A DNA stretch of 64,000 bases from NCBI GenBank assembly GCA_017510405.1, contig JAFWNG010000031.1, positions 1-64,000 of the forward strand. The letters run 5' to 3'. Each line of letters opens with the position of its first letter. Position 1 is the first letter of the stretch. The translations under genes and the position numbers were made by a program. Below, one piece after another: positions 1-64,000 of the stretch. The stretch is from Solobacterium sp. GTDB taxonomy: Bacteria; Bacillota_I; Bacilli_A; Erysipelotrichales; Erysipelotrichaceae. The notes under the pieces were generated by a model that saw only the letters and a list, made by a program, of their open reading frames with translations, ran no database searches and was not told where the DNA came from.

Positions 1-453
1 ATATCCCAGCACTCCGGCATGATAAGCATAGGCTGCCATACCTCGGATTCCGAACAGGATCAGGGACTTCAGGCTGCGAATATCTTCATCCGCGTCCCAA
101 AGATCAGCCATATCATAATCATTGTTCCTGCCACAGGGAGACGCACAGGTCGAGCAGTTGGGAACGAGGGTCTGCTTTTCCGCATGTACCTCATCGATCA
201 GAGCCTGGATAGTGGATTCATTGAAGTTTACGTTGGTAATAGTCGTAAACAGGCCTTTGATCAGCAGTTTATAGGTATTATCAGTCGGCTGAGTGTTGCC
301 ATCTGTCGCACGGGCAAGGCCGATCAGAGCACCTGTCAGCTTATCCTGAAGACCTGCAACATCTGCCTTTTTGCCGCAAACACCAGCAGCGCCGGTACAG
401 CCTTTGCATCCGGCTGTCTGCTCACACTGGAAACAAAACATTTTCCTTTCCAT
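1..453 (-). CDS. hcp: Hybrid-cluster protein (hydroxylamine reductase), N-terminal part
   Basis: The minus-strand frame is open from 453 to the window edge, giving the first 151 residues of a protein of about 540. It begins MERKMFCFQCEQTAG and carries the N-terminal Fe-S cluster cysteines at residues 7, 10, 19 and 26, the classic Hcp N-terminus; a second cysteine pair follows (NCSTCASPCG). Hcp is a cytoplasmic Fe-S-O protein linked to nitric oxide and hydroxylamine detoxification in anaerobes. The start is fixed by an AGGAGG about 10 bases upstream. It lies 14 bases downstream of the Fe-S gene at 468-1256 on the same strand, so the two are probably one operon. The catalytic part lies outside the window. 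Confidence 0.93.
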   Translation of the reverse strand, partial: MERKMFCFQCEQTAGCKGCTGAAGVCGKKADVAGLQDKLTGALIGLARATDGNTQPTDNTYKLLIKGLFTTITNVNFNESTIQALIDEVHAEKQTLVPNCSTCASPCGRNNDYDMADLWDADEDIRSLKSLILFGIRGMAAYAYHAGVLGY

Positions 454-467
454 CTTTAGCTTCCTCC

Positions 468-1256
468 TTAATCCAAAATGCGTCCGTCCGTGGAGATCGT
501 TATGACTTGCCAGGGAATGAATTTGCCGCTTGCCTTAAGTGCGTTTTCGGCTGCTCTCTGCAGTCCGCCGCAGCAGGGAACCTCCATACGAACGATGGTC
601 ACGCTTTTGATATCGTTGTCGCGGATGATCGCGGTCAGCTTTTCGGTATAATCCACAGCGTCCAGCTTCGGGCATCCGATCAGTGTAATTCTGCCTTTCA
701 TAAATTCCTCATGCATATTGGCGTATGCATAAGCCGTGCAGTCTGCCGCGATCAGCAGTTTCGCGCCTTCAAAGAACGCAGCCTTTGTCGGAAGGAGCTT
801 GATCTGGCAGGGCCACTGGTTCAAACGGGAGACAGGACGATATCCTGTTGTGACAGCTTCGGGCTGAGGTGCTTCTTCCCGCTTAAACTGCTTCATCCTG
901 GAGCCCGGGCATCCACCGGCAGGATGCTCTCCTACTGCCGCAAGATGCGCCATCATTGCCTCCTTGCGCTTTGTTTCGTCTTCAATCTGCATGATATCTT
1001 CAACAGCCATCTTTTTCTCTCCCTGCTGTGCCGCCTTTACAGCAGCTTCATCATAAGCAGGAGCCTCACGCTCCTCAAAGCTGATCGCACCTGTAGGACA
1101 ATTCGGAAGACAATCACCGAAACCATCGCAGAAATTCTCTCTGACCAGTTTGGCCTTTCCATCTATGATGTCGATGGCTCCCTCATGGCAGGCGCTGGCG
1201 CATAGTCCGCACCCATTACACTTTTCTTCATCGATCTTTATGATTTTACGGATCAT
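468..1256 (-). CDS. 4Fe-4S dicluster protein, probable Hcp electron-transfer partner
   Basis: 262 residues. An N-terminal ferredoxin-like domain holds one CxxCxxCxxxC motif (Cys13-Cys23) and a second, looser cluster (CDGFGDCLPNCP, about residues 43-54). A linker follows, then a roughly 110-residue C-terminal domain of unknown function with an alternating alpha/beta pattern and a conserved-looking PCCGG motif. The longer frame extends to 1316, but the ATG at 1256 has a strong AGGAGG and is preferred. It is first gene of the operon with hcp, so a role in passing electrons to Hcp is inferred from position. The family is often seen next to hcp in Clostridia; no specific biochemical role is known to me. 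Confidence 0.82.
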   Translation of the reverse strand: MIRKIIKIDEEKCNGCGLCASACHEGAIDIIDGKAKLVRENFCDGFGDCLPNCPTGAISFEEREAPAYDEAAVKAAQQGEKKMAVEDIMQIEDETKRKEAMMAHLAAVGEHPAGGCPGSRMKQFKREEAPQPEAVTTGYRPVSRLNQWPCQIKLLPTKAAFFEGAKLLIAADCTAYAYANMHEEFMKGRITLIGCPKLDAVDYTEKLTAIIRDNDIKSVTIVRMEVPCCGGLQRAAENALKASGKFIPWQVITISTDGRILD

Positions 1257-1296
1257 TTCCTTGCTCCTCCTTGGTTTCTCTTGATTCTGTGCCTTG

Positions 1297-1338
1297 ATTA
1301 TAGTATGATATTTCAAACGAGTCGGTTGTATTTACAAC
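1297..1338 (-). promoter_or_regulatory. Activator-type promoter of the hcp operon with a Crp/Fnr-like palindrome
   Basis: A perfect dyad GTTGTA-TT-TACAAC lies at 1325-1338. On the minus strand a TATAAT -10 box lies at 1302-1297 with no good -35 box. If transcription starts about 7 bases after the -10, near 1290, the dyad centre falls at about -41.5, the class II position for Crp/Fnr activators. The Crp/Fnr gene at 1353 starts 14 bases beyond the dyad on the other strand, so the same site could also affect the regulator's own expression. Confidence 0.6.
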
Positions 1339-1352
1339 AGAAAGGAACTTTT

Positions 1353-2012
1353 ATGAAAGAGTTTGTTCCTGTGCTAAAGAGGACGAAGCTGTTTTCCGGC
1401 GTGGGCGATGATGATATCAGCACCATGCTTTCCTGCCTGGAGGCAAGGCTCCTTACATACAAAAAGGGCGAATATGTGCTGCGGCAGGGCGAACATCTCA
1501 GTGACATTCTCGTCCTTGCAGAAGGCAGGCTGCATATCCAGAGAGATGATTACTGGGGGAACCGCAGTATCCTCGGGCACATCGGTGTCGGAGAGATCTT
1601 CGGCGAAGCTTATGTGGCACCGGAGAGCGGAACCCTTTTGAATGATGTTATCGCTGTAGAGGACAGTGCCGTCTTTTTCTTTGACGTGAAGCGTGTGATT
1701 TCGACATGCTCATCTGCATGCCGCTTTCATACCATGGTCGTACAGAATCTGTTCTTTGCCATATCCGAAAAGAACAGGGGCCTTGTGCAGAAACTGGACT
1801 ACATGTCAAGACGTACAACAAGAGAAAAACTGCTTTCATATCTGTCTGAGGAAGCCAAAAAGCAAAACAGCGCCAGCATCACCCTTCCATTTAACAGGCA
1901 GCAGTTGGCGGATTACCTTTCTGTTGACAGGAGCGCCATGTCAAACGAGCTTTGTAAGATGCGGGACGAAGGGCTCCTGGAGTTTGAGAAAAACCGCTTC
2001 AGATTGTTCTGA
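1353..2012 (+). CDS. Crp/Fnr family transcriptional regulator
   Basis: 219 residues. An N-terminal cyclic-nucleotide-binding-type beta barrel (about 20-115, with the GEIFGEAYV turn typical of the fold) is joined by a dimerisation helix to a C-terminal winged helix (about 165-219, RQQLADYLSVDRSAMSNEL recognition region). No FNR-like N-terminal cysteine cluster is visible, so iron-sulfur sensing in the FNR manner is unlikely. Start chosen at 1353, behind AAAGGA. It is divergent from the Hcp operon, an arrangement typical of HcpR-like nitrosative-stress regulators, so it is probably the activator of hcp. The effector cannot be told from sequence. Confidence 0.88.
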   Translation: MKEFVPVLKRTKLFSGVGDDDISTMLSCLEARLLTYKKGEYVLRQGEHLSDILVLAEGRLHIQRDDYWGNRSILGHIGVGEIFGEAYVAPESGTLLNDVIAVEDSAVFFFDVKRVISTCSSACRFHTMVVQNLFFAISEKNRGLVQKLDYMSRRTTREKLLSYLSEEAKKQNSASITLPFNRQQLADYLSVDRSAMSNELCKMRDEGLLEFEKNRFRLF

Positions 2013-2027
2013 TGAAAGGATTCACAT

Positions 2028-2207
2028 ATGGATTACTCAAAAGAAAATCAGAATTGGGATTCGCTCTCGTATGTAGAGAAAAACCATCAGTTGTATCTTA
2101 AGCAGAAGGCTCTTCTGGATCAGTTTCTGGAGAAAGGTGCAATCTCTCAGGCACAGCATGATAAGAGTCTCCATGATCTGATCGAAAAGATGGACAAAAA
2201 AGAATAA
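2028..2207 (+). CDS. Small charged protein, unknown function
   Basis: 59 residues starting MDYSKENQNWDSLSYVEK, helical and lysine-rich, with a short C-terminal stretch (FLEKGAISQAQHDKSLHDL) resembling a SHOCT-like helical hairpin. It starts 15 bases after the Crp/Fnr stop, behind GAAAGGA, and ends just before a strong terminator, so it is probably cotranscribed with the regulator. Small proteins of this look occur near topB in Clostridial conjugative elements, which would tie this end to the element; that link is from memory and unproven. Confidence 0.65.
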   Translation: MDYSKENQNWDSLSYVEKNHQLYLKQKALLDQFLEKGAISQAQHDKSLHDLIEKMDKKE

Positions 2208-2224
2208 ACAAACAGATATTTACA

Positions 2225-2264
2225 TAGCGCCAAGGATCACCCAAGTCCCTGGCGCTATTATTTT
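2225..2264 (+). terminator. Rho-independent terminator
   Basis: The 8-bp stem TAGCGCCA / TGGCGCTA (2225-2232 with 2250-2257) is followed by TTATTTTG. It closes the Crp/Fnr - small-protein transcript before topB. Confidence 0.75.
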
Positions 2265-2293
2265 GCCCATTTTTGAAGAAGGAGGATGCACGA

Positions 2294-4384
2294 ATGAAAC
2301 TTGTTATTGCTGAGAAGCCCAGTGTAGCCCAGTCCCTAGCCAGGGTGATCGGTGCAGACAAACGCCAGGACGGCTACCTGGAAGGCGGCGGCTATCTGGT
2401 CAGCTGGTGTGTCGGCCATCTGGTTGAGCTTTCCGCGCCGGAGCGGTATGACGAACGCTTTGCCAAATGGCGGATTGAAGACCTGCCGATCCTGCCGGAG
2501 CGCTGGCTGTATGAGGTCTCCCAGGCCACCAGGAAGCAGTATCAGATCCTGAAGTCTCTGATGGAACGCTCCGATGTGGAGAGCCTTGTCTGTGCCACTG
2601 ATGCCGGGCGTGAAGGCGAACTGATCTTTCGTCTGGTCTACAACCAGGCCCGATGTAAGAAAACTTTTGAACGGCTGTGGATCTCCAGCATGGAGGACTC
2701 AGCCATCCGGGAAGGCTTTGAGAAGCTAAAACCGGGAACACAATATGACCTTCTGTATGAGGCTGCCCTTTGCCGGGAGCGTGCCGACTGGATTGTCGGA
2801 ATGAACGTTACCCGGCTTTTTTCATGTCTGTACGGCCAGACTCTGGCTGTTGGCAGGGTGATGACGCCGACGCTGGCCATGGTTGTCATGCGGGACGCCC
2901 AGATCGCAGCCTTCAAGCCGGAGCCTTTTTGGACTGTCCAGCTGAAAGCCGGAGATCTAAACGTGTCCAGCCGACGTTTTTCGACAAAAAACGACGCCGA
3001 AGTAGTCCTTCAGGAGTGCCAGACTGCCGGAGAAGTCATGATTGAAGCTGTTGAGACGAAGGAAAAGCTGGAGAAGCCGCCTCTTCTGTATGACCTGACG
3101 AGCCTGCAGAGAGACGCCAACCGCATCCTCGGCTTTACGGCTCAGCAGACACTGGATCACACCCAGAGCCTTTACGAAAAGAAGTTGGTCACTTATCCCC
3201 GCACCGACAGCCGGTATCTTACCGATGATATGCGGGAGATGCTGCCGGAGCTGATCAATGCAGTTGCACGCAAATGCAAATACAGCGGCAGTGCACTTCG
3301 CAGTGAACCGGTACGCCTTGCAAGCATTTTCAACAGCAGCAAGGTCAGCGACCATCATGCCATTATCCCGACAAAGACGATGACCGGGAGTGATTTCAGT
3401 GAGCTTTCCTTGGGAGAAATGGCAGTTCTGCAATTGATTTCCGCAAGGCTTCTCTGTGCGGCGGCAGGGGATTACCGATATGCAGAATCAACCGTAAAGT
3501 CACGCTGTGGAGCTGAAGAATTCACCAAGAAAGGCAGGACAGACCTGCAGCTTGGCTGGAAAGCCATCTGGCAGCATTTCTATCCGGATAAGAAGAAGGA
3601 TGAGGATTTCATTGGCCAGATCCCGGGCCAGGGAAAACGACTTCAAATCGATTCTTCGGCGCTGAAAGAGGGCAAGACCTCCCCGAGCAAGCATTTTACT
3701 GAAGACACCCTTCTCTCAGCTATGGAGACTGCCGGTGCCGATGAGACGCCGGATGAAGCAGAACGAAAAGGTCTCGGCACTCCAGCCACCCGTGCCGCCA
3801 CCATTGAGAAGTTGGTGCAGCGCGGCTTTATCGAGCGTAAAGGCGACAGGAAGACCAGACACCTGATCGCCACGGACAAAGGCAACGCCCTGATCACCGT
3901 CATGCCGGAGCAGATCCAGTCACCTTCCATGACTGCCGAATGGGAGCAGAAGCTCCTTGCCATCGAGCGCGGCGAATACGATGCTGCGGACTTCATGGAC
4001 GGGATCTCCGGGATGATCGCAGGGCTTGTGACAACCTATGAAAAAGCGAAAGGAGCAGATGCGCTTATGAGCAGAAACAAAGTGATCGGCACCTGTCCCC
4101 ACTGTGGGTCCGAGGTGCTGGAAAAACAGAAGGGCTGGTTCTGCAGCAACAGTGAATGCCGGTTCATTCTCTGGAAGGACAATGCCTATTTCACGAAGAT
4201 CGGCAAACGCCTGACCTCTCAGATCGTGGAGAAGCTGCTGAAGGATGGCCGCGCCAGGCTGAAGGACTGCAAGAGCCAGAAGACCGGCAAGACCTATAAC
4301 GCGGATATCCTGCTTTCCACGGAGGCGGACGGCAGGCCGCAGTTCTCCATGGAATTCGATAAACGCAAAGGAGGCGGTAAGTGA
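2294..4384 (+). CDS. topB: DNA topoisomerase III
   Basis: 696 residues, a type IA topoisomerase. The Toprim domain starts at the N-terminus (MKLVIAEKPSVAQSLARV, Glu7) and includes ATDAGREGELIF. The active-site tyrosine is in VTYPRTDSRYL in domain III. A C-terminal zinc-ribbon (CPHCG...CSNSECRF) and a short extra tail follow. Start chosen at 2294, preceded by AAGGAGG. TopB of this kind is a standard component of Clostridial conjugative elements, where it resolves DNA during transfer or element replication. The stop overlaps the next start (TGATG), so it heads a translationally coupled operon running to mobC. Confidence 0.96.
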   Translation: MKLVIAEKPSVAQSLARVIGADKRQDGYLEGGGYLVSWCVGHLVELSAPERYDERFAKWRIEDLPILPERWLYEVSQATRKQYQILKSLMERSDVESLVCATDAGREGELIFRLVYNQARCKKTFERLWISSMEDSAIREGFEKLKPGTQYDLLYEAALCRERADWIVGMNVTRLFSCLYGQTLAVGRVMTPTLAMVVMRDAQIAAFKPEPFWTVQLKAGDLNVSSRRFSTKNDAEVVLQECQTAGEVMIEAVETKEKLEKPPLLYDLTSLQRDANRILGFTAQQTLDHTQSLYEKKLVTYPRTDSRYLTDDMREMLPELINAVARKCKYSGSALRSEPVRLASIFNSSKVSDHHAIIPTKTMTGSDFSELSLGEMAVLQLISARLLCAAAGDYRYAESTVKSRCGAEEFTKKGRTDLQLGWKAIWQHFYPDKKKDEDFIGQIPGQGKRLQIDSSALKEGKTSPSKHFTEDTLLSAMETAGADETPDEAERKGLGTPATRAATIEKLVQRGFIERKGDRKTRHLIATDKGNALITVMPEQIQSPSMTAEWEQKLLAIERGEYDAADFMDGISGMIAGLVTTYEKAKGADALMSRNKVIGTCPHCGSEVLEKQKGWFCSNSECRFILWKDNAYFTKIGKRLTSQIVEKLLKDGRARLKDCKSQKTGKTYNADILLSTEADGRPQFSMEFDKRKGGGK

Positions 4385-4956
4385 TGGACGAGAAAGAACA
4401 CAGCATCCGCTTCATTAACAGCAGTTATGATACGCTTTTCCGGATCCCGGACGGCGGCACCGTGGAAGTTCAGTTCCCTGACCGGAAGTTCTCCGCAAAG
4501 TGCGAGTATATCGATGATTATCACACGCTCGTCGGTGACTCTGTGTTCCACATCTGCGAATTTGCCGAAATGGTGGAGCATCAGCATGGTTCGGTCCGCC
4601 CTGAACCGGAGACTGAATTGGACCAGGCAGCCTGGCAGCTCGGTCACAGAGAATACCTTGCTCTGCAGACTACGGATTCCGGGTACGATTATTCGATTTA
4701 CAGCCAGCAGTTCAAACTGATGGATGGAGGTCAGCTCGATAACCCTGAGCTCAGTATGAATCAGGCACGGGATCAGATCATGGAGATGCATGGGTATGGA
4801 CGCAGGAACCGACGCGCTGTTCCTTATGAGCACGTTATGGAACAGGCTGAGCTTGTAAGCGGCTCTGTTCTGAAACAGCTGGACGATCTGAAAAGCAATT
4901 CCTCACAGGAGAAGAAACCCGGAAAGGAGGTTCGCCATGCCGGAAAAGAAAGATAA
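4384..4956 (+). CDS. LPD28/DUF4316-like element accessory protein
   Basis: 190 residues. The first ~75 (INSSYDTLFRIPDGG ... CEYIDDYHTLVGDSVFHICEFAE) resemble LPD28-type domains of large polyvalent proteins in mobile elements. A second block (about 85-140, GYDYSIYSQQFKLMDGGQLDN) resembles the DUF4316 type. The tail is charged and lysine-rich. The ATG at 4384 overlaps the topB stop; a GTG three bases upstream is also possible. Function unknown; the domains occur with ArdC, topB and relaxase genes in ICEs, matching this context. Confidence 0.7.
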   Translation: MDEKEHSIRFINSSYDTLFRIPDGGTVEVQFPDRKFSAKCEYIDDYHTLVGDSVFHICEFAEMVEHQHGSVRPEPETELDQAAWQLGHREYLALQTTDSGYDYSIYSQQFKLMDGGQLDNPELSMNQARDQIMEMHGYGRRNRRAVPYEHVMEQAELVSGSVLKQLDDLKSNSSQEKKPGKEVRHAGKER

Positions 4957-6289
4957 AGCCTATCCCTCCCAGTTCGATAAGGTCAAGGAGATCACAGACA
5001 AGCTGGAAGCCGGCATTCAGGCGCTCTTCGAGAGTGAAGCATTCAAGAAGTATCTGAAGACACTCTCCAAGTTCCATGACTACTCCCTGAACAATACGAT
5101 CCTGATCGCCATGCAGAAGCCGGATGCCACCTTGGTTGCCGGATACACTGCCTGGCAGAAGAACTTCGGCAGGCAGGTACAGAAGGGCGAGACCGGGATC
5201 CGGATCCTTGCTCCGACGCCTTATAAGAAACAGATGGAAGTGGACCGGCTTGATCCTGTCACGCAACAGCCGGTCCTGAATCCGGACGGCAGCACGGCAA
5301 AGGATTTAAAGGAGATCATGGTCCCAGCCTTCAAGGTCGTGAGCGTCTTTGATGTCAGCCAGACGGACGGAAAGCCCCTACCCACCATCGGCGTAGATGA
5401 GCTCTCCGGTAATGTCACAAATTACGAGATGTTCTTCGAAGCCCTGAAACGGGCCTGCCCGGTTCCTGTCGGCTTTGAGGATATCCCTTCCGGGGCCAAG
5501 GGCTACTACCACACGGTTGATCAACGGATCGCCCTGCAGGAAGGTATGAGCCAGGTCCAGACGGTCAAGACAATGATTCACGAGATGGCCCACCAGAAGC
5601 TGCATGCCATCGATCCGAAGGACCTGCCTCCGGAGGAACCGAGGCTCACCCGAAACGCCAAGGAGGTCGAGGCGGAGGCTGTCGCTTACACCGTCGCCCA
5701 GCATTACGGCATCGAGACAAGCGATTACAGCTTTGCCTATATCGCCGGATGGTCTCACGGAAAGGAAACACCGGAGCTGAAGGCTTCCCTTGACAGGATC
5801 CGCAAGGCTGCCGATGAGATGATCACGAGCATCGATGACCACATCATGTATCTTCAGCAGGAAAAAGGAATTGACGTGAAACCGGAGATTTCGCCGAATC
5901 CTGCTCCCGGTCTTCAGGAGAACGGCAGGTACCGTTATTATTCCACCCAGCGTCCGGTCGATATTGGCACTTTCCCGAAACCTGCCGGTAATGCTCCTGT
6001 GGAGATCCACAACTATGATAATCGGCAGCTTGTTGAGGGTGGCACGATGCAGGCCTGGGGTTGGCTGGAATACGTTAAGCCTCTGACTGAAAAGGAAGCC
6101 GGTGATTACGAATTGAAACCAGCCCCGTCTGCGGAGAAAGCTAAGATCGCCCCGGAACAGTCAGAGTCCTCTTCCGAGAAGAAGCATTCCGTCCTGCAGG
6201 ATCTGCAGACGAAGGCTGAAAAGGCCAAACAGAAATCCACACAAAAAAGCACACCGAAACCGCACAAAAAGAAGGAGGAAACACGATGA
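4937..6289 (+). CDS. ArdC-type antirestriction protein with zincin metallopeptidase domain
   Basis: 450 residues. The N-terminus (1-~95) is an ArdC-like ssDNA-binding domain (FHDYSLNNTILIAMQKP, AWQKNFGRQVQKGE). A zincin domain follows with HEMAH at 215-219 and a downstream acidic helix (VEAEAVAYTVAQHYG) supplying the third zinc ligand. The region around 320-390 (RYRYYSTQRPVDIGTFP) resembles the YodL/LPD16 type. The tail is Lys-rich. It overlaps the previous gene by 20 bases behind AAAGGAGG. ArdC proteins protect incoming single-stranded conjugative DNA; this role is by family, not shown here. Confidence 0.85.
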   Translation: MPEKKDKAYPSQFDKVKEITDKLEAGIQALFESEAFKKYLKTLSKFHDYSLNNTILIAMQKPDATLVAGYTAWQKNFGRQVQKGETGIRILAPTPYKKQMEVDRLDPVTQQPVLNPDGSTAKDLKEIMVPAFKVVSVFDVSQTDGKPLPTIGVDELSGNVTNYEMFFEALKRACPVPVGFEDIPSGAKGYYHTVDQRIALQEGMSQVQTVKTMIHEMAHQKLHAIDPKDLPPEEPRLTRNAKEVEAEAVAYTVAQHYGIETSDYSFAYIAGWSHGKETPELKASLDRIRKAADEMITSIDDHIMYLQQEKGIDVKPEISPNPAPGLQENGRYRYYSTQRPVDIGTFPKPAGNAPVEIHNYDNRQLVEGGTMQAWGWLEYVKPLTEKEAGDYELKPAPSAEKAKIAPEQSESSSEKKHSVLQDLQTKAEKAKQKSTQKSTPKPHKKKEETR

Positions 6290-6501
6290 TCTTTACCGTA
6301 GAGGAAACCACGCTGGTTGCGGCATTCGATCATTCCAGCCGCGGCGCAGCTGTCATGGATATGATGGCCGGGCTCGGCATGATCGAGGACAAAGAGCTCA
6401 GGGAGCAAGTCCGCCGTCTCAAGGACAAACTGAAAACGATGAATGACGAGGAGTTCATGAAAGTGGATTTCTCGGTGTATGAGGAGGATGAAAATGAGTA
6501 A
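6286..6501 (+). CDS. Transposon-transfer assisting (TTRAP-like) small protein
   Basis: 71 residues beginning MIFTVEETTLVAAFDHSSRGAAV, which fits the small 'transposon-transfer assisting' family found in conjugative transposons. Acidic C-terminus (YEEDENE). It overlaps the ArdC-like stop by four bases (ATGA) and is overlapped by the next gene, so it is translationally coupled. Biochemical role unknown. Confidence 0.72.
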   Translation: MIFTVEETTLVAAFDHSSRGAAVMDMMAGLGMIEDKELREQVRRLKDKLKTMNDEEFMKVDFSVYEEDENE

Positions 6502-7027
6502 ATGGGACGAGGCTCACACTGAGCCGTTGCATGATCATCCGGCTGAGAAAGATCAGCTGGTTGCTGCTATGGAAGCTGCAGGCTATACGCTGGATACGCT
6601 GGAAAGCACCGGGGACAATCTGCGCTTCTATGGTGTTGCCGGGAACATCGTAACGATGGGCGGCTGGCATGAATGCGAGGAGTGGCTGAACGGAGTGGTG
6701 TTTGATGATCCGCAGGTTTCCGACCGTGTGGAGATCATCCTGCATCCGGAACGCTTTCCGGAGCGAGATCCGCAGAGGGCTGCCCTTCGCGCTGTGGAGG
6801 ATGCCGTGGAACAGAACGACAATAATTTTGACGGGATTATCAACAACCTGCCTGAGCCGGATCCCGCCGAGGCGCTCAGACAACAGGCCAGACAGTCCGA
6901 ACAGGCAGCCGCCAGAGATTCTGTCCTGGAAGAACTCAAATCCCAGAGAGAAAAAGCCGAGCTGGCAGAAAAGTCAAAGCGCAGGCCGCACATCTTTCGG
7001 AATCCAGAAGAAAGGGAGCGTGTATGA
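6494..7027 (+). CDS. Element accessory protein with LPD-like N-terminus and coiled-coil tail
   Basis: 177 residues from the ATG at 6494, which has GAGGAGG seven bases upstream; a frame start at 6479 is less likely because that AGGAGG would be inside it. The N-terminal ~90 residues (ENLRF-like core GDNLRFYGVAGNIVTMGGWHECEEWLNG) look like a compact domain of the LPD class. The C-terminal half is a charged helix, probably coiled coil (about 115-165). It overlaps both neighbours by a few bases. Function unknown; transfer-region accessory by context. Confidence 0.62.
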   Translation: MSKWDEAHTEPLHDHPAEKDQLVAAMEAAGYTLDTLESTGDNLRFYGVAGNIVTMGGWHECEEWLNGVVFDDPQVSDRVEIILHPERFPERDPQRAALRAVEDAVEQNDNNFDGIINNLPEPDPAEALRQQARQSEQAAARDSVLEELKSQREKAELAEKSKRRPHIFRNPEERERV

Positions 7028-7356
7028 GGACCAAAACGAGAAGTCTGGAGGTCCTGTTCTCCCCGGAAGAATACAAGCTGCTCTGCCAGCGTTCGGAAGA
7101 AGCAGGCGTCCGCTTTCTCGGACCGTTCATCCGCAAAATGTCTCTGGACGGTTATATCGTCAAGCTGGATACTTCCGATATTCACGAGATGACTTCGCTT
7201 CTCAGACGCTGCAGCAACAACCTAAACCAGATTGCGAAAAAGGCAAATGCCACAGGAAGCATTTACGGCGCGGATATTGCTGAGCTTCAGGCGAAGCAGG
7301 ATGAAATTTGGGAAATGGCAAAAGAGATCCTGGCGAGACTTTCATCCATTCAGTAA
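7024..7356 (+). CDS. mobC: MobC-like relaxosome accessory protein
   Basis: 110 residues. The N-terminal RHH-like stretch (RTKTRSLEVLFSPEEYKLLCQRSEEAG) and the conserved MobC motif (LLRRCSNNLNQIAKKANATG, about 58-77) identify a bacterial mobilisation protein that helps a relaxase open oriT. Overlaps the upstream gene by four bases. It precedes the relaxase by 73 bases that contain a strong hairpin. Confidence 0.87.
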   Translation: MRTKTRSLEVLFSPEEYKLLCQRSEEAGVRFLGPFIRKMSLDGYIVKLDTSDIHEMTSLLRRCSNNLNQIAKKANATGSIYGADIAELQAKQDEIWEMAKEILARLSSIQ

Positions 7357-7362
7357 ACGACA

Positions 7363-7410
7363 CCGGGGACCGTATCGGATTTCTGTCCGGTACGGTCCTC
7401 GGCATTTTTC
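7363..7410 (+). terminator. Hairpin terminator or attenuator between mobC and the relaxase gene
   Basis: A 12-bp stem (7363-7374 with 7391-7402, one G-U pair) extends into an inner CGGA/TCCG pairing and is followed by CATTTTTCATTTT. It sits between the MobC stop and the relaxase ribosome site (AGGAGG at 7418). This would limit relaxase transcription relative to the transfer operon. Confidence 0.7.
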
Positions 7411-7429
7411 ATTTTCAGGAGGAACACAA

Positions 7430-8518
7430 ATGGCAGCAACACGACTGATTGCTCTTCATCAGAGGAAGGGACAATCGATGGCCCACAGCCTCAGTGAGCG
7501 AACGGATTATGCAAAGAATCCAGAGAAAACGGAGAAAGGCGAGCTTATTACCGCCTATGGCTGTGATCCGATGACTGCAGATGAAGAGTTCATGCTTCAG
7601 AAGAGGCAGTATTACCACATCACAGGCAAAGAGCCCCGGCACGATATCATCGCGTATCAGATCCGGCAATCCTTCAAACCCGGAGAGATCACGGCGGAGG
7701 AAGCTAACCGGATCGGCTACGAGCTGGGTCTGCGCTTCACGAAGGGGAACTACTCCTTCATTGTGGCGACGCACACCGACCGGGCTCACATTCACAACCA
7801 TATCATTTTCAATTCCACAAGCATGGACGGAACCAGAAAATTCAAAAACTTCTGGCTGTCAGGCCGGGCGCTTCAGAGAGTCAGCGATATGATCTGCCTG
7901 GAAAATGGCCTCTCCGTGATTAAGCCCCTTCCGTATTCGGACAGGCCCAGACGGACCACTTACCCGCAGCGTGAAAGCTTCCGCGACATGATCTGCCGTG
8001 ATATCGATACGATTCTCGGAAAGAAGCCGAAGGACTTTCTCGATTTTCTGCAAATGCTGGAATCAGTAGGATATGAAATCAAGCAGGGAAAGAACATCGC
8101 ACTTCGGGGAAAAGACCAGAAGCGTTTTATCCGCCTCTCTTCTCTCGGAGACGGGTATGCGGAGGAAGATCTTCGTGCGGTCATCATCGGCACCCGAAAT
8201 CATAGGCCGAAAAGTAAATATTTGCGTAGCGAGCAATCTGTCAATCTGCTTCTTAATGTACAGGAAAAGCTTCAGGAAAAAGGAGCCGGGTATGCCCATT
8301 GGACGAAGGTTTATAATCTGAAGCAGATCTCAAAAAGTATGCTTTTGTTCCACGAACGCGGCGCGGAAACGCTGAAAGAGATCAATGCTCTTGTCGATAA
8401 AACAGTAAAAAGGCGGGATGAGTTGCAGGCCCAGATTGCAGAATCCGAGAAACGTCTGGCAGAGATCGCCACGCTGAAAAAGCATATCATCAATTATTCC
8501 AAAACCAGAACCACATAG
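7430..8518 (+). CDS. MobA/VirD2-family relaxase, C-terminally truncated
   Basis: 362 residues from the ATG at 7430 (AGGAGG upstream). The relaxase domain shows the histidine triad THTDRAHIHNHI (His115-His124) that binds the metal, and an N-terminal lysine/tyrosine region (SLSERTDYAKN) where the catalytic tyrosine lies. The family nicks oriT and leads conjugative DNA transfer. The C-terminal helix is cut at ...HIINYSKTRTT; homologues I recall continue for about 100 residues past this point. The downstream DNA switches to an hsdS remnant, so the gene appears broken at its 3' end. The nicking domain is intact and may still work. Confidence 0.88.
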   Translation: MAATRLIALHQRKGQSMAHSLSERTDYAKNPEKTEKGELITAYGCDPMTADEEFMLQKRQYYHITGKEPRHDIIAYQIRQSFKPGEITAEEANRIGYELGLRFTKGNYSFIVATHTDRAHIHNHIIFNSTSMDGTRKFKNFWLSGRALQRVSDMICLENGLSVIKPLPYSDRPRRTTYPQRESFRDMICRDIDTILGKKPKDFLDFLQMLESVGYEIKQGKNIALRGKDQKRFIRLSSLGDGYAEEDLRAVIIGTRNHRPKSKYLRSEQSVNLLLNVQEKLQEKGAGYAHWTKVYNLKQISKSMLLFHERGAETLKEINALVDKTVKRRDELQAQIAESEKRLAEIATLKKHIINYSKTRTT

Positions 8519-8547
8519 GAAATATATAGGTTAGGACGGTGGCATAA

Positions 8548-8618
8548 TGACTGAATGGAAAGAATGCACTATTGCAGATTTGGGAATGGTAGTAGGCGGT
8601 GCTACTCCTTCAACAAAG
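8548..8618 (+). pseudogene. Remnant of a type I restriction specificity gene (hsdS) 5' end
   Basis: From the ATG at 8548 the frame reads MTEWKECTIAD, then a one-base loss shifts to LGMVVGGATPSTK, an HsdS-like N-terminus, ending at about 8618. Homology then stops and the GNAT gene begins. Only ~24 codons remain and they are frameshifted, so this is a fossil left by recombination. It is proposed from recognition of the motif; no search was run. Confidence 0.55.
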
Positions 8619-9048
8619 GATGGAGGCCATGATCGCCTCCGAACAGGATGAAGAACTCAAAAAGGCATATGACGAGATGCTGGAGGGCTGCCTGTGGCAC
8701 CCTGATCAATGGGACTGGTATGCCATCTGGATGATTGAGAAGACGGACGGAACGCATATCGGGGATCTCTGCTTCAAAGGGCTCCGGGAAGACGGCATCG
8801 CGGAGATCGGATACGGGATTCTGGAGGAGCACCAGGGGCAGGGCTATGCCACGGAAGCGGTTCAGGCGGCCTGTCATTGGGCTTTCCTGCATCCGGATGT
8901 AAGGTCGCTGGAGGCGGAAACGGACGCCGAAAACGCAGCGTCTCAGAGAGTTCTCGAAAAATGCGGCTTTCGTCCCAACGGGACATTCGGAGAGGAAGGG
9001 CCTCGCTTTACGCTGGGCCGCTTTGATGTTGCAGAGGGAACAAGATGA
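8599..9048 (+). CDS. GNAT family N-acetyltransferase, N-terminus probably lost
   Basis: 149 residues from a GTG at 8599; an ATG at 8620 (MEAMIASEQ) is an alternative. The acetyl-CoA loop is GYGILEEHQGQGYATEAVQAACHWAF, and the C-terminal NAASQRVLEKCGF motif is typical of RimJ/RimL-type acetyltransferases. The first 20 or so residues of such proteins are missing; the sequence before MEAM belongs to the hsdS remnant. No clear ribosome site supports either start. It is coupled to the kinase-GNAT gene by an ATGA overlap. Confidence 0.78.
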   Translation: MLLLQQRMEAMIASEQDEELKKAYDEMLEGCLWHPDQWDWYAIWMIEKTDGTHIGDLCFKGLREDGIAEIGYGILEEHQGQGYATEAVQAACHWAFLHPDVRSLEAETDAENAASQRVLEKCGFRPNGTFGEEGPRFTLGRFDVAEGTR

Positions 9049-10460
9049 ATGATATGGCTATGAACGGCAGTCTTACGGTAAACGGAAGTTCATACCGGAT
9101 TATACGCCTGTTGGGGAAAGGCAAGGGCGGATATTCTTATCTCACCGAACGGGATGGACAGCGGGTGGTGGTCAAGCAGATCCACCACGAGCCCTGCGAT
9201 TATTATGCCTTCGGAAACAAGATCGAGGCCGAATTGCGGGACTATGAGCGGCTGCAAAAAGCCGGCATCCGCATCCCTAAGATGCAAGCCGTGGACAGGG
9301 ACGCCGAGCGGATCGTCAAGGATTACATCGAGGGACCGACCGTGATGGAGCTGGTGCAATCCGCCGTATCGGTCGAGCCGTACCTGCCCCAGGTGCGGGA
9401 TATGGCGGCAAAGGCCATGGCGGCTGGACTCAACATCGACTATTACCCGACCAATTTTGTTGTGTATGACGGTCTGCTCTGGTACGTGGATTACGAATGC
9501 AACGACTACAGCGAGCAGTGGGACTTCGAGCATTGGGGAATTCAGTATTGGCTGCCCAAAGTGAGCTTCCGCAGCTACCGGGACGAGGATTACGAGGCGG
9601 TTTGCGATTTTCTGATCGAATTGAATCAGAAGGACCGAACGCACATCAACTGGAACTGGGCCCGCTTTGAATGGATGATGGAGCACCCGGAGTTTGACAA
9701 AAGTGCCGCCTCCTCCATCGGGCTCTGGCGGTCGGAGGGAAAAGTCGTCGGCGCGGCGATCTATGATATGTATTTCGGAGAAGCTTTCTGCGCCGTACTG
9801 CCGGAACACGAAGCGTTGTATTCGGAGATCCTGGACTATGCTTTCAGGGAATTGAAAGATGACACCGGGCTGGGTATTGCCATCTGCGATGAAAGCCGGG
9901 GCGAGATCGAAGCCGCCGAAGCAGTGGGATTTACTCCCGATGAGCAGAGTGAAACTGTTCTTCGGTTGGGTCTTGACGAACTCTGCCGCACACCATTGCC
10001 GGAGGGCTATGTGTTCGCCGAGTTGGACCCTGCGGAGCGGCCGGAGGATTTCCAATGGATCCTGTGGCAGGGGTTTGACCACGGTACGGATCATGAGGAA
10101 TTCAAACGTAAAGACCCCATTATCCCCCAATGCCGCCCTCATCTGAACAAATGCCTGAGCCTCGCAATTGCTTTACCTGACGGAAATATGGTTGCTTATT
10201 GCTGTGTGTGGTATCGGATGGATACAGATTACGCTTATGTTGAGCCGGTATGCACGGTTCCCGCTCACCGTGAAAAAGGGCTTGCTTCTACGCTTCTGTC
10301 GGAAGCCTTGACGCGGGCAAAAGCCCTCGGTGCCAGAGAGGCATATGTCATTTCCGATCTGCCCTTTTATGAGAAGCTCGGATTTGAAAAAGCGCAGCAT
10401 TTTACTTTTTATCGGAAGTCGGGCTACATTTTGGCTGATAAAAGCGAAAAAGATGCTTGA
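9045..10460 (+). CDS. Kinase-like domain fused to tandem GNAT acetyltransferase domains
   Basis: 471 residues. Residues ~10-165 look like a small Bud32/RIO-type kinase: glycine-rich loop LLGKGKGGYSYL, VVVK at Lys44, catalytic-type IDYYPTNF and DFG-like YVDYE. From ~172 on are two GNAT-like halves: ~172-310 (SFRSYRDEDYEAVCDFLIEL...) and ~330-465, whose second half has a clear acetyl-CoA loop (VPAHREKGLASTLLSEAL) and FYEKLGF. In other genomes I would expect these as separate kinase and GNAT genes. Substrate unknown; an aminoglycoside-type resistance role is possible but not supported by any specific motif. Confidence 0.75.
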   Translation: MNDMAMNGSLTVNGSSYRIIRLLGKGKGGYSYLTERDGQRVVVKQIHHEPCDYYAFGNKIEAELRDYERLQKAGIRIPKMQAVDRDAERIVKDYIEGPTVMELVQSAVSVEPYLPQVRDMAAKAMAAGLNIDYYPTNFVVYDGLLWYVDYECNDYSEQWDFEHWGIQYWLPKVSFRSYRDEDYEAVCDFLIELNQKDRTHINWNWARFEWMMEHPEFDKSAASSIGLWRSEGKVVGAAIYDMYFGEAFCAVLPEHEALYSEILDYAFRELKDDTGLGIAICDESRGEIEAAEAVGFTPDEQSETVLRLGLDELCRTPLPEGYVFAELDPAERPEDFQWILWQGFDHGTDHEEFKRKDPIIPQCRPHLNKCLSLAIALPDGNMVAYCCVWYRMDTDYAYVEPVCTVPAHREKGLASTLLSEALTRAKALGAREAYVISDLPFYEKLGFEKAQHFTFYRKSGYILADKSEKDA

Positions 10461-10525
10461 CTCTCACACTATGGCAGGCATTAAGCTTGACGCGAGCTCA
10501 AAACACAGCAACAGGAGGTACCGCC

Positions 10526-11341
10526 ATGCTGAAGATCGGAGAATTTTCAAAACTGTCCAGAGTCAGCGTCAGAATGCTCCGCCACTATGATGAGATCGGC
10601 CTTTTAAAACCAGCTGAAATAGACCGCTTCACGGATTATCGGTATTACAGAGAGGATCAGCTCCCTATAGCTGGCCGCATTGCTGCCTTGAAGGATATGG
10701 GCTTTTCCCTTGCGGATATTGTCAGGATTCTTGAAGTCTATGATGACCGTGAAAAACTGGAAGAGTTCTTTTCTGCCAGGCAGGAAGAACTGGTGGCCTT
10801 ATCAAAGGATACTGCATATAAGCTGACGCTTCTGGATGCAGCCAGAAAAAGGCTGAGAAAGGAAGAAGACATGAGTTATAATGTTACCCTAAAGACTATC
10901 CCTGAGCGCTATGCCGCGACCATCCGGATGACGATTCCCCGCTATGAAGATGAAGGCATGATCTGGGGCAAACTGGCAGAAGAGACTTGCCGGATGAATC
11001 TCGTGGAGGATGATCCCTGCCTTTGCGCGGTGACCTACCTCGACGGAGAATACAAGGAAGAAAACGTGGAGATGATGGCTTGGAAGACCGTCAGGGGAAG
11101 TTATCCGGATACAGAGCATGTGAAGTTCCGCACGCTGCCGGAGGTTACGGTCGCAAGCTGCACCTACCAGGGCAGTTATACCCAGATCACGGATGTTTAC
11201 ACTGCGGTGATCGCATGGATGGAAGCAAACGGCTACGAGCCTGCTGAGCCGATGTTCAACATCTATCACGTCAGTCCGCATGAGACACAGAACCCAGACG
11301 AGTTCGTGACGGAGATCTGTTATCCGGTAAAGAAGAAATAA
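10526..11341 (+). CDS. MerR family regulator with GyrI-like effector domain
   Basis: 271 residues. N-terminal MerR winged helix (KIGEFSKLSRVSVRMLRHYDEIGLLKP, then the YRYY wing), a coiled-coil dimerisation helix (~80-115), and a GyrI-like ligand-binding domain (~120-271, ending CYPVKKK). Start at 10526 behind AGGAGGT. BmrR-type regulators of this architecture bind hydrophobic drugs and activate efflux genes. Its likely partners are the two GyrI genes downstream; no efflux pump is adjacent. Confidence 0.9.
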   Translation: MLKIGEFSKLSRVSVRMLRHYDEIGLLKPAEIDRFTDYRYYREDQLPIAGRIAALKDMGFSLADIVRILEVYDDREKLEEFFSARQEELVALSKDTAYKLTLLDAARKRLRKEEDMSYNVTLKTIPERYAATIRMTIPRYEDEGMIWGKLAEETCRMNLVEDDPCLCAVTYLDGEYKEENVEMMAWKTVRGSYPDTEHVKFRTLPEVTVASCTYQGSYTQITDVYTAVIAWMEANGYEPAEPMFNIYHVSPHETQNPDEFVTEICYPVKKK

Positions 11342-11362
11342 AGTATTGCAAGGGGATTCGTT

Positions 11363-11387
11363 GCCCCGGTCTGATAAAGGCCGGGGC
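11363..11387 (+). terminator. GC-rich hairpin after the MerR gene
   Basis: GCCCCGG (11363-11369) pairs with CCGGGGC (11381-11387) across an 11-base loop. There is no U-tract, so it could be a weak terminator or a processing site rather than a full intrinsic terminator. Confidence 0.35.
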
Positions 11388-11445
11388 CATCGCCCATCCT
11401 GGTGTGGTCGTCAGATAAGAAATAGCAAACTCGGAGGACAGAGCA

Positions 11446-12078
11446 ATGGCTTTTGATTTCAAGAAAGAATACAAAGAGTTCTATCTTCCGAAAAACACGC
11501 CGTCCATTGTAACCGTGCCAAGCATGAACTACATCGCCGTTCGTGGCCAAGGGGATCCCAACGAAGAAGACGGCGCGTACAAGCAGGCCATTGGGCTTCT
11601 ATACGGCATTGCCTTTACGATCAAGATGAGCAAGCTGGGCGACCACCGAATCGAGGGTTATTTCGATTACGTCGTCCCTCCGCTGGAGGGCTTCTGGTGG
11701 CAGAACGGCGTCGCAGGGATCGACTATGCGCACAAGGAAGCCTTCCGCTGGATCTCTGTCATCCGCCTGCCGGATTTTGTGACGAAGACGGACTTCGACT
11801 GGGCGGTGGAAGAAGCCGCTCGGAAAAAGAAGACGGACTTTTCCAAGGTGGAATTCTTCACCTATGACGAGGGTCTGTGTGTGCAGTGCCTGCATATCGG
11901 TCCCTACGACGACGAGCCAACCACAGTGGAGCGGATGCATCGATATATGGAGAAGCAGGGCTATACGCTGGATATCTCCGATCAGAGATTGCACCATGAG
12001 ATCTATTTGAGCGACGCAAGAAAAGTGGCGCCGGAAAAGCTGAAAACTGTGATTCGGCACCCGATCCGAAAGGGATAA
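11446..12078 (+). CDS. Stand-alone GyrI-like small-molecule-binding protein
   Basis: 210 residues with no DNA-binding domain. The GyrI/YdeN-type fold runs through most of the protein (NYIAVRGQGDPN near the start, LHIGPYDDEPTTVERMHRYMEKQGY near 145-170, then IYLSDARKVAPEKLKTVIRHPI). It starts behind GGAGGAC. It lies between the MerR-GyrI and AraC-GyrI regulators and probably binds the same class of ligand, perhaps as a buffer or hydrolase; GyrI-like proteins with hydrolase activity are known. Exact role unknown. Confidence 0.85.
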   Translation: MAFDFKKEYKEFYLPKNTPSIVTVPSMNYIAVRGQGDPNEEDGAYKQAIGLLYGIAFTIKMSKLGDHRIEGYFDYVVPPLEGFWWQNGVAGIDYAHKEAFRWISVIRLPDFVTKTDFDWAVEEAARKKKTDFSKVEFFTYDEGLCVQCLHIGPYDDEPTTVERMHRYMEKQGYTLDISDQRLHHEIYLSDARKVAPEKLKTVIRHPIRKG

Positions 12079-12165
12079 TGGCAGGACAGATCCGAGCAGG
12101 AAATGACAGGACAATTTTCGCTTTGAGAGATACAATGAACCCATCAAGGGACGGAGGATCCGCCG

Positions 12166-13059
12166 ATGGAGTGGCTTACCAGCATTCGTACAGCAATCGA
12201 TTATATGGAAGAGCATCTGACTGACGACATCAGTGCGCAGGATGTGGCACATCAGGTGTATCTTTCTCCGTTCTTTCTTCATAAGGGATTCTCTCTGATG
12301 ACCGGATACGGTATCGGGGAGTATATCAGGAACCGAAGGCTGTACCAGGCGGCGTTGGATCTGAAGGGGACGGATGATAAAGTGATCGACATTGCATTTC
12401 GGTACGGCTATGAAACACCGGAAAGCTTTACAAAGGCTTTTTCCCGGTTCCATGGCGCGACTCCGTCGCAGGTGCGCGGCGGAGCGGCAATAAGCACATT
12501 CCTTCCCTTGATGATCAAACTATCCATTCAGGGAGGTAATCAGATGGACTACAAGATCACACCGATGTTCCCGTTTAAGGTTATCGGCTTTCAGAAAGAG
12601 TTTGACAATGAAACCGCTTACACGGAGATCCCGAAATTCTGGGATGAGATCTGTGAAAAGTATGCTTACAACGTGTATGCCGGAAACGCTCCGGCGAATC
12701 CCTATGAGCAGGCTCTGATAGATAACTGCATCGGGGAATATGGCGTCTGTATCGATGACATTGGCGGCGGAAAGTTCCGGTACCTCGTTGCCGGTAAATA
12801 CACGGGCGGCGATGTACCGGAAGGTATGGTTGTCTATGAATTTCCCAGGAGCGACTGGGCGGTGTTCAACTGCATTGGCCCGATCCCGGATGCACTTCAG
12901 AGCGTGAACACGCGGATATTCCGGGAGTGGCTTCCCGGCAATCCGGAATATGAGCTTTGCGGTAATGCCAGCGTGGAGTGGTATGATTGTGTGAACGGAG
13001 AAAAAACCGATCCCGACTACCATAGCGCGATCTGGGTGCCGGTGAAGAGAAAAGAATAA
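12166..13059 (+). CDS. AraC family regulator with C-terminal GyrI-like domain
   Basis: 297 residues. Two AraC-type HTHs sit at the N-terminus (~5-105: ISAQDVAHQVYLSPFFLHKGF and IDIAFRYGYETPESFTKAFSRFHGATPSQVR). The C-terminal ~155 residues (MDYKITPMFPFKVIGFQKEF...) are a GyrI-like effector-binding domain. This is the Rob/SoxS-like plus GyrI architecture seen in multidrug regulators. Start at 12166 behind GGAGGAT. It is the last gene of the cargo block and is followed by a strong terminator. Confidence 0.9.
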   Translation: MEWLTSIRTAIDYMEEHLTDDISAQDVAHQVYLSPFFLHKGFSLMTGYGIGEYIRNRRLYQAALDLKGTDDKVIDIAFRYGYETPESFTKAFSRFHGATPSQVRGGAAISTFLPLMIKLSIQGGNQMDYKITPMFPFKVIGFQKEFDNETAYTEIPKFWDEICEKYAYNVYAGNAPANPYEQALIDNCIGEYGVCIDDIGGGKFRYLVAGKYTGGDVPEGMVVYEFPRSDWAVFNCIGPIPDALQSVNTRIFREWLPGNPEYELCGNASVEWYDCVNGEKTDPDYHSAIWVPVKRKE

Positions 13060-13092
13060 TCAAAGAATAGTACAGTAAGAATCCACAACAAT

Positions 13093-13130
13093 GAGGTCTC
13101 GGAGATGAACTCCGAGGCCTCAATTCTTTT
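13093..13130 (+). terminator. Rho-independent terminator after the AraC-GyrI gene
   Basis: A 12-bp stem (13093-13104 with 13110-13121, one G-U pair), a five-base loop ATGAA, then AATTCTTTT. Confidence 0.85.
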
Positions 13131-13131
13131 C

Positions 13132-13155
13132 CGTTGACGCCTGCAACCGTCAACG
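13132..13155. repeat. Inverted repeat upstream of the LexA-like gene
   Basis: CGTTGACG (13132-13139) and CGTCAACG (13148-13155) form a perfect 8-bp inverted repeat with an 8-base spacer. It lies ~35 bases upstream of the -35 box of the LexA-like gene. It may be an operator; no U-tract follows, so it is not a terminator. Confidence 0.45.
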
Positions 13156-13189
13156 TGCCTGTCCGGAGCAAAAACTGCCTCCGATCCTA

Positions 13190-13241
13190 TTGCAATCTCC
13201 GGATTCCTGAGTATAATAGCCTTATCTGGAACGAACCGTTC
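13190..13241 (+). promoter_or_regulatory. Promoter and operator of the LexA-like repressor gene
   Basis: TTGCAA (13190-13195), a 16-base spacer and TATAAT (13212-13217) form a good promoter. Just downstream is the dyad GAACG-AAC-CGTTC (13229-13241), resembling the Bacillus LexA box (GAAC-N4-GTTC) but with a five-base gap. Its position at about +6 to +18 suits autorepression. Confidence 0.65.
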
Positions 13242-13270
13242 TCGATAGACTCAATGAAAGGAATACCGCC

Positions 13271-13891
13271 ATGAGATCCAAAAGCCAGCAGCTGATGAAT
13301 GAAATCAGCGCATATGTTGATCAGTACTATAGCGAGAGGCATACCGCCCCTTCGGTGAATGAGATTGCCAAGGGTGTCGGGATTGCCAAGACAACCTCCT
13401 ATCGCTACCTGGTTGCCATGAATGATCTCGGTATGCTGCGTTACGACGGTGCGTCTCGAACCATCACGACGCGGATGATCAGCAAGTTTTCGGAAAGCAC
13501 TGTTCCGGCACCTGTTGTAGGGGCTATCCCCTGCGGAACACCGGAAGAGGAAGAAGAGAACATTCAGGAGTATGTTAGCCTTCCCGTGTCCCTTTTCGGG
13601 AAAGGCGAATTCTACATCCTGAAGGCAACAGGCGATTCCATGGTGGATGCGGGCATTGAAGACGGGGATCTGGTCGTTATCAGAAAGCAGCCGGAAGCAA
13701 TGATCGGTGATATCGTTGTTGCACTGGACGAAACAGGTTCCAATACGCTGAAGAAGTACGGCGGACTGGATCCGGATTCCCACTCCGTGATCCTGCTGTA
13801 TCAGAACCAGGAAAGATATCCCAACAAACGGATCCTGGTCAAGGAGCTCACCGTTCAGGGAATTGCACAGCATGTCATTAAAGCGCTTTAA
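13271..13891 (+). CDS. LexA-like repressor with S24 peptidase domain
   Basis: 206 residues. An N-terminal winged-helix-like DNA-binding domain (~1-65, AKGVGIAKTTSYRYLVAM) is joined to a LexA/UmuD-type S24 autoprotease (~80-206). The catalytic serine is in GDSMVDAGI (Ser123) and the lysine in TLKKYGG (Lys161). The likely self-cleavage site is Cys88-Gly89 (IPCGTP), as in UmuD rather than the Ala-Gly of LexA. Start behind GAAAGGA. It probably couples expression of element genes to DNA damage and represses itself through the adjacent dyad. Confidence 0.88.
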   Translation: MRSKSQQLMNEISAYVDQYYSERHTAPSVNEIAKGVGIAKTTSYRYLVAMNDLGMLRYDGASRTITTRMISKFSESTVPAPVVGAIPCGTPEEEEENIQEYVSLPVSLFGKGEFYILKATGDSMVDAGIEDGDLVVIRKQPEAMIGDIVVALDETGSNTLKKYGGLDPDSHSVILLYQNQERYPNKRILVKELTVQGIAQHVIKAL

Positions 13892-13946
13892 GCTGCAACG
13901 TTCAATCTGCCTGATATTCAGGCAACCCGAAGGGAGGGGTTGACCC

Positions 13947-14156
13947 ATGAAGTCATACGACTTACGCTGTCCGATATGTGGCACAGTGAACCGCGGTCTG
14001 TATCTTGAAGAGACGGACGGGTGGATGGAATGCGAGAAATGTGGAAATGTCACACAGAGCATGGAACATAGGCAAACCGTTCTGATACCGCTCATTCTGA
14101 AAACGCAGAGCCGCAGCGACAACAATAGAGTAGACCGTCTTGCGGTAGGTATCTGA
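13947..14156 (+). CDS. Small zinc-ribbon protein
   Basis: 69 residues. Two CxxC pairs, CPIC (8-11) and CEKC (29-32), form a zinc ribbon; the tail is basic. Start behind GGGAGGGG. It sits directly after the LexA-like gene and before another zinc-ribbon gene, so it is probably an element-specific nucleic-acid-binding accessory protein. Function unknown. Confidence 0.7.
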   Translation: MKSYDLRCPICGTVNRGLYLEETDGWMECEKCGNVTQSMEHRQTVLIPLILKTQSRSDNNRVDRLAVGI

Positions 14157-14180
14157 TATCAGAGAAAGAGAGGATCAGAA

Positions 14181-14387
14181 GTGGATGAATGCAAGGATAC
14201 CTGGTATCCATTCTCCTGGTACTGCCCGAACTGCGGCACCCAGTTGATCGGATTCAAAAATGCAGAAGGCATGATCAAGGTTGAATGCAAGCGCTGTCTT
14301 GCAGTATCGGTTCGTAAGGTGATGGGGCGTCGCCACAACCGGATAGACGTATACGCCCCGAAAGGACAGGAAACAGTCAAGATCTGA
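14181..14387 (+). CDS. Small zinc-ribbon protein, GTG start
   Basis: 68 residues from a GTG at 14181, preceded by AGAGAGGA. CPNC (15-18) and CKRC (36-39) form a zinc ribbon; the C-terminus GRRHNRIDVYAPKG is basic. Similar small proteins occur in Clostridial mobile elements. Function unknown. Confidence 0.68.
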   Translation: MDECKDTWYPFSWYCPNCGTQLIGFKNAEGMIKVECKRCLAVSVRKVMGRRHNRIDVYAPKGQETVKI

Positions 14388-14520
14388 ACTGCGATCCTGA
14401 ACATACAATCAAGCGGCATCCGACGGAAAGGCTGAGATGAAACAGGCTGCATAAGTCCTTCTCCAGGTCAATACCGAGAATATAAACCGGAAGGTTAAGC
14501 CAGATATATTACATGAGAGG

Positions 14521-14588
14521 CCTCCGGCACGGAAGGGATAACCATATCTTTTGAATGGGACTCCTTCCTGCCGGGGGTCTTTTTCTTT
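14521..14588 (+). terminator. Long-stem intrinsic terminator
   Basis: A 15-bp stem with one bulged C (14521-14536 with 14563-14577) is followed by TCTTTTTCTTTT. It ends the LexA-like/zinc-ribbon transcript. It lies in the 417-base gap 14388-14804, where I see no other gene or clear element apart from the likely leader of the XRE gene. Confidence 0.8.
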
Positions 14589-14804
14589 TGCCCTGATTCC
14601 CCGGCAAATACATACAAACAAAATATCGAAGGCCTGACATGCATTAAGGGCTGAGGATACATATGCCAGTAGTTTTGAAAGATCATTTTCAAGACTTGGC
14701 ATCGGTACCCTTTCTTTAGTGCACCCTTTTCAGGCAACAAAGAGCGGTCCGGATCCTGGCAATGTATCTTCTGCTCTCCGCAAACAGGCGGAAAGGACAA
14801 AGAT

Positions 14805-15092
14805 ATGTATTTCAACCAGGTGGAATTCGGAAAGAGGCTTCAGGAGTGCAGGAAACTGAAGGAACTGACACAGGAAGAACTAGCGGAAATGGTTGGAGTG
14901 GAGAAGCAGCATATAAGCCGCATAGAGCGAGGTGTCACTGCATGTTCAATTGATCTCCTCCCTGCGCTGTCGGTCGCGCTTCAGGTAAGCACAGATTATC
15001 TGCTGATGGGAAAGAGCATCGACAAAGAACTGACCAGAACGCAGCTGCTGTCAGTGATCTCACAGCTGACGTTGATCACTCAAGGACTCTGA
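14805..15092 (+). CDS. XRE family HTH regulator
   Basis: 95 residues. A Cro/C1-type HTH at ~8-62 (FGKRLQECRKLKELTQEELAEMVGVEKQHISRIERG) is followed by a short helical tail. Start behind GGAAAGGAC. It is a lone gene between two terminators and faces the DUF4143 ATPase on the other strand; element regulator by context. Confidence 0.88.
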   Translation: MYFNQVEFGKRLQECRKLKELTQEELAEMVGVEKQHISRIERGVTACSIDLLPALSVALQVSTDYLLMGKSIDKELTRTQLLSVISQLTLITQGL

Positions 15093-15100
15093 CATGAGAA

Positions 15101-15131
15101 GAATCCCCTGAAGCGTTCGCTCAGGGGATTC
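15101..15131. terminator. Hairpin between convergent XRE and ATPase genes
   Basis: A perfect 11-bp inverted repeat GAATCCCCTGA (15101-15111) / TCAGGGGATTC (15121-15131). There is a U-rich run only on the minus-strand side (TTCTTCTC), so it mainly terminates the ATPase transcript. Confidence 0.6.
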
Positions 15132-15160
15132 AGTACGTCAATCAAAAGCTTTTGGAATTG

Positions 15161-16444
15161 TTATGGCTTTAGGGATGTGATCGGGATAATAAACACCCCG
15201 GTCTCAGGATCTCTCATGACAGTATCCAGATGGCCAACGATTACACACATAAATGCCGGCTTCTTTTCAACATTGTTCTGAAATTTGGTCAAACTGCTGA
15301 TAGCATCCTGGATGCTGCCATCGCTTAGTTTGATCTCAAAAGCAGCATATTCCCCGTCCTTAAATTCCACTATTGCGTCTACTTCATCTCCGGAGGCGTT
15401 GTCCCGGAAATGATAAAGATGTCCCTCCAGATAGTCGGCGTATATGCGAAGATCCCTCTCCACCAGTGCTTCAAACATAAGTCCAAAAGTTTCATGGTCA
15501 TTCAACAGCTTTGGGACAGTCAGATGGAGACATGCGCAGCTTAGGGAGGGGTCTGCCAGATGCCTTTTTGCGGATTTTCCGATTCGTGATGAGGAACGAT
15601 AGTGTACGCTGAAGGCTTCCTGATTCGTAATCAGAAATAAGCTGTCAAGAACACTGGTATAGTCCGCAACGGTATCCCGGCTTTCTATCAATTCATTACC
15701 GTTTTCATACTCTTCAATATCCCTGACCAGGGTCTTGTCTCCGGCAACAGAAGACTCATGCCGTGCAAGGGCTCGAAGAAGCATACGCATCTTTTCCGGG
15801 CTTCTTTTTCTTATCTGGCGTTCATGCATATCCTTTGTAACAATAGCTTCGATATAGCTTTCGGGAATGACGCCGATATCTTCCTCAGCCATATCAATGT
15901 TCTCTGGCCAGCCGCCTCTGATGATCAGCCTGGCCAGATCATCAAGTTCAACTTTTCGCACAAAGCCTTCCTGAATCTGTCCCTGGCGCATTCCAGTTAA
16001 CGAAGCCTCTCCTGATGAGTCACCGGATTCATACAGACTCATGGGATACATGCGCAGTGGTGCTATCCGTCCGGTTCCGGTATGATATACCTTTTTTTCT
16101 CCACGTTTCTTCTTAAGCGAAGTTGACCCGGTCAGGATAAACTTCCCTTTCTCACGATCGCTGTCACATTCGTTTCTTACAGCATCCCAGATCTCGGGAA
16201 CGATCTGCCATTCGTCAATTAACTGAGGCCTTTCTTTTGTGAATATATATTTCGGATCAACGAGAGCATTGTTTCGGACACTTTTGTCTGTTACATAGGA
16301 AACGCTGTTTGCATGGTTAAGACTGGTCCAGGTTTTTCCGCACCATTTTGGCCCTTCTATAGAGACTGCACCGAAAATCCTCAAATAGCGTGAGATTCGT
16401 TCGTCTATCAGCCGTGGCTTGTATCCATCCTTCGTTAAGCTCAT
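15161..16444 (-). CDS. AAA-type ATPase with DUF4143 domain
   Basis: 427 residues from the ATG at 16444 behind GGAGGTG. An N-terminal P-loop-like segment (IEGPKWCGKTWTS; Walker A variant GPKWCGKT, ~30-37) and Walker B-like PQLIDEWQ are followed by ILTGSTS. The C-terminal DUF4143/PDDEXK-like part (~200-427) carries DEVDAIVEF...AAFEIKLSDG. These single-gene ATPases are widespread in Bacillota and Bacteroidota mobile DNA; function poorly known. It is monocistronic, opposite to the element's other genes, from its own promoter. Confidence 0.85.
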   Translation of the reverse strand: MSLTKDGYKPRLIDERISRYLRIFGAVSIEGPKWCGKTWTSLNHANSVSYVTDKSVRNNALVDPKYIFTKERPQLIDEWQIVPEIWDAVRNECDSDREKGKFILTGSTSLKKKRGEKKVYHTGTGRIAPLRMYPMSLYESGDSSGEASLTGMRQGQIQEGFVRKVELDDLARLIIRGGWPENIDMAEEDIGVIPESYIEAIVTKDMHERQIRKRSPEKMRMLLRALARHESSVAGDKTLVRDIEEYENGNELIESRDTVADYTSVLDSLFLITNQEAFSVHYRSSSRIGKSAKRHLADPSLSCACLHLTVPKLLNDHETFGLMFEALVERDLRIYADYLEGHLYHFRDNASGDEVDAIVEFKDGEYAAFEIKLSDGSIQDAISSLTKFQNNVEKKPAFMCVIVGHLDTVMRDPETGVFIIPITSLKP

Positions 16445-16466
16445 GCTTTTCACCTCCAGTGCAGTT

Positions 16467-16518
16467 ATTGTATCACAGCATTGTGCACTTTTCAAGAAGA
16501 ACGTTACGCACTTTTCAA
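16467..16518 (-). promoter_or_regulatory. Promoter of the DUF4143 ATPase with a duplicated 11-mer
   Basis: On the minus strand TTGAAA (16495-16490), a 17-base spacer and TACAAT (16472-16467) form the promoter. The 11-mer TTGAAAAGTGC that contains the -35 box is repeated exactly 23 bases upstream (16508-16518), about two helical turns away, suggesting an operator pair. Confidence 0.6.
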
Positions 16519-16615
16519 TTATTTTATTCCGCACAATTCAGAGATTGTACTCGGCATTTTTCAAACTGTGTAAAAAATGGCCCTACGAGGGCTACTGAGT
16601 GGCCCTGCCAGGCCC

Positions 16616-16633
16616 ACGGCAAACGCCGTTTTC
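16616..16633 (+). terminator. Small hairpin with T-run in the long intergenic region
   Basis: ACGGC (16616-16620), AAAC loop, GCCGT (16625-16629), then TTTTC. It lies upstream of the structured stretch. No gene ends before it on the plus strand, so it may be part of a leader or a remnant. Confidence 0.35.
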
Positions 16634-16689
16634 TCCTCTAAAATATGACTCGTAACAACCGAGTTGTTACAGAAGAAAGAAAACAAAGC

Positions 16690-17060
16690 ACCTTGACAAC
16701 CGAATACACATTCATCAGGTACGAACCTGTGATGAGGAGCCACATCAGCAGTGAACGCGAGGACGATCGAAAGATCAGAGCGGCAGCTGGCCTGTAAGAG
16801 CCGGACAGCTTCCGGATTAAGGCGAAGATCCATCACAGTATAATGAGACTTCCGTCGCAAGACGGCTCGGTGAGAACCACGGAGGGGTAAAACGGCCCAT
16901 GGACCCGGTAAGCTGCCGGACGCCTGATAGATTTCCCAGACAAGCAAAGGGCTTGTGTTTCCGGGGGTGTCGAGGACAAATACGGAAAGATCATAAACGA
17001 AATAATCGTCCGATACGGACGTTTTAGTGGAGCAGGCCGGGTGCCTGCTTCGTACATATT
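16690..17060 (+). ncRNA. Candidate large structured non-coding RNA
   Basis: About 370 bases without a convincing gene on either strand, dense in hairpins, several closed by GNRA-type loops. These include AGGT-acga-ACCT in a TCATC/GATGA stem (16713-16735), GATC-GAAA-GATC (16765-16776), GCTGGC with GC...CAGC (near 16786-16809), CCGTC-GCAA-GACGG (16852-16865), GGT-GAGA-ACC (16869-16878), ACAAGC/GCTTGT (16939-16956), CGTCCG-ATA-CGGACG (17008-17022) and AGCAGGC/GCCTGCT (17031-17049). It lies just upstream of the ParB-like gene. It could be an ornate RNA of the kind known from mobile elements (for example ROOL or GOLLD classes), an oriT/ori region, or a long 5' leader. Ends are approximate; class not established. 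Confidence 0.45.
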
Positions 17061-17081
17061 CAAGACAAGGAGGAAAGCAGA

Positions 17082-17867
17082 ATGTCTGAAGATATTACCA
17101 GACCGTTTGAAGAGAAAATGGTCAGCAGCGCTCTTCTGGAGATTCCTCGCAATACATACCAGAGGGGCTTAAATCCTGAGAGAGTAAAAAGGATCTCTCA
17201 TTCCTTTGACGAGCGGATCGCTAATGAACCCAAGGTCAGCCTTCGTGATGGCCACTATATCGTGTTCGACGGACAGCATGTGGTTGCTGCCAGAGTGGAC
17301 AAGAACAGCGGCGAGGAGCTTCCAATCCGTTGCAAGATCTACTCAGATCTCACAGAGCAGGAAGAAGCAAAGCTGTTTGCGAACCAGACTGGCTTTGGCG
17401 TACCGCCCAGCATTGGCATGAAGCTGAGAGCCCTGGTATTCGCCGGAGATCCGGAAGCGGTGAGCTTCCTGAAGGCAAACGAAAAGATCGGTCTTCGAAT
17501 TGATTACGGTCAGCACAAAGGAAGAAAACGAGTGGCTTGCATTGCTGCTGCGCTTACAGAGTACCGAAAGCTGGGACCGGAGAAATACCAGGAAGCCATG
17601 AAAATGATCCTGGATGGCTGGGACGGCGATCCGGATTCTCTGAGAGCAGAGACCGTGATCGGTATCTGCCGATTCGTTGATCTCTACAATGGTGAGTTTG
17701 ATCCGAAACGAGCCGTAAAGCGGTTTCGTACCGTGGATCCCCTGAAGATCTATCGTGACGGGAGGGCCATGGGAGACAACTTCCCTGGCTATAAGAAGTA
17801 TCTCTACCAGGTGGTGCTGATTTACAACGGGGCCAGCAAAAAGGCTGCTCTCCCGGTGAAGTTCTGA
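17082..17867 (+). CDS. ParB-like (DUF6551-type) element protein
   Basis: 261 residues. The N-terminal half has a ParB/sulfiredoxin-type fold (Y-Q-R-G at ~24-28; YIVFDGQHVVAARV at ~60-75 as the DGQH motif; LTEQEEAKLFANQTG). The C-terminal half is helical. Start behind AAGGAGGAAAG. Such proteins occur in Clostridial ICEs and phages; a role in partition, replication or regulation is possible. It leads a probable operon with the MazF-type toxin 14 bases downstream. Confidence 0.75.
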   Translation: MSEDITRPFEEKMVSSALLEIPRNTYQRGLNPERVKRISHSFDERIANEPKVSLRDGHYIVFDGQHVVAARVDKNSGEELPIRCKIYSDLTEQEEAKLFANQTGFGVPPSIGMKLRALVFAGDPEAVSFLKANEKIGLRIDYGQHKGRKRVACIAAALTEYRKLGPEKYQEAMKMILDGWDGDPDSLRAETVIGICRFVDLYNGEFDPKRAVKRFRTVDPLKIYRDGRAMGDNFPGYKKYLYQVVLIYNGASKKAALPVKF

Positions 17868-17881
17868 GGAGGAAGTTCCAG

Positions 17882-18304
17882 ATGAGATATGAGTCCAGAA
17901 ATAAGAAGCTCAATCGTCAGCCCGGCACCGTGAAGAACTGGATCTACCGTCGCGGAGATATTTACCTGGCAAATCTGAATCCATTCAAAGGGAGTGAGCA
18001 AGGCGGAACGAGGCCTGTGTTGGTCCTCTCCAACGATATTGGCAACTTTTACAGCTCGTTGATTACGATAGCCCCAATCACCTCCCAATTAAAGAAAACG
18101 CAGCAGCCTACTCACGTCATGCTTGACAATGTTCGAGGACTCAGTACCGAATCGATGGTTTGCCTGGAACAGATCCATGCAATAGACAAGATGCGGATCC
18201 TGAGATATCTCGGGAAGATCAGCAAGGATCAGATGTCAGCCGTCGAGGATGCTGCACTTAAAAGTTTGGGAATGCCGATACCGGAATGTGTCGATGCTCC
18301 ATAG
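17882..18304 (+). CDS. MazF/PemK family mRNA interferase-like toxin
   Basis: 140 residues. The conserved beta-barrel core is clear: RRGDIYLANLNPFKGSEQGGTRPVLVLSND (~24-53), then LITIAPITSQ and VCLEQIHAIDKMRI. There is a 22-residue basic N-terminal extension. Start behind GAGGAGGAAG. Toxins of this family cleave mRNA and normally have a small antitoxin upstream; none is visible here, and the upstream gene is the ParB-like protein. Confidence 0.88.
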   Translation: MRYESRNKKLNRQPGTVKNWIYRRGDIYLANLNPFKGSEQGGTRPVLVLSNDIGNFYSSLITIAPITSQLKKTQQPTHVMLDNVRGLSTESMVCLEQIHAIDKMRILRYLGKISKDQMSAVEDAALKSLGMPIPECVDAP

Positions 18305-18386
18305 TTCTTTTCCTTTTCTTTCCTTTCTGAAGGGGGATGCTGAAGAAGTATCCCCTGGATACATAAACACGGAGGTGATAATCAAT

Positions 18387-18626
18387 ATGGAAAAACTGCT
18401 TACGAGGAAGGAGGCAGCGAGACTGCTTGGCATCAGCATCGCTACACTGGATGCTGCCAGAGCAAACGGACAAGTCTCCTTCGTCCAGTATTGTGAGAAC
18501 GGTAGCGTGTATTTTACGGAGCTGAGTCTTCAGGAGTATGTCGCTCGGTCTACCCACAGAGCAAAACCGAGGGAGATCAATACCGGAACTACATTCAGGA
18601 ATCCGAGAAACGGTGTTCGAAGGTGA
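18387..18626 (+). CDS. xis: Excisionase / MerR-type HTH protein
   Basis: 79 residues from the ATG at 18387 behind GGAGGTGAT. The single winged-helix HTH (LLTRKEAARLLGISIATLDAARANGQVSFVQY, ~4-36) is that of small excisionases; the basic tail ends RNPRNGVRR. It directly precedes two tyrosine recombinase genes, the usual xis-int order, and probably directs excision. Confidence 0.8.
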   Translation: MEKLLTRKEAARLLGISIATLDAARANGQVSFVQYCENGSVYFTELSLQEYVARSTHRAKPREINTGTTFRNPRNGVRR

Positions 18627-18636
18627 CATCATTGAT
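18622..18636 (+). repeat. Direct repeat copy 1 upstream of integrase 1
   Basis: GGTGACATCATTGAT, identical to 19980-19994. It ends 58 bases before the integrase 1 start. Confidence 0.7.
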
Positions 18637-18694
18637 TCGGGGAAGGCTCCCTGAGAGAATAATGCCGCAACCGAACGGATAGGAGGTCATAGAA

Positions 18695-19918
18695 ATGCCA
18701 AGAAAAAGGATTCCGAATTTTAACTTTAACTCCGTGACGATCAATGGGCACCAATACTACAAGGCCTATGTCATGAATGCTGATCATAAGCTGATCATCG
18801 TCTACGGAAAGACCATAGAAGAACTTTGCCAGAAGTATGATGAGGCCGAGCATCGCACTGAAAGCGATTTATTCAACAGACGGTCTCCAACAGTAAAGGA
18901 GTACTGTGAAAAATGGCTGCTGATGCAGTCTGCAAATGTTCGGGCAACGACCCTGATCGATTACACATCTAAAGTGAACCGGCACATCATCGCTCCGTTG
19001 GGCAACATGCGGATGGCTGAGGTCACAGCGGATGATATCAAGATGGCGCTGATTCCGGTCTCAAAGAAATCAGCATCGGTTTATAAGTCCGTCAATATCA
19101 TTCTGAAATGCATCTTCAATTCCGCGGAGGACAGTAAGATCATTACCTATAACCCGACGAGATTTCTTTCTTCCAAAGGAGGCGGAATTTCACAGAAGGA
19201 GCGGGAATCACTGACAGATGAACAGGCAGAGTTGCTGCTGAATACGATTCGAGATCTGCCGCCATATGTTTTTGTGATGCTCGGTCTGTACGCCGGACTT
19301 CGCAGAGAAGAGATTCTGGCTCTCAAGTGGGACTGCGTAGTGTTGGACACAGATGCTCCTTATGTAATGGTCCGGAGAGCCTGGCACACGGAAAGTAATC
19401 GACCTGTTATTATGACGGAGCTGAAAACGAAGGCAGCAAAGAGGGATATTGCCATTCCGGAGTGTCTAGCCGAATGCCTCAGAGAAGCAAAAAAAGCATC
19501 AACTTCAGAGTATGTGGTTGCGAACAATGCGGGAGAGCCGCTCTCATACACGCAGTTCAAACAGTTGTGGCGTTATATCATAGTAAGGACAGCAAAACCA
19601 CGCCCTGCAAAGAAAAAAGTGGGTGGGAAGTATGTGAAATACATGCTGTACCCTCAACTTGGAGAAATGGCCAAGAACAATGGGAAGGTCCAGTATGTCC
19701 TGGACTTCGAAGTGACACCTCATCAGCTGCGCCACACCTATATCACCAACCTGATCGCTGCCGGAGTAGATCCGAAGACAGTCCAGTATTTGGCCGGTCA
19801 TGAGAGCAGCAAGATCACTATGGACATATATGCAAAAGTGAAATACAACCGGCCAGAAGAAGTGGTCAAAGCACTCGATGGAGCCTTTGCAATTTGGAAT
19901 GGGCAGACCGGGTTCTGA
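18695..19918 (+). CDS. int: Tyrosine recombinase / integrase 1
   Basis: 407 residues. An N-terminal arm-binding domain (~1-60) and SAM-like core-binding domain (~65-165) precede the catalytic domain (~185-400). Active residues visible: Arg in YAGLRREEIL, HQLRHTY (His-x-x-Arg), GHESSKITMDIY (His and nucleophile Tyr). Start behind AGGAGGT. It is paralogous to integrase 2 downstream over its whole length. It lies 68 bases after xis and is followed by a terminator. Confidence 0.94.
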   Translation: MPRKRIPNFNFNSVTINGHQYYKAYVMNADHKLIIVYGKTIEELCQKYDEAEHRTESDLFNRRSPTVKEYCEKWLLMQSANVRATTLIDYTSKVNRHIIAPLGNMRMAEVTADDIKMALIPVSKKSASVYKSVNIILKCIFNSAEDSKIITYNPTRFLSSKGGGISQKERESLTDEQAELLLNTIRDLPPYVFVMLGLYAGLRREEILALKWDCVVLDTDAPYVMVRRAWHTESNRPVIMTELKTKAAKRDIAIPECLAECLREAKKASTSEYVVANNAGEPLSYTQFKQLWRYIIVRTAKPRPAKKKVGGKYVKYMLYPQLGEMAKNNGKVQYVLDFEVTPHQLRHTYITNLIAAGVDPKTVQYLAGHESSKITMDIYAKVKYNRPEEVVKALDGAFAIWNGQTGF

Positions 19919-19935
19919 TAATATAATCGAAAGAT

Positions 19936-19972
19936 CAGGGTGGGGGTCGTCAGATCCTCACCCTTTTTCTAT
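19936..19972 (+). terminator. Terminator between the two integrase genes
   Basis: AGGGTGGGG... pairs with ...CCTCACCCT (one G-U pair) and is followed by TTTTTC. It separates the two integrase transcripts, so integrase 2 needs its own promoter. Confidence 0.7.
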
Positions 19973-19979
19973 ACATAAT

Positions 19980-19994
19980 GGTGACATCATTGAT
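19980..19994 (+). repeat. Direct repeat copy 2 upstream of integrase 2
   Basis: GGTGACATCATTGAT, identical to 18622-18636, ending 59 bases before the integrase 2 start. The following ~45 bases show weaker similarity to the same region before integrase 1, so the upstream region was probably duplicated with the gene. Confidence 0.7.
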
Positions 19995-20053
19995 GAAAGC
20001 CTATTTCTCTGCGAGGATAGCATCACCAGATCAAACTGAAGGAGGAAACATAA

Positions 20054-21295
20054 ATGGCAAAAAAAGAAGCGCAGCCCAGGATCCCGAACTGGTCTATCTA
20101 TGTAAAGAAAGGGATTCCGTATTTCAGGATCCAGACTTATGATGCTGATGGAAAAAGATTTGACATCTACGGAAGGTCCGAGGAGGAAGTAAAGCAGAAG
20201 TATCTTCAGGCGCAACAGGAAGTCGAGGCTGCGAAGTTCAGGAAACTCAATCCTACGGTCAAAGAATACAGTGAGAAATGGCTGGAAATGCATTCTGCAC
20301 TTATTCAGCCCAGCACCTTAAAGGGCTATACCCTGGCAGTCAAAAACTACATAGTCAAACCGCTTGGTGATATGTATATGTCCGATGTGACAGCAGATGA
20401 TATCAAGCTGGCTATGGTGGCTGTTTCCAAAAGATCAAGCGCCACGTACAACCTGGTCAACATGCTTTTCAAGAGCATCTTCTACTCTGCGCAGTACAGC
20501 AATCTGATCGGGGACAATCCGACCGCTAAGATTAATGCGAAAGGCGGAGTGCCCAAGAAAGAAAAAGAGGCTCTTACAGACGCGCAGGCAAAGCTCCTTC
20601 TGGATACGATCCGGGATCTGCCGCCTTATGTGTTTGTAATGATCGGGCTGTACTCCGGACTGCGAAGAGAGGAAATTCTCGGACTGCAATGGGATTGCGT
20701 TTTTCTGGACGTTGATACTCCTTATATTGCCGTCCGCAGAGCCTGGCACTCCGAACACAATCGTCCGGTCATTACCAGAGAACTGAAGACCCCTGCAGCC
20801 AAGAGAGATGTACCTATCCCGCAGCCGCTGGTCGATTGCCTGCGTGCAGAGAAAGAAAAATCCACTTCTGACTATGTCATTGCGGATAAAAACGGAGAGC
20901 CTCTGTCATACTCTCAGTTCAGCCGGATCTGGAACTATATCAGAGTCCGGGGAACCCAAGAACGGACGCTGTACAAATACGTGAATGGGCAGGCAATCCA
21001 AAAGAAGTTCAAGCCTGAGCCCGGTCAGAAATGCGTGAACCGGGAAAACATCGTCTACTGTCTGGATTTCAAGGTAACTCCCCATCAGTTGCGTCACACC
21101 TATATTACCAACCTGATCCATGCTGGCGTCGATCCAAAGACAGTCCAGTATCTGGCCGGTCATGAGAACAGCAAGGTGACTATGGACATTTATGCAAAGG
21201 CAAAGTATAATAGGCCTGCAGAGCTTTCCGCTGTCGTAAACAGCGCATTGAATACGTCAAACGAGAGCGATGAGAGCGAAGCGTCTTCAAAATGA
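20054..21295 (+). CDS. int: Tyrosine recombinase / integrase 2
   Basis: 413 residues with the same domain plan as integrase 1. Active residues: YSGLRREEILGL (Arg), HQLRHTY, GHENSKVTMDIY (His, Tyr). A C-terminal acidic/serine tail (SNESDESEASSK) is added and an insert lies before the HxxR box. Start behind GAAGGAGG. It lies closest to the attachment site, so it is probably the enzyme that acts there. Confidence 0.94.
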   Translation: MAKKEAQPRIPNWSIYVKKGIPYFRIQTYDADGKRFDIYGRSEEEVKQKYLQAQQEVEAAKFRKLNPTVKEYSEKWLEMHSALIQPSTLKGYTLAVKNYIVKPLGDMYMSDVTADDIKLAMVAVSKRSSATYNLVNMLFKSIFYSAQYSNLIGDNPTAKINAKGGVPKKEKEALTDAQAKLLLDTIRDLPPYVFVMIGLYSGLRREEILGLQWDCVFLDVDTPYIAVRRAWHSEHNRPVITRELKTPAAKRDVPIPQPLVDCLRAEKEKSTSDYVIADKNGEPLSYSQFSRIWNYIRVRGTQERTLYKYVNGQAIQKKFKPEPGQKCVNRENIVYCLDFKVTPHQLRHTYITNLIHAGVDPKTVQYLAGHENSKVTMDIYAKAKYNRPAELSAVVNSALNTSNESDESEASSK

Positions 21296-21388
21296 AGGGT
21301 AAAAACAAAATCTCGTAAGTAGTTAATGAGTGAGGGAACTGCAAAGGAGAACGCTGAAAACCAAGTAAATACAAGGGTTTCCGGCGAC

Positions 21389-21448
21389 AAGGTAGACGAG
21401 TACGGTCTGAAGGGTGCGAGACGCGCGCCGCAGTACAGCAAGCGTTAA
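21389..21448 (+). other. rpsI: Element attachment site: 3' end of rpsI (ribosomal protein S9)
   Basis: The 19 codons before the TAA at 21446-21448 read KVDEYGLKGARRAPQYSKR, the C-terminus of ribosomal protein S9, with no rpsI upstream in the window. It lies 93 bases after the last integrase codon and is followed at 21471 by a terminator. This is the pattern left when an element integrates into the 3' end of rpsI and carries a copy of that end. The intact gene should be at the other end, outside the window. Confidence 0.82.
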
Positions 21449-21470
21449 TCGATTCTTGCGATACTCAGAA

Positions 21471-21503
21471 AATCCCGGATTATTCCAGTTCGGGATTTTT
21501 TTG
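21471..21503 (+). terminator. Terminator of rpsI
   Basis: AATCCCG (21471-21477) pairs with CGGGATT (21491-21497), followed by TTTTT. It is the expected terminator of the original rpsI gene, now separated from its gene by the element. Confidence 0.8.
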
Positions 21504-21627
21504 TGCTTTCGTGTATCTCATGCTATTCGCGGCTGCCGGGCAGACATTCAGTTATACAGAAAAGGGCAGGCATAAGAAGCAGCCTGTCCGGATCGGAGAA
21601 TTCATATCCTGTTTCTGTAAATCCCCC

Positions 21628-21685
21628 TTGATTTATTCCGGGAATGGAATATAACGTAAAGTTAGGTTAGTCACGAATAACTGAC
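21628..21685 (+). promoter_or_regulatory. Promoter of the eight-gene operon with operator-like motif (copy 1)
   Basis: TTGATT (21628-21633), a 16-base spacer and TATAAC (21650-21655). Immediately downstream, GTTAGTCACGAATAA (21666-21680) matches GTTAGTYAYGAMTAA, found again at 21865. A position just after the -10 suits a repressor. Apart from these sites, 21504-21864 holds nothing I can identify. Confidence 0.5.
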
Positions 21686-21864
21686 ATTGGCTGTCTCCTT
21701 CCGGGACACTTGCCGGCTGTTTTTCAGTTATGAGCGTTCAGGGCAAGCCCGGTCCGGAAGATACTGTGAAGACGGAGCGGTTCACGCATGGAGTAAAAGC
21801 CGGAACGTGTTTCTGCGGATTAAGGATCGGATGGATAAGTAGGACGTTCTTTTTTTACACGGTA

Positions 21865-21879
21865 GTTAGTTATGACTAA
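21865..21879 (+). promoter_or_regulatory. Operator-like motif, copy 2
   Basis: GTTAGTTATGACTAA matches copy 1 at 21666 in 12 of 15 bases, and contains the dyad TTAGT-TATG-ACTAA. It lies 21 bases before the first start codon of the operon. The form is that of a TetR- or MarR-type operator; no such regulator gene is adjacent. Confidence 0.45.
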
Positions 21880-21900
21880 TAAATGTGGGAGGCATTTCAA

Positions 21901-22650
21901 ATGTTTATCAATGAATATGGAAACAGGAGCGATCCGACCGTTATCCTGCTTGCTCCGATGATGATATCCGGATCAGACCTGTATGAGCAGATGTGCCCAT
22001 ACCTTCAGGGCACGTATCACATCATTGCCCCGGATCAGGGCGGACATGGAAAAGCCGGCGCCTATATCAGCGCGGATGAGGAATATCAGACATTGAAAAA
22101 CTTCCTGCTTGAAACGGGATGCACGACGATCGATCTGATCTATGGCGCATCCATGGGTGTCGCGGTCGGATACAGGCTTTTCATGGATCCTGATTTTACT
22201 GTCCGTCATGCCTGGTTTGACGGCGCAGCCCTTAAGGATAGTGCAGGATTCGCGGAATGGTTTGTGAGCAGGATGTTCCGCATAAGAAAGAAACTGTCTG
22301 CCAGGCTGCAGTGCAGGCCTTCTTCTGCGCTTGTCAAAATGTACGGCAGGGAGTTTGCCGGACTCATGGCGAAGAATTTTGAACGCATCACGCCGAGGGA
22401 TATTGACGCGATCTGCCATGCCTGCTGTCATTACGAACTGCGGCGGCTGACCGAAGAAGAACAGAGCAGGCTGCATCTGGATTTCGGGGAGAAGGACTTT
22501 GATCTGAAGATATCCGGAAAAACGATCCCGGTATATATGCCGGATGCCGCTGTTGTGATTCGCACCGGATATGCGCACTGCGGTTATATGGCGGCACATC
22601 CGAAAGAATATGTGGAAGAGATCGAACAGTTCATCGGGAGGCGTGTATGA
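21901..22650 (+). CDS. Alpha/beta hydrolase
   Basis: 249 residues from the ATG at 21901 behind GGGAGGC. Alpha/beta-hydrolase fold with nucleophile elbow GASMG (~80-84), oxyanion-hole-like LLAPMM, an early GGHGKAG motif and a C-terminal His in AHCGYMAAHP. First gene of an eight-gene operon; overlaps the next gene by four bases. Substrate unknown; esterase/lipase-like rather than a peptidase by sequence feel. Confidence 0.85.
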   Translation: MFINEYGNRSDPTVILLAPMMISGSDLYEQMCPYLQGTYHIIAPDQGGHGKAGAYISADEEYQTLKNFLLETGCTTIDLIYGASMGVAVGYRLFMDPDFTVRHAWFDGAALKDSAGFAEWFVSRMFRIRKKLSARLQCRPSSALVKMYGREFAGLMAKNFERITPRDIDAICHACCHYELRRLTEEEQSRLHLDFGEKDFDLKISGKTIPVYMPDAAVVIRTGYAHCGYMAAHPKEYVEEIEQFIGRRV

Positions 22651-23570
22651 GAATCCTTGTTATCGGTGCCGGAGTGATCGGCTCGAATCTGGCAGCAGAC
22701 CTGTCCGCTTCTGGCAGAGACGTTGTTATTCTGGCGCGGGGCGCCTGGGCGGATACGCTGGAAAACAACGGCCTGGTCATTGATCCGGTCTTTTTTCCAT
22801 GGAAGAAAACGTACCGGATACCGGTGATCCGGGAACTGCGGAAAGATGACATCTACGACGTGGTTTTCGTTGTGATGCGCTATACACAGATAGGAAGTCT
22901 TATACCGGGTCTTGCGGCCAATGGATCACAGAACATCGTCTTTGTCGGGAATAACCTCTCGCCTGAAGAACTTGTCGAAAAGCTCCCCGACAAAAATGTG
23001 ATGTTCGGCTTCAGCATGGCGGCCGGACACAGGGAGAAGGATCGGGTGGTTTCCATCTCCCTTCATAAGATCACGATCGGCCAGCTGAAGGACGCACGTT
23101 CCAATGAACAGCTGATCCGGGAGATCTTTGTGGGGACAAAGATAAAAGCAGCTTATCAGCCCAACATGGGGGACTATCTTCTCTGCCATGCGGCATTTGT
23201 GACTCCGATCGCCTTTGCCTGCTATTACACAGACGGCGATCTGAAGCGGATCAAAAACGACAGGGCATATCTGAACCGGATCATTGACGCCAATATCGAA
23301 GGATACTCTGCTATTGAGCGTGCGGGTCATGAGATCCTTCCTGTTTCAGACAGGGAGTATCACGGAAAGAAGTACAGGCGGCTGTGCTGTGCGGTCTATA
23401 AGATCATGTGCGCGACGGTCATCGGAAAGATCTGCGCATCCGATCACGCTCTGAACGCCGCAGAAGAAATGTCGGCGCTGAACGAAGGCCTGAAGAAGTT
23501 TTTCGATACGCATCAGGCAGACTGTCCGAATTACCGGAAACTTGAAAAAGATGCCGGGAGATACATCTGA
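22647..23570 (+). CDS. Ketopantoate reductase-family (ApbA/PanE-like) oxidoreductase
   Basis: 307 residues. An N-terminal Rossmann NADP-binding motif (MRILVIGAGVIGSNLAADL) is followed by the PanE-like core (VVFVVMRYTQI, FVGNNLSPEELVE). The C-terminal helical domain is less like true PanE and lacks a recognisable ketopantoate motif (no clear K-x-x-x-N-x-x-x-N). It is likely a reductase acting on another small acid in this operon. Coupled to the hydrolase gene by overlap. Confidence 0.8.
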   Translation: MRILVIGAGVIGSNLAADLSASGRDVVILARGAWADTLENNGLVIDPVFFPWKKTYRIPVIRELRKDDIYDVVFVVMRYTQIGSLIPGLAANGSQNIVFVGNNLSPEELVEKLPDKNVMFGFSMAAGHREKDRVVSISLHKITIGQLKDARSNEQLIREIFVGTKIKAAYQPNMGDYLLCHAAFVTPIAFACYYTDGDLKRIKNDRAYLNRIIDANIEGYSAIERAGHEILPVSDREYHGKKYRRLCCAVYKIMCATVIGKICASDHALNAAEEMSALNEGLKKFFDTHQADCPNYRKLEKDAGRYI

Positions 23571-23591
23571 GGGATAACAGAGGAAATAAAG

Positions 23592-24410
23592 ATGAGCGAA
23601 CTGAAGAAAGACAGCGTGGAGAGAACGCTGTGCATCCCCCTCTGGAGCCGGGCGATCGCTGTGAATAAACTGCCTCAGATACTGCCGGATCATGATGCTG
23701 TCCGGATCCTGAGGGAAATGGGGGAAACGAAGCCGCCGACGGTCTTATATCACCTGGAATGCGGTGCACTCGCAGGTGCGATCCGTCAGTATGACTTCGC
23801 ATGCGAGATCCGGGAATATCTGAAAAAACACCCGAAGGCGTGTATTGCAGAACTGGGTGCAGGTCTATCCTGCCTCAGACGGCAGATCGGGAACGAGACC
23901 AATCCATGGATCAACATTGATTTCCCGGATGTGATCGCCTGCAGGGAGAAGTATATCCCGACCGGGAAGATGGAAAAGAATGTGCCTGGCGATATTACAG
24001 ACCACAGATGGTTCGATGAGATCCCGTTTGAAAAAGAGAACGGCGCGATCTTCCTGGCTGCAGGCGTTCTGCATTATCTGACATATGATGATGCGGCGGA
24101 ACTGATCTCAGCAATGGCGGATCGTTTTCCCGGCGGACTTTTCGTGTTTGATTACATAAGCCGGAAAGGCAGGAGGGGCGTAAACGCCCAGATCAGGATG
24201 ACAAAGAACGCTGCGCGAACGGATTTCAGCATGGAAGATGCAGAAAAAGAACTTACAGCCATGAGCAGTAAAGTGTCTGAGGTCATTACGAAGAGCTATC
24301 TGGAAGGCTATCCTGTTTACGGCGTCCGCTGCAGCTGGCTCACGAAACTGTATATCAGATCCAAACGGGACAAGTTCTTTGTCGCTCATGTGGAATTTGC
24401 GAAGGAATAG
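23592..24410 (+). CDS. LCMT/PPM-type class I methyltransferase (copy 1)
   Basis: 272 residues. A Rossmann-fold SAM site (CIAELGAGLSCLRRQIG, ~92-108), INIDFPDVI and the LAAGVLHYL loop fit the leucine carboxyl methyltransferase / Tcmp-like family, which methylates carboxylates or oxygen. It is one of two paralogues in the operon (with 25045-25851), sharing the N-terminal SxVExTLxIPLxxR pattern. Its partner ATC-hydrolase-type gene follows after 2 bases. Confidence 0.82.
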   Translation: MSELKKDSVERTLCIPLWSRAIAVNKLPQILPDHDAVRILREMGETKPPTVLYHLECGALAGAIRQYDFACEIREYLKKHPKACIAELGAGLSCLRRQIGNETNPWINIDFPDVIACREKYIPTGKMEKNVPGDITDHRWFDEIPFEKENGAIFLAAGVLHYLTYDDAAELISAMADRFPGGLFVFDYISRKGRRGVNAQIRMTKNAARTDFSMEDAEKELTAMSSKVSEVITKSYLEGYPVYGVRCSWLTKLYIRSKRDKFFVAHVEFAKE

Positions 24411-24412
24411 TT

Positions 24413-25048
24413 ATGTTGAACAAGTATGAACCGAAACAGATGGCAGCGTCGAGCCGCTATCAGAATTATTTCCCGACTTTGCCGGCAGAAATACAGCAGG
24501 ATGTTTACAGCCGGATGAACGAGCTGCTCAGGGAAGAAAAAGAATACTGCGATAAGGGCAACTACGCGCATATGTCCCAGATCCTGACTTCCATAGCACT
24601 GTATGAGATCCTTCAGAAGCACGGATATTCTGAGGCAGAGGCGTATCGGACCGTATCGGAGGAGATGTGGAAGTTCCTCGATCCTTCAGGGATGCAGAAG
24701 CTTGCCGCGAAAAACTTTTTCCTGCCGCTGATGAAGAAGATCGTTCCTTTCGGATTCAGGAAAGGCTCCGGATACGGCTGGCGCTACACCTGGCACAGGG
24801 ATGATCCGAAGAACGAATTTCATTTCGAATGCAATGAATGCATCTATGCGAAGATTCTTGGAAAGAGAGGACTCATGAAGCTCGGAGCGATGTGCTGCCG
24901 TGCGGATATCATCAACTATGGGAATCTTCCGTACACGGACTTCATCCGTACGAAGACGCTGTGCCAGGGCGGCGATCTATGTGATTTCAGATTTGTCCGT
25001 CATAAGACAGATGCCGGTGACGGCTGGGAAAGGAGTAAAAGCATATGA
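24413..25048 (+). CDS. L-2-amino-thiazoline-4-carboxylate hydrolase family protein (copy 1)
   Basis: 211 residues. The C-terminal block FECNECIYAKILGKRGLMKLGAMCCRADIIN... GGDLCDFRF is the ATC-hydrolase family signature with conserved cysteines and histidine. ATC hydrolase opens the thiazoline ring in bacterial L-cysteine synthesis from ATC; most family members, however, have no known substrate. Overlaps the following methyltransferase by four bases. A helical N-terminal half precedes the signature. Confidence 0.82.
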   Translation: MLNKYEPKQMAASSRYQNYFPTLPAEIQQDVYSRMNELLREEKEYCDKGNYAHMSQILTSIALYEILQKHGYSEAEAYRTVSEEMWKFLDPSGMQKLAAKNFFLPLMKKIVPFGFRKGSGYGWRYTWHRDDPKNEFHFECNECIYAKILGKRGLMKLGAMCCRADIINYGNLPYTDFIRTKTLCQGGDLCDFRFVRHKTDAGDGWERSKSI

Positions 25049-25851
25049 GTAAGTTTGAAGGTGTGGCAGATACCCTGTATATCCCCCTTACGGCGCGGAT
25101 CTATGTGTCCGAACATTTTCCTGAGTACTTCCGGGATGATAAAGCTGTGTCTCTGAAAAGCGAGATGCCTTATGAAGATATCGCTTCAAAGTCCAGTGAA
25201 TACTTCCAGATGGCAGGAGCCTGCCGATTCTATAACACGGATCAGATGGTAAAGGCTTTTATCGAACAGCATGAGAAGTGCAGTATCATCAATATCGGTT
25301 GCGGTCTGGAAACCTCATATTTCAGGATCGCCCCGGATCCCGGAAAGGCAGTCTTCTATGAGATGGATCTGCCGGAAGTGATCAGGGCAAGGCGCAAAGT
25401 ACTTGGAGAAAGTGAAAATGAGATCCTGATTCCCGGTGACATGTTTGACTTTGCGTGGACAGAGAATATCGATAAAAAACTGCCGGCCTTTGTCACAGTG
25501 ATCGGTGTCTTCCAGTATTTCGAGGAGGAAAAGGTCATTGGTTTCCTGAAGCAGCTGAAAGAGTCCTTCCCGGGTGTGGAAGTGATCTTCGATGCCATGA
25601 CGGGAAAAGCAATCAAGTACGCCAATAACTATATCAAAAAGACCGGCAACAATGACGCGGAACTGCATTTCAGCGCTGACAACGGTCAAAGCGTCGCAGA
25701 AAAATGCGGCATGAAACTGGTTGAGGAGAGGCCTTTCTTCGGCGCCGCAAGAAAACAGCTGAAGGGAAAACTCAAACTGTACACCCGCATTGCCATGAAG
25801 GTCGTTGATGAAGGCGGCAGACGCGGATTTCTTACACACCTGAAAGGATAA
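25045..25851 (+). CDS. LCMT/PPM-type class I methyltransferase (copy 2)
   Basis: 268 residues, paralogous to 23592-24410. SAM motif CSIINIGCGLETSYFRIA (~78-95), MDLPEVIRARR and TVIGVFQYFEEEKVI. Overlaps the ATC-hydrolase-type gene by four bases, so the methyltransferase and hydrolase are translationally paired. Substrate unknown. Confidence 0.82.
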   Translation: MSKFEGVADTLYIPLTARIYVSEHFPEYFRDDKAVSLKSEMPYEDIASKSSEYFQMAGACRFYNTDQMVKAFIEQHEKCSIINIGCGLETSYFRIAPDPGKAVFYEMDLPEVIRARRKVLGESENEILIPGDMFDFAWTENIDKKLPAFVTVIGVFQYFEEEKVIGFLKQLKESFPGVEVIFDAMTGKAIKYANNYIKKTGNNDAELHFSADNGQSVAEKCGMKLVEERPFFGAARKQLKGKLKLYTRIAMKVVDEGGRRGFLTHLKG

Positions 25852-25867
25852 AAGGAAGGTATACGAT

Positions 25868-26392
25868 ATGGTCACATTAACGGAAAGCGTAAACATCCCT
25901 GCTCCGTATGAAAAGCTGGAGGCATGGATCCTGAATTTCCGGGAGGAATTTGTAAAGTGGAGTCCCTATCACATTGAATGCGATATGTATGACGGAGGAT
26001 ATCAGGTCGGAAACAGGATCCGGTTCAGAGAGATCGTTATGAATCTGGATTACAACGTGACTGGAACGATTACGGAATGCGAACAGGACAGGGATCATTT
26101 CCGCATCGTATTTCAAAGTGACAGGAAGACCGCGTTCATCACCTTTGAAGGACAGAGAACGGAAACGGGGTGCCACTTTTCCCACACAGAGGCATTTGGT
26201 ATGACAGCGCCGGTCATCGGTCCGGTCATGAACTTTCTCATCTTCAGGGTGTTTTTCAGAAAGAAGGCCAACTGGCAGCTGATCCGGGACGACATGATCC
26301 TGGACTACCGGTACCTGACCGAAATACTGACGAAAGGGATTTATCCGGACAGGATCCCGCTGGCGAAACTGCTGGCTGATATTGAAGCATAG
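25868..26392 (+). CDS. SRPBCC (START-like) family protein (copy 1)
   Basis: 174 residues. The pattern SVNIPAPYEKLEAWILNFREEFVKWSPYHIECDM fits the polyketide-cyclase/START-like SRPBCC fold: a hydrophobic-ligand-binding cavity of seven strands and helices. The C-terminal helix (~130-174) has a basic run (FRKKANWQLIRDD). Role in binding or cyclising the operon's substrate is inferred from fold. Start behind GGAAGG. Confidence 0.72.
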   Translation: MVTLTESVNIPAPYEKLEAWILNFREEFVKWSPYHIECDMYDGGYQVGNRIRFREIVMNLDYNVTGTITECEQDRDHFRIVFQSDRKTAFITFEGQRTETGCHFSHTEAFGMTAPVIGPVMNFLIFRVFFRKKANWQLIRDDMILDYRYLTEILTKGIYPDRIPLAKLLADIEA

Positions 26393-26504
26393 GTATAAGG
26401 ATGGGCTCCATATCGGAAACCCCTGTGCATTATCCGGGAGGATACGCTGCATCCGGCGGTATGTATCGCGGCTGCGGATATAAAGAGAAGGCGGTGACAG
26501 ATCT

Positions 26505-26963
26505 ATGATCGGAATCACAATGAAGGTAACAAAAAGCTCTGTGTTTCCTGCTTCCAGGGATACAGTCTTTGAAAAACTGCAGAAACCGGAAACGCTGCAG
26601 TACATAGCGGAGCCTTACGCGGCATTTGAGCCTGTGGAAGCGGCTGAGCCGGTGTGGACAGCCGGCAGGTCATCGGCGTATCGTTTCCGTCTCTTTGGCG
26701 TGATCCCCTTTGGTACGCACACGATCCATATTGTCCGATTTGACCCGGAAGGTGTCTGCAGCCATGAGGGAAATGAACATGTTCCGGTCTGGAATCATGA
26801 GATCACCATGATCCCGCTGGACGGAAACCATACGAAATATACGGACCAGGTCGAGATGCAGGCGGGCTGGAAGACACCGTTTATCTGGCTCTGGGCAAAT
26901 GCCTTTTATGCCCACAGACAGCGGAAATGGATACGGCTGCTGAAGGAGACAGAACAAAAATAA
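26505..26963 (+). CDS. SRPBCC (START-like) family protein (copy 2)
   Basis: 152 residues. SSVFPASRDTVFEKLQKPETLQYIAEPYAAFEPV at the start and the FDPEG...HEITMIPLDGNHTKYTDQVEMQAG strand region mark another SRPBCC protein. It begins at 26505 behind GAAGGCGG; an ATG at 26520 is possible. Between copies 1 and 2 lie 112 bases with no gene. Function unknown. Confidence 0.72.
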   Translation: MIGITMKVTKSSVFPASRDTVFEKLQKPETLQYIAEPYAAFEPVEAAEPVWTAGRSSAYRFRLFGVIPFGTHTIHIVRFDPEGVCSHEGNEHVPVWNHEITMIPLDGNHTKYTDQVEMQAGWKTPFIWLWANAFYAHRQRKWIRLLKETEQK

Positions 26964-26979
26964 AACGGAGGATGAAGAG

Positions 26980-27696
26980 ATGACTGCTCATATGACGATC
27001 GAACAGCTCCCTTACGGAGAACAGGTCAGAATCTGGCTGAAAGAACGGTACGGAGAAACAGAGGCAAAGAAGATCTGGGCGCAGACGCAGGAAAACTACA
27101 ATAACTATCTTCCGGATCTTCCGGACTATGGCGGAAGAAAAAACGGTCACGCGAAGGCGATCTACGGCGGTCTGCTGATCTTTTCACTCTATCCGGCGCT
27201 GCCCGACCAGCCGCCGATATCCGAACTGCAGGACTTTGTGCAGAATCTGTTCATGGGATCATTTACCAGGCTTGGAAAGATCTTTGATCTGAACCGTCCG
27301 GCACATATGCGGCTGATCGACATGGTATTCCGGAAATCCGGAAACAGGGACCGGAAAGATATCCTCCGGTATCCGGATGGATTTATCAATATTGACGTTC
27401 CATATGACAAAGAGCATCATGCGGCAAGATACACCTTTACACAGTGTCCGAACGCGGAGTTCGCCCGAAAGCACGGTCTTCTCCATGTTCTTCCGCTTCT
27501 GTGCAACAGCGACTTTTTTGGAATCGGCGAGATCCACGGGACACTGATCCGCTGCGGCACCTGCGGAAACAGCGATGCGTGTGACTACCTGGTCATGGGA
27601 AACAGAAATCCTGCCGCAGGGGAATATGAAACACGCATAGATGAATATGGTTTTCTGGTCAGCCGGAAAAGACAGTCTGAGAATACCGGCGAGTAA
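26980..27696 (+). CDS. L-2-amino-thiazoline-4-carboxylate hydrolase family protein (copy 2)
   Basis: 238 residues, last gene of the operon. The C-terminal block QCPNAEFARKHGLLHVLPLLCNSDFFGIGEIHG... GNSDACDYLVMGN is a divergent ATC-hydrolase-type signature. It differs from copy 1 by a longer N-terminal helical domain and spaced cysteines. Start behind CGGAGGAT. The operon ends here; only a weak ATCAT/ATGAT hairpin follows. Confidence 0.78.
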   Translation: MTAHMTIEQLPYGEQVRIWLKERYGETEAKKIWAQTQENYNNYLPDLPDYGGRKNGHAKAIYGGLLIFSLYPALPDQPPISELQDFVQNLFMGSFTRLGKIFDLNRPAHMRLIDMVFRKSGNRDRKDILRYPDGFINIDVPYDKEHHAARYTFTQCPNAEFARKHGLLHVLPLLCNSDFFGIGEIHGTLIRCGTCGNSDACDYLVMGNRNPAAGEYETRIDEYGFLVSRKRQSENTGE

Positions 27697-27818
27697 TCAT
27701 GATCTGATGATGTTTTGCCGGTCATGGCTGTGCACGTTTTTCTGCGCTTTCACAAATGTAGTGATAATTGTCATTTCACACATCCGGATCTGCACGCAAT
27801 AATAGAGAAAAGAGCACG

Positions 27819-27844
27819 GATGCTCATATAAGATGCTCATATAA
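27819..27844 (+). repeat. Tandem 13-bp duplication upstream of the phosphomannose isomerase gene
   Basis: GATGCTCATATAA occurs twice back to back (27819-27831 and 27832-27844), ending 14 bases before the start codon. Being in the leader, it may be a recent slippage duplication or an operator. Confidence 0.65.
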
Positions 27845-27858
27845 ACGGGAGGTGCAGT

Positions 27859-29592
27859 ATGCCCGGATTTCATAATTATGACAAATATCCCGAAACGGTC
27901 ATTCACGGCTTTGACGGCGAAGTTTTTTCTTCGGAAGGATCGGTCCGTGATTTCTTTTCGGAGCTTGGAAAAAACAGGGATTACACGCTTGTGGTCGAAT
28001 ACTATCCCGGTGCCGATGACCGGCTGGAAGAAATCATACAGAAGTATTACAGACCGGATGAATGGATCCGCAGTGAAGAGATGTTTCCGGAAGAAGATGA
28101 ACTGACGGAAAGACTGAAGCCGTTTCTTACGGACGACCGGGTGCGCGGCGTCATGTATCCCGGAAAGATGGAAGATTTCATCTGTGAAGACAGGCTGCAG
28201 GTACTGCGTAAGAAGGCGTCCCGGGGCGGACGAATATGTGTGACCGGCGTCGGTGCCGGTCTGATCCGGAAAGCAGATACGCTGGTCTACTGCGATATGA
28301 CGCGGTGGGAGATCACGCTCCGCTACCGGCGGGGAATGCCGAATTTCCGTGCTTCCAATTATGAGGAAGATACGCTCCGGAAGCTGAAGCGGGGTTTCTT
28401 CATTGAGTGGCGCATCGCGGATAAACGGAAGGCGGAGATCTTTGAAACGATCGACTGGTTCGCCGACACGAATGCGGAGCAGGGCTCGGTGTTCGCGTCC
28501 GGGAATGCGGTGCGCAGCGGTCTGAAGCAGATCGCCGGACAGCCGTTCCGTCTGGTGCCGTATTTTGATCCCGGCGTATGGGGCGGCACATGGATGAAAG
28601 AAGTCTGTGAGCTGCCGGACTGTGACGATCATTATGCCTGGTGCTTCGACGGGGTGCCGGAGGAAAACAGCCTGCGTCTGCGGTACGGAGATACGGTGCT
28701 GGAACTGCCTGCCATGGATCTGGTGCTGTATCAGCCGGTTCGTCTTCTGGGCATGAAGAATTACTGCCGTTTCGGCGCGGAGTTTCCCATCCGTTTTGAT
28801 TTCCTCGATACGATGGGAGGGCAGAATCTGTCCCTGCAGGTTCATCCGCTGACGGAGTTCATACATTCCCATTACGGCATGACATATACTCAGGATGAAA
28901 GCTACTATATCCTGGATGCGGAAGAAGACGGCTGTGTGTGGCTGGGACTGAAAGAAGGAATTGATCCCGAGGAAATGCACCGGGATCTGTGCGCGGCGCA
29001 GGAAGGAAAACAGTCCTTTCCGGCAGAGCGCTATGTCAACCGCTTCCCGGCAGAAAAGCATGATCATTTTCTCATCCCGGCGGGAACAGTACACTGTTCC
29101 GGCGCGGGCACGATGGTGCTGGAGATCAGCGCGACGCCGTACATCTTTACATTTAAACTATGGGACTGGGACCGGCTTGGTCTCGACGGCCTGCCGCGGC
29201 CGATCCACATCGAAGAAGGAATGGCAAATATACAGTGGGACCGGACGGAGAACTGGGTCAGGGACAATCTTGTGAACCGCATCAGAGAGATCCAGAGACA
29301 CGGGGACTTCCGCGAGGAAAGCACCGGACTGCATGAACTGGAGTTCATTGAAACACGGCGGTTCACCGCGTCCGGGATCACGTTCCACGACACCTGTGAC
29401 GGCTTTGACATGGGCAATCTTGTCGAAGGAAAAGAAGCGGTCATCGCCAGTCCGGACGGTGCCTTTGAGCCGTTTACAGTACATTACGCAGAGACGTTCA
29501 TCGTGCCGGCTGCGGTCGGCGAATACACGGTAGAACCAGGCCGGAATACGGAAACCATCACACTTATCAAGGCATATGTAAGAGCACGGTAA
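27859..29592 (+). CDS. Class I mannose-6-phosphate isomerase with extra N-terminal domain
   Basis: 577 residues, versus about 300-400 for usual class I enzymes. The isomerase part is residues ~205-577: LVPYFDPGVWGGTWM, metal-ligand block NLSLQVHP, a cupin-like core, FLIPAGTVHCSGAGTMVLEIS with the second His, and WDWDRLG. The N-terminal ~200 residues look like a separate P-loop-like or kinase-like domain (RICVTGVGAGLI, YCDMTRWEITLRYRRGMPNF), of unknown use. It is preceded by GGGAGGTG. It interconverts mannose-6-P and fructose-6-P, or acts on a related sugar; no PTS gene is adjacent. Confidence 0.85.
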   Translation: MPGFHNYDKYPETVIHGFDGEVFSSEGSVRDFFSELGKNRDYTLVVEYYPGADDRLEEIIQKYYRPDEWIRSEEMFPEEDELTERLKPFLTDDRVRGVMYPGKMEDFICEDRLQVLRKKASRGGRICVTGVGAGLIRKADTLVYCDMTRWEITLRYRRGMPNFRASNYEEDTLRKLKRGFFIEWRIADKRKAEIFETIDWFADTNAEQGSVFASGNAVRSGLKQIAGQPFRLVPYFDPGVWGGTWMKEVCELPDCDDHYAWCFDGVPEENSLRLRYGDTVLELPAMDLVLYQPVRLLGMKNYCRFGAEFPIRFDFLDTMGGQNLSLQVHPLTEFIHSHYGMTYTQDESYYILDAEEDGCVWLGLKEGIDPEEMHRDLCAAQEGKQSFPAERYVNRFPAEKHDHFLIPAGTVHCSGAGTMVLEISATPYIFTFKLWDWDRLGLDGLPRPIHIEEGMANIQWDRTENWVRDNLVNRIREIQRHGDFREESTGLHELEFIETRRFTASGITFHDTCDGFDMGNLVEGKEAVIASPDGAFEPFTVHYAETFIVPAAVGEYTVEPGRNTETITLIKAYVRAR

Positions 29593-29683
29593 GGATAGGC
29601 GTGCATTTGCCCGGTGAATCTGAAAGTCAAAGAAACAAAACAGGAAAATTGTGATATCGTGTTTATAGGCAGGTAATAATATC

Positions 29684-30382
29684 ATGGCAAAAAAAATCAA
29701 TACTACGGAAACAGCAGATCCGAAACCACTGGTTCTCTTTGACTTTGACGGTACCATCATGGATACGGAAACGGCACTGATCGCATCGTACCGTGAGATC
29801 TTTGACCGCCATGGCAAAGAACTGACGAAAGATATTATTGACGAAGCAGCGGAGTCCGTTCCGGAAGTTATCATGCGCAAATATCTTTCCGAGAAGAAAG
29901 CTAGAAAATATGTTGAAGAGTTCCTGTTCTATCAGCAGGAACACCTGGCAGATCTGATCCAGCCGATGAAAGGCGCAAGACGTCTTCTCAGATGGCTGAA
30001 AGAAAACGGATATAAGACAGGCGTTGTTTCTTCCCGCGGACAGAGCACGCTGGAACGCATGCTCGGAAATGCCGGCATTGCGGAATATCTTACTGTCATC
30101 TGCGGTGACGCGGGCGGCGAAAAAATCAGTCTCTGGACAAAGGATATCGTCCGTGCATGCAAAGCTGCGAAGAAAGACTGCTGCGTGTATGTCAGTGACA
30201 GCCCGGTCAATATCACAGTTGCCAAGGAAGGCGGATGCTACACAGTCGCATTCCTGCAGGACGGTACAAAAGCAATGCGCTTTATCGATTGCGGACCAAA
30301 CTTCCTGACAGCGGAACTCAGTCAGATCACAAAGCTTCTGACCAGCCAGTCCGACTGGAGTGCCTACAGGGCTCACGAATAA
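29684..30382 (+). CDS. HAD-superfamily phosphatase (PpaX/Gph-like)
   Basis: 232 residues. Motif I is VLFDFDGTIMDTE (~16-28), motif II VVSSRG, the cap region ~35-100, and motif III/IV include YVSDSPVNITVAKEGG. It fits the phosphoglycolate/pyrophosphatase-type HAD family; exact substrate cannot be read. A strong terminator follows. The ribosome site GGCAGG is modest. Confidence 0.82.
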   Translation: MAKKINTTETADPKPLVLFDFDGTIMDTETALIASYREIFDRHGKELTKDIIDEAAESVPEVIMRKYLSEKKARKYVEEFLFYQQEHLADLIQPMKGARRLLRWLKENGYKTGVVSSRGQSTLERMLGNAGIAEYLTVICGDAGGEKISLWTKDIVRACKAAKKDCCVYVSDSPVNITVAKEGGCYTVAFLQDGTKAMRFIDCGPNFLTAELSQITKLLTSQSDWSAYRAHE

Positions 30383-30393
30383 TTCAGAGCGTA

Positions 30394-30422
30394 AGAGATG
30401 CGTCATGCATCTCTTTTTTTTG
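30394..30422 (+). terminator. Rho-independent terminator after the HAD gene
   Basis: AGAGATGC (30394-30401), 5-base loop, GCATCTCT (30407-30414) and a run of T. Confidence 0.9.
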
Positions 30423-30467
30423 CGGGAAGACCGGCAGAGCGGGGTAGATATAAATGGAGGGAATACT

Positions 30468-31106
30468 ATGAAACACAAATTCTTTCATTCACTGCTTTCG
30501 CCGGAACTGTCCGCGCTGCAGAGGGAACAGGTGGAACTCGGAAGAGATCATGATCTTTCCGAGGAGGATATCCGCCTGTACAGCGCTTCCTGCTATAACT
30601 TTGAACAGATGCGCCAGATCCGCCTGGCGCTCGAACACCGGGTGGACCGGAAGAAGATCCGTGCCATGTGCCGTCCATCCCTGTCCGTCCGGCAGATGGA
30701 GGATATGCGGAAAAGACTGGAAAAGGGACTCAGCGGCCGGCAGACAGCGCATATGCTGGAAAAAGCAGCCGGCGGACTGGCGGCCGGATCGGCAGTATTT
30801 CTGGCAGTCGCCCTGTTTGTGCCGGACAGCCGCACCGATACATGGTCGCTCAAAGCACAGGAAGCGGTCGTTGAACAGGGCGAAGCGTTTGAACCGATGC
30901 AGTATGTCAGCTGCCGGAAAGAAGACGGCACACTGCTTCTGCCGGAAAACATCGATACCGGTGTCCCCGGCAGCGTCATGGCGGAATACCGGATGGTGAA
31001 AGGCGGCCGTACGGAAAGGAAATACCTGCGGGTGACGGTAAAAGAAAAAGCACAATATGATGCGGGATCATATTGTGCTCAGGATCCAGGAGATCTTACA
31101 GAATAG
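30468..31106 (+). CDS. Membrane-anchored hypothetical protein
   Basis: 212 residues from 30468 behind GGAGGG. The first ~100 residues are helical and charged (HDLSEEDIRLYSASCYNFEQMRQIRLALEHRVDRKKIRAMC), followed by one transmembrane segment (~100-122, GGLAAGSAVFLAVALFVPD) and an ~85-residue outside domain. This looks like a type II-orientation anchored protein. I do not recognise the family. The last ~20 codons (31049-31106) lie inside a hairpin terminator of the opposite gene and overlap its end by 11 bases, so the true C-terminus may be altered. Confidence 0.65.
   Translation: MKHKFFHSLLSPELSALQREQVELGRDHDLSEEDIRLYSASCYNFEQMRQIRLALEHRVDRKKIRAMCRPSLSVRQMEDMRKRLEKGLSGRQTAHMLEKAAGGLAAGSAVFLAVALFVPDSRTDTWSLKAQEAVVEQGEAFEPMQYVSCRKEDGTLLLPENIDTGVPGSVMAEYRMVKGGRTERKYLRVTVKEKAQYDAGSYCAQDPGDLTE
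31045..31079 (-). terminator. Terminator of the fatty-acid redox operon, inside the opposing gene
   Basis: A perfect 13-bp stem (31049-31061 with 31067-31079), loop GCGGG, followed on the minus strand by TTTTTCTTTT. It lies 17 bases after the stop of the reductase gene at 31096, within the plus-strand hypothetical gene. Confidence 0.88.
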
Positions 31107-32283
31107 GGATCTGGATCGTGCAGTCTGTTAACGGATAAGTGGAGCAGGCGTGGTAGTAGCCGAACTTCTTATCTGCCCAGCGGCGTCCGTCGCCGACAGC
31201 AGGAACGAAGACATTGCCTTCCACGAGACGGCACCGGCAGTAGCCGCATGCACCGCTTCTGCAGCGGGTGCGGTTCGGAATGCCGGCACGTTCCAGAGCG
31301 ACTGCCATCGGCTCCAGAACGGATGCCTGGATGACGTCCTTCTGCTGTCCGCGCATGACGGTCAGCTGCACGGTCTTTTCTTCCGCGTCTGCCGGCCATC
31401 CGTCTGCTTCCCGGATATTGCGCGGTGCGCCGAAGACTTCCATGCGGATCCGCTTTGCCGGTACATTCAGCTTGTCGAGTTCGCCGCGTACAAAGTTGTA
31501 CATTGCCAGCGGACCGCATACGAAGTACGTCGGATCCTCACCGGAATATTTCCGGATCAGGTCGGCGGTCAGGAAGCCCTTTTCACCGTCCCAGTCCTCT
31601 TCGCCGGAAATGACGTTGATAAAGCGCACCCGGTCGCCGCAGACCGCTTCCAGTTCTTTCTGCAGAATGATATCGGAAGAGGATACGGAGCCGTACAGGA
31701 TCGTCAGGTCGGCATCCATCGTTCCGTGTGCGATCTCCTTCGCCATCGAGCAGAACGGCGTAATGCCGCTTCCGCCGGCCAGCGCAACGATATTGCGGCT
31801 GTCACGCAGCGGTTCCCAGAAGAACTGTCCGTAGGGCAGGTGAGCAGTGAACGTGTCGCCTGCCTTCACATTTTCATAGAGCCAGTTTGCCGCAAAGCCG
31901 GTTCCCGGACGGCCGCTGCGCACTGTGATGGAAAAGAACGGATCGTCTTTCTTCCGTGCTTCAAACGGTGCGGAGGAGATGGAATACGGACGTGTCGTTA
32001 CCGTATCGCCGATCTTCAGATCAAGGGAAACATACTGACCGCACTGGAACGGCGGCAGGACATCTCCCTGATCGGCTGCGAATACGAATGTACGCGCGGT
32101 CGGGGAAGCTTCGATGACTTCCTTTACGACGACATGCGTGACTTCCGGATGCAGTTCGTTTGCTGTGGCTGTGATCGGATCGTAGTAGATATTATTGGGA
32201 TCGCCGTGCGCGATGAGGCCGCGTCTTGCCTTTGTGACACGGTTTGCACCGGTGACATCTTTCAGAAATCCGTGGACCTTCAT
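31096..32283 (-). CDS. FAD/[2Fe-2S] ferredoxin-NAD(P)H reductase-like electron transfer protein
   Basis: 395 residues from the ATG at 32283. After an N-terminal ~65-residue segment comes a ferredoxin-reductase FAD domain (RPYSISSAP, ~115-123), an NAD(P)-binding domain (ALAGGSGITPFCSM and FVCGPLAMYNF), then a C-terminal plant-type [2Fe-2S] domain (CRSGACGYCRC...CSTYPLTDC). This is the phenol-hydroxylase/benzoate-reductase type. Its start overlaps the upstream FAD oxidoreductase stop by four bases, so the two are coupled; it probably delivers electrons from NAD(P)H to that flavoenzyme. Confidence 0.85.
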   Translation of the reverse strand: MKVHGFLKDVTGANRVTKARRGLIAHGDPNNIYYDPITATANELHPEVTHVVVKEVIEASPTARTFVFAADQGDVLPPFQCGQYVSLDLKIGDTVTTRPYSISSAPFEARKKDDPFFSITVRSGRPGTGFAANWLYENVKAGDTFTAHLPYGQFFWEPLRDSRNIVALAGGSGITPFCSMAKEIAHGTMDADLTILYGSVSSSDIILQKELEAVCGDRVRFINVISGEEDWDGEKGFLTADLIRKYSGEDPTYFVCGPLAMYNFVRGELDKLNVPAKRIRMEVFGAPRNIREADGWPADAEEKTVQLTVMRGQQKDVIQASVLEPMAVALERAGIPNRTRCRSGACGYCRCRLVEGNVFVPAVGDGRRWADKKFGYYHACSTYPLTDCTIQIPIL

Positions 32284-33833
32284 GCGTTTTTCTCCTTCAT
32301 CCATTCAAGGATCGTACGGGCGGCAATGCGTCCGTTGTTGATGTTGCAGGACATGCCGTCGCCGACCAGCTGGTGGGAAGCGCAGCCGACGAGTCCCTTA
32401 ATGTAGAATTCCCGTTCCAGGTCTTCCAGACGGGCAACGACGGAGTTGTCCATGGAATGCTGGTAGCCGTAGATGCCGCCGCGGTAGTTGCCTGTATAGT
32501 GGGATACTGTGACCGGTGTCTCGATCTCGATCTCAACGATGTGTTCGAACAGATCCACGCCGAGATGCGTACTGACGCGGTCGATCATTTCTTTCGCAAC
32601 TCTGCGTTTGACTTCAAAGTAGTCGTCCGCCTTGACGTCCATGAAGGATTCCGGCAGCGGCAGGGTGGTGATGGACAGGGATGTCATACCGTCCGGCACG
32701 CAGTCCGGATTGGCGTAATTCAGACAGATCGTCGTCAGATAATCCCAGCCGCCGAGCTGTCTGCCTTCTTTCCAGAACACATCCGTATCAAACGGACAGT
32801 CGCTGGAGAAGACGGAATAGTGGCGGATATTCAGTTCTTCCGGACGTTTGTCAAGAAGAAGCACGACGGAGAAGTTCGTGACGGACATCGGCATCGCGTT
32901 CGCGTATTTGCGGGCCTCTGCCGGTACTTCGCTCTGCGGCTCGATCATTGTTCCGTACACTTTGTTGGGGTACGGAGCGCTGGCGATATAGTCCGCGTAG
33001 ATCTCGTCGCCGCGGCTTGTGCGCACGCCGTAGACAGCACCGTTTCTGACCAGGATCTTATCGACGTTCTGGCAGAATTCGAACTGTACGCCGAGTTCGA
33101 TGCAGCGTTCCGCCATAGCGCATGCCATCTCATGGGAGAAGCCTCTGGCAACGAAACTGCCGCCCATCATGTAGTCTGCCATCAGGAAGGAATAGATGGT
33201 AAACGGCAGGGTGGAGATCGGCTGCCCGACATAGATCCAGTAAGCGCTAAGGATACTGACGACATCCTTCGGCAGATCGAAGCTGGCGTCGATGACTTCC
33301 TTTGCGGAGTAGCCGGCTGTCTTTACCAGTGCTTCGTGCTGCATCAGCATCTGCACTTTGCTCAGGGAGTGGTCATTCAGGAACAGCACGGACTCATAGA
33401 CGGTCTTGCACAGTTCCAGAAGACGGTTGACTTCGTCCCTGGTGCCGGGATACTGCGCTTCGATCTCGTCCGCGCAGATCCATGTGCCGTCCGGACGTCT
33501 GCCCGGGTGGAGTTCGATATCAATATTGTCCTTCGGGGAGATCAGGGCATAGGCATCCGGTACCCGGAGCCAGTCGATCACGACCTTCATTTCATCCAGA
33601 TATTCACGGATGTAAAGCGGGTCTTCCTTCATTCCGAGGGACATCATTTCGTGCAGTGTGGCTTCCATTTCCATACCGCTCCGGACAAAACTGGTCGCCA
33701 GTCCGCCCGGCAGATTATGGCGTTCGAGAATCAGCACATCTTTGCCTTCACTGGCTAGCTTCATAGCGCAGCTCATGCCTGCCAGTGCGCCGCCGATGAC
33801 GATCGCGTCGTACTTATCTTTATAGAATGGCAT
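32280..33833 (-). CDS. Phytoene desaturase-family FAD oxidoreductase, probable fatty-acid enzyme
   Basis: 517 residues from the ATG at 33833 behind AAGGAGG. N-terminal dinucleotide-binding motif YDAIVIGGALAGMSCAMKLASEGKDVLILERHNLPGGLATSF places it in the phytoene desaturase / CrtI-carotenoid isomerase superfamily. C-terminal FAD motif: VGDGMSCNINNGRIAARTILEW. No carotenoid gene is nearby; instead a polyenoic fatty acid isomerase, ACP, thioesterases and an acyl-activating enzyme are. With a reductase coupled behind it, I infer a double-bond reductase/desaturase for unsaturated acyl chains. Carotenoid-like substrates are not excluded. Confidence 0.78.
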   Translation of the reverse strand: MPFYKDKYDAIVIGGALAGMSCAMKLASEGKDVLILERHNLPGGLATSFVRSGMEMEATLHEMMSLGMKEDPLYIREYLDEMKVVIDWLRVPDAYALISPKDNIDIELHPGRRPDGTWICADEIEAQYPGTRDEVNRLLELCKTVYESVLFLNDHSLSKVQMLMQHEALVKTAGYSAKEVIDASFDLPKDVVSILSAYWIYVGQPISTLPFTIYSFLMADYMMGGSFVARGFSHEMACAMAERCIELGVQFEFCQNVDKILVRNGAVYGVRTSRGDEIYADYIASAPYPNKVYGTMIEPQSEVPAEARKYANAMPMSVTNFSVVLLLDKRPEELNIRHYSVFSSDCPFDTDVFWKEGRQLGGWDYLTTICLNYANPDCVPDGMTSLSITTLPLPESFMDVKADDYFEVKRRVAKEMIDRVSTHLGVDLFEHIVEIEIETPVTVSHYTGNYRGGIYGYQHSMDNSVVARLEDLEREFYIKGLVGCASHQLVGDGMSCNINNGRIAARTILEWMKEKNA

Positions 33834-33866
33834 AAAACCTCCTTCTTTTATGCATACAGTACATAG

Positions 33867-33900
33867 ATTATAGTTTATTATGAAAGCGTTTACAATAAAC
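33867..33900 (-). promoter_or_regulatory. Promoter of the fatty-acid redox operon with overlapping cre box
   Basis: On the minus strand TTGTAA (33895-33890), a 17-base spacer and TATAAT (33872-33867). The sequence TGAAAGCGTTTACA (33881-33894) matches the CcpA cre consensus TGWAANCGNTNWCA at every position and covers the -35 box and part of the spacer. A wider dyad GTTTATT / AATAAAC (33873-33879, 33894-33900) frames it. Catabolite repression of the operon is expected. Confidence 0.82.
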
Positions 33901-33916
33901 AGGGAGGACCGGAAAG

Positions 33917-34075
33917 ATGAAGAAACGGAAAAACGAAAACGGTACTGTAACGGTATATAACCTTCCCAATCCCGAACTGCACAGCCAGCTGCGCGCAAAG
34001 GGGCACAGAGTGATGGAAGACCGGAAGAAAAAGGGAAAAAAGTACGCCTGCCGCAGAAAGCAGAAAACATTCTGA
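33917..34075 (+). CDS. Small basic protein, unknown
   Basis: 52 residues starting MKKRKNENGTVTVYNLP, with 17 Lys/Arg and a C-terminal basic patch (KKKGKKYACRRKQKTF). It starts behind GGGAGG and lies divergent from the fatty-acid redox operon, then an acyl-CoA thioesterase follows 56 bases on. A strong cre box lies 23 bases upstream. It may be real by its ribosome site, but no family is recognised. Confidence 0.5.
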   Translation: MKKRKNENGTVTVYNLPNPELHSQLRAKGHRVMEDRKKKGKKYACRRKQKTF

Positions 34076-34131
34076 CAGGATACATGCTATAGTGAAACTG
34101 CAGATTCACTCGTAACAGGAGGACAGATCCT

Positions 34132-34581
34132 ATGAAAGATATTACGACCAGCGTACAGATCGTTCTGGCGCAGCACTGCAACGGCAACCGCAGACCGCGT
34201 CTGTTCGGCGGCCAGCTCATGGCATGGATCGACGTGACCGGTGCCGTCGCCGCAAGAAGGTGGGCAAAGGCGGAGGTCACAACGGTATGCGTGGACAACC
34301 TGACATTTGAAAAGCCGGCGTACCTCAACGATATTATCGTGCAGGAAGCCTGCGTCACGTGGACCGGCAATACATCGCTGGAGGTGCGCGTCGATACCTA
34401 TGTGGAACGGGAGACCAGGGAGCGCATCAACCGGGCGTATGCTGTGTTTGTCGCCCTTGACGAGAATGAGAAGCCGACCAGGGTGCCGGAGTTCATTCCC
34501 GAAACACAGGAAGAAATGGATGAGTATGCCATGGCGGTGGAACGCAAGGTCATGCGCATGCAGTTCCAGCTGAACCAATGA
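34132..34581 (+). CDS. Acyl-CoA thioesterase, YciA/hotdog type
   Basis: 149 residues. A hotdog fold with the FGGQLMAWIDVTGAVAA motif (~23-40; catalytic-type Asp in the helix) and FEKPAYLNDIIVQEA, as in YciA/BACH-type acyl-CoA thioesterases. Start behind AGGAGGAC. Placed between the small basic gene and the isomerase gene on opposite strand; likely releases acyl groups in the same pathway. Confidence 0.85.
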   Translation: MKDITTSVQIVLAQHCNGNRRPRLFGGQLMAWIDVTGAVAARRWAKAEVTTVCVDNLTFEKPAYLNDIIVQEACVTWTGNTSLEVRVDTYVERETRERINRAYAVFVALDENEKPTRVPEFIPETQEEMDEYAMAVERKVMRMQFQLNQ

Positions 34582-34606
34582 TCCGGACATCCGGATCTTT
34601 TCTTTC
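34580..34606 (+). terminator. Terminator of the thioesterase gene
   Basis: GATCCGG (34580-34586) / CCGGATC (34591-34597) with TTTTCTTTC after; it overlaps the stop codon. Confidence 0.75.
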
Positions 34607-34610
34607 GGGC

Positions 34611-34637
34611 ATAGAAAAAGGCCGGATGACCGGCCTT
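34611..34637 (-). terminator. Terminator of the isomerase gene
   Basis: AAGGCCGG (34618-34625), ATGA loop, CCGGCCTT (34630-34637); on the minus strand it is followed by TTTTTC. It lies 11 bases past the isomerase stop. Confidence 0.85.
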
Positions 34638-34647
34638 GGGGAAGTGA

Positions 34648-36003
34648 TCAGAAGAAACGCTCTACGAGTTCTCTGGAGTATTCCGCAGTCTCGTCCATAT
34701 CGCCGAAGGACATGACTTCGCCTGCGTAGTAGGTATCATACTTGCCCTGCATTGCCTCGACTTTCTCATACCAGCCGGCAGCGTAGTCTTCCGAGAAGAC
34801 ATGCGGGAAGTAGTACCAGGACTGCTCATTGACGATATTGGAAGACGGGTTGCCCATGATCTTCAGATCGTTGAGAACAGTCTGCTTGCAGACTTCGTAC
34901 GGGATCTCTTTCGTATCTTTGTGCTTGCGCAGCGCATACGTGGTGATGACCTGATCCTTGGTGTCTCTCCATCTTCTGTAGTAGACCATCAGATGGCCGA
35001 GGCGCTCCGGCGTCATGTTGTCAAATACATAGTAGGAGATCTCCGGATGATCTTCCGGCTTTGTCTCCACTGCCAGTACGTCGTAACGCTCGTAGTCGAT
35101 CTTGGAGAAGTATTCTTTTTCATCCTCACGGGCATCCGCGTAGTTCGGGAAGAACTGCAGCGGCGACGTGATGATCAGCTTGTCGTATTCTTCGGTCTCA
35201 CCGTTGACTGTGACATATACCTTGCCGTCCTTACGCTCGATATTTGTGATGTTGCTGTTGAGACGGGCATGGTTCTTCAGCTTGGCATCGAGGGTCTCCC
35301 AGATGTACTGTGTTCCTTCTTTCCATGTCCACAGATTGATATTGACGAAGTTCATCGTGGTCTGGAAGTCGAGGTATTTCAGAACGTAGGCAGCCGGGAT
35401 CTCATCGAAGTAGCCATAGCCGAAGGAAGTGAACGGTCCGATCCAGATGTCCTGGGTCAGTTCCACACCGTTAAGCTTGCAGAACTCTTTGAACGGCAGG
35501 CACAGGTCCTTCAGGTTCTCGTTGACGCCGGATACCGGTTCACGTCCCGGTGTGACAGCGAAGCCTTCATACCGGCCTTCACTGACGCCTCTGTGACCGT
35601 TGATGTCATATCCCTTATACTTTGTTTCCAGCAGTTCACCGAGTTTCTTGACCTGCTTTTTCATTTCCATCAGGTGCGGGATCTTGAGAATGTTCTTTTT
35701 CGGGTTGAACGGTTCGATGACCTTACCGGTCTTGTCCTTGTAGTTCCGGTTCAGCTGCGGACCGTCATGAGTGATGCCGCAGAACTCTTCCACATCGTGT
35801 ACTGCGTAGTAGGAAGGAACACCCATGATCGCGCCCATCTCATAGCGGCGTCCGTTGTAATGCGGACTGTGGCATTTACCGCCGACGTGGTCGTTCTTTT
35901 CCAGAATCGTATAGTTCTCGTAGCCTTTCTGCTCGAGATACATACCCGCTGAAAGACCGGCCGGTCCGCCACCGATAATGCAAATGCGTAAATTCTTATC
36001 CAT
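34648..36003 (-). CDS. Polyenoic fatty acid isomerase (linoleate/CLA isomerase-like), FAD-dependent
   Basis: 451 residues. Strong likeness to Cutibacterium (Propionibacterium) acnes PAI, which turns linoleate into trans-10,cis-12 conjugated linoleate without net redox: GGGPAGLSAGMYLEQ (~11-25), the HVGGKCHSPHYNGRRYEMGAIMGVPSY block (~41-68), FTSFGYGYFDEIPAAYVLKYLDF and the LWTWKEGTQYIWE region, and near the end YYAGEVMSFGD. The FAD dinucleotide motif is intact. Start behind GGAGGATA. Single-gene transcript opposite the AMP-ligase/ACP operon. This identification is from memory of the family; substrate chain could differ. Confidence 0.82.
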   Translation of the reverse strand: MDKNLRICIIGGGPAGLSAGMYLEQKGYENYTILEKNDHVGGKCHSPHYNGRRYEMGAIMGVPSYYAVHDVEEFCGITHDGPQLNRNYKDKTGKVIEPFNPKKNILKIPHLMEMKKQVKKLGELLETKYKGYDINGHRGVSEGRYEGFAVTPGREPVSGVNENLKDLCLPFKEFCKLNGVELTQDIWIGPFTSFGYGYFDEIPAAYVLKYLDFQTTMNFVNINLWTWKEGTQYIWETLDAKLKNHARLNSNITNIERKDGKVYVTVNGETEEYDKLIITSPLQFFPNYADAREDEKEYFSKIDYERYDVLAVETKPEDHPEISYYVFDNMTPERLGHLMVYYRRWRDTKDQVITTYALRKHKDTKEIPYEVCKQTVLNDLKIMGNPSSNIVNEQSWYYFPHVFSEDYAAGWYEKVEAMQGKYDTYYAGEVMSFGDMDETAEYSRELVERFF

Positions 36004-36101
36004 ATTATCCTCCGTAAGTATTGATAATCTATGAACATTATAGAACAGTTCGTGAAAGTGTGCACGGGTCTCTGTGATATACTTAAGAAAACGAGGACCT
36101 T

Positions 36102-37454
36102 ATGGAACGGTATAATGGGTTTAACGGACTGCTGGAGTCTCAGAAAGAGAAATTCGGTGCTTCACCTGCCTTTCGATATGATAAAAACGGAACGATCGAG
36201 ACAGTCACATACAGACAATGGTATGACGACGTACACAAAGAAGCAGCCCTGCTGAAAGAAGCGGGCAGCGCATGCAATGCAGTGGTGTGCGACGGCAGCT
36301 ATGCCTCTGTGTGTGTCATTTTTGCGTCTGTCCTGGCCGGGGCGCAGACCGTACTTCTGGAAGCGCTGCAGAGCGCGGAAGAGCGTCAGGAAGCGCTTCG
36401 TTTCACCGACGCGGAAGCTGTCTGGATCCGCGGGAATTACACGAAGACCGGGCTGGTCATGGATCCGGAAGAACAGAAAGACCGCAGCGGCCGCATCCTG
36501 TTCTTTACCAGCGGAACGACTTCCCGCTCCAGGGCGGTGGTCCTGAGCGACGTCAGTCTGATGAACAGCGCGTGGAACGGCGGAATGATGCTGGCAATGG
36601 AGCCTTCGGACACGCTGCTCTGTGTTCTGCCGCTGTCGCATGTATTCGGCTTTGTGTGCTCACTGCTGTGGCCGCTGTCATTCGGCGCGTGCACGGCATT
36701 GTCGCGGGGACCGCGTCATTATATCGATGACTGCGCATGGTTCAAGCCGACTGTGGTATCCGCTGTGCCGACGCTGCTGCAGTTCTTCCTGAAATACAAT
36801 GTCATGAATGAAGAACTGCATACGATCCTGGTCGGAGCGGGGGACTGTCCGAAAGAAGTCCTGGACGCCGTTAAACAGTCGGGAAGACGCATCAGTTTCG
36901 GCTACGGCATGACCGAGACGAGCTCCGGCGTGGCGATATCCGTCGGTGATGATCCGCTGGCAATGGCGGTGTGCCCGGATGATACGATCACCCTGACGGA
37001 AGACGGGGAGATCCTGATCCAGGCGCCGACGTGCGTCATGCAGGGATATTACAAAGACCCGGAGGGAACGGAAGCCGTCCTGAAAGACGGTGTGCTGCAT
37101 ACCGGCGACCTCGGGAAATTTGATGAAAAAGGATGTCTGCACATCCTCGGAAGAAAGAAAGAAGTACTGGTATTCGCCGACGGAACAAAGATCTATCTGC
37201 CGGAATATGAGGCACAGCTGACAGCCGTTCTCGATACAACGGAGCTGGCCGTCATCCTGCGGCAGGGGAAGCCGGTGCTTGTCATGCAGAACAACGGAAT
37301 GAGCAGACAGGAGGTCCTGGAAAAGACCGCTCCGGTGATGAAGAAATACTCACGGGGCAGACAGATCACGGATGTCCTGTTCATGGATAACAGGCTGCCG
37401 CGGACAGCATCCGGAAAGATCCGCAGATGGCAGCTGCAGAAGGAGATCGGATAA
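36102..37454 (+). CDS. AMP-forming acyl-CoA/acyl-ACP synthetase-like enzyme
   Basis: 450 residues. ANL-superfamily motif FFTSGTTSRSRAVVLSD (~128-144), FGYGMTETSSG (A5-like), HTGDLGKFDEKGCLHILGRKKEVLVF (A7/A8), and PRTASGKIRRWQL (A10 with Lys). Shorter than the ~500-residue norm, mainly in the N-terminus. It overlaps the ACP gene by one base (TAATG), so it probably loads a fatty acid onto that ACP. The ribosome site (GAGGACCTT) is fair. Confidence 0.85.
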   Translation: MERYNGFNGLLESQKEKFGASPAFRYDKNGTIETVTYRQWYDDVHKEAALLKEAGSACNAVVCDGSYASVCVIFASVLAGAQTVLLEALQSAEERQEALRFTDAEAVWIRGNYTKTGLVMDPEEQKDRSGRILFFTSGTTSRSRAVVLSDVSLMNSAWNGGMMLAMEPSDTLLCVLPLSHVFGFVCSLLWPLSFGACTALSRGPRHYIDDCAWFKPTVVSAVPTLLQFFLKYNVMNEELHTILVGAGDCPKEVLDAVKQSGRRISFGYGMTETSSGVAISVGDDPLAMAVCPDDTITLTEDGEILIQAPTCVMQGYYKDPEGTEAVLKDGVLHTGDLGKFDEKGCLHILGRKKEVLVFADGTKIYLPEYEAQLTAVLDTTELAVILRQGKPVLVMQNNGMSRQEVLEKTAPVMKKYSRGRQITDVLFMDNRLPRTASGKIRRWQLQKEIG

Positions 37455-37708
37455 TGGTTACAAGAGAAGAGTTACTGGTTCAGATCCGTAAGGTCATTGA
37501 AGAGAACGTACAGGATATGTTCGGCACAGACCTTCAGGAAGATACTGTCCTGAATGCGGAAGGCAACGTGGATTCCATGGGATTTATCCTTGTTGTCACA
37601 AAGCTGGAAGGCATCTACAATGTCAAGATCCCGGATGAGGAATGGTATGACATCCGCACCCTCGGTGATCTGGCGGATGTGATCCTGAAGTACATGCCGG
37701 AAGAATGA
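37454..37708 (+). CDS. Acyl carrier protein
   Basis: 84 residues, acidic helical bundle with the phosphopantetheine serine in NVDSMGF (Ser41). Note DSMGF in place of the more usual DSL of housekeeping AcpP; this is a dedicated ACP. It begins at the stop of the ligase gene and overlaps the thioesterase start by four bases. Role: carrier of activated acyl chains in this cluster. Confidence 0.9.
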   Translation: MVTREELLVQIRKVIEENVQDMFGTDLQEDTVLNAEGNVDSMGFILVVTKLEGIYNVKIPDEEWYDIRTLGDLADVILKYMPEE

Positions 37709-38415
37709 ACATGTATAAGACATCTTTGAAACTGAAGAATAAGGATGTGAATTATTTCCGCACCCTGCGTACATCACGGATGATGGAACTGTTCCAGGAG
37801 GCATCCATTGCCCATACGGAACAGCTTGGCGCAGGGCGGGAAAAGACACTGGGCAGAGGTCTTCTGTGGACGGTCCTGCAGCAGCGGGCAGTGATACACC
37901 GCATGCCCGTATATGATGAAGAGATCGTCGTTTTGTCGTGGCCGGGAGATATGAAGCATGTGCTCTTTCCCCGCTACTACCGCCTGGAAGATACCGAAGG
38001 AAACCTGCTCGTTGAAGCAAGCGCGCTCTGGATCCTGATCGACAGCAGCGCCCGCAGAATGGTCTTTCCGGAAAAGTACGGCGTATCCGTCCCGGGTGAA
38101 ACGACCGGCATGGAATGTGATCTGCCCGGCATCGTGCGCCGGGAAGAAACGGAAGAGGAAACACAGTTCACCGTACCGTTCAGCTGGTGCGATCTGAACC
38201 GCCACATGAACAATACCCGGTATTATGACCTGGCGGACGACTGCCTGCCGCTGGCCGTCCATGAGCACGCTTTGTCGCTGCTGGAATGCGAGTATATCAG
38301 CGAGATCCCGTACGGAACGACCGTCACGGTCGGGTGGAAGCAGATGGGTCATGCATGGTATATTGCCGGCAGTGCGGAGAAGCCCTGTTTCCGGATGAAG
38401 ATCGAGTACCGTTAA
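37705..38415 (+). CDS. Acyl-ACP thioesterase
   Basis: 236 residues, double hotdog of the acyl-ACP thioesterase family. The first half has FRTLRTSRMMELFQEASIAH and the second half FSWCDLNRHMNNTRYYDLADDC, the motif with catalytic Asn/His. Three-gene operon with the ligase and ACP; releases the processed fatty acid from ACP. Start at ATG 37705 within the ACP stop; a second ATG two codons on is possible. Confidence 0.9.
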   Translation: MNMYKTSLKLKNKDVNYFRTLRTSRMMELFQEASIAHTEQLGAGREKTLGRGLLWTVLQQRAVIHRMPVYDEEIVVLSWPGDMKHVLFPRYYRLEDTEGNLLVEASALWILIDSSARRMVFPEKYGVSVPGETTGMECDLPGIVRREETEEETQFTVPFSWCDLNRHMNNTRYYDLADDCLPLAVHEHALSLLECEYISEIPYGTTVTVGWKQMGHAWYIAGSAEKPCFRMKIEYR

Positions 38416-38505
38416 GCTGTTTTCCGTATTCCGGGTATGTCAGTTGAGATTACATGCAGAATGTGTTAATTATGACATATAACATACAGTATAAGGCGGG
38501 ATACT

Positions 38506-39369
38506 ATGAGCACAGCAGTAGTTACAGATACCAACAGCGGATTCACGGTGGAAGAAGGAAAACAACTCGGTATATTTGTCATACCGATGCCGGTGATCAT
38601 TGACGGAAAAGATTTTCTGGAAGGTGTGAATATCACACATGAAGATGTTTATGCGGCGATGGCAGAGGGGAAGGACGTCAGTACGTCCCAGGCTTCTGCC
38701 GGAAGCGTCATGGACGTCTGGGACGGTGCGTTGAAAACATACGATTCCGTCGTTTATATTCCGATGTCGTCCGGTCTTTCCGGACAGTGTGAAACAGGCC
38801 GTCTGATGGCGCGGAAATACGGCGGCCGCGTAAAAGTGGCGGATAACCGCAGGATCTCCGTCACGCAGTACCAGGCAGTCCTGGACGCGAAGAAATACGC
38901 CGACAGCGGCATGAGCGCGGAAGAGATCGCACAGAAGCTGGAAGAAGACGGTCCGGATGCTTCGATCTATATTACCGTGAAGTCGATTGAATATCTGAAA
39001 AAGAGCGGCCGCATCACGCCGGCTGCCGTAACCCTGGCATCCCTGCTGCATATCGTTCCCGTGCTGACGATCCGCGGCGGCAAACTAGACGCTTTTGAAC
39101 GGGTGCGCGGCATGAAAACGGCTGTCCGGCATATGATCACGGCGGTGCACAATGATCTGGATGAATATCTCGGCAGACATCCGTCCGCCGATATTATCGT
39201 GGCAGTGTCGGGAACGATGACCGATCCGCTTGAGGTACAGACGGTCGTGGAAGCCATGAAAAAGGAATTCCCGGACTATGAGGTATTCTACCGTCCGCTG
39301 TCCTGTTCGATCGCCTGTCACACGGGACCCGGGGCAGTCGGCGTCGCATTTATGGCAGTAAATCACTGA
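38506..39369 (+). CDS. DegV family fatty-acid-binding protein (FakB-like)
   Basis: 287 residues. DegV fold: N-terminal VVTDTNSGFTVEEGKQLGIFVIPMPVIIDGKDFLEG, then STSQASAGSVMDVWD, the SSGLSGQ loop and C-terminal CHTGPGAVGVAFM. DegV/FakB proteins hold a fatty acid for the FakA kinase. Position right after the acyl-ACP thioesterase fits handling of exogenous or released fatty acids; a FakA gene is not in the window. Start behind AGGCGGG; a weak promoter-like TTGAGA-N17-TAATTA precedes it. Confidence 0.87.
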   Translation: MSTAVVTDTNSGFTVEEGKQLGIFVIPMPVIIDGKDFLEGVNITHEDVYAAMAEGKDVSTSQASAGSVMDVWDGALKTYDSVVYIPMSSGLSGQCETGRLMARKYGGRVKVADNRRISVTQYQAVLDAKKYADSGMSAEEIAQKLEEDGPDASIYITVKSIEYLKKSGRITPAAVTLASLLHIVPVLTIRGGKLDAFERVRGMKTAVRHMITAVHNDLDEYLGRHPSADIIVAVSGTMTDPLEVQTVVEAMKKEFPDYEVFYRPLSCSIACHTGPGAVGVAFMAVNH

Positions 39370-39390
39370 GGTATGAAAATACCTCTTTTT
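39369..39390 (+). terminator. Terminator after the DegV gene
   Basis: AGGTAT (39369-39374), GAAA, ATACCT (39379-39384), then CTTTTT. It overlaps the stop codon. Confidence 0.82.
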
Positions 39391-39495
39391 GTTTCAGAAA
39401 AATATTCAATTGTAAGCGCCTACATGTACGGATTGGGGATATCCTTTTGCAATTAACGTGTATAATAGCAGGGAAACCAAGGAGGATAACCGGAT

Positions 39496-40581
39496 ATGAA
39501 CCGAGTTTTTAACTTTTCGGCAGGACCCGCAGTACTTCCGGAAGAAGTACTGAAGACCGCAGCAGATGAAATGCTGGATTACAAAGGAAGCGGAATGTCC
39601 GTGATGGAAATGAGCCACCGCGGCAAGGTATATGACGCTGTGATCAAGGAAGCAGAACAGGATCTCCGTGATCTGATCGGCATTCCTGACAATTATTCTG
39701 TACTCTTTCTACAGGGCGGCGGACACACACAGTTCGCCATGGTGCCGCTGAACCTGATGAAAAACGGCAAGGCTGCCTATATCATCACCGGCCAGTGGGC
39801 AAAGAAAGCATGCAAGGAAGCTTCCAAATACGGTGAGGCAATTGCTGTTGCGTCCAGTGCGGACCGCAATTTTGCCTACATCCCGGACTGCAGCGATCTG
39901 CCGATCCCGGAAGACGCGGATTATGTATATATCTGTGAGAACAATACGATCTACGGCACAGTTTACAAAGAACTGCCGAACACCAAGGGCAAGATCCTTG
40001 TATCGGATATGTCGAGCTGTTTCCTGTCCCGTCCGATCGACGTGACAAAGTACGGCCTGATCTTTGCCGGCGCACAGAAAAATGTCGGCCCGGCCGGCGT
40101 TACCATCGTGATCATCCGCAACGATCTGATCCGCGATGATCTGCCGGAGAGCGTTCCGACGATGCTGCAGTACAAGACGCACGCGGACGCAGGCTCCCTG
40201 TACAATACGCCGCCGTGCTACAACATCTACATGTGCGGCCTGGTCTTCAAGTGGCTGAAGAAACTCGGCGGTCTGGAAGCAATGCAGGCGAAGAACGAGG
40301 CAAAGGCTGCCAAGTTCTATGAATATCTGGATTCCAGCAAACTGTTCAAGGGCACAGTGGACGTGAAAGACCGTTCCCTGATGAATGTGCCGTTCGTTAC
40401 CGGCGACAAGGACCTCGACGCTGAATTCGTCAAGAAAGCGGAAGCGGCAGGTCTGGTATCCCTGAAGGGACACCGCACGGTCGGCGGTATGCGCGCAAGC
40501 ATTTACAATGCGATGCCGGAAGCCGGTGTCGACGCGCTGATCGCATTTATGAAACAGTTTGAAGAGGAGCACACGGCATGA
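39496..40581 (+). CDS. serC: Phosphoserine aminotransferase
   Basis: 361 residues. FNFSAGPAVLPEEVL at the N-terminus and GAQKNVGPAGVT (PLP lysine) identify SerC, which makes phosphoserine from 3-phosphohydroxypyruvate. Start behind AAGGAGG. A TATAAT-like -10 lies at ~39461, 35 bases upstream. Overlaps serA by four bases. Confidence 0.96.
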   Translation: MNRVFNFSAGPAVLPEEVLKTAADEMLDYKGSGMSVMEMSHRGKVYDAVIKEAEQDLRDLIGIPDNYSVLFLQGGGHTQFAMVPLNLMKNGKAAYIITGQWAKKACKEASKYGEAIAVASSADRNFAYIPDCSDLPIPEDADYVYICENNTIYGTVYKELPNTKGKILVSDMSSCFLSRPIDVTKYGLIFAGAQKNVGPAGVTIVIIRNDLIRDDLPESVPTMLQYKTHADAGSLYNTPPCYNIYMCGLVFKWLKKLGGLEAMQAKNEAKAAKFYEYLDSSKLFKGTVDVKDRSLMNVPFVTGDKDLDAEFVKKAEAAGLVSLKGHRTVGGMRASIYNAMPEAGVDALIAFMKQFEEEHTA

Positions 40582-41756
40582 AAGAGCGCAAAATCTACTG
40601 CCTGAACCAGATCGCCAAGATCGGTCTGGACCAGTTCCGCAGCGGCTACGAAACGACTTCCGACCTCAGTGAGGCAGCAGGTATCCTCGTCCGTTCTGCG
40701 GATATGAAAACAATGGAATTCCCGGAATCCCTGCGTGCAATTGCAAGAGCGGGTGCCGGCGTCAACAACATTCCTCTTGACCGCTGTGCGGAAGAGGGCA
40801 TCGTCGTCTTCAATACACCGGGTGCGAATGCCAACTCGGTCAAGGAACTTGTCATCGCAGCGCTTCTGCTGGCATCCCGCGACATTATCGGCGGCGCGGA
40901 ATGGGTAAAGGCAAACGCAGATGATCCGACGATCGCAAAAGACGCGGAAAAAGAAAAGAAGAAGTTTGCCGGCAGAGAGATCTACGGCAAGACGCTGGGC
41001 GTGATCGGCCTCGGCGCGATCGGCGTGCTGGTCGCCAACGCGGCTGTTTCCCTCGGCATGAAAGTATACGGATATGACCCGTATCTCTCCGTTTACTCCG
41101 CATGGCATCTGAGCCCGAGCGTCATTCAGGCGTCCGGACCGGATGAGATCTATCAGGTCTCGGATTTCGTTACGATCCATGTACCGGCAAATGACAAGAC
41201 ACGCGGCATGATCGGCGCAGACCAGATCGCCCGCATGAAGACAGGCGTCAAGCTGCTCAACTTTGCCAGAGACGTACTCGTAGACGAAGAGGCACTCGGC
41301 CAGGCACTTGCCAGCGGCAAGGTATCCTGCTACATCTCCGACTTTGCCAACCCGGTGTCCGCGCATTTCCCGAACGCGATCGTTCTGCCGCACCTGGGCG
41401 CATCCACGCAGGAAGCGGAAGACAACTGCGCCGTCATGGCAGTCAACCAGATCCAGGACTATCTCGACAACGGCAATATCACGAATTCGGTCAACTATCC
41501 GAATATCAGTGCCGGTGTCTGCGAGACAGAAGCACGTGTGGCGATCCTGCACCGCAATATTCCGAACATCCTGTCGCAGATCACATCGTTCTTCGGCAGC
41601 AACTCTCTGAATATTGAAAATCTTGCCAATAAAGGACGCGGTGACTATGCGTATACACTGCTGGATATTTCCCATCCGATGCCGAAAGACACAGTGGAAC
41701 GCCTGAAAGAGATCGACGGCGTGCTGAAAGTACGCAGAGTCTTTGAGAAAAAGTAA
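40578..41756 (+). CDS. serA: D-3-phosphoglycerate dehydrogenase
   Basis: 392 residues. N-terminal substrate domain (AGAGVNNIPLDRCAEEGIVVFNTPGANANSVKELVIAA), Rossmann NAD motif GVIGLGAIGVLVANAA and catalytic His region LPHLGASTQEAEDN; C-terminal ACT-like domain (~320-392). First enzyme of serine synthesis. Forms an operon with serC; the third enzyme is supplied by the ThrH-type phosphatase at 49499-50098. Confidence 0.96.
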   Translation: MKERKIYCLNQIAKIGLDQFRSGYETTSDLSEAAGILVRSADMKTMEFPESLRAIARAGAGVNNIPLDRCAEEGIVVFNTPGANANSVKELVIAALLLASRDIIGGAEWVKANADDPTIAKDAEKEKKKFAGREIYGKTLGVIGLGAIGVLVANAAVSLGMKVYGYDPYLSVYSAWHLSPSVIQASGPDEIYQVSDFVTIHVPANDKTRGMIGADQIARMKTGVKLLNFARDVLVDEEALGQALASGKVSCYISDFANPVSAHFPNAIVLPHLGASTQEAEDNCAVMAVNQIQDYLDNGNITNSVNYPNISAGVCETEARVAILHRNIPNILSQITSFFGSNSLNIENLANKGRGDYAYTLLDISHPMPKDTVERLKEIDGVLKVRRVFEKK

Positions 41757-41772
41757 AAAACGATCGTTTTTG

Positions 41773-41803
41773 AAGTATCCGGGGCACCCCGGATACTTTT
41801 TTC
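41773..41803 (+). terminator. Terminator of serCA
   Basis: AAGTATCCGGGG (41773-41784) pairs with CCCCGGATACTT (41787-41798) and is followed by TTTT. Confidence 0.9.
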
Positions 41804-41862
41804 TGTCTGTGAAAATTCGATGATAATTCTTTCACATAATGACATGTATACATATAAAAATT

Positions 41863-41881
41863 TTGTGAATTCCTATATAAT
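41863..41881 (+). promoter_or_regulatory. Promoter -10 of hydABC with a possible Rex half-site
   Basis: TATAAT (41876-41881) is 50 bases before the hydC start. TTGTGAA (41863-41869) just upstream is a perfect Rex half-site; the second half is only 4 of 7 matched. The -35 box is poor. Rex (NADH-sensing) control of hydrogenase genes is common in Bacillota but this site is weak. Confidence 0.4.
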
Positions 41882-41930
41882 ATCTAATGAGGAGTTATCT
41901 TCTTTTTAAGCATGGAAAGGACAAAGCTTT

Positions 41931-42419
41931 ATGACTAAATTAAGTAACAGCAGTGTTCTGAAAATCACCGAGATCTGTGATCGTTATAAAGATGAACCCA
42001 CACCTTTAATGATGATCCTGAGTGATATTCAGAACGAATACGGTTACATTCCGCTGGAAGTGCAGGAGATCGTGTCCAAGAAGACAAATATTTCTGTTGC
42101 GGAAATCTATGGTGTAGTGACCTTCTATTCATTCTTCTCCCTCACTCCGAAGGGAAAGTATGTAATTGGCTGCTGCCTCGGTACAGCCTGTTATGTCAAG
42201 GGTGCTCAGCAGGTCATTGACAAATTCTCTGAGATACTGAACATCAAACCGGGCGAAACATCCGAAGACGGACTGTTTACGCTGGATGCCCTCCGCTGCA
42301 TCGGTGCCTGCGGCATCGCTCCGGCTGTCAGCATCAACGGTACAGTCTATCCGAAGATGAGTGTTGATCAGGTTGCCGGCATCATCAATGATTACCGGAC
42401 CAGGGAGGCAAATGCATGA
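41931..42419 (+). CDS. hydC: [FeFe]-hydrogenase subunit, NuoE-like [2Fe-2S] protein (HydC)
   Basis: 162 residues. The thioredoxin-like [2Fe-2S] fold uses four Cys: CCLGTACYVKG and RCIGACGIAP. It is the NuoE/HndA-type subunit of the trimeric electron-bifurcating hydrogenase. Start behind GAAAGGA, and overlaps hydB by four bases. It transfers electrons to the flavin-containing HydB subunit. Confidence 0.92.
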   Translation: MTKLSNSSVLKITEICDRYKDEPTPLMMILSDIQNEYGYIPLEVQEIVSKKTNISVAEIYGVVTFYSFFSLTPKGKYVIGCCLGTACYVKGAQQVIDKFSEILNIKPGETSEDGLFTLDALRCIGACGIAPAVSINGTVYPKMSVDQVAGIINDYRTREANA

Positions 42420-44299
42420 TTCGCACATTCGAAGACTTTGAAAGCAGAACAGGCGCTCTTACTGCTACGCTGAGCGATAAGCTGAAAGGCGCAGACAGCA
42501 AGCGTCACATCGTTCTGTGCGGCGGTACAGGATGTCTGAGTTCCCATTCCGATGAGATCAAGGCACGCTTTGAGGAAGTGCTGAAAGAAAAGGGCGCGGA
42601 TGACCGTGCTACTGTCAATATCGTCGGATGCTTCGGCTTCTGTTCGCAGGGACCGTTCGTCAAGATCTATCCGGAAGATACACTGTATCGTCTGGTCAAG
42701 ATCACAGACGTTGAGGAGATCGTTGAATCCGATATCCTGAACGACACAGTCGTTGAACGTCTGCTCTATGTTGATCCGGTCACAAAGGAAAAGGTCTCCA
42801 AGCAGGACGACATCAACTTCTATAAGAAGCAGCGCCGTGTAGCTCTGTACGGCTGCGGCGTCATCAATCCGGAAGACATCAACGAAGCGCTCGGCATGGG
42901 CGGCTTCCAGGGCCTCAAGAGAGCTCTGACAATGACTCAGCAGGAAGTCATCGACGAAGTGCTGAAGTCCGGACTCCGCGGACGCGGAGGCGGCGGTTTC
43001 CCGACCGGACGCAAATGGCAGTTTGCCTACAACGTTGAAGCAGACCAGAAGTATGTTGTCTGCAACGGTGACGAAGGCGACCCGGGTGCGTTCATGGACC
43101 GTTCCATTCTCGAAGGAAACCCGCTGGCAGTCATCGAAGGCATGGTCATTGCCGGTTATGCTTACGGTGCTTCCGAAGGCTACTTCTATGTACGTGCGGA
43201 ATATCCGATCGCAGTCAACCGTCTGCGCAAGGCGATCAAGCAGGCTGAAGAGATCGGTCTTCTGGGCGACAACATCCTCGGTACAGATTTCAGCTTCCGC
43301 TGCCATCTGCGTTTAGGTGCAGGCGCATTCGTCTGCGGTGAGGAAACAGCTCTTCTGAACTCGATCGAAGGCAAGCGCGGCATGCCGCGTCCGAGACCGC
43401 CGTTCCCGGCAGTCAAGGGTCTGTGGGGCAAGCCGACCTGCGTCAACAACGTTGAGACACTGGCATGCGTTCCGTACATCCTCCGCAACGGATGGGAAGA
43501 ATTCGCTAAAGTCGGTACAGAACGTTCCAAGGGAACAAAAGTATTCGCGCTCGGCGGCAAAGTCAACAACGTCGGTCTCGTAGAAGTACCGATGGGAACA
43601 ACGCTCCGCGAACTGATCTATGACATCGGCGGCGGCATCCCGAACGGCAAGAAGTTCAAGGCGATCCAGACCGGCGGTCCGTCCGGCGGCTGTCTGACAG
43701 AAGAATTCCTGGATGAACCGATCGACTTCGACAACCTCGTATCCAAGGGATCCATGATGGGTTCCGGCGGCGCGATCGTTATGGACGAAGACAACTGTAT
43801 GGTAGACGTCGCGAAGTTCTATATGGAATTCATCTGCGACGAATCCTGCGGCAAGTGCACGCCGTGCCGTATCGGTACAAAGAGAATGCTTGAGATCCTG
43901 ACAAAGATCACAGAAGGCAAGGGAACGATGGAAGACCTGGATGAACTCGAAGAACTCAGTCAGACCGTCAAGTCCAACTCCCTCTGCGCACTTGGCCAGA
44001 CAGCATCCAACCCGATCGATTCCACGATCAAGCATTTCCGCGACGAATACATCGCTCATATCGTCGACAAGAAGTGCCCGGCTCATGTATGTAAGAAGCT
44101 CATGTCTTACCACATCGATCCGGATAAGTGCATCGGCTGCGGTATGTGTGCAAGATCCTGCCCGACCAGCTGCATTACCCGGACAGACTACATTGCTCCG
44201 AAGCATAAGCTTGCGTCTATGAGCATTGATACCGCGAAGTGCATTAAGTGCGGCTCCTGTATCTCGACATGTAAGTTCGGAGCTATTTCGAAGATCTAA
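42416..44299 (+). CDS. hydB: [FeFe]-hydrogenase subunit, NuoF-like flavoprotein (HydB)
   Basis: 627 residues. An N-terminal thioredoxin-like ferredoxin domain (~30-120, CGGTGCLSS, CFGFCSQGPF), the NuoF FMN/NADH site (RGRGGGGFPTGRKWQF and CNGDEGDPGAFMDR), a [4Fe-4S] cluster (ESCGKCTPCRIGT) and two C-terminal 4Fe-4S ferredoxin clusters (CIGCGMCARSCP, CIKCGSCISTC). It is the NADH- and flavin-binding subunit of HydABC; bifurcation between ferredoxin and NAD is expected by family. Spaced 14 bases from hydA. Confidence 0.95.
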   Translation: MIRTFEDFESRTGALTATLSDKLKGADSKRHIVLCGGTGCLSSHSDEIKARFEEVLKEKGADDRATVNIVGCFGFCSQGPFVKIYPEDTLYRLVKITDVEEIVESDILNDTVVERLLYVDPVTKEKVSKQDDINFYKKQRRVALYGCGVINPEDINEALGMGGFQGLKRALTMTQQEVIDEVLKSGLRGRGGGGFPTGRKWQFAYNVEADQKYVVCNGDEGDPGAFMDRSILEGNPLAVIEGMVIAGYAYGASEGYFYVRAEYPIAVNRLRKAIKQAEEIGLLGDNILGTDFSFRCHLRLGAGAFVCGEETALLNSIEGKRGMPRPRPPFPAVKGLWGKPTCVNNVETLACVPYILRNGWEEFAKVGTERSKGTKVFALGGKVNNVGLVEVPMGTTLRELIYDIGGGIPNGKKFKAIQTGGPSGGCLTEEFLDEPIDFDNLVSKGSMMGSGGAIVMDEDNCMVDVAKFYMEFICDESCGKCTPCRIGTKRMLEILTKITEGKGTMEDLDELEELSQTVKSNSLCALGQTASNPIDSTIKHFRDEYIAHIVDKKCPAHVCKKLMSYHIDPDKCIGCGMCARSCPTSCITRTDYIAPKHKLASMSIDTAKCIKCGSCISTCKFGAISKI

Positions 44300-44313
44300 G
44301 AGGAGGACCGTTC

Positions 44314-46083
44314 ATGTCTTTAGTTAACATTAAAATTGAGGGCGTTCCGTATCAGGTAGAGAGCGGACTGACGATCCTCGAAGCCGCAAAAGCGTGCGGA
44401 TATGAAATTCCTTCCCTGTGCACATTCAACCACGGGGAATGCAACCAGGGTTCCTGCCGTGTATGTCTCGTTGAAGCTACCGGCGCAAGAGGCCTCGTTG
44501 CCAGCTGTGTTTATCCGGTCAATGAAGGAATGGAGATCCGCATCTCCTCTCCGAAAGCGATCGAAGCCAGAAGAAGAAGCGTTGAACTGCTTCTTTCCAA
44601 CCACAACAAGAACTGCCAGCAGTGCGATAAGAACGGCAAGTGCGAACTGCTCCATGTCGCTACACTGACAGGCGCCCGCGAAGGCGCATTCGAAGGCGTT
44701 CATTCCCAGACATATATCGATGAACTCGCTCCGGGTCTTGTCCGCGACACATCCAAGTGCATCCTGTGCGGAAGATGTATCGCCCGCTGCTCGAATGCTC
44801 ACGGCCTCGGCATCCTCGGTTTCGAGAACAGAGGTTTCCGTACATTCGTATCTCCGGCTCAGAACAGAAGTTTCGCCAACTCTCCGTGCATTCAGTGCGG
44901 TCAGTGCGTCAACGTATGTCCGACCGGCGCTCTGATGGAGCACAGCGAAATTTACAAAGTTGACAAGGCACTCGCCGAAGGCAAACATGTTGTCGTACAG
45001 GCAGCTCCGGCTGTCCGTGCAGCACTGGGTGAAGAATTCGGTTATCCGATCGGCACACCGGTCACCGGCAAGATGATTGCTGCAATACGTAGACTGGGAT
45101 TCGAAAAAGTCTATGATGTCAACTTCGGTGCCGACCTGACGATCATGGAAGAAGGCACAGAACTTCTCCACCGTCTGACAGAAGGCGGCGTTCTGCCGAT
45201 GATCACATCCTGCTCTCCGGGCTGGATCAACTACGCAGAATACAACTACGGCGATCTGCTCGACCACCTTTCCAGCTGCAAGTCCCCGCACCAGATGCAG
45301 GGCGCAGTCATCAAGTCCTACTGGGCTGAGCAGCACGGATATGATCCGAAGGATGTCTTCGTAGTATCCGTCATGCCGTGTGTTGCCAAGAAGTTCGAAC
45401 GTCAGAGAGAGCAGATGAATGTCAACGGCATCGATGATGTCGACGCTGTCATCACAACACGTGAACTGGCAAAGATGATCAAGAGAAGCGGTATCATCTT
45501 CAACCGTCTGCCGGATGAAGACTGGGATCAGGACATCATGGGCGACTACACCGGTGCAGCTGTTATCTTCGGCGTAACCGGCGGCGTCATGGAAGCTGCT
45601 CTCCGTACCGTTTACTACAAGCTGACAGGAAACGAATACGGCAAGATCGTATTTGAAGAAGTCAGAGGTCACGATGCAGGCATCCGTGAAGCGACGATCG
45701 ACATTAACGGCACAGCTGTCAGCGTAGCGATCGCTTCCGGTATGAAGTCCGCTAAGATCCTGCTGGATGAGATCCGTGAAGGCAAGTCCAAATATCAGTT
45801 CATTGAGATCATGGGCTGCCCGGGCGGATGCATCAACGGCGGCGGCCAGCCGTATGTCAAGCCGGTATTCCTGCCGAATGAACCGGACAACATCCTGGAT
45901 ATCTACAAGGAAAAGAGAGCGAAGGCTCTGTACAGTGAGGACGAGCGTCAGGTCATCCGTCAGTCCCACAACAACAAGCAGATCCAGGAACTGTATGAAA
46001 TGTTCCTCGGTGAGCCGAACTCCCACAAGGCACATGAACTTCTGCATACGACCTATGCAGCAAGAGAAGGCTTCAACGACTGA
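44314..46083 (+). CDS. hydA: [FeFe]-hydrogenase catalytic subunit (HydA), bifurcating type
   Basis: 589 residues. N-terminal [2Fe-2S] domain, His-containing [4Fe-4S] motif (CQQCDKNGKC), two 4Fe-4S ferredoxin clusters (CILCGRC...CS, CIQCGQCVNVCP) and the H-cluster signatures: TSCSPGW (P1, Cys300), MPCVAKKFE (P2, Cys356) and EIMGCPGGCINGGGQP (P3, Cys502 and 506). All H-cluster residues are present, so an active enzyme is expected. Final subunit of hydCBA; a terminator follows. It oxidises or evolves H2 with bifurcation to NAD and ferredoxin. Confidence 0.96.
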   Translation: MSLVNIKIEGVPYQVESGLTILEAAKACGYEIPSLCTFNHGECNQGSCRVCLVEATGARGLVASCVYPVNEGMEIRISSPKAIEARRRSVELLLSNHNKNCQQCDKNGKCELLHVATLTGAREGAFEGVHSQTYIDELAPGLVRDTSKCILCGRCIARCSNAHGLGILGFENRGFRTFVSPAQNRSFANSPCIQCGQCVNVCPTGALMEHSEIYKVDKALAEGKHVVVQAAPAVRAALGEEFGYPIGTPVTGKMIAAIRRLGFEKVYDVNFGADLTIMEEGTELLHRLTEGGVLPMITSCSPGWINYAEYNYGDLLDHLSSCKSPHQMQGAVIKSYWAEQHGYDPKDVFVVSVMPCVAKKFERQREQMNVNGIDDVDAVITTRELAKMIKRSGIIFNRLPDEDWDQDIMGDYTGAAVIFGVTGGVMEAALRTVYYKLTGNEYGKIVFEEVRGHDAGIREATIDINGTAVSVAIASGMKSAKILLDEIREGKSKYQFIEIMGCPGGCINGGGQPYVKPVFLPNEPDNILDIYKEKRAKALYSEDERQVIRQSHNNKQIQELYEMFLGEPNSHKAHELLHTTYAAREGFND

Positions 46084-46108
46084 TCATCGTAAACGAAAGA
46101 TCTGAAAG

Positions 46109-46144
46109 AGCGGCAGTTCCAATGCAGAACTGCTGCTTTTTTCG
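46109..46144 (+). terminator. Terminator of hydCBA
   Basis: AGCGGCAGTTC (46109-46119) pairs with GAACTGCTGCT (46127-46137, one G-U), followed by TTTTTT. Confidence 0.88.
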
Positions 46145-46171
46145 TACAATGAAGAGAAAAGGAGGCCGGAT

Positions 46172-47332
46172 ATGAAAACAGCTGTGATCGGTGTCGGAAA
46201 CATGGGCGGCAGATACGCGGTGATGCTGCAGGAAGGAATGATCGAAGGAATGAAACTTGCCGCAGTAACGCGTCTGCGGGAGAAACAGAAAGAGATGCTG
46301 GCGCCGTCTCTGGAAAAGGGGCTGCCGGTATATGAGAGTGCCGACGCGCTGTTTGAGGCGGTGGAGGCAGGCAAGCTTGCGCTGGACGCAGTCATTATCG
46401 CTACACCCCATTATTCGCATTCTTCGATCGCCGTGCGCGCGTTCCGCAGCGGGCTGAATGTGATCAGTGATAAACCGGCCGGCGTATATACGCGGCAGGC
46501 GAGGGAAATGGCAGAGGCGGCAGACCGGAGCGGCTGTGTGTTCGGAATGATCTTCAACCAGCGGACACTGCCGCAGTATATCTTCCTGCATGATCTTGTA
46601 CAGAGCGGGCGGTACGGCGCTCTGAAGCGGGTGAACTGGGTGGTGACGGACTGGTACCGTACCAACAGCTACTACGCATCCGGTTCGTGGCGCGCCACCT
46701 GGAAAGGCGAAGGCGGCGGTGTTCTGCTGAACCAGTGCCCGCATAACCTGGATCTTCTGCAGTGGATCTGCGGCATGCCTGCGTCCATACAGGCGTTCTG
46801 CCGAGAGGGACAGTTTCATCCGATCGAGACTGAAGACGACGCAGTACTGTACATGGAATGGGAAAACGGCGCGTCCGGAACATTTATTACCTCCACCGGC
46901 GAAGCACCTGGCGTCAACCGTCTTGAGATCTCACTGGAAGAAGCGCTGATCATCTGTGAAAACGGCGAAGTCCGCATCGGCGAACTGGAACCGGAACTCG
47001 GCTGTAAAGAGGCAGAGTACCGGAAAAATGCCGTGAACCCGTTCCGCCGCATCAACGGCACATGGAAAACAATGAAGTTTGATAAGCCGGACAATCCGTA
47101 CCGCATCGTCCTGCAGGCATTTGCGGATGAAATACGCGGCAGCGGCACATGCGTCGCGGACGGAAGAGAGGGAAGAAAGAGCCTGATGATCTCCAATGCG
47201 GCATATTATTCTTCCTGGAAGGAAAAGAAAGTCGTTCTCCCGGAACCCGGCAGTGATGCCGAACGCCTCTTTGAAGCGGAATATGAAGCACTGCTGAACG
47301 AAAAGATACAGGCGGCGGAGGCGGGAAAATAA
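46172..47332 (+). CDS. Gfo/Idh/MocA-family oxidoreductase (1)
   Basis: 386 residues. Rossmann motif AVIGVGNMGGRYAVML, the EKP-like triad in SDKPAGVYTRQAREM, and the C-terminal substrate-binding domain with the HNLDLLQWICG block typical of the family. Substrate not identified. It overlaps the next, related gene by one base (TAATG), and together they may act on one sugar or inositol-type substrate. Start behind AAGGAGG. Confidence 0.9.
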   Translation: MKTAVIGVGNMGGRYAVMLQEGMIEGMKLAAVTRLREKQKEMLAPSLEKGLPVYESADALFEAVEAGKLALDAVIIATPHYSHSSIAVRAFRSGLNVISDKPAGVYTRQAREMAEAADRSGCVFGMIFNQRTLPQYIFLHDLVQSGRYGALKRVNWVVTDWYRTNSYYASGSWRATWKGEGGGVLLNQCPHNLDLLQWICGMPASIQAFCREGQFHPIETEDDAVLYMEWENGASGTFITSTGEAPGVNRLEISLEEALIICENGEVRIGELEPELGCKEAEYRKNAVNPFRRINGTWKTMKFDKPDNPYRIVLQAFADEIRGSGTCVADGREGRKSLMISNAAYYSSWKEKKVVLPEPGSDAERLFEAEYEALLNEKIQAAEAGK

Positions 47333-48420
47333 TGGATAGGATCCGCTTCGGGATCATCGGTTCGGGATGGCGTTCCCTGTACTATGTCCGCGCTGCTCTG
47401 GCGTCAGCGGACAGGTTCGAGCTGTGCGGAATGGTATGCCGGCGAAAAGAAAAAGCCGCTGTGATCGCGGCGGAATACGGGATCCCGGTCTTTACCGATC
47501 CGCAGGATCTGCTGAAGGCATCTCCGATGTTTGTTGTGGTCGCTGTCGATAAGGCGCATGTTCTGGAAGTCAGTATCGAATGGCTGCGGAAAGGCATTGC
47601 GGTACTGGCGGAAACGCCCGCTGCGGCGGATATTGCTTCGCTGCGTCTTCTGCGCGAAACGATACAGTCCGGGAAAAAACTCGTTACGGCGGAACAGTAC
47701 CGGCTGTTTCCGGAAAACAGAGCGCGTCTGAAACTGATCGGGAGCGGACGGATCGGCGAACCGTCGTTTCTTTACCTTTCACTTGCGCATGAATATCATG
47801 CGGCGTCCCTGATGCGGGCATTCCTGCAAATTTCCCCGGAAATACCGTTCTCTGTAAAGGCATATAGCGGTATGTTCGACACTGTTGAGACCCTCACCAG
47901 AACAGAGCGGTTCACGGACGGAAGGACTGCTTTGAAGAAGAGAACGTGCGCGGTCATTGCCTACGCAGACGGGAAAACATGTCTGTATGACTTTGATTCG
48001 GAACAGTACCGTTCGCCCATCCGCAGCAGTCACTGGAAACTGCAGGGGACGCGCGGCGAGATCTTTGACGATACTGTTCTGTGGCTCGATCAGAACAACT
48101 GCCCGCAGCGGGCAGAGATCCTCACCCGTACGCGCACCATATATACCGGCAGCGCAAATCCGAATCTGATGCAGTATGAAACAATCGATGAAATATCCTT
48201 TGAAAATGAGATCCTGTACACGCCGGACGCGGACCTGCGGGGACTGGCACAGGATGAAACAGCCGTGGCGGAGATCCTGACACGAATGTATGCGTATGCG
48301 GCAGGAGAAGGGAAAGCACCGTACGCACCGGAAGAATCCATACAGGATGCTCTTCTTGCCGTCATGATGCGGGAAGCGGCAGAGACCGGGAAAGAGCAGC
48401 GCTCCGAAGATTATTTCTGA
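47332..48420 (+). CDS. Gfo/Idh/MocA-family oxidoreductase (2)
   Basis: 362 residues. Rossmann motif FGIIGSGWRSLYYVRAAL, with the EKP motif replaced by AETPAAADIASL, an unusual change for the catalytic lysine. Its C-terminal domain is less conserved. It may be a partner of gene 1 or a non-catalytic paralogue. A terminator-like hairpin follows at 48429. Confidence 0.85.
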   Translation: MDRIRFGIIGSGWRSLYYVRAALASADRFELCGMVCRRKEKAAVIAAEYGIPVFTDPQDLLKASPMFVVVAVDKAHVLEVSIEWLRKGIAVLAETPAAADIASLRLLRETIQSGKKLVTAEQYRLFPENRARLKLIGSGRIGEPSFLYLSLAHEYHAASLMRAFLQISPEIPFSVKAYSGMFDTVETLTRTERFTDGRTALKKRTCAVIAYADGKTCLYDFDSEQYRSPIRSSHWKLQGTRGEIFDDTVLWLDQNNCPQRAEILTRTRTIYTGSANPNLMQYETIDEISFENEILYTPDADLRGLAQDETAVAEILTRMYAYAAGEGKAPYAPEESIQDALLAVMMREAAETGKEQRSEDYF

Positions 48421-48428
48421 TACAGAAT

Positions 48429-48455
48429 ATGCGGGGGATCCTCCGCATTTTCTTA
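48429..48455 (+). terminator. Terminator after the Gfo/Idh pair
   Basis: ATGCGGGGGA (48429-48438) with TCCTCCGCAT (48439-48448, near-self-complementary), then TTTCTT. Confidence 0.65.
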
Positions 48456-48470
48456 TGCACTGTGCCGTCA

Positions 48471-48497
48471 GAAAAGGGAATACAGATGTGTATTCCC
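48471..48497 (-). terminator. Terminator of the P1 peptidase gene
   Basis: GGGAATACA (48476-48484), GATG, TGTATTCCC (48489-48497); on the minus strand followed by TTTTCTG. Confidence 0.82.
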
Positions 48498-48521
48498 AGA
48501 ATAGATCGATAGATAGGACAG

Positions 48522-49499
48522 TTATCTGCCGGTGACGCTTCTGTTTGCGGGCAGGCCGCCGGCGTCTTCCGCATGCAGGACAGCCGAGGCGATCGCTTCG
48601 GCCATGGCGCGGGCAGCCAGGGTACCGGCTGTGTTGATATCTGCCGGAACAGAGGCGGTACTCATGGCATAGATGGTATCGCCGTCAAACTGGGTGTGCA
48701 CCAGACGGATGGCGCGGGCAAAGCCGTCGTGAGCCATGCCGGCGATCTTGGTCAGTTCCGTCTTGTCAAACTTTCCGTTTGTCAGCACAGCGCCGATCGT
48801 GGTGTTCTGGTTAAACAGGTCGATCGTTCCTCCGGCAATGCGGTAGAGCGCTTCTTCCGCATCCAGGAAACGTTTGTTTTCCCGGTCGTACATGCCGGCA
48901 AGTTTCTGATTCGTATCCGGATCGTAAATGTCGCCGGCCGCATTGACGGCAACGACTGCCGCGACCCACAGGTCACCAAGCCGATAGCCTTTAAAGCCGA
49001 TTCCGGACTTCATGCAGTATGGTGCGCCGAGTATCTTTCCGACAGTCGCACCGCATCCCGCGCCGTAGTTTCCTTCGCGGAACGGCTGCGGTTCTGCGCA
49101 TGCCTTATAGCCCAGAGCGCTGTCGGCGCGTCCGGTGCCGCTGATGAAGCCGAGATCAAACAGACACGAGGAACAGACGATCGGTACGACACCGTAGTCC
49201 GTCGGGAAACCGATGTTCTGCTCTTCCAGATATTTCATAACGCCGTCAGAAGCGGAAAGACCATAGGCACTGGATCCTGCCAGCACGACCGCGTGGACCG
49301 CATTGTTGGATGCAAGCGGATTCAGCAGGCCGTTCTCCCGGGAAGCCGGTGCGCCGCCGCGTATATCCGCACCGGTCACCGCTCCGTTACGGGCCAGGAT
49401 CACAGTGATGCCGGTACCGTATTCCGGGTACTCCGCACTGCATAGTTCAAAGCCTTCCAGTTCTTCCGGAAGAAGCGGCTTCAGTACGTCTTTGATCAT
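48522..49499 (-). CDS. P1-family (DmpA-like) peptidase / aminopeptidase
   Basis: 325 residues from the ATG at 49499; a GTG at 49502 is possible. DmpA/ArgJ-type self-processing N-terminal-nucleophile fold: GGAPASRENGLLNP, the GYGAGCGATVGK loop and the NQNTTIGAVLTNG segment containing the likely nucleophile Thr. Function: beta-peptidyl aminopeptidase or related amidase. It overlaps the thrH-like gene stop, so they form an operon. Confidence 0.82.
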   Translation of the reverse strand: MIKDVLKPLLPEELEGFELCSAEYPEYGTGITVILARNGAVTGADIRGGAPASRENGLLNPLASNNAVHAVVLAGSSAYGLSASDGVMKYLEEQNIGFPTDYGVVPIVCSSCLFDLGFISGTGRADSALGYKACAEPQPFREGNYGAGCGATVGKILGAPYCMKSGIGFKGYRLGDLWVAAVVAVNAAGDIYDPDTNQKLAGMYDRENKRFLDAEEALYRIAGGTIDLFNQNTTIGAVLTNGKFDKTELTKIAGMAHDGFARAIRLVHTQFDGDTIYAMSTASVPADINTAGTLAARAMAEAIASAVLHAEDAGGLPANRSVTGR

Positions 49500-50098
49500 C
49501 ACAGATTCTCCCGGATGGCGCTCAGAAGTTCATCATAGGTTTCGAAAGCGGGCAGCTCCGGATGAGCGGCGCGGATCGCGTCAGTCGTGCGGAACAGGAA
49601 GCCGGCTTTGGAAGCCAGGATCATATCCAGATCATTGAAGCTGTCGCCGGCTGCGATCGTATCAAAGCCGATGGACTGCAGTGCTTTCACGGTCGTCAGT
49701 TTGGAATGTTCGCAGCGCATGGTAAAGCCGGTGATCTCGCCGCTCTCCGCGACTTCCAGCGTATTGCAGAACAGCGTCGGCCAGCCGAGCTTCTTCATGA
49801 GCGGGGCGGCGAACTGTTCAAAAGTATCGCTCAGAATGAGGACCTGTGCTTCGCTGCGCAGGGTATCGAGGAATTCTTTCGCACCGGGCAGGGGATCGAT
49901 CTTCGCGATCGTATCCTGGATCTCCTTCAGACCCAGACCGTGCTCCTTCAGGATGCCCAGACGCCAGCGCATCAGTTTATCGTAATCCGGTTCATCCCGG
50001 GTCGTACGTTTCAGTTCGGGAATGCCGCTCGCTTCCGAAAAAGCAATCCAGATCTCAGGGACGACAACGCCCTCCATATCAAGGCAGACAATATTCAT
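49499..50098 (-). CDS. thrH: ThrH-type phosphoserine phosphatase / homoserine kinase-like HAD protein
   Basis: 199 residues. HAD motifs CLDMEGVVVPEIWIAF (near N-terminus), VLILSDTFEQF and AAGDSFNDLDM fit ThrH, which in Pseudomonas has phosphoserine phosphatase and phosphoserine:homoserine phosphotransferase activity. No serB is present near serCA, so this may complete serine synthesis. Start behind AGGTCTCT-like weak site, with promoter upstream. Divergent from the group-B hydrogenase. Confidence 0.88.
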   Translation of the reverse strand: MNIVCLDMEGVVVPEIWIAFSEASGIPELKRTTRDEPDYDKLMRWRLGILKEHGLGLKEIQDTIAKIDPLPGAKEFLDTLRSEAQVLILSDTFEQFAAPLMKKLGWPTLFCNTLEVAESGEITGFTMRCEHSKLTTVKALQSIGFDTIAAGDSFNDLDMILASKAGFLFRTTDAIRAAHPELPAFETYDELLSAIRENL

Positions 50099-50121
50099 GA
50101 GAGACCTCCGTTTTCTGTTTC

Positions 50122-50150
50122 ATATTATTATTCTGTCCATATAATTGCAA
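50122..50150 (-). promoter_or_regulatory. Promoter of thrH and P1 peptidase
   Basis: Minus-strand TTGCAA (50150-50145), 17-base spacer, TAATAT (50127-50122). Confidence 0.6.
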
Positions 50151-50211
50151 TGTAATCTCCATGGAAGTTTTTTTCCGGTCTGATAAAATATACTCGAAGG
50201 AGACAAATATA

Positions 50212-51678
50212 ATGATCAGAAACGATGAAGGTGCTGTTGCGCTGAAGCACCGTGTAGTAGAAGGCATTGCGCGCATGGCATGGAACGACGAGCTGACAGA
50301 GCAGAACAAGGAAGCTCTGGCATATGAGATCTCACCCGGCCCGCACGCAACATGGAGATGCTGTGTATACAAGGAAAGAGAGATCCTGCGCTGGCGTATG
50401 CGTCTTGCCTGCAATGAGGACTGCTCTCCGGTCAAACCGTCCAATAATATTATTCAGATCATTGAGCCGGCATGTGAGGAATGCCCGCTGTCCACATACG
50501 CAGTTACTGATAACTGCCGTCTGTGCCTTGGTAAGGCATGTATGAATTCCTGCCGTTTCGGCGCGATCTCGGTCGGCGATACACGGGCGAGGATCGACCC
50601 GAACAAGTGTAAGGAATGCGGCATGTGCGCTCAGGCATGTCCGTACGGCGCAATTGCCCATCTGGTGCGTCCGTGCAAGAAGCCGTGTCCGGTCGACGCG
50701 ATTTCCTACGATGAATACGGCATCTGTAAGATCGATGAAGAGAAGTGCATCCGCTGCGGCAAGTGCATCCATTCCTGCCCGTTCGGTGCGATCGATTCCA
50801 AGGTCCACGTGGTAGACGTCATCAAGGCGATCAAGGCAGGCAAACAGGTCTATGCGATGTGCGCGCCGGCGATCGAAGGCCAGTACGGCAAGGATATCAC
50901 GATGGCGTCCATTCGCGCAGCGGCGAAAAAAGCAGGCTTCACGGATATGATCGAAGTCGGTCTCGGCGGCGATATGACAGCTGCGTATGAGTCCGAGGAA
51001 TGGTATGAAGCACACCAGGAAGGCCGCAAGATGACAACATCCTGCTGCCCGGCATTCATCAACCTGCTGAAGAAGCACTTCCCGCAGATCTATCAGGACA
51101 ACATGTCATCCGTCGTTTCCCCGATGTGCGCTGTTTCCCGTCTGCTCAAGGCTCTGCATCCGGACTGCGTGACCGTCTTTATCGGACCGTGCATTGCCAA
51201 GAAGTCGGAAGCGAAAGAAATGAATATCGAAGGAAACGCAGACTACGTCCTGACATTCGGCGAGATGCGGATGCTGCTGAAGGCAAAAGGCATCAGTTTC
51301 GAACCGGTCGAGGAAACCTATCAGGAAGCTTCCAAGTTCGGCAAGGGATTTGCTTCGACAGGCGGTGTTGCGACAGCCGTTCTCAGATGTATGGAAGAAC
51401 GAGGACAGAGTACCGAAGGCATTACCCTGCATAAGTGTGCCGGCGGTAAGGAATGCGTTACGGCGATCCGTCTGCTGAAAGCCGGAAAACTGCCGGAAGA
51501 ATTCATTGAAGGCATGATGTGCGAAGGCGGCTGCGTCGGCGGACCTTCCAAGCACATCCAGGAAAACATCGTCATGCGCACCCGTGCTCAGATGATGGTA
51601 AATGCGGATGACCGCAGTATCCTTGAAAATGTGAAGAACTATCCGATGGATAAGTTCTCCATGTTCCGCGAAAAGTAA
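50212..51678 (+). CDS. Group-B [FeFe]-hydrogenase, monomeric
   Basis: 488 residues from ATG 50212 behind AAGGAGAC. N-terminal region with four-Cys groups (CNEDC; CEECPLSTYAVTDNCRLCLGKACMNSC) then two 4Fe-4S ferredoxin motifs (CKECGMCAQACP ~133-143, CIRCGKCIHSCP ~179-190). H-cluster motifs are the group-B variants: TSCCPAF (~276-282), FIGPCIAKKSE (Cys327) and MMCEGGCVGGP (Cys437, Cys441). The GGGQP ending of standard HydA is replaced by CVGGP. Group B enzymes are active but poorly understood. Monocistronic, divergent from thrH. Confidence 0.92.
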   Translation: MIRNDEGAVALKHRVVEGIARMAWNDELTEQNKEALAYEISPGPHATWRCCVYKEREILRWRMRLACNEDCSPVKPSNNIIQIIEPACEECPLSTYAVTDNCRLCLGKACMNSCRFGAISVGDTRARIDPNKCKECGMCAQACPYGAIAHLVRPCKKPCPVDAISYDEYGICKIDEEKCIRCGKCIHSCPFGAIDSKVHVVDVIKAIKAGKQVYAMCAPAIEGQYGKDITMASIRAAAKKAGFTDMIEVGLGGDMTAAYESEEWYEAHQEGRKMTTSCCPAFINLLKKHFPQIYQDNMSSVVSPMCAVSRLLKALHPDCVTVFIGPCIAKKSEAKEMNIEGNADYVLTFGEMRMLLKAKGISFEPVEETYQEASKFGKGFASTGGVATAVLRCMEERGQSTEGITLHKCAGGKECVTAIRLLKAGKLPEEFIEGMMCEGGCVGGPSKHIQENIVMRTRAQMMVNADDRSILENVKNYPMDKFSMFREK

Positions 51679-51693
51679 TATCGTTTCATAAGT

Positions 51694-51731
51694 AAAGAGG
51701 TGCCCGGCAGTTTCGCCGGACACCTCTTTTT
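51694..51731. terminator. Bidirectional terminator between hydrogenase and MATE genes
   Basis: AAAGAGGTGCCCGGC (51694-51708) pairs with GCCGGACACCTCTTT (51715-51729), T-rich on both strands. Confidence 0.85.
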
Positions 51732-53093
51732 CTATACGTTTTTCAGTTCTTCTTTTGTTTTGCGGATATAGGCATTGGTGTTGAACGCGTACAGCAGCTG
51801 GGCAGTCATGGCGACCCAGATGAGCGGTTCGCACCATACGACGGCATCGTACTGGAAGCGGGGGATGAATACTGCCACAAAGAGGATCTTTCCGACAAGC
51901 TCGATCACGCTGGAGATCATCGGTATGACTTTGGATCCGAGTCCCTGCAGGGCAAACCGGGTCTGGATCAGAACGCCGAGCACAGCGTAGAACGGACCGA
52001 CGATGTACAGCATCTTGGAACCGTTGCCTATGATGACCGGGTTTGTGGAACCGCTGATCATGCGGACCAGGGAAGGCGCCGCCGCGAACAGGAAGGCCGA
52101 TACGACTGCCGCGAGCACGAAGTCATAGATGTAGGCATCTTTGATCGCTCTCAGAATGCGGTCGCCCTGATCGGCTCCCTTGTTCTGGGAAATGAATGTG
52201 CTGACAGCCACGCTCATGGAGATGAACGGCAGGTTGCAGATGGCGTAGATTTTGCGGGCTGCTACATGGCCGGCAATGATCTCGGTGCCGAGGGAATTAA
52301 TGCCGGACTGCAGGATGATCGAGCCGACGGACACGATCGATCCCATGAGCGCCATGGCATAGCCCTGTCCGGCAATGTCATTGAGCATGCTGCGTTCGAT
52401 GCGGAAGTGGCGTGCTTCCGGGATCAGGATCGGCACATATTTCAGAATATAGATAATACAGAGAACGGCGGAAACACCCTGAGCGATGACAGTTGCCACA
52501 GCAGCACCGACAACACCCATATGGAACGTTGTGATCAGAAGGATATCCAGACCGATATTCAGCAGGGAAGAGATGATCAGGAAGACCAGCGGCATTACCG
52601 AGTTGCCGATCGCTCTCAGCATTCCCGAGCAGAGGTTGTAAGTGAACATGACGAACAGTCCGAGGCCGATGACTTTGATGTACGCAAAGGATTCGTCGAT
52701 GATCGACTGCGGCGTGTTGATCAGCGCCAGCAGCGGTTTCAGCAGGAATACCGACAGTACAGTCAGTACGATACATGTGACTGTGCCGATCATGATCGAT
52801 CCGGCAACGGATTTTTTCATGGTGTCTTCATCCTGTGAACCGAAGCTTCGGCCGCAGACGATGGAGAAGCCGTTGCTCAGACTCATGCAGAACTGCACCA
52901 GCATTTCGAAGACGGCTGCACAGGCGCCGATCGCCGCCAGCGACGTCTCGCCGAGATAATTGCCGACGATCGCGGTATCCACGGCATTGTACAGCTGCTG
53001 GAATATATTGGAGATGACGATCGGAATCATGAAGATGATGAGTGATTTCATGATCGGACCGTGGAGAAGATCGACCTGTGTTTTCCTGTTCAT
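51732..53093 (-). CDS. MATE family efflux transporter
   Basis: 453 residues from ATG 53093, beginning MNRKTQVDLLHGPIMKSLIIFM. Twelve hydrophobic helices are predicted by eye, with the conserved MATE pattern in the first half (DTAIVGNYLGETSLAAIGA) and its echo in the second half (LGTEIIAGHVAARKIYAICNLPF). Exports cationic drugs or metabolites using H+ or Na+. It is coupled (one base apart) to the ROK regulator upstream, which probably controls it. Confidence 0.93.
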   Translation of the reverse strand: MNRKTQVDLLHGPIMKSLIIFMIPIVISNIFQQLYNAVDTAIVGNYLGETSLAAIGACAAVFEMLVQFCMSLSNGFSIVCGRSFGSQDEDTMKKSVAGSIMIGTVTCIVLTVLSVFLLKPLLALINTPQSIIDESFAYIKVIGLGLFVMFTYNLCSGMLRAIGNSVMPLVFLIISSLLNIGLDILLITTFHMGVVGAAVATVIAQGVSAVLCIIYILKYVPILIPEARHFRIERSMLNDIAGQGYAMALMGSIVSVGSIILQSGINSLGTEIIAGHVAARKIYAICNLPFISMSVAVSTFISQNKGADQGDRILRAIKDAYIYDFVLAAVVSAFLFAAAPSLVRMISGSTNPVIIGNGSKMLYIVGPFYAVLGVLIQTRFALQGLGSKVIPMISSVIELVGKILFVAVFIPRFQYDAVVWCEPLIWVAMTAQLLYAFNTNAYIRKTKEELKNV

Positions 53094-53094
53094 G

Positions 53095-54045
53095 TTATTT
53101 TCCTCCGTGTGAATGAACGATGGAATCGATTCCGATCGAATAGATTCCTCTGACTGCGGCAGTTTCCATATCTTCCGCCGCAATAATGCGCGGCCGGTTT
53201 CTTTCCGGCATCGGCATTTCAAACTGTGCAGAGTCTGCCGGGACAATTCTGCTGTACCATCCGATCACTTCAGGATCCAGTACGGCAGCCACGCTGCGGA
53301 TCTGCAGGGCAAGCAGTTCTGCTGCTGATCTGCCGCCGGTATCATCCATGAACGGCAGCCAGCGCAGTTCTCCAGCGGAATGCGAGAAGCCGTTATAGAG
53401 ACGGCCGTGGATGACGATGCCGCAGCCGAAGCGCGTCCGGTCTGCCTGGTAGAGAAAGGCGGTATGCGCCGCCTCCGGGATCGTCTGTGCAAAGCCGATG
53501 GCAGCGGTATTGACATCATTTTCGATGATGACCGGCATATCATATTTCTTCCGGATCCATGCGCCGATGTCATTGACATAGCGTCCGGGATTGGAAACAA
53601 TGCCGTTTTCACAGATGCCGGGACTGGCGATGATGATCCGGCGCGGTCTGCTGCACTTGCCAAGAAACGAATCGAGTGCGTACATGAATGTTTCTTCAGT
53701 ATACGCGTCCCATTCTGTTTCCTGCACACTGCAGACTCTGCCGGACAGATCGATCTCCATCATGCGGTAGGTCATGGTGCTTTCGTTCTGTATGACAAGG
53801 ACGCCGCACAGATGCATATGATCCGGATCTACCGAGTACAGGTAGGTTTTCCGCCCGACACCGGTGCCGTGTTTTTCTGCTTTTACTTCGCCGGTTTCCG
53901 CCATTTCCCGCAGTGCCGCAACGACAAGTCCGTGGGACAGACCGGTCTTCTTTTCCAGCTGCGCAAGGGTGATCTGCGGTTCGGTATACAGGTATTCCCG
54001 GATGCGTGCCCGGTTCTCGCTGCGAAGGTCTTCTGTTCTTGCCAT
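53095..54045 (-). CDS. ROK family transcriptional regulator
   Basis: 316 residues. N-terminal winged HTH (~8-60: LAQLEKKTGLSHGLVVAALREMAETG), then a ROK domain (~75-316) with DIGAWIRKKYDMPVIIENDVNTAA and CGIVIHGRLYNGFSHSAGELRWLP. The DxGxT-type phosphate motif of kinases looks degenerate (MEIDLSGRV), so it is regulator only. Promoter at 54052-54081 with palindromes. Followed by the MATE gene. Confidence 0.87.
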   Translation of the reverse strand: MARTEDLRSENRARIREYLYTEPQITLAQLEKKTGLSHGLVVAALREMAETGEVKAEKHGTGVGRKTYLYSVDPDHMHLCGVLVIQNESTMTYRMMEIDLSGRVCSVQETEWDAYTEETFMYALDSFLGKCSRPRRIIIASPGICENGIVSNPGRYVNDIGAWIRKKYDMPVIIENDVNTAAIGFAQTIPEAAHTAFLYQADRTRFGCGIVIHGRLYNGFSHSAGELRWLPFMDDTGGRSAAELLALQIRSVAAVLDPEVIGWYSRIVPADSAQFEMPMPERNRPRIIAAEDMETAAVRGIYSIGIDSIVHSHGGK

Positions 54046-54051
54046 GTGCCT

Positions 54052-54102
54052 ATTCTATCAGCCTTCCTGCATGCAGGTCAATAAAAAGTCACAGTGTGAC
54101 TT
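54052..54102 (-). promoter_or_regulatory. ROK gene promoter with two palindromes
   Basis: Minus-strand TTGACC (54081-54076), 18-base spacer and TAGAAT (54057-54052). The 12-bp perfect palindrome CCTGCATGCAGG (54066-54077) lies in the spacer and overlaps the -35 box; AAGTCACA-G-TGTGACTT (54086-54102), a perfect 8-1-8 dyad, is just upstream. Both could be operators for the ROK protein. Confidence 0.68.
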
Positions 54103-54176
54103 AATTACAGGCACATGATATGACAGCCGGCCGGATGTCCTGTATACTGACATCAGATCCATGGAGGTTTTACATA

Positions 54177-54560
54177 ATGGAGATTACGAAAGACGTACTG
54201 CAGTCGATCCTGGATGCCTATCCGTATGAGGTTGTTTTCGTTGACCGTACACATACTGTCCGCTGGATGAACCGGACAGCACAGGTACGCTACGGGCAGC
54301 GGGTGATCATCGGAAACAGCCTGTTCAACTGCCACAATGAAAGCACAAAGCCAAAGATCGAAGAATTCCTCCGCCGTGCCGATGCCGGTGAAAATGAAAT
54401 GTTCGAGACCTATAACCGCAAGACCGGAGAACGGGAATTCTTTGTCCCGGTCCGTGATGCGGAAGGGACAGTCATCGGTTATTTCGAGCGCCACGAAGTT
54501 CCGTGGGATGCGGAAGATCCTGCCGTTCCGGTCGGTGATTACTGGAAACGCCGTCTGTAA
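54177..54560 (+). CDS. PAS-domain protein
   Basis: 127 residues from ATG 54177 behind TGGAGG. A single PAS domain (~5-110): SILDAYPYEVVFVDRTHTVRWMNRTAQ and IIGNSLFNCHNESTKPKIEEFL. The NCHNE motif recalls the DUF438-associated PAS type. No kinase or other output domain; it may sense a small ligand or redox signal. Unknown partner. Confidence 0.8.
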   Translation: MEITKDVLQSILDAYPYEVVFVDRTHTVRWMNRTAQVRYGQRVIIGNSLFNCHNESTKPKIEEFLRRADAGENEMFETYNRKTGEREFFVPVRDAEGTVIGYFERHEVPWDAEDPAVPVGDYWKRRL

Positions 54561-54570
54561 AAGAAAAAGG

Positions 54571-54583
54571 GGAAAACCCCCCT
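54571..54583. terminator. Weak hairpin between the PAS gene and the opposite gene
   Basis: GGGGAAAACCCC with an A-run on one side. Only four pairs, so it is a weak candidate. Confidence 0.3.
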
Positions 54584-55164
54584 TACTCATATGTACCGGT
54601 CGCTTCGACCCAGTACTGCTCGCCGTTGTTCACTTTCTGAACGTAGGTAGTGAGCAGAACGGAACGCAGCGGCCGGAATTCTTTTTCCATCCCTGCACAC
54701 GATGCCAGGATGCGCGTCACATAATCGATATCGCCGGCGATCCGCATGGCGGTCTTTTTTTCTCCGAGCGGCACCAGTCCCCACACACCGGTACTGTAAC
54801 TGCGGCTGGAAAGGCAGGAATCGATCCACACAGCCGCAAATGCCTGCCATTCTTCCATCAGGACGTCAGCCGGTTCATCCGCAGAGATACAGAGCTCTCT
54901 GCACAAAGCTTTATACTTCTCGATTCCGGCCCGGTTTTTATCTGTTTTTGTCAGCTCGAGCCATGCCAGGATGAAGCGGTCCTCAAAGCCGTTTTTATGA
55001 AACGCATAGCGCTTTTCAAAAACTTCTCTGCGCACGGCATCTTCCTCCCGGTGATTTTCACGGATTTCTTTTTCCAGCAGTTCCCGGCGCTTTACAGGAT
55101 CGCTGCAGGAATAGTAATTTTCAGGCCATGATTTTTCCTGAATTCTGAAATTTTTATCGTACAT
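54583..55164 (-). CDS. Conserved hypothetical protein (possibly DUF6553-like)
   Basis: 193 residues, mostly helical. Conserved-looking blocks: NYYSCSDPVKRRELLEKEIRENHREEDAVRREVFEKRYA (~17-52), ILAWLELTKTDKN, then EYWVEATGTYE near the C-terminus. I do not recognise it with certainty; it resembles small Bacillota proteins of domain of unknown function. It lies alone on the minus strand between PAS and lacR. Confidence 0.6.
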   Translation of the reverse strand: MYDKNFRIQEKSWPENYYSCSDPVKRRELLEKEIRENHREEDAVRREVFEKRYAFHKNGFEDRFILAWLELTKTDKNRAGIEKYKALCRELCISADEPADVLMEEWQAFAAVWIDSCLSSRSYSTGVWGLVPLGEKKTAMRIAGDIDYVTRILASCAGMEKEFRPLRSVLLTTYVQKVNNGEQYWVEATGTYE

Positions 55165-55199
55165 AACAGTAATCGGATGTGATATGCCTTTCTGCTGAT

Positions 55200-55961
55200 C
55201 TATGCTGCGATGATGACGTCGGTCACCGCACGCAGTTCCTTCAGTGTTTCCGCGGATACTGCGCTGTCCGTGATTACGTGATCAAAATCACTGACTTTAT
55301 AGAATTCGTAGAAATCATAACGGCTGAACTTGCTGGAATCCGCAATCAGGTATTTTTCATCTGCCTGATCCAGTACTGCTTTCTGTACTTCTCCTTCCGC
55401 TTCGCTGTATGTATATACGCTGTTGCCGACGATGCCGTTGACGCTGATGAATGCTTTGGAGAAACGCATGTTCCGGATGGAGTAAAGGGATATCGATCCT
55501 ACGAACGCACCGGTAATGGGGCGGTATTCTCCTCCGACAAGAAGAAGATCAACGGAAGAACTCCGGTTCAGAATGTTAAAGACAGGAAGACTGTTCGTTA
55601 CGATCCGCATATTCCGGTTTTTCAGATTTGCGGCAGTGAGCTCAAGCGTCGTGCCCGGTCCGAGAAAAACGGTTTCTCCGTTGAGGATCTGCGCGGAGGC
55701 CAGATCGGCGATGATATTCTTTTCTGCTTCCTGCAGACGTTTTTTTTCGAGATGAGAGCGTTCAAGCCCGCTTTCATCGGAATAGATTCTCTGTGCGCCG
55801 CCATGGGTGCGGATGAGCAGACCCCGCTGCGCCATTTCACTCAGATCTCTTCTTACGGTCATATCCGATATGGATAATTCCTGCATGATCTCCTTTACTG
55901 TTACGGTTCCTGTGCTGTTCAGCATGGCCTGGATCTTATTCTGCCGTTCTTCCTTTTTCAT
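55200..55961 (-). CDS. lacR: DeoR family regulator of the lac operon (LacR)
   Basis: 253 residues. DeoR-type HTH (~5-58: VTVKEIMQELSISDMTVRRDLSEMAQRGLLIRTHGGA), then a sugar-phosphate-binding domain with FLGPGTTLELTAANL and VTNSLPVFNIL. LacR of this type is relieved by tagatose-6-phosphate. It is divergent from the lac operon and probably autoregulated. Its promoter is at 56000-55985 region with GAAACAAAC motif. Confidence 0.9.
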   Translation of the reverse strand: MKKEERQNKIQAMLNSTGTVTVKEIMQELSISDMTVRRDLSEMAQRGLLIRTHGGAQRIYSDESGLERSHLEKKRLQEAEKNIIADLASAQILNGETVFLGPGTTLELTAANLKNRNMRIVTNSLPVFNILNRSSSVDLLLVGGEYRPITGAFVGSISLYSIRNMRFSKAFISVNGIVGNSVYTYSEAEGEVQKAVLDQADEKYLIADSSKFSRYDFYEFYKVSDFDHVITDSAVSAETLKELRAVTDVIIAA

Positions 55962-55984
55962 ATTTGTTCCTTCCGATCTGTTTG

Positions 55985-56192
55985 TATTATATATCGAACA
56001 GGTGAAACAAACAAGTATCGAACACTATCACAAGTCGAATGCCAGGAGCGATTCACTGCGAATTCGTAGAAACGTCCTGTTATTTCGACTGTTTCCGCTA
56101 TCTTCAAAGATTTGTTTGACTGTTTAAAACAAAATAAAAATGTTTAAAATGAACAAATTATTGTTGATTTAATGTTCGAAACAAACTATACT
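55985..56192. promoter_or_regulatory. Divergent promoter region of lacR and the HTH gene with repeated GAAACAAAC
   Basis: For lacR (minus strand): TTGTTT, 17 bases, TATAAT. For the HTH gene (plus): TTGATT (56164-56169), 17 bases, TATACT (56187-56192). GAAACAAAC occurs at 56004-56012 and 56178-56186, in or against both promoters, and could be the LacR operator. The stretch also has several GTTTAAAA/TTTGTT A/T-rich repeats. Confidence 0.65.
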
Positions 56193-56230
56193 GTGATCGC
56201 AGAAAGGAAAGGATCCATTCACGGTGAAGT

Positions 56231-56464
56231 ATGATTGTGTACGAGAGATTATGGAAAACAATGAGAAAAAAGAATATTACGTACTATCAGCTGGAAAAGC
56301 ATTACGGCATCAGCACAAATACGCTGCGGCGTCTGCGAAGAAATCAGAATATCAATACATATACTCTGAACAAACTGTGCTACATTCTGACCTGCGGGCT
56401 GCCTGATATTGTGGAATTCCGCGAGGATCCGACAGAAGAACGGCCGGTGAAGCGCATACCCTGA
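56231..56464 (+). CDS. Small XRE-type HTH protein
   Basis: 77 residues from ATG 56231. A Cro/C1-type HTH (~10-60: NITYYQLEKHYGISTNTLRRLRRNQNINTYTLNKLCYIL) is the main content. A second frame is open nearby but lacks HTH sense. It lies between lacR and lacA with its own promoter and terminator. Role unknown; may be an extra regulator of the lac operon. Confidence 0.72.
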   Translation: MIVYERLWKTMRKKNITYYQLEKHYGISTNTLRRLRRNQNINTYTLNKLCYILTCGLPDIVEFREDPTEERPVKRIP

Positions 56465-56493
56465 TATCTGCAGGAATCATTAACAGAATCTAT

Positions 56494-56519
56494 GAGAGCG
56501 GAAGGCTCTCTTTTTTTTC
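56494..56519 (+). terminator. Terminator after the small HTH gene
   Basis: GAGAGC (56494-56499), GGAAG loop, GCTCTC (56505-56510) and TTTTTTTT. From 56520 to 56731 is the lac leader, with a possible TATACT -10 at 56632 and a self-complementary AGCCGGCCGGCT at 56689-56700 but no clear -35. Confidence 0.8.
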
Positions 56520-56731
56520 TTTACAGCGGGATTTTCCGGCAGATCTGCGTGTGCTTTTCTGCCAGACTGCCGTCTGCCGGCAGGGAAACCACTGCACTTT
56601 ATGACAGATATGAAAAGAAATGCAGTAATTCTATACTTTTTGTAAGAGCTCACTTTCTGAAAGGATTCTAGAATTCACAATTCCAATTAGCCGGCCGGCT
56701 TTTTAGATAACCGATTTAGAAGGAGGAAATA

Positions 56732-57187
56732 ATGAAGTTTATTCTCGGCTCGGATCCTGCAGGAAAAGACCTGAAGGAAATTCTCAGACAGTTTCTTTCG
56801 GACAATTCATACGAAGTGATTGATGTGACCGGGGACGACGCGGTTGATTTTGTCGACGCATCGAAGGCGGTCGTACGCGAAGTAAAGAAATCCGATGACC
56901 GCTACGGCATCATTGTCGACGCCTACGGTGCAGGTCCGTTCATGACGGTTACCCGGATCAAAGGCGTGATCGCCGCCGAAGTATCGGACGAGAGAACGGC
57001 GTATATGACCCGTTCACATAATAATGCGCGGATCATCACCATCGGATCACAGATTACCGGTCCTGCCATGGCGAAGAACATCGTGAAAAGCTTTGCGGAA
57101 GGTTCTTACGACGGCGGACGCCACCAGGTACGCGTGGACATGCTGAATCATATGGGAAAAGAAATCGCGCTGGAGGAAACGGAATGA
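56732..57187 (+). CDS. lacA: Galactose-6-phosphate isomerase subunit A
   Basis: 151 residues, RpiB/LacA-LacB family. [20 protein letters not shown] and [18 protein letters not shown] are the family blocks. With LacB it converts galactose-6-P to tagatose-6-P. Start behind AAGGAGGA. The Cys expected in the RpiB active site is replaced (DAYGAGPFM), as is usual for LacA. First gene of lacABCDFEG; overlaps lacB by four bases. Confidence 0.93.
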
Positions 57188-57696
57188 AAATCGCACTGGG
57201 GTGTGACCATATCGTCACAACGGAAAAGATCGCTGTTGCCGATCATCTCAAGGAGAAAGGCCATGAAGTGATCGACTGCGGCACATATGATAATTTCCGC
57301 ACGCATTATCCGATCTACGGAAAGCGTGTGGGGGAGGCGGTTGCCAGCGGCGAAGCAGACTTCGGGATCTGCCTTTGCGGAACAGGTGTCGGCATCAATA
57401 ATGCGGTCAATAAAGTTCCCGGCATCCGTGCGGCGCTTGTGCGCGACATGACGACGGCGCTATACGCCAGAAGGGAACTCAATGCGAACGTCATCGGGTT
57501 CGGCGGAAAGATTACGGGCGGCTTTCTGATCAATGATATCATCGACGCATTTCTCGAAGCGGAATATGTCCCGACGGAAGAAAACAGAAAGCTGATCGAA
57601 AAGATCCATCAGCTGGATACTGCTGCGGACGGCCAGGAAGATCCACACTTCTTTGATGCGTTTCTTGAAAAATACAAACGCGGAGAATACGTATGA
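57184..57696 (+). CDS. lacB: Galactose-6-phosphate isomerase subunit B
   Basis: 170 residues. [58 protein letters not shown] with the catalytic Cys region, and [12 protein letters not shown]. Forms the heteromer with LacA. Overlaps lacA and lacC by four bases. Confidence 0.94.
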
Positions 57697-58634
57697 TCCT
57701 GACCGTAACGATGAACCCGTCCATCGACATTGCCTATCAGATTCCCCGGCTGATCCTCGATGGTGTCAACCGTTCGGAAGAAACGCATAAAACACCGGGC
57801 GGAAAAGGCCTCAACGTCACGCGCGTTCTCAGCGAGTTCGGAGAGGATGTCACCGCAGCCGGACTGATTGCGGGCAGGAACGGAGATTATCTGCAGGAAG
57901 AACTGGACAAAGCGGGAATCCACACCGCGTTCTTCCGCGTGGAGGGGAATACACGCAACTGCATCGCTGTGCTTCATGAAGGGATGCAGACGGAGATCCT
58001 GGAATCCGGACCGGTGATCTCGCCGGAAGACTACAGCCGCTTCTGCGCATTCTTTGCGGAAACGGTCAGAAAAGCAGATGCTGTCGTTTTTTCCGGCAGT
58101 CTTCCCCGGGGCATTCCGGATACGTGCTATGCGGAAATGACAAAAGTCTGTCAGGAGAACGGAGTTCCCGTCATCCTGGACTGTTCCGGGAAAGCGCTTG
58201 AGGCTTCCCTGAAAGCGGCAGTCAAACCGACGGCGATCAAGCCGAATACCGACGAACTCGGACAGATTCTGAAAAGAGAAGTGCCCCGGGATCCGGCGGC
58301 TCTTATGGATGCGCTGTCGGAAGAGCCGTTCGAAGGAATCGACTGGATCATCGTATCCCTGGGAGGCGACGGATGTTTCGCGCGTCACGGAAGTCATTTC
58401 TATAAAGTTGATATTCCGAAAATTCATGTTGTCAGTCCGGTCGGATCGGGAGATTCCACCGTTGCCGGCATCGCTTCCGGCATTGTGAACAGGCTTTCTG
58501 ACGAAGAACTGCTGAAGCGGGCAAACACGCTTGGCATGTTAAATGCGATGGAGAAGCAGACCGGGCACGTCAATATGGAACACTATGATGAACTTATTCA
58601 GAAAATAACGGTTACCGAGGTACATAAGAAATGA
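57693..58634 (+). CDS. lacC: Tagatose-6-phosphate kinase (PfkB family)
   Basis: 313 residues. PfkB signatures: [22 protein letters not shown] (~34-55) and [18 protein letters not shown] (~248-265) with catalytic Asp. Phosphorylates tagatose-6-P to tagatose-1,6-bisphosphate using ATP. It could also act as 1-phosphofructokinase, but the operon fixes it as LacC. Overlaps lacB and lacD. Confidence 0.93.
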
Positions 58635-59608
58635 AACTGACAGAAAACAAAAAAGCCTGTATGTCTCGTCTCAGCGATGACAAAGGCATTATCAGTGCGC
58701 TTGCGTTCGATCAGCGCGGCGCTCTGAAAAGACTGATGAAGCAGCACAGCAGCGAAGAACCTTCCGCAGAAGCAATGGAACGTCTGAAAACGATTGTGGC
58801 GGAAGAACTGACGCCGTACGCTTCCTCGATGCTGCTGGATCCCGAATACGGCCTGCCTGCCTCAAAAGCAATGAAAGCGGGAACCGGTCTGCTGCTGGCC
58901 TACGAAAAGACAGGATACGATACAAACAGCACGGAGCGTCTGCCGGACTGTCTTGCTGACTGGTCGGTACGGCGCCTGAAAGAAGCCGGTGCGGACGCAA
59001 TAAAATTCCTGCTCTATTATGACGCGGACAGCGGCGCAGAGATCAACCGGAAGAAACAGGCGTATATCGAGCGCGTCGGTGCGGAATGCGCAGGGGAGGA
59101 TATTCCGTTCTTCCTTGAGATTCTTGCCTATGACGAAAAGAACCCCGATGCTGGAGGAAAAGAATATGCCCGGGTCAAACCGCATAAGGTGATCGAGGCG
59201 ATGAAAGTATTCTCCGATCCGCGGTTCGGCATTGACGTTCTGAAGGTGGAAGTTCCCGTAAATATGAATTACGTGGAAGGATTCAGCACCGGAGAATGCG
59301 TTTACACAGCCGAAGAGGCGAGGGAGTGGTTCCGCAGGCAGGAAGAAGCTGCCGATCTTCCCTATATCTATCTCAGTGCTGGCGTCAGTGCGGATCTCTT
59401 CCGCAGAACGCTGCTTTTCGCAAAAGAATCCGGTGCGCTGTTCTCCGGCGTGCTCTGCGGCCGGGCAACCTGGGCAGGCAGCGTAAAAGGCTATATGGAA
59501 AACGGTGAGGATGCCGCACGCGAATGGCTGAGAACCGAAGGAAAAGAAAACATCGAGGCACTGAATGAAGTGCTGAAACAGACAGCTGTTCCTTGGAATG
59601 AGAAATAA
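58631..59608 (+). CDS. lacD: Tagatose-1,6-bisphosphate aldolase
   Basis: 325 residues, LacD-type class I aldolase. [16 protein letters not shown] (~21-36), the [10 protein letters not shown] and [12 protein letters not shown] blocks with Schiff-base lysine, and [19 protein letters not shown]. Cleaves tagatose-1,6-bisP to GAP and DHAP. Overlaps lacC by four bases and precedes lacF by 12 bases. Confidence 0.94.
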
Positions 59609-59620
59609 CAGGAGGTCGAG

Positions 59621-59932
59621 ATGAACAGAGAAGAAGTAACCCTGCTCGGGTTTGAAATCGTCGCATATTCCGGCGATGCCCGTTCAAAAATGCTGGAAGC
59701 CCTGAAGGCAGCCCAGAATAAGGAATTCGACAAAGCGGAAGCACTGATCAAAGAAGCGGAAGTGTGTCTGAATGACGCCCATAAGGCACAGACGTCTCTG
59801 CTTCAGAAAGAAGCGATCGGTGAAGACATCGCCTACAGTATTACAATGATGCACGGTCAGGATCATCTGATGACATCTATTCTGCTTCAGGATCTGATGA
59901 GGCATTTTATAGAATTGTATAAAAGGAACTGA
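59621..59932 (+). CDS. lacF: PTS lactose transporter subunit IIA
   Basis: 103 residues, trimeric IIA-Lac. [21 protein letters not shown] and phosphorylated His78 in [17 protein letters not shown]. Transfers phosphate from HPr to the IIB domain of LacE. Start behind AGGAGGT. Two bases from lacE. Confidence 0.96.
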
Positions 59933-59934
59933 CG

Positions 59935-61629
59935 ATGAACCGGCTGATTAACTGGATTGAAAAAGGGAAACCTTTCTTTGAAAAGATTTCCCGGAATATT
60001 TATCTGCGTGCGATCAGAGACGGGTTTATCGCCGGCATGCCGGTGATCCTGTTCTCCAGTATCTTTATTCTGATCGCCTACGTGCCTAATGCGTTCGGCT
60101 TTCACTGGAGTCCGGAAATCGAATCTCTTCTGATGACGCCGTACAACTACTCCATGGGTATTCTTGGTCTGTTCGTGGCGGGTACGACGGCCAAAGCGCT
60201 GACCGACTCGATGAACAGAAATATGGAGAGCACGAATCAGATTAACTATATCTCCACGATGCTTGCGGCGATCATCGGCTTTGTGATCATGGCGGCCGAA
60301 CCTGCCGAAGGCGGCGGATTCCTGACCGGCTTCATGGGTACGAAAGGACTTCTGACAGCGTTCATTGCGGCATTTGTGACAGTGAATGTATACAAGGTAT
60401 GTGTGAAGAATAATGTTTCGATCCGCATGCCGGAAGAAGTTCCGCCGAATATCTCTCAGGTATTCAAGGATCTGATACCGTTTACTCTGTCGATTATTCT
60501 GCTGTACGCTCTGGAACTGGTCATCCACGGCACCATGGGAGTCAATGTGGCGGAATCCATCGGAACTCTGCTCGCACCGCTGTTCCGGGCGGCAGACGGA
60601 TATCTCGGCATCACGATCATCTTCGGCGCCTATGCGTTCTTCTGGTTTGTCGGCATTCACGGTCCTTCGATCGTCGAACCGGCAATTGCCGCAATCACCT
60701 ATGCCAATGTGGAAACCAACCTGCAGCTGCTGCAGGCGGGAATGCACGCGGACAAAGTGCTGACGTCGGGAACGCAGATGTTCATCGTCACGATGGGCGG
60801 AACCGGTGCCACACTTGTTGTACCGTTCATGTTCATGTGGCTGACAAAATCAAAGAGAAACCGCGCCATTGGCAGAGCTTCTGTCGTGCCTACCTTCTTC
60901 GGCGTCAATGAGCCGATCCTCTTCGGCGCTCCGATCGTTCTGAACCCCGTTTTCTTCGTTCCGTTTATCATGGCTCCGATCGTTAATGTATGGATCTTCA
61001 AATTCTTTGTCGATGTGTTCAGGATGAACAGCTTTACGGCGAATCTTCCCTGGACGACACCGGCTCCGCTGGGACTGGTTCTGGGAACCAACTTCCAGTT
61101 TCTCTCCTTTGTCCTGGCGCTTCTGCTGATCGTCGTGGACGTCATTATTTACTATCCGTTTATCAAGGTCTACGATGAGCAGATCCTTGAAGAAGAGAGG
61201 ACTGGAAAGACAGATGATGCCCTGAAGGAAAAAGTCGCTGCGAACTTCAACACTGCCAAGGCAGATGCTATTCTGGAAAAAGCGGGTGTAGACGAAGCAG
61301 TGAAGGAAATCACGGAACAAGTCAATGTGCTCGTTCTCTGCGCCGGCGGGGGAACCAGCGGACTGCTGGCCAACGCACTGAATAAAGCTGCGAAAGAGTA
61401 TGGTGCGCCGGTCAAGGCTGCGGCAGGAAGCTACGGCGCTCACAGGGAGATCCTCCCCCAGTATCAGCTGGTCATCCTCGCACCGCAGGTAGCCTCCAAT
61501 TTCGATGACATGAAAGCGGAGACTGACAAACTCGGAATCCGGCTTGCAAAGACGGAAGGAGGTCAGTATATCAAACTGACCAGAGACGGACAGGGCGCGC
61601 TGGATTTCGTTAAACAGCAGATGTCATAA
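59935..61629 (+). CDS. lacE: PTS lactose transporter subunit IICB
   Basis: 564 residues. Membrane IIC domain (~1-430, about ten hydrophobic helices; conserved [17 protein letters not shown] near 325-345) and cytoplasmic IIB (~460-564) with phospho-Cys469 in [12 protein letters not shown]. Imports lactose as lactose-6-phosphate. Lies between lacF and lacG. Confidence 0.95.
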
Positions 61630-63048
<1,419 letters not shown>

Positions 63049-63053
63049 CAACA

Positions 63054-63083
63054 GGATCCCGCAATGCGGGATCCATTCATTTT
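63054..63083 (+). terminator. Terminator of the lac operon
   Basis: GGATCCCGC (63054-63062), AAT, GCGGGATCC (63066-63074), then ATTCATTTT. Confidence 0.75.
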
Positions 63084-63140
63084 CGGGATGATCCGGATCT
63101 GATATCATTTTCCCTGGAAAATATCCCCGGTACTCCGGAT

Positions 63141-63167
63141 AAAAACAAAAGAGATCTTTCGATCCCT
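63141..63167 (-). terminator. Terminator of the tRNA transcript
   Basis: On the minus strand AGGGATC-GAAA-GATCTCT (63167-63150, one G-U), then TTTTGTTTTT. Confidence 0.82.
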
Positions 63168-63175
63168 TTATTCCG

Positions 63176-63248
63176 TGGAGCTTACGAGATTCGAACTCGT
63201 GACCCCCTGCTTGCAAAGCAGGTGCTCTCCCAACTGAGCTAAAACCCC
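63176..63248 (-). tRNA. tRNA-Ala (TGC)
   Basis: 73 bases. The cloverleaf folds with anticodon loop TTTGCAA (anticodon TGC), T-loop GTTCGAATC and the G3-U70 pair that identifies tRNA-Ala. No encoded CCA. Cotranscribed after tRNA-Ile. Confidence 0.96.
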
Positions 63249-63270
63249 ATATATTTCACTTCGAAGAAAG

Positions 63271-63344
<74 letters not shown>

Positions 63345-63364
63345 GTTTCATCGAATGCCTTATT

Positions 63365-63393
63365 ATATTATCAGGGCTGTTTTATGATGTCAA
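63365..63393 (-). promoter_or_regulatory. Promoter of the tRNA-Ile/tRNA-Ala transcript
   Basis: Minus-strand TTGACA (63393-63388), 17-base spacer and TAATAT (63370-63365), a near-consensus strong promoter. Confidence 0.82.
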
Positions 63394-63579
63394 CATGTTT
63401 TTGAAAAAAAGTTTTCAATGAATGTGACAAAAATGTATATGCCGAAAATCGCCGTTCCGGATCATTTCCGTAACAGAAATACGTTAACGGAAAACACCAC
63501 GGACAGGCCCGGCAAAAGAGCGCTTCTTGTACATATTCCGGCAGTGTGCTATTGTTACGGGCAGGTAAAAGGAGTTAGT

Positions 63580-64000
63580 ATGCAGGCTTTTATCGAATGG
63601 TTTATGACTGCGGTAGGCAGATCGCTCTCCCCGCAGCTGTCCGTATTTATTGTCAGTATGATCCCTCTGGTCGAAGAAAGGGGAGGTCTGATCCTTTCCC
63701 GGCTTCTGAATCTTCCGATGTGGGAGGGAGTGTTCTGGTGCGTGCTCGGAAATATTCTTCCGATCCCGTTCATATTATTCTTTATTGAGAGGCTTCTGCA
63801 CTGGATGTCGGAACATCATATGAGCAGGATCGCTTCGTGGATCGAACAGAAGGCGGTAAAGAACAAGCCGAAGATCGACCGGTACGGATTCTGGGGACTG
63901 ATGCTGTTTGTCGGCATTCCGCTTCCCGGAACTGGCGCATGGACAGGCAGTCTTGTGGCTGCGTTATTTGACATGGATCTGAAACAGGCGTCTGTATCGA
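63580..64000 (+). CDS. Small multidrug export (COG2426-type) membrane protein, N-terminal part
   Basis: 140 residues to the window edge. LSVFIVSMIPLVEERGGLILSRLLNLP, a hydrophobic segment (FWCVLGNILPIPFILFFIERLL) and FWGLMLFVGIPLPGTGAWTGSLVAALF fit the Sm_multidrug_ex family. Start at 63580 behind AAAGGAG. Function by family is a putative small transporter; evidence is weak experimentally. Confidence 0.82.
   Translation, partial: MQAFIEWFMTAVGRSLSPQLSVFIVSMIPLVEERGGLILSRLLNLPMWEGVFWCVLGNILPIPFILFFIERLLHWMSEHHMSRIASWIEQKAVKNKPKIDRYGFWGLMLFVGIPLPGTGAWTGSLVAALFDMDLKQASVS

Follow-up and report, generated by a model that had tools for sequence, protein, structure and literature searches.

A full-length homologue of the Tn916 antiterminator canT ahead of recombination genes in Solobacterium

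Ahead of a block of toxin, excisionase-like and integrase genes in Solobacterium sp. lies a stretch crowded with short hairpins. What is this stretch, and what does it do for the genes that follow? Working on the window (the whole 64,000-nucleotide stretch of DNA analysed here), the initial annotation had placed a candidate large structured RNA at positions 16690-17060 and had offered three possible roles: an ornate RNA of mobile elements, an origin of transfer or replication, or a long regulatory leader.

Extent and fold of the RNA

No credible gene was found on either strand of the 16690-17060 region. The ATPase gene on its 5' side lies on the opposite strand, with a start at about 16452-16534, and the first gene on its 3' side starts at 17082. 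Folded alone, 16640-17081 reached −136.1 kcal/mol compared to −117.2 ± 5.1 for dinucleotide shuffles (z = −3.7), and none of 100 shuffles was as good. With Rfam 15 at the gathering threshold, RF02913 ('pemK RNA') matched the forward strand at 16840-16902 (56.8 bits, E 1.4e-7). This score exceeds the family cut-off of 34.8, so the window RNA meets RF02913 membership. Across the window, Rfam 15 returned only RF02913 and two tRNAs, without any ROOL, GOLLD, raiA or OLE match, and the role as an ornate RNA of the ROOL, GOLLD or raiA type is thus not supported. The perfect short hairpins that had been claimed are present (GATC-GAAA-GATC, CCGTC-GCAA-GACGG, ACAAGC-AAAGG-GCTTGT, CGTCCG-ATA-CGGACG and GCAGGC-CGGGT-GCCTGC); the mention of several GNRA-type loops was generous, as we counted two (GAAA and GCAA).

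To define the unit, we gathered pemK-RNA loci in whole genomes belonging to the same family and class, together with DUF6551 relatives taken from genome contigs. The flanks of these relatives share recurring landmarks, namely a boxA-like TGTTCTTTGAAAACTGAATA at the 5' end, helix P1, which encloses the structure, the long-range helix P2, which stops just 5' of the Rfam core's first base, and hairpins P5-P9. The conserved RNA accordingly spans 16687-16939 on the forward strand, with a tail that reaches the start codon of the first gene (to 17081), which refines the bounds first proposed. It is a unit of ~250 nt, compared to the 61 nt modelled in Rfam, and consists of the boxA-like 5' element, P1, P2, the Rfam core and hairpins.

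Evidence for this structure comes from numerous compensatory changes. When 32 divergent relatives (41% mean identity) were aligned by sequence alone with MAFFT (A2), 79% of cells paired versus 60% in shuffles, and double-changed cells numbered 356 versus 137. The A2 covariation score of 0.411 fell to 0.085-0.134 when partners were slid by 1-3 columns. Double changes occurred at 8 of 9 P1 pairs and at all 8 P2 pairs, although both helices lie outside the Rfam model. A covariance model of 275 positions (R1) showed 1237 double changes versus 381 in its own alignment, with the caveat that this alignment is fitted to the structure. The absence of compensatory changes would have refuted the structured RNA; the check was run on relatives and the finding survived. 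Together with the fold energy and the RF02913 match, it upholds the proposal of a gene-free structured RNA.

Run against 88 sources, R1 found 86 matches, almost all of them full length, and matched the whole window unit (16687-16939, model positions 1-275) with 165.3 bits. In a phylum-wide R1 search, only full-length, high-scoring matches were counted; many matches of 24-34 bits and ~40-60 nt in small genomes were treated as false. The same genome holds two further copies, on contigs C18 and C24. The former precedes another pemK gene, while the latter (C24:69997-70247, locus L115) precedes a large serine recombinase and is found by R1, having escaped Rfam's short model. No DNA-level relatives of the window RNA were found in plasmids and phages.

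From 5' to 3' on the forward strand, the unit (16687-16939, delimited by R1 and by the independent model R2 described below) opens with the boxA-like element AGCACCTTGACAACCGAATA at 16687-16706, for which the family consensus is TGTTCTTTGAAAACTGAATA, the sequence also seen in the host rRNA leader and spacer. P1 pairs 16713-16720 with GCCTGATAG at 16922-16930, and P2 pairs CTGTGATG at 16727-16734 with CATCACAG at 16831-16838. The GAAA-loop hairpin at 16765-16776, seen in the sequence, takes the place of family helix P4, which is variable within the family and has weak covariation support. Hairpin P5 (GCCGGA...TCCGGAT) lies at 16800-16818. The RF02913 core, which begins AUAAUGA(U/G)AC, follows at 16840-16902 with helix P6 (the GCAA-loop hairpin, 16852-16865), hairpin P7 (16867-16883) and helix P8 (GGG...CCC, 16885-16898); hairpin P9 (CCGGT-AAGCT-GCCGG) is at 16905-16919. 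P1 and P5-P9 are supported by covariation and mapping, P2 by covariation. Beyond P1, a 3' extension of unknown role, TTTCCC-(ACAAGC..GCTTGT hairpin)-CCGGGGGTGTCGAGGACAAAT (16932-16981), is common to many PemK-group RNAs. A scan detected a terminator-like hairpin, CGTCCG-ATA-CGGACG followed by TTTT, between the RNA and the first gene (17007-17025); its stem is kept in relatives and it is a possible target of antitermination.

Two features lie just 5' of the RNA. A terminator-like hairpin from a consensus scan (ACGGC-AAAC-GCCGT followed by TTTCT, 16616-16629, forward strand) is partly kept in DUF6551 relatives and might serve as an insulator, a function that is only inferred. A perfect 8-bp inverted repeat, GTAACAAC-CGA-GTTGTTAC (16652-16670, no strand assigned), is also kept in relatives; its role is unknown, and an operator is one possibility. 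In the related locus L040, likeness to the window stops near this repeat, as if modules had recombined there.

Relation to canT of Tn916

canT of Tn916, characterised by Wirachman & Grossman (2024, PMC11658703), is an antiterminator that acts in cis, depends on orientation and is processive. It is required for transfer gene expression after excision, and it functions with foreign promoters and terminators, acting on T1, T2, T3, gatB, rrnB and lambda t0 without other Tn916 genes, in one orientation only and as transcribed RNA (PMC11658703). The inactivating mutation canT(S3) changes ATA to TGC 283 nt after orf8 (PMC11658703). In the Tn916 copy of pCF10 (L141), we mapped S3 to L141:5164-5166, where it alters bases 1-3 of the RF02913 core AUAAUGAUAC, which is among the most conserved stretches of the RNA family. 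The window carries the same AUA motif, ATAATGAGAC at 16840. A 400-bp canT fragment is still active despite the S3 change (PMC11658703), so the structure-function map of canT is unsettled.

To avoid circularity, we built a second covariance model (R2) from 18 relatives. Its training set excluded the window, the DUF6551 relatives close to it (89-95%), every Tn916-like sequence and the boxA; a single distant DUF6551 locus, L041 (37% protein identity), was retained. R2 nevertheless matched Tn916 (pCF10) over all 246 positions with 111.6 bits (E 1e-26), between orf8 and xis, which is the canT locus. All 246 positions were likewise matched in the tndX element (129.9 bits) and in the window (94.3 bits, E 3e-22, 16711-16931). 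The window RNA is therefore a full-length homologue of Tn916 canT. Since R2 matches Tn916, the tndX element and the window at full length, we read the stretch as the leader RNA of a recombination operon and, very likely, as a canT-type processive antiterminator. Activity has been shown for Tn916 only and is inferred for the present element.

The two RNAs share the AUAAUGAUAC core and a place before xis-int of an integrative element, but the window RNA has a shorter P6 arm, without the GAGCG insert, and the 3' TTTCCC...GACAAAT extension. Its operon, unlike that of Tn916, opens with DUF6551 followed by a solo PemK toxin and has UACAU sites. HK022 put, B. subtilis EAR and pLS20 conAn2 (named in PMC11658703) are likewise cis-acting, processive RNAs, but no sequence or structural relation between them and the window RNA is proposed here.

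The genomic setting agrees with this reading. Like canT, the window RNA lies upstream of xis-int on the same strand, and the Tn916 and tndX records concur. Locus L024 matches the Tn916-type element on E. faecalis pCF10 with 100% identity, in the interval from orf8 to xis; its identity to the tndX element on an E. faecium plasmid is 87%. Among the 86 loci with sufficient sequence, 69 have a recombinase encoded downstream (36 serine, 33 tyrosine) and 2 have one upstream; RNA and downstream recombinase share a strand in all but one relative. Only 30 of the 86 have pemK in the operon, and the pemK-less two thirds lead directly into xis-int or a serine recombinase. The RNA thus belongs to recombination modules and not to pemK as such. 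Of the three roles first offered, the long regulatory leader fits, given the full-length homology to canT.

In Tn916, a hypothetical protein (WP_001845478.1) is annotated antisense across the RNA (L141:5107-5358, reverse strand) and looks spurious. It apparently corresponds to orf5, which is likewise doubted in PMC11658703.

The boxA element and the PemK toxin

In four genomes, TCYTTGAMAAYTGAA occurred at 25 sites: 11 belong to rRNA leaders or to spacers between 16S and 23S genes, 13 mark 5' ends of the RNA family and one lies elsewhere. TCYTTGAMA is carried by 62 of 82 RNAs of the family. The boxA pattern had no match in the window's own assembly, rRNA included, and the count was drawn from other genomes for this reason; the window copy is a degenerate variant, GCACCTTGACAACCG. 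The 5' element of the family has the same sequence as the rRNA boxA bound up with NusB-NusE/S10, but here a large structured RNA follows and Nus dependence is inferred only. Because the family starts with the host's rRNA antitermination signal, recruitment of NusB-S10 is suggested, without binding data. Full boxA may be dispensable, since the active 452-bp canT fragment begins inside it and lacks UGUUCU (its first 6 nt).

Within 16932-16981, the tail sequence GGGGTGTCGAGGACAAAT can pair with boxA CCTTGACA in the window and in many PemK-type relatives. By eye, most PemK-type RNA tails could form 5-8 pairs with boxA. A permutation test of this pairing was not significant; the tails had been extracted automatically and were partly misregistered. 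A boxA/anti-boxA switch through the 3' tail remains no more than a possibility.

The operon begins with a DUF6551 gene (PF20188, 17082-17867), so that the label 'ParB-like' given to it earlier was not confirmed. It continues with a solo PemK/MazF toxin gene (PF02452, 17882-18304), an excisionase-like HTH protein (HTH_17, below cut-off, 18387-18626) and a tyrosine integrase (18695-19918), all on the forward strand. The nearest solved relatives of the window PemK are the MazF proteins of B. subtilis and S. aureus, whose cut site is U^ACAU (PMC5408214). No known antitoxin was seen beside it, the gene that precedes it being DUF6551, of unknown role.

A TACAT (UACAU in the RNA) lies at 17053-17057, between the RNA and the ribosome-binding site, with the hairpin GCAGGC-CGGGT-GCCTGC (17032-17048, also present in relatives) immediately 5' of it. 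In 22 of 27 pemK operons (19 of 21 non-redundant), compared to 2.4 expected from letter shuffles, TACAT falls within the 70 nt that precede the first gene, and it usually sits directly 3' of a hairpin. It is the commonest 5-mer upstream of pemK operons, ahead of the Shine-Dalgarno. At pemK-less loci, 12 of 60 had TACAT in the 160 nt after the RNA versus 12.1 expected. L041 was counted by the 70 nt before pemK itself and not before the first gene; there, UACAU is immediately 5' of pemK, 2.5 kb from the RNA, which indicates that the site goes with the toxin gene and not with the RNA. Among mazF-like genes without the RNA, TACAT was found in 0 of 20, an imperfect control because these genes are mostly packed behind another gene. 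A second TACAT (18360-18364), after a hairpin at 18333-18355, lies just 5' of xis in the window; UACAU before xis is not general and was seen only in the DUF6551 pair. We infer that PemK may cut its own leader, and thereby the tether between antiterminator RNA and polymerase.

Proposed mechanism and rival explanations

In the mechanism that we propose, RNA polymerase would transcribe the ~250-nt RNA, which would fold into the structure enclosed by P1 and P2 and remain on the elongating polymerase. Intrinsic terminators, including the candidate at 17007-17025, would then be ignored and DUF6551-pemK-xis-int would be expressed in a single run. After excision and circle formation, readthrough could extend past the att junction into whatever follows, an idea that leans on Tn916 because the ends of the window element are not fixed. 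Host NusB/S10 (NusE) may be recruited through the 5' boxA, and PemK, by cutting at the UACAU that separates RNA and gene, would detach the antiterminator from polymerase and silence the operon; both steps are inferred. A bolder reading, which we regard as merely possible, is a toxin-gated switch in which the RNA would exploit the boxA machinery of host rRNA for antitermination of its own operon, while PemK would cut the nascent transcript at a dedicated UACAU. If it were true, the toxin would restrain mobility by feedback, with no protein antitoxin involved.

Could the RNA instead be a cis-regulatory leader of the toxin gene, such as an attenuator that binds or senses the toxin? In Rfam, RF02913 is classed as Cis-reg and bears the name pemK, and about a third of relatives (30/86) carry pemK, with UACAU before the operon. 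However, two thirds lack pemK, Tn916 has no pemK and yet has the RNA, which antiterminates, and the UACAU of L041 stands directly before pemK, far from the RNA (2.5 kb); we consider this explanation very unlikely. Equally improbable is a ligand- or translation-controlled attenuator that would switch the 17007-17025 terminator for its own operon only and non-processively. It could draw on the terminator-like hairpin between the RNA and the first gene and on a switch that boxA and the 3' tail (UCRRGG) might form by pairing. Against it, no alternative pairing with the terminator was noticed, albeit without a systematic search, the boxA-tail pairing was not significant (with tails partly misregistered), and canT acts on T1, T2, T3, gatB, rrnB and lambda t0 without other Tn916 genes (PMC11658703).

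An origin of transfer or replication, in which the structure would act as single-stranded DNA, is all but ruled out. Abundant inverted repeats and the location in a mobile element near recombination genes would suit it, but the compensatory pairs tolerate G-U, the orientation relative to the downstream operon is fixed in all but one relative, and canT works one way only, as transcribed RNA, with the Tn916 oriT located elsewhere, near orf21/orf20 (PMC11658703). Nor is the earlier suggestion of such an origin supported by the position of the RNA before recombinase genes in 69 of 86 loci. The canT-type antiterminator remains the preferred reading.

The pemK RNA was reportedly introduced by Weinberg et al. 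2017. The text of Wirachman & Grossman mentions neither boxA, NusB, Rfam nor pemK and states that structure was not pursued (PMC11658703); later canT literature, as searched, does not link canT to the pemK RNA. Relative to the literature searched, the identity of canT with Rfam's pemK RNA and its covariation-supported structure are new, as are the rRNA-type boxA at the 5' end, whose action is inferred, and the conserved UACAU before the operon only where a solo PemK/MazF is encoded, where the toxin step is inferred. Through this identity an orphan Rfam RNA gains a function, and canT gains an evolution-backed structure that its discoverers had not pursued. By analogy, antitermination may extend beyond Tn916-like elements to dozens of Bacillota elements that carry serine or tyrosine recombinases. 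The boxA names a candidate host factor site, and solo MazF toxins of mobile elements become linked to a cut site that is conserved within their leaders.

Several observations concern the surrounding element. Within 13108 to about 21300, DNA similarity to a related element, L032, starts at 13108, a point that may mark the element's left end. A search for att sites yielded only an 11-base repeat, GCCTGTCCGGA, at 13157 and 21582, a weak candidate. The gene at 15161-16534 (reverse strand) encodes an AAA_14/DUF4143 ATPase that matches the PADLOC candidate defence family PDC-S01; it is absent from L032, where 15068 joins almost directly to 16569, and therefore looks like inserted cargo. A second tyrosine integrase (20054-21295, forward strand) lies in tandem with the similar one at 18695-19918; in related loci, the second resembles part of the first at the level of DNA. 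Further left, 2273-8518 encodes topoisomerase III, an ImmA/ArdC-like protein and a MobP-type relaxase, which suggests that the contig carries another element, of the conjugation type, at its left end.
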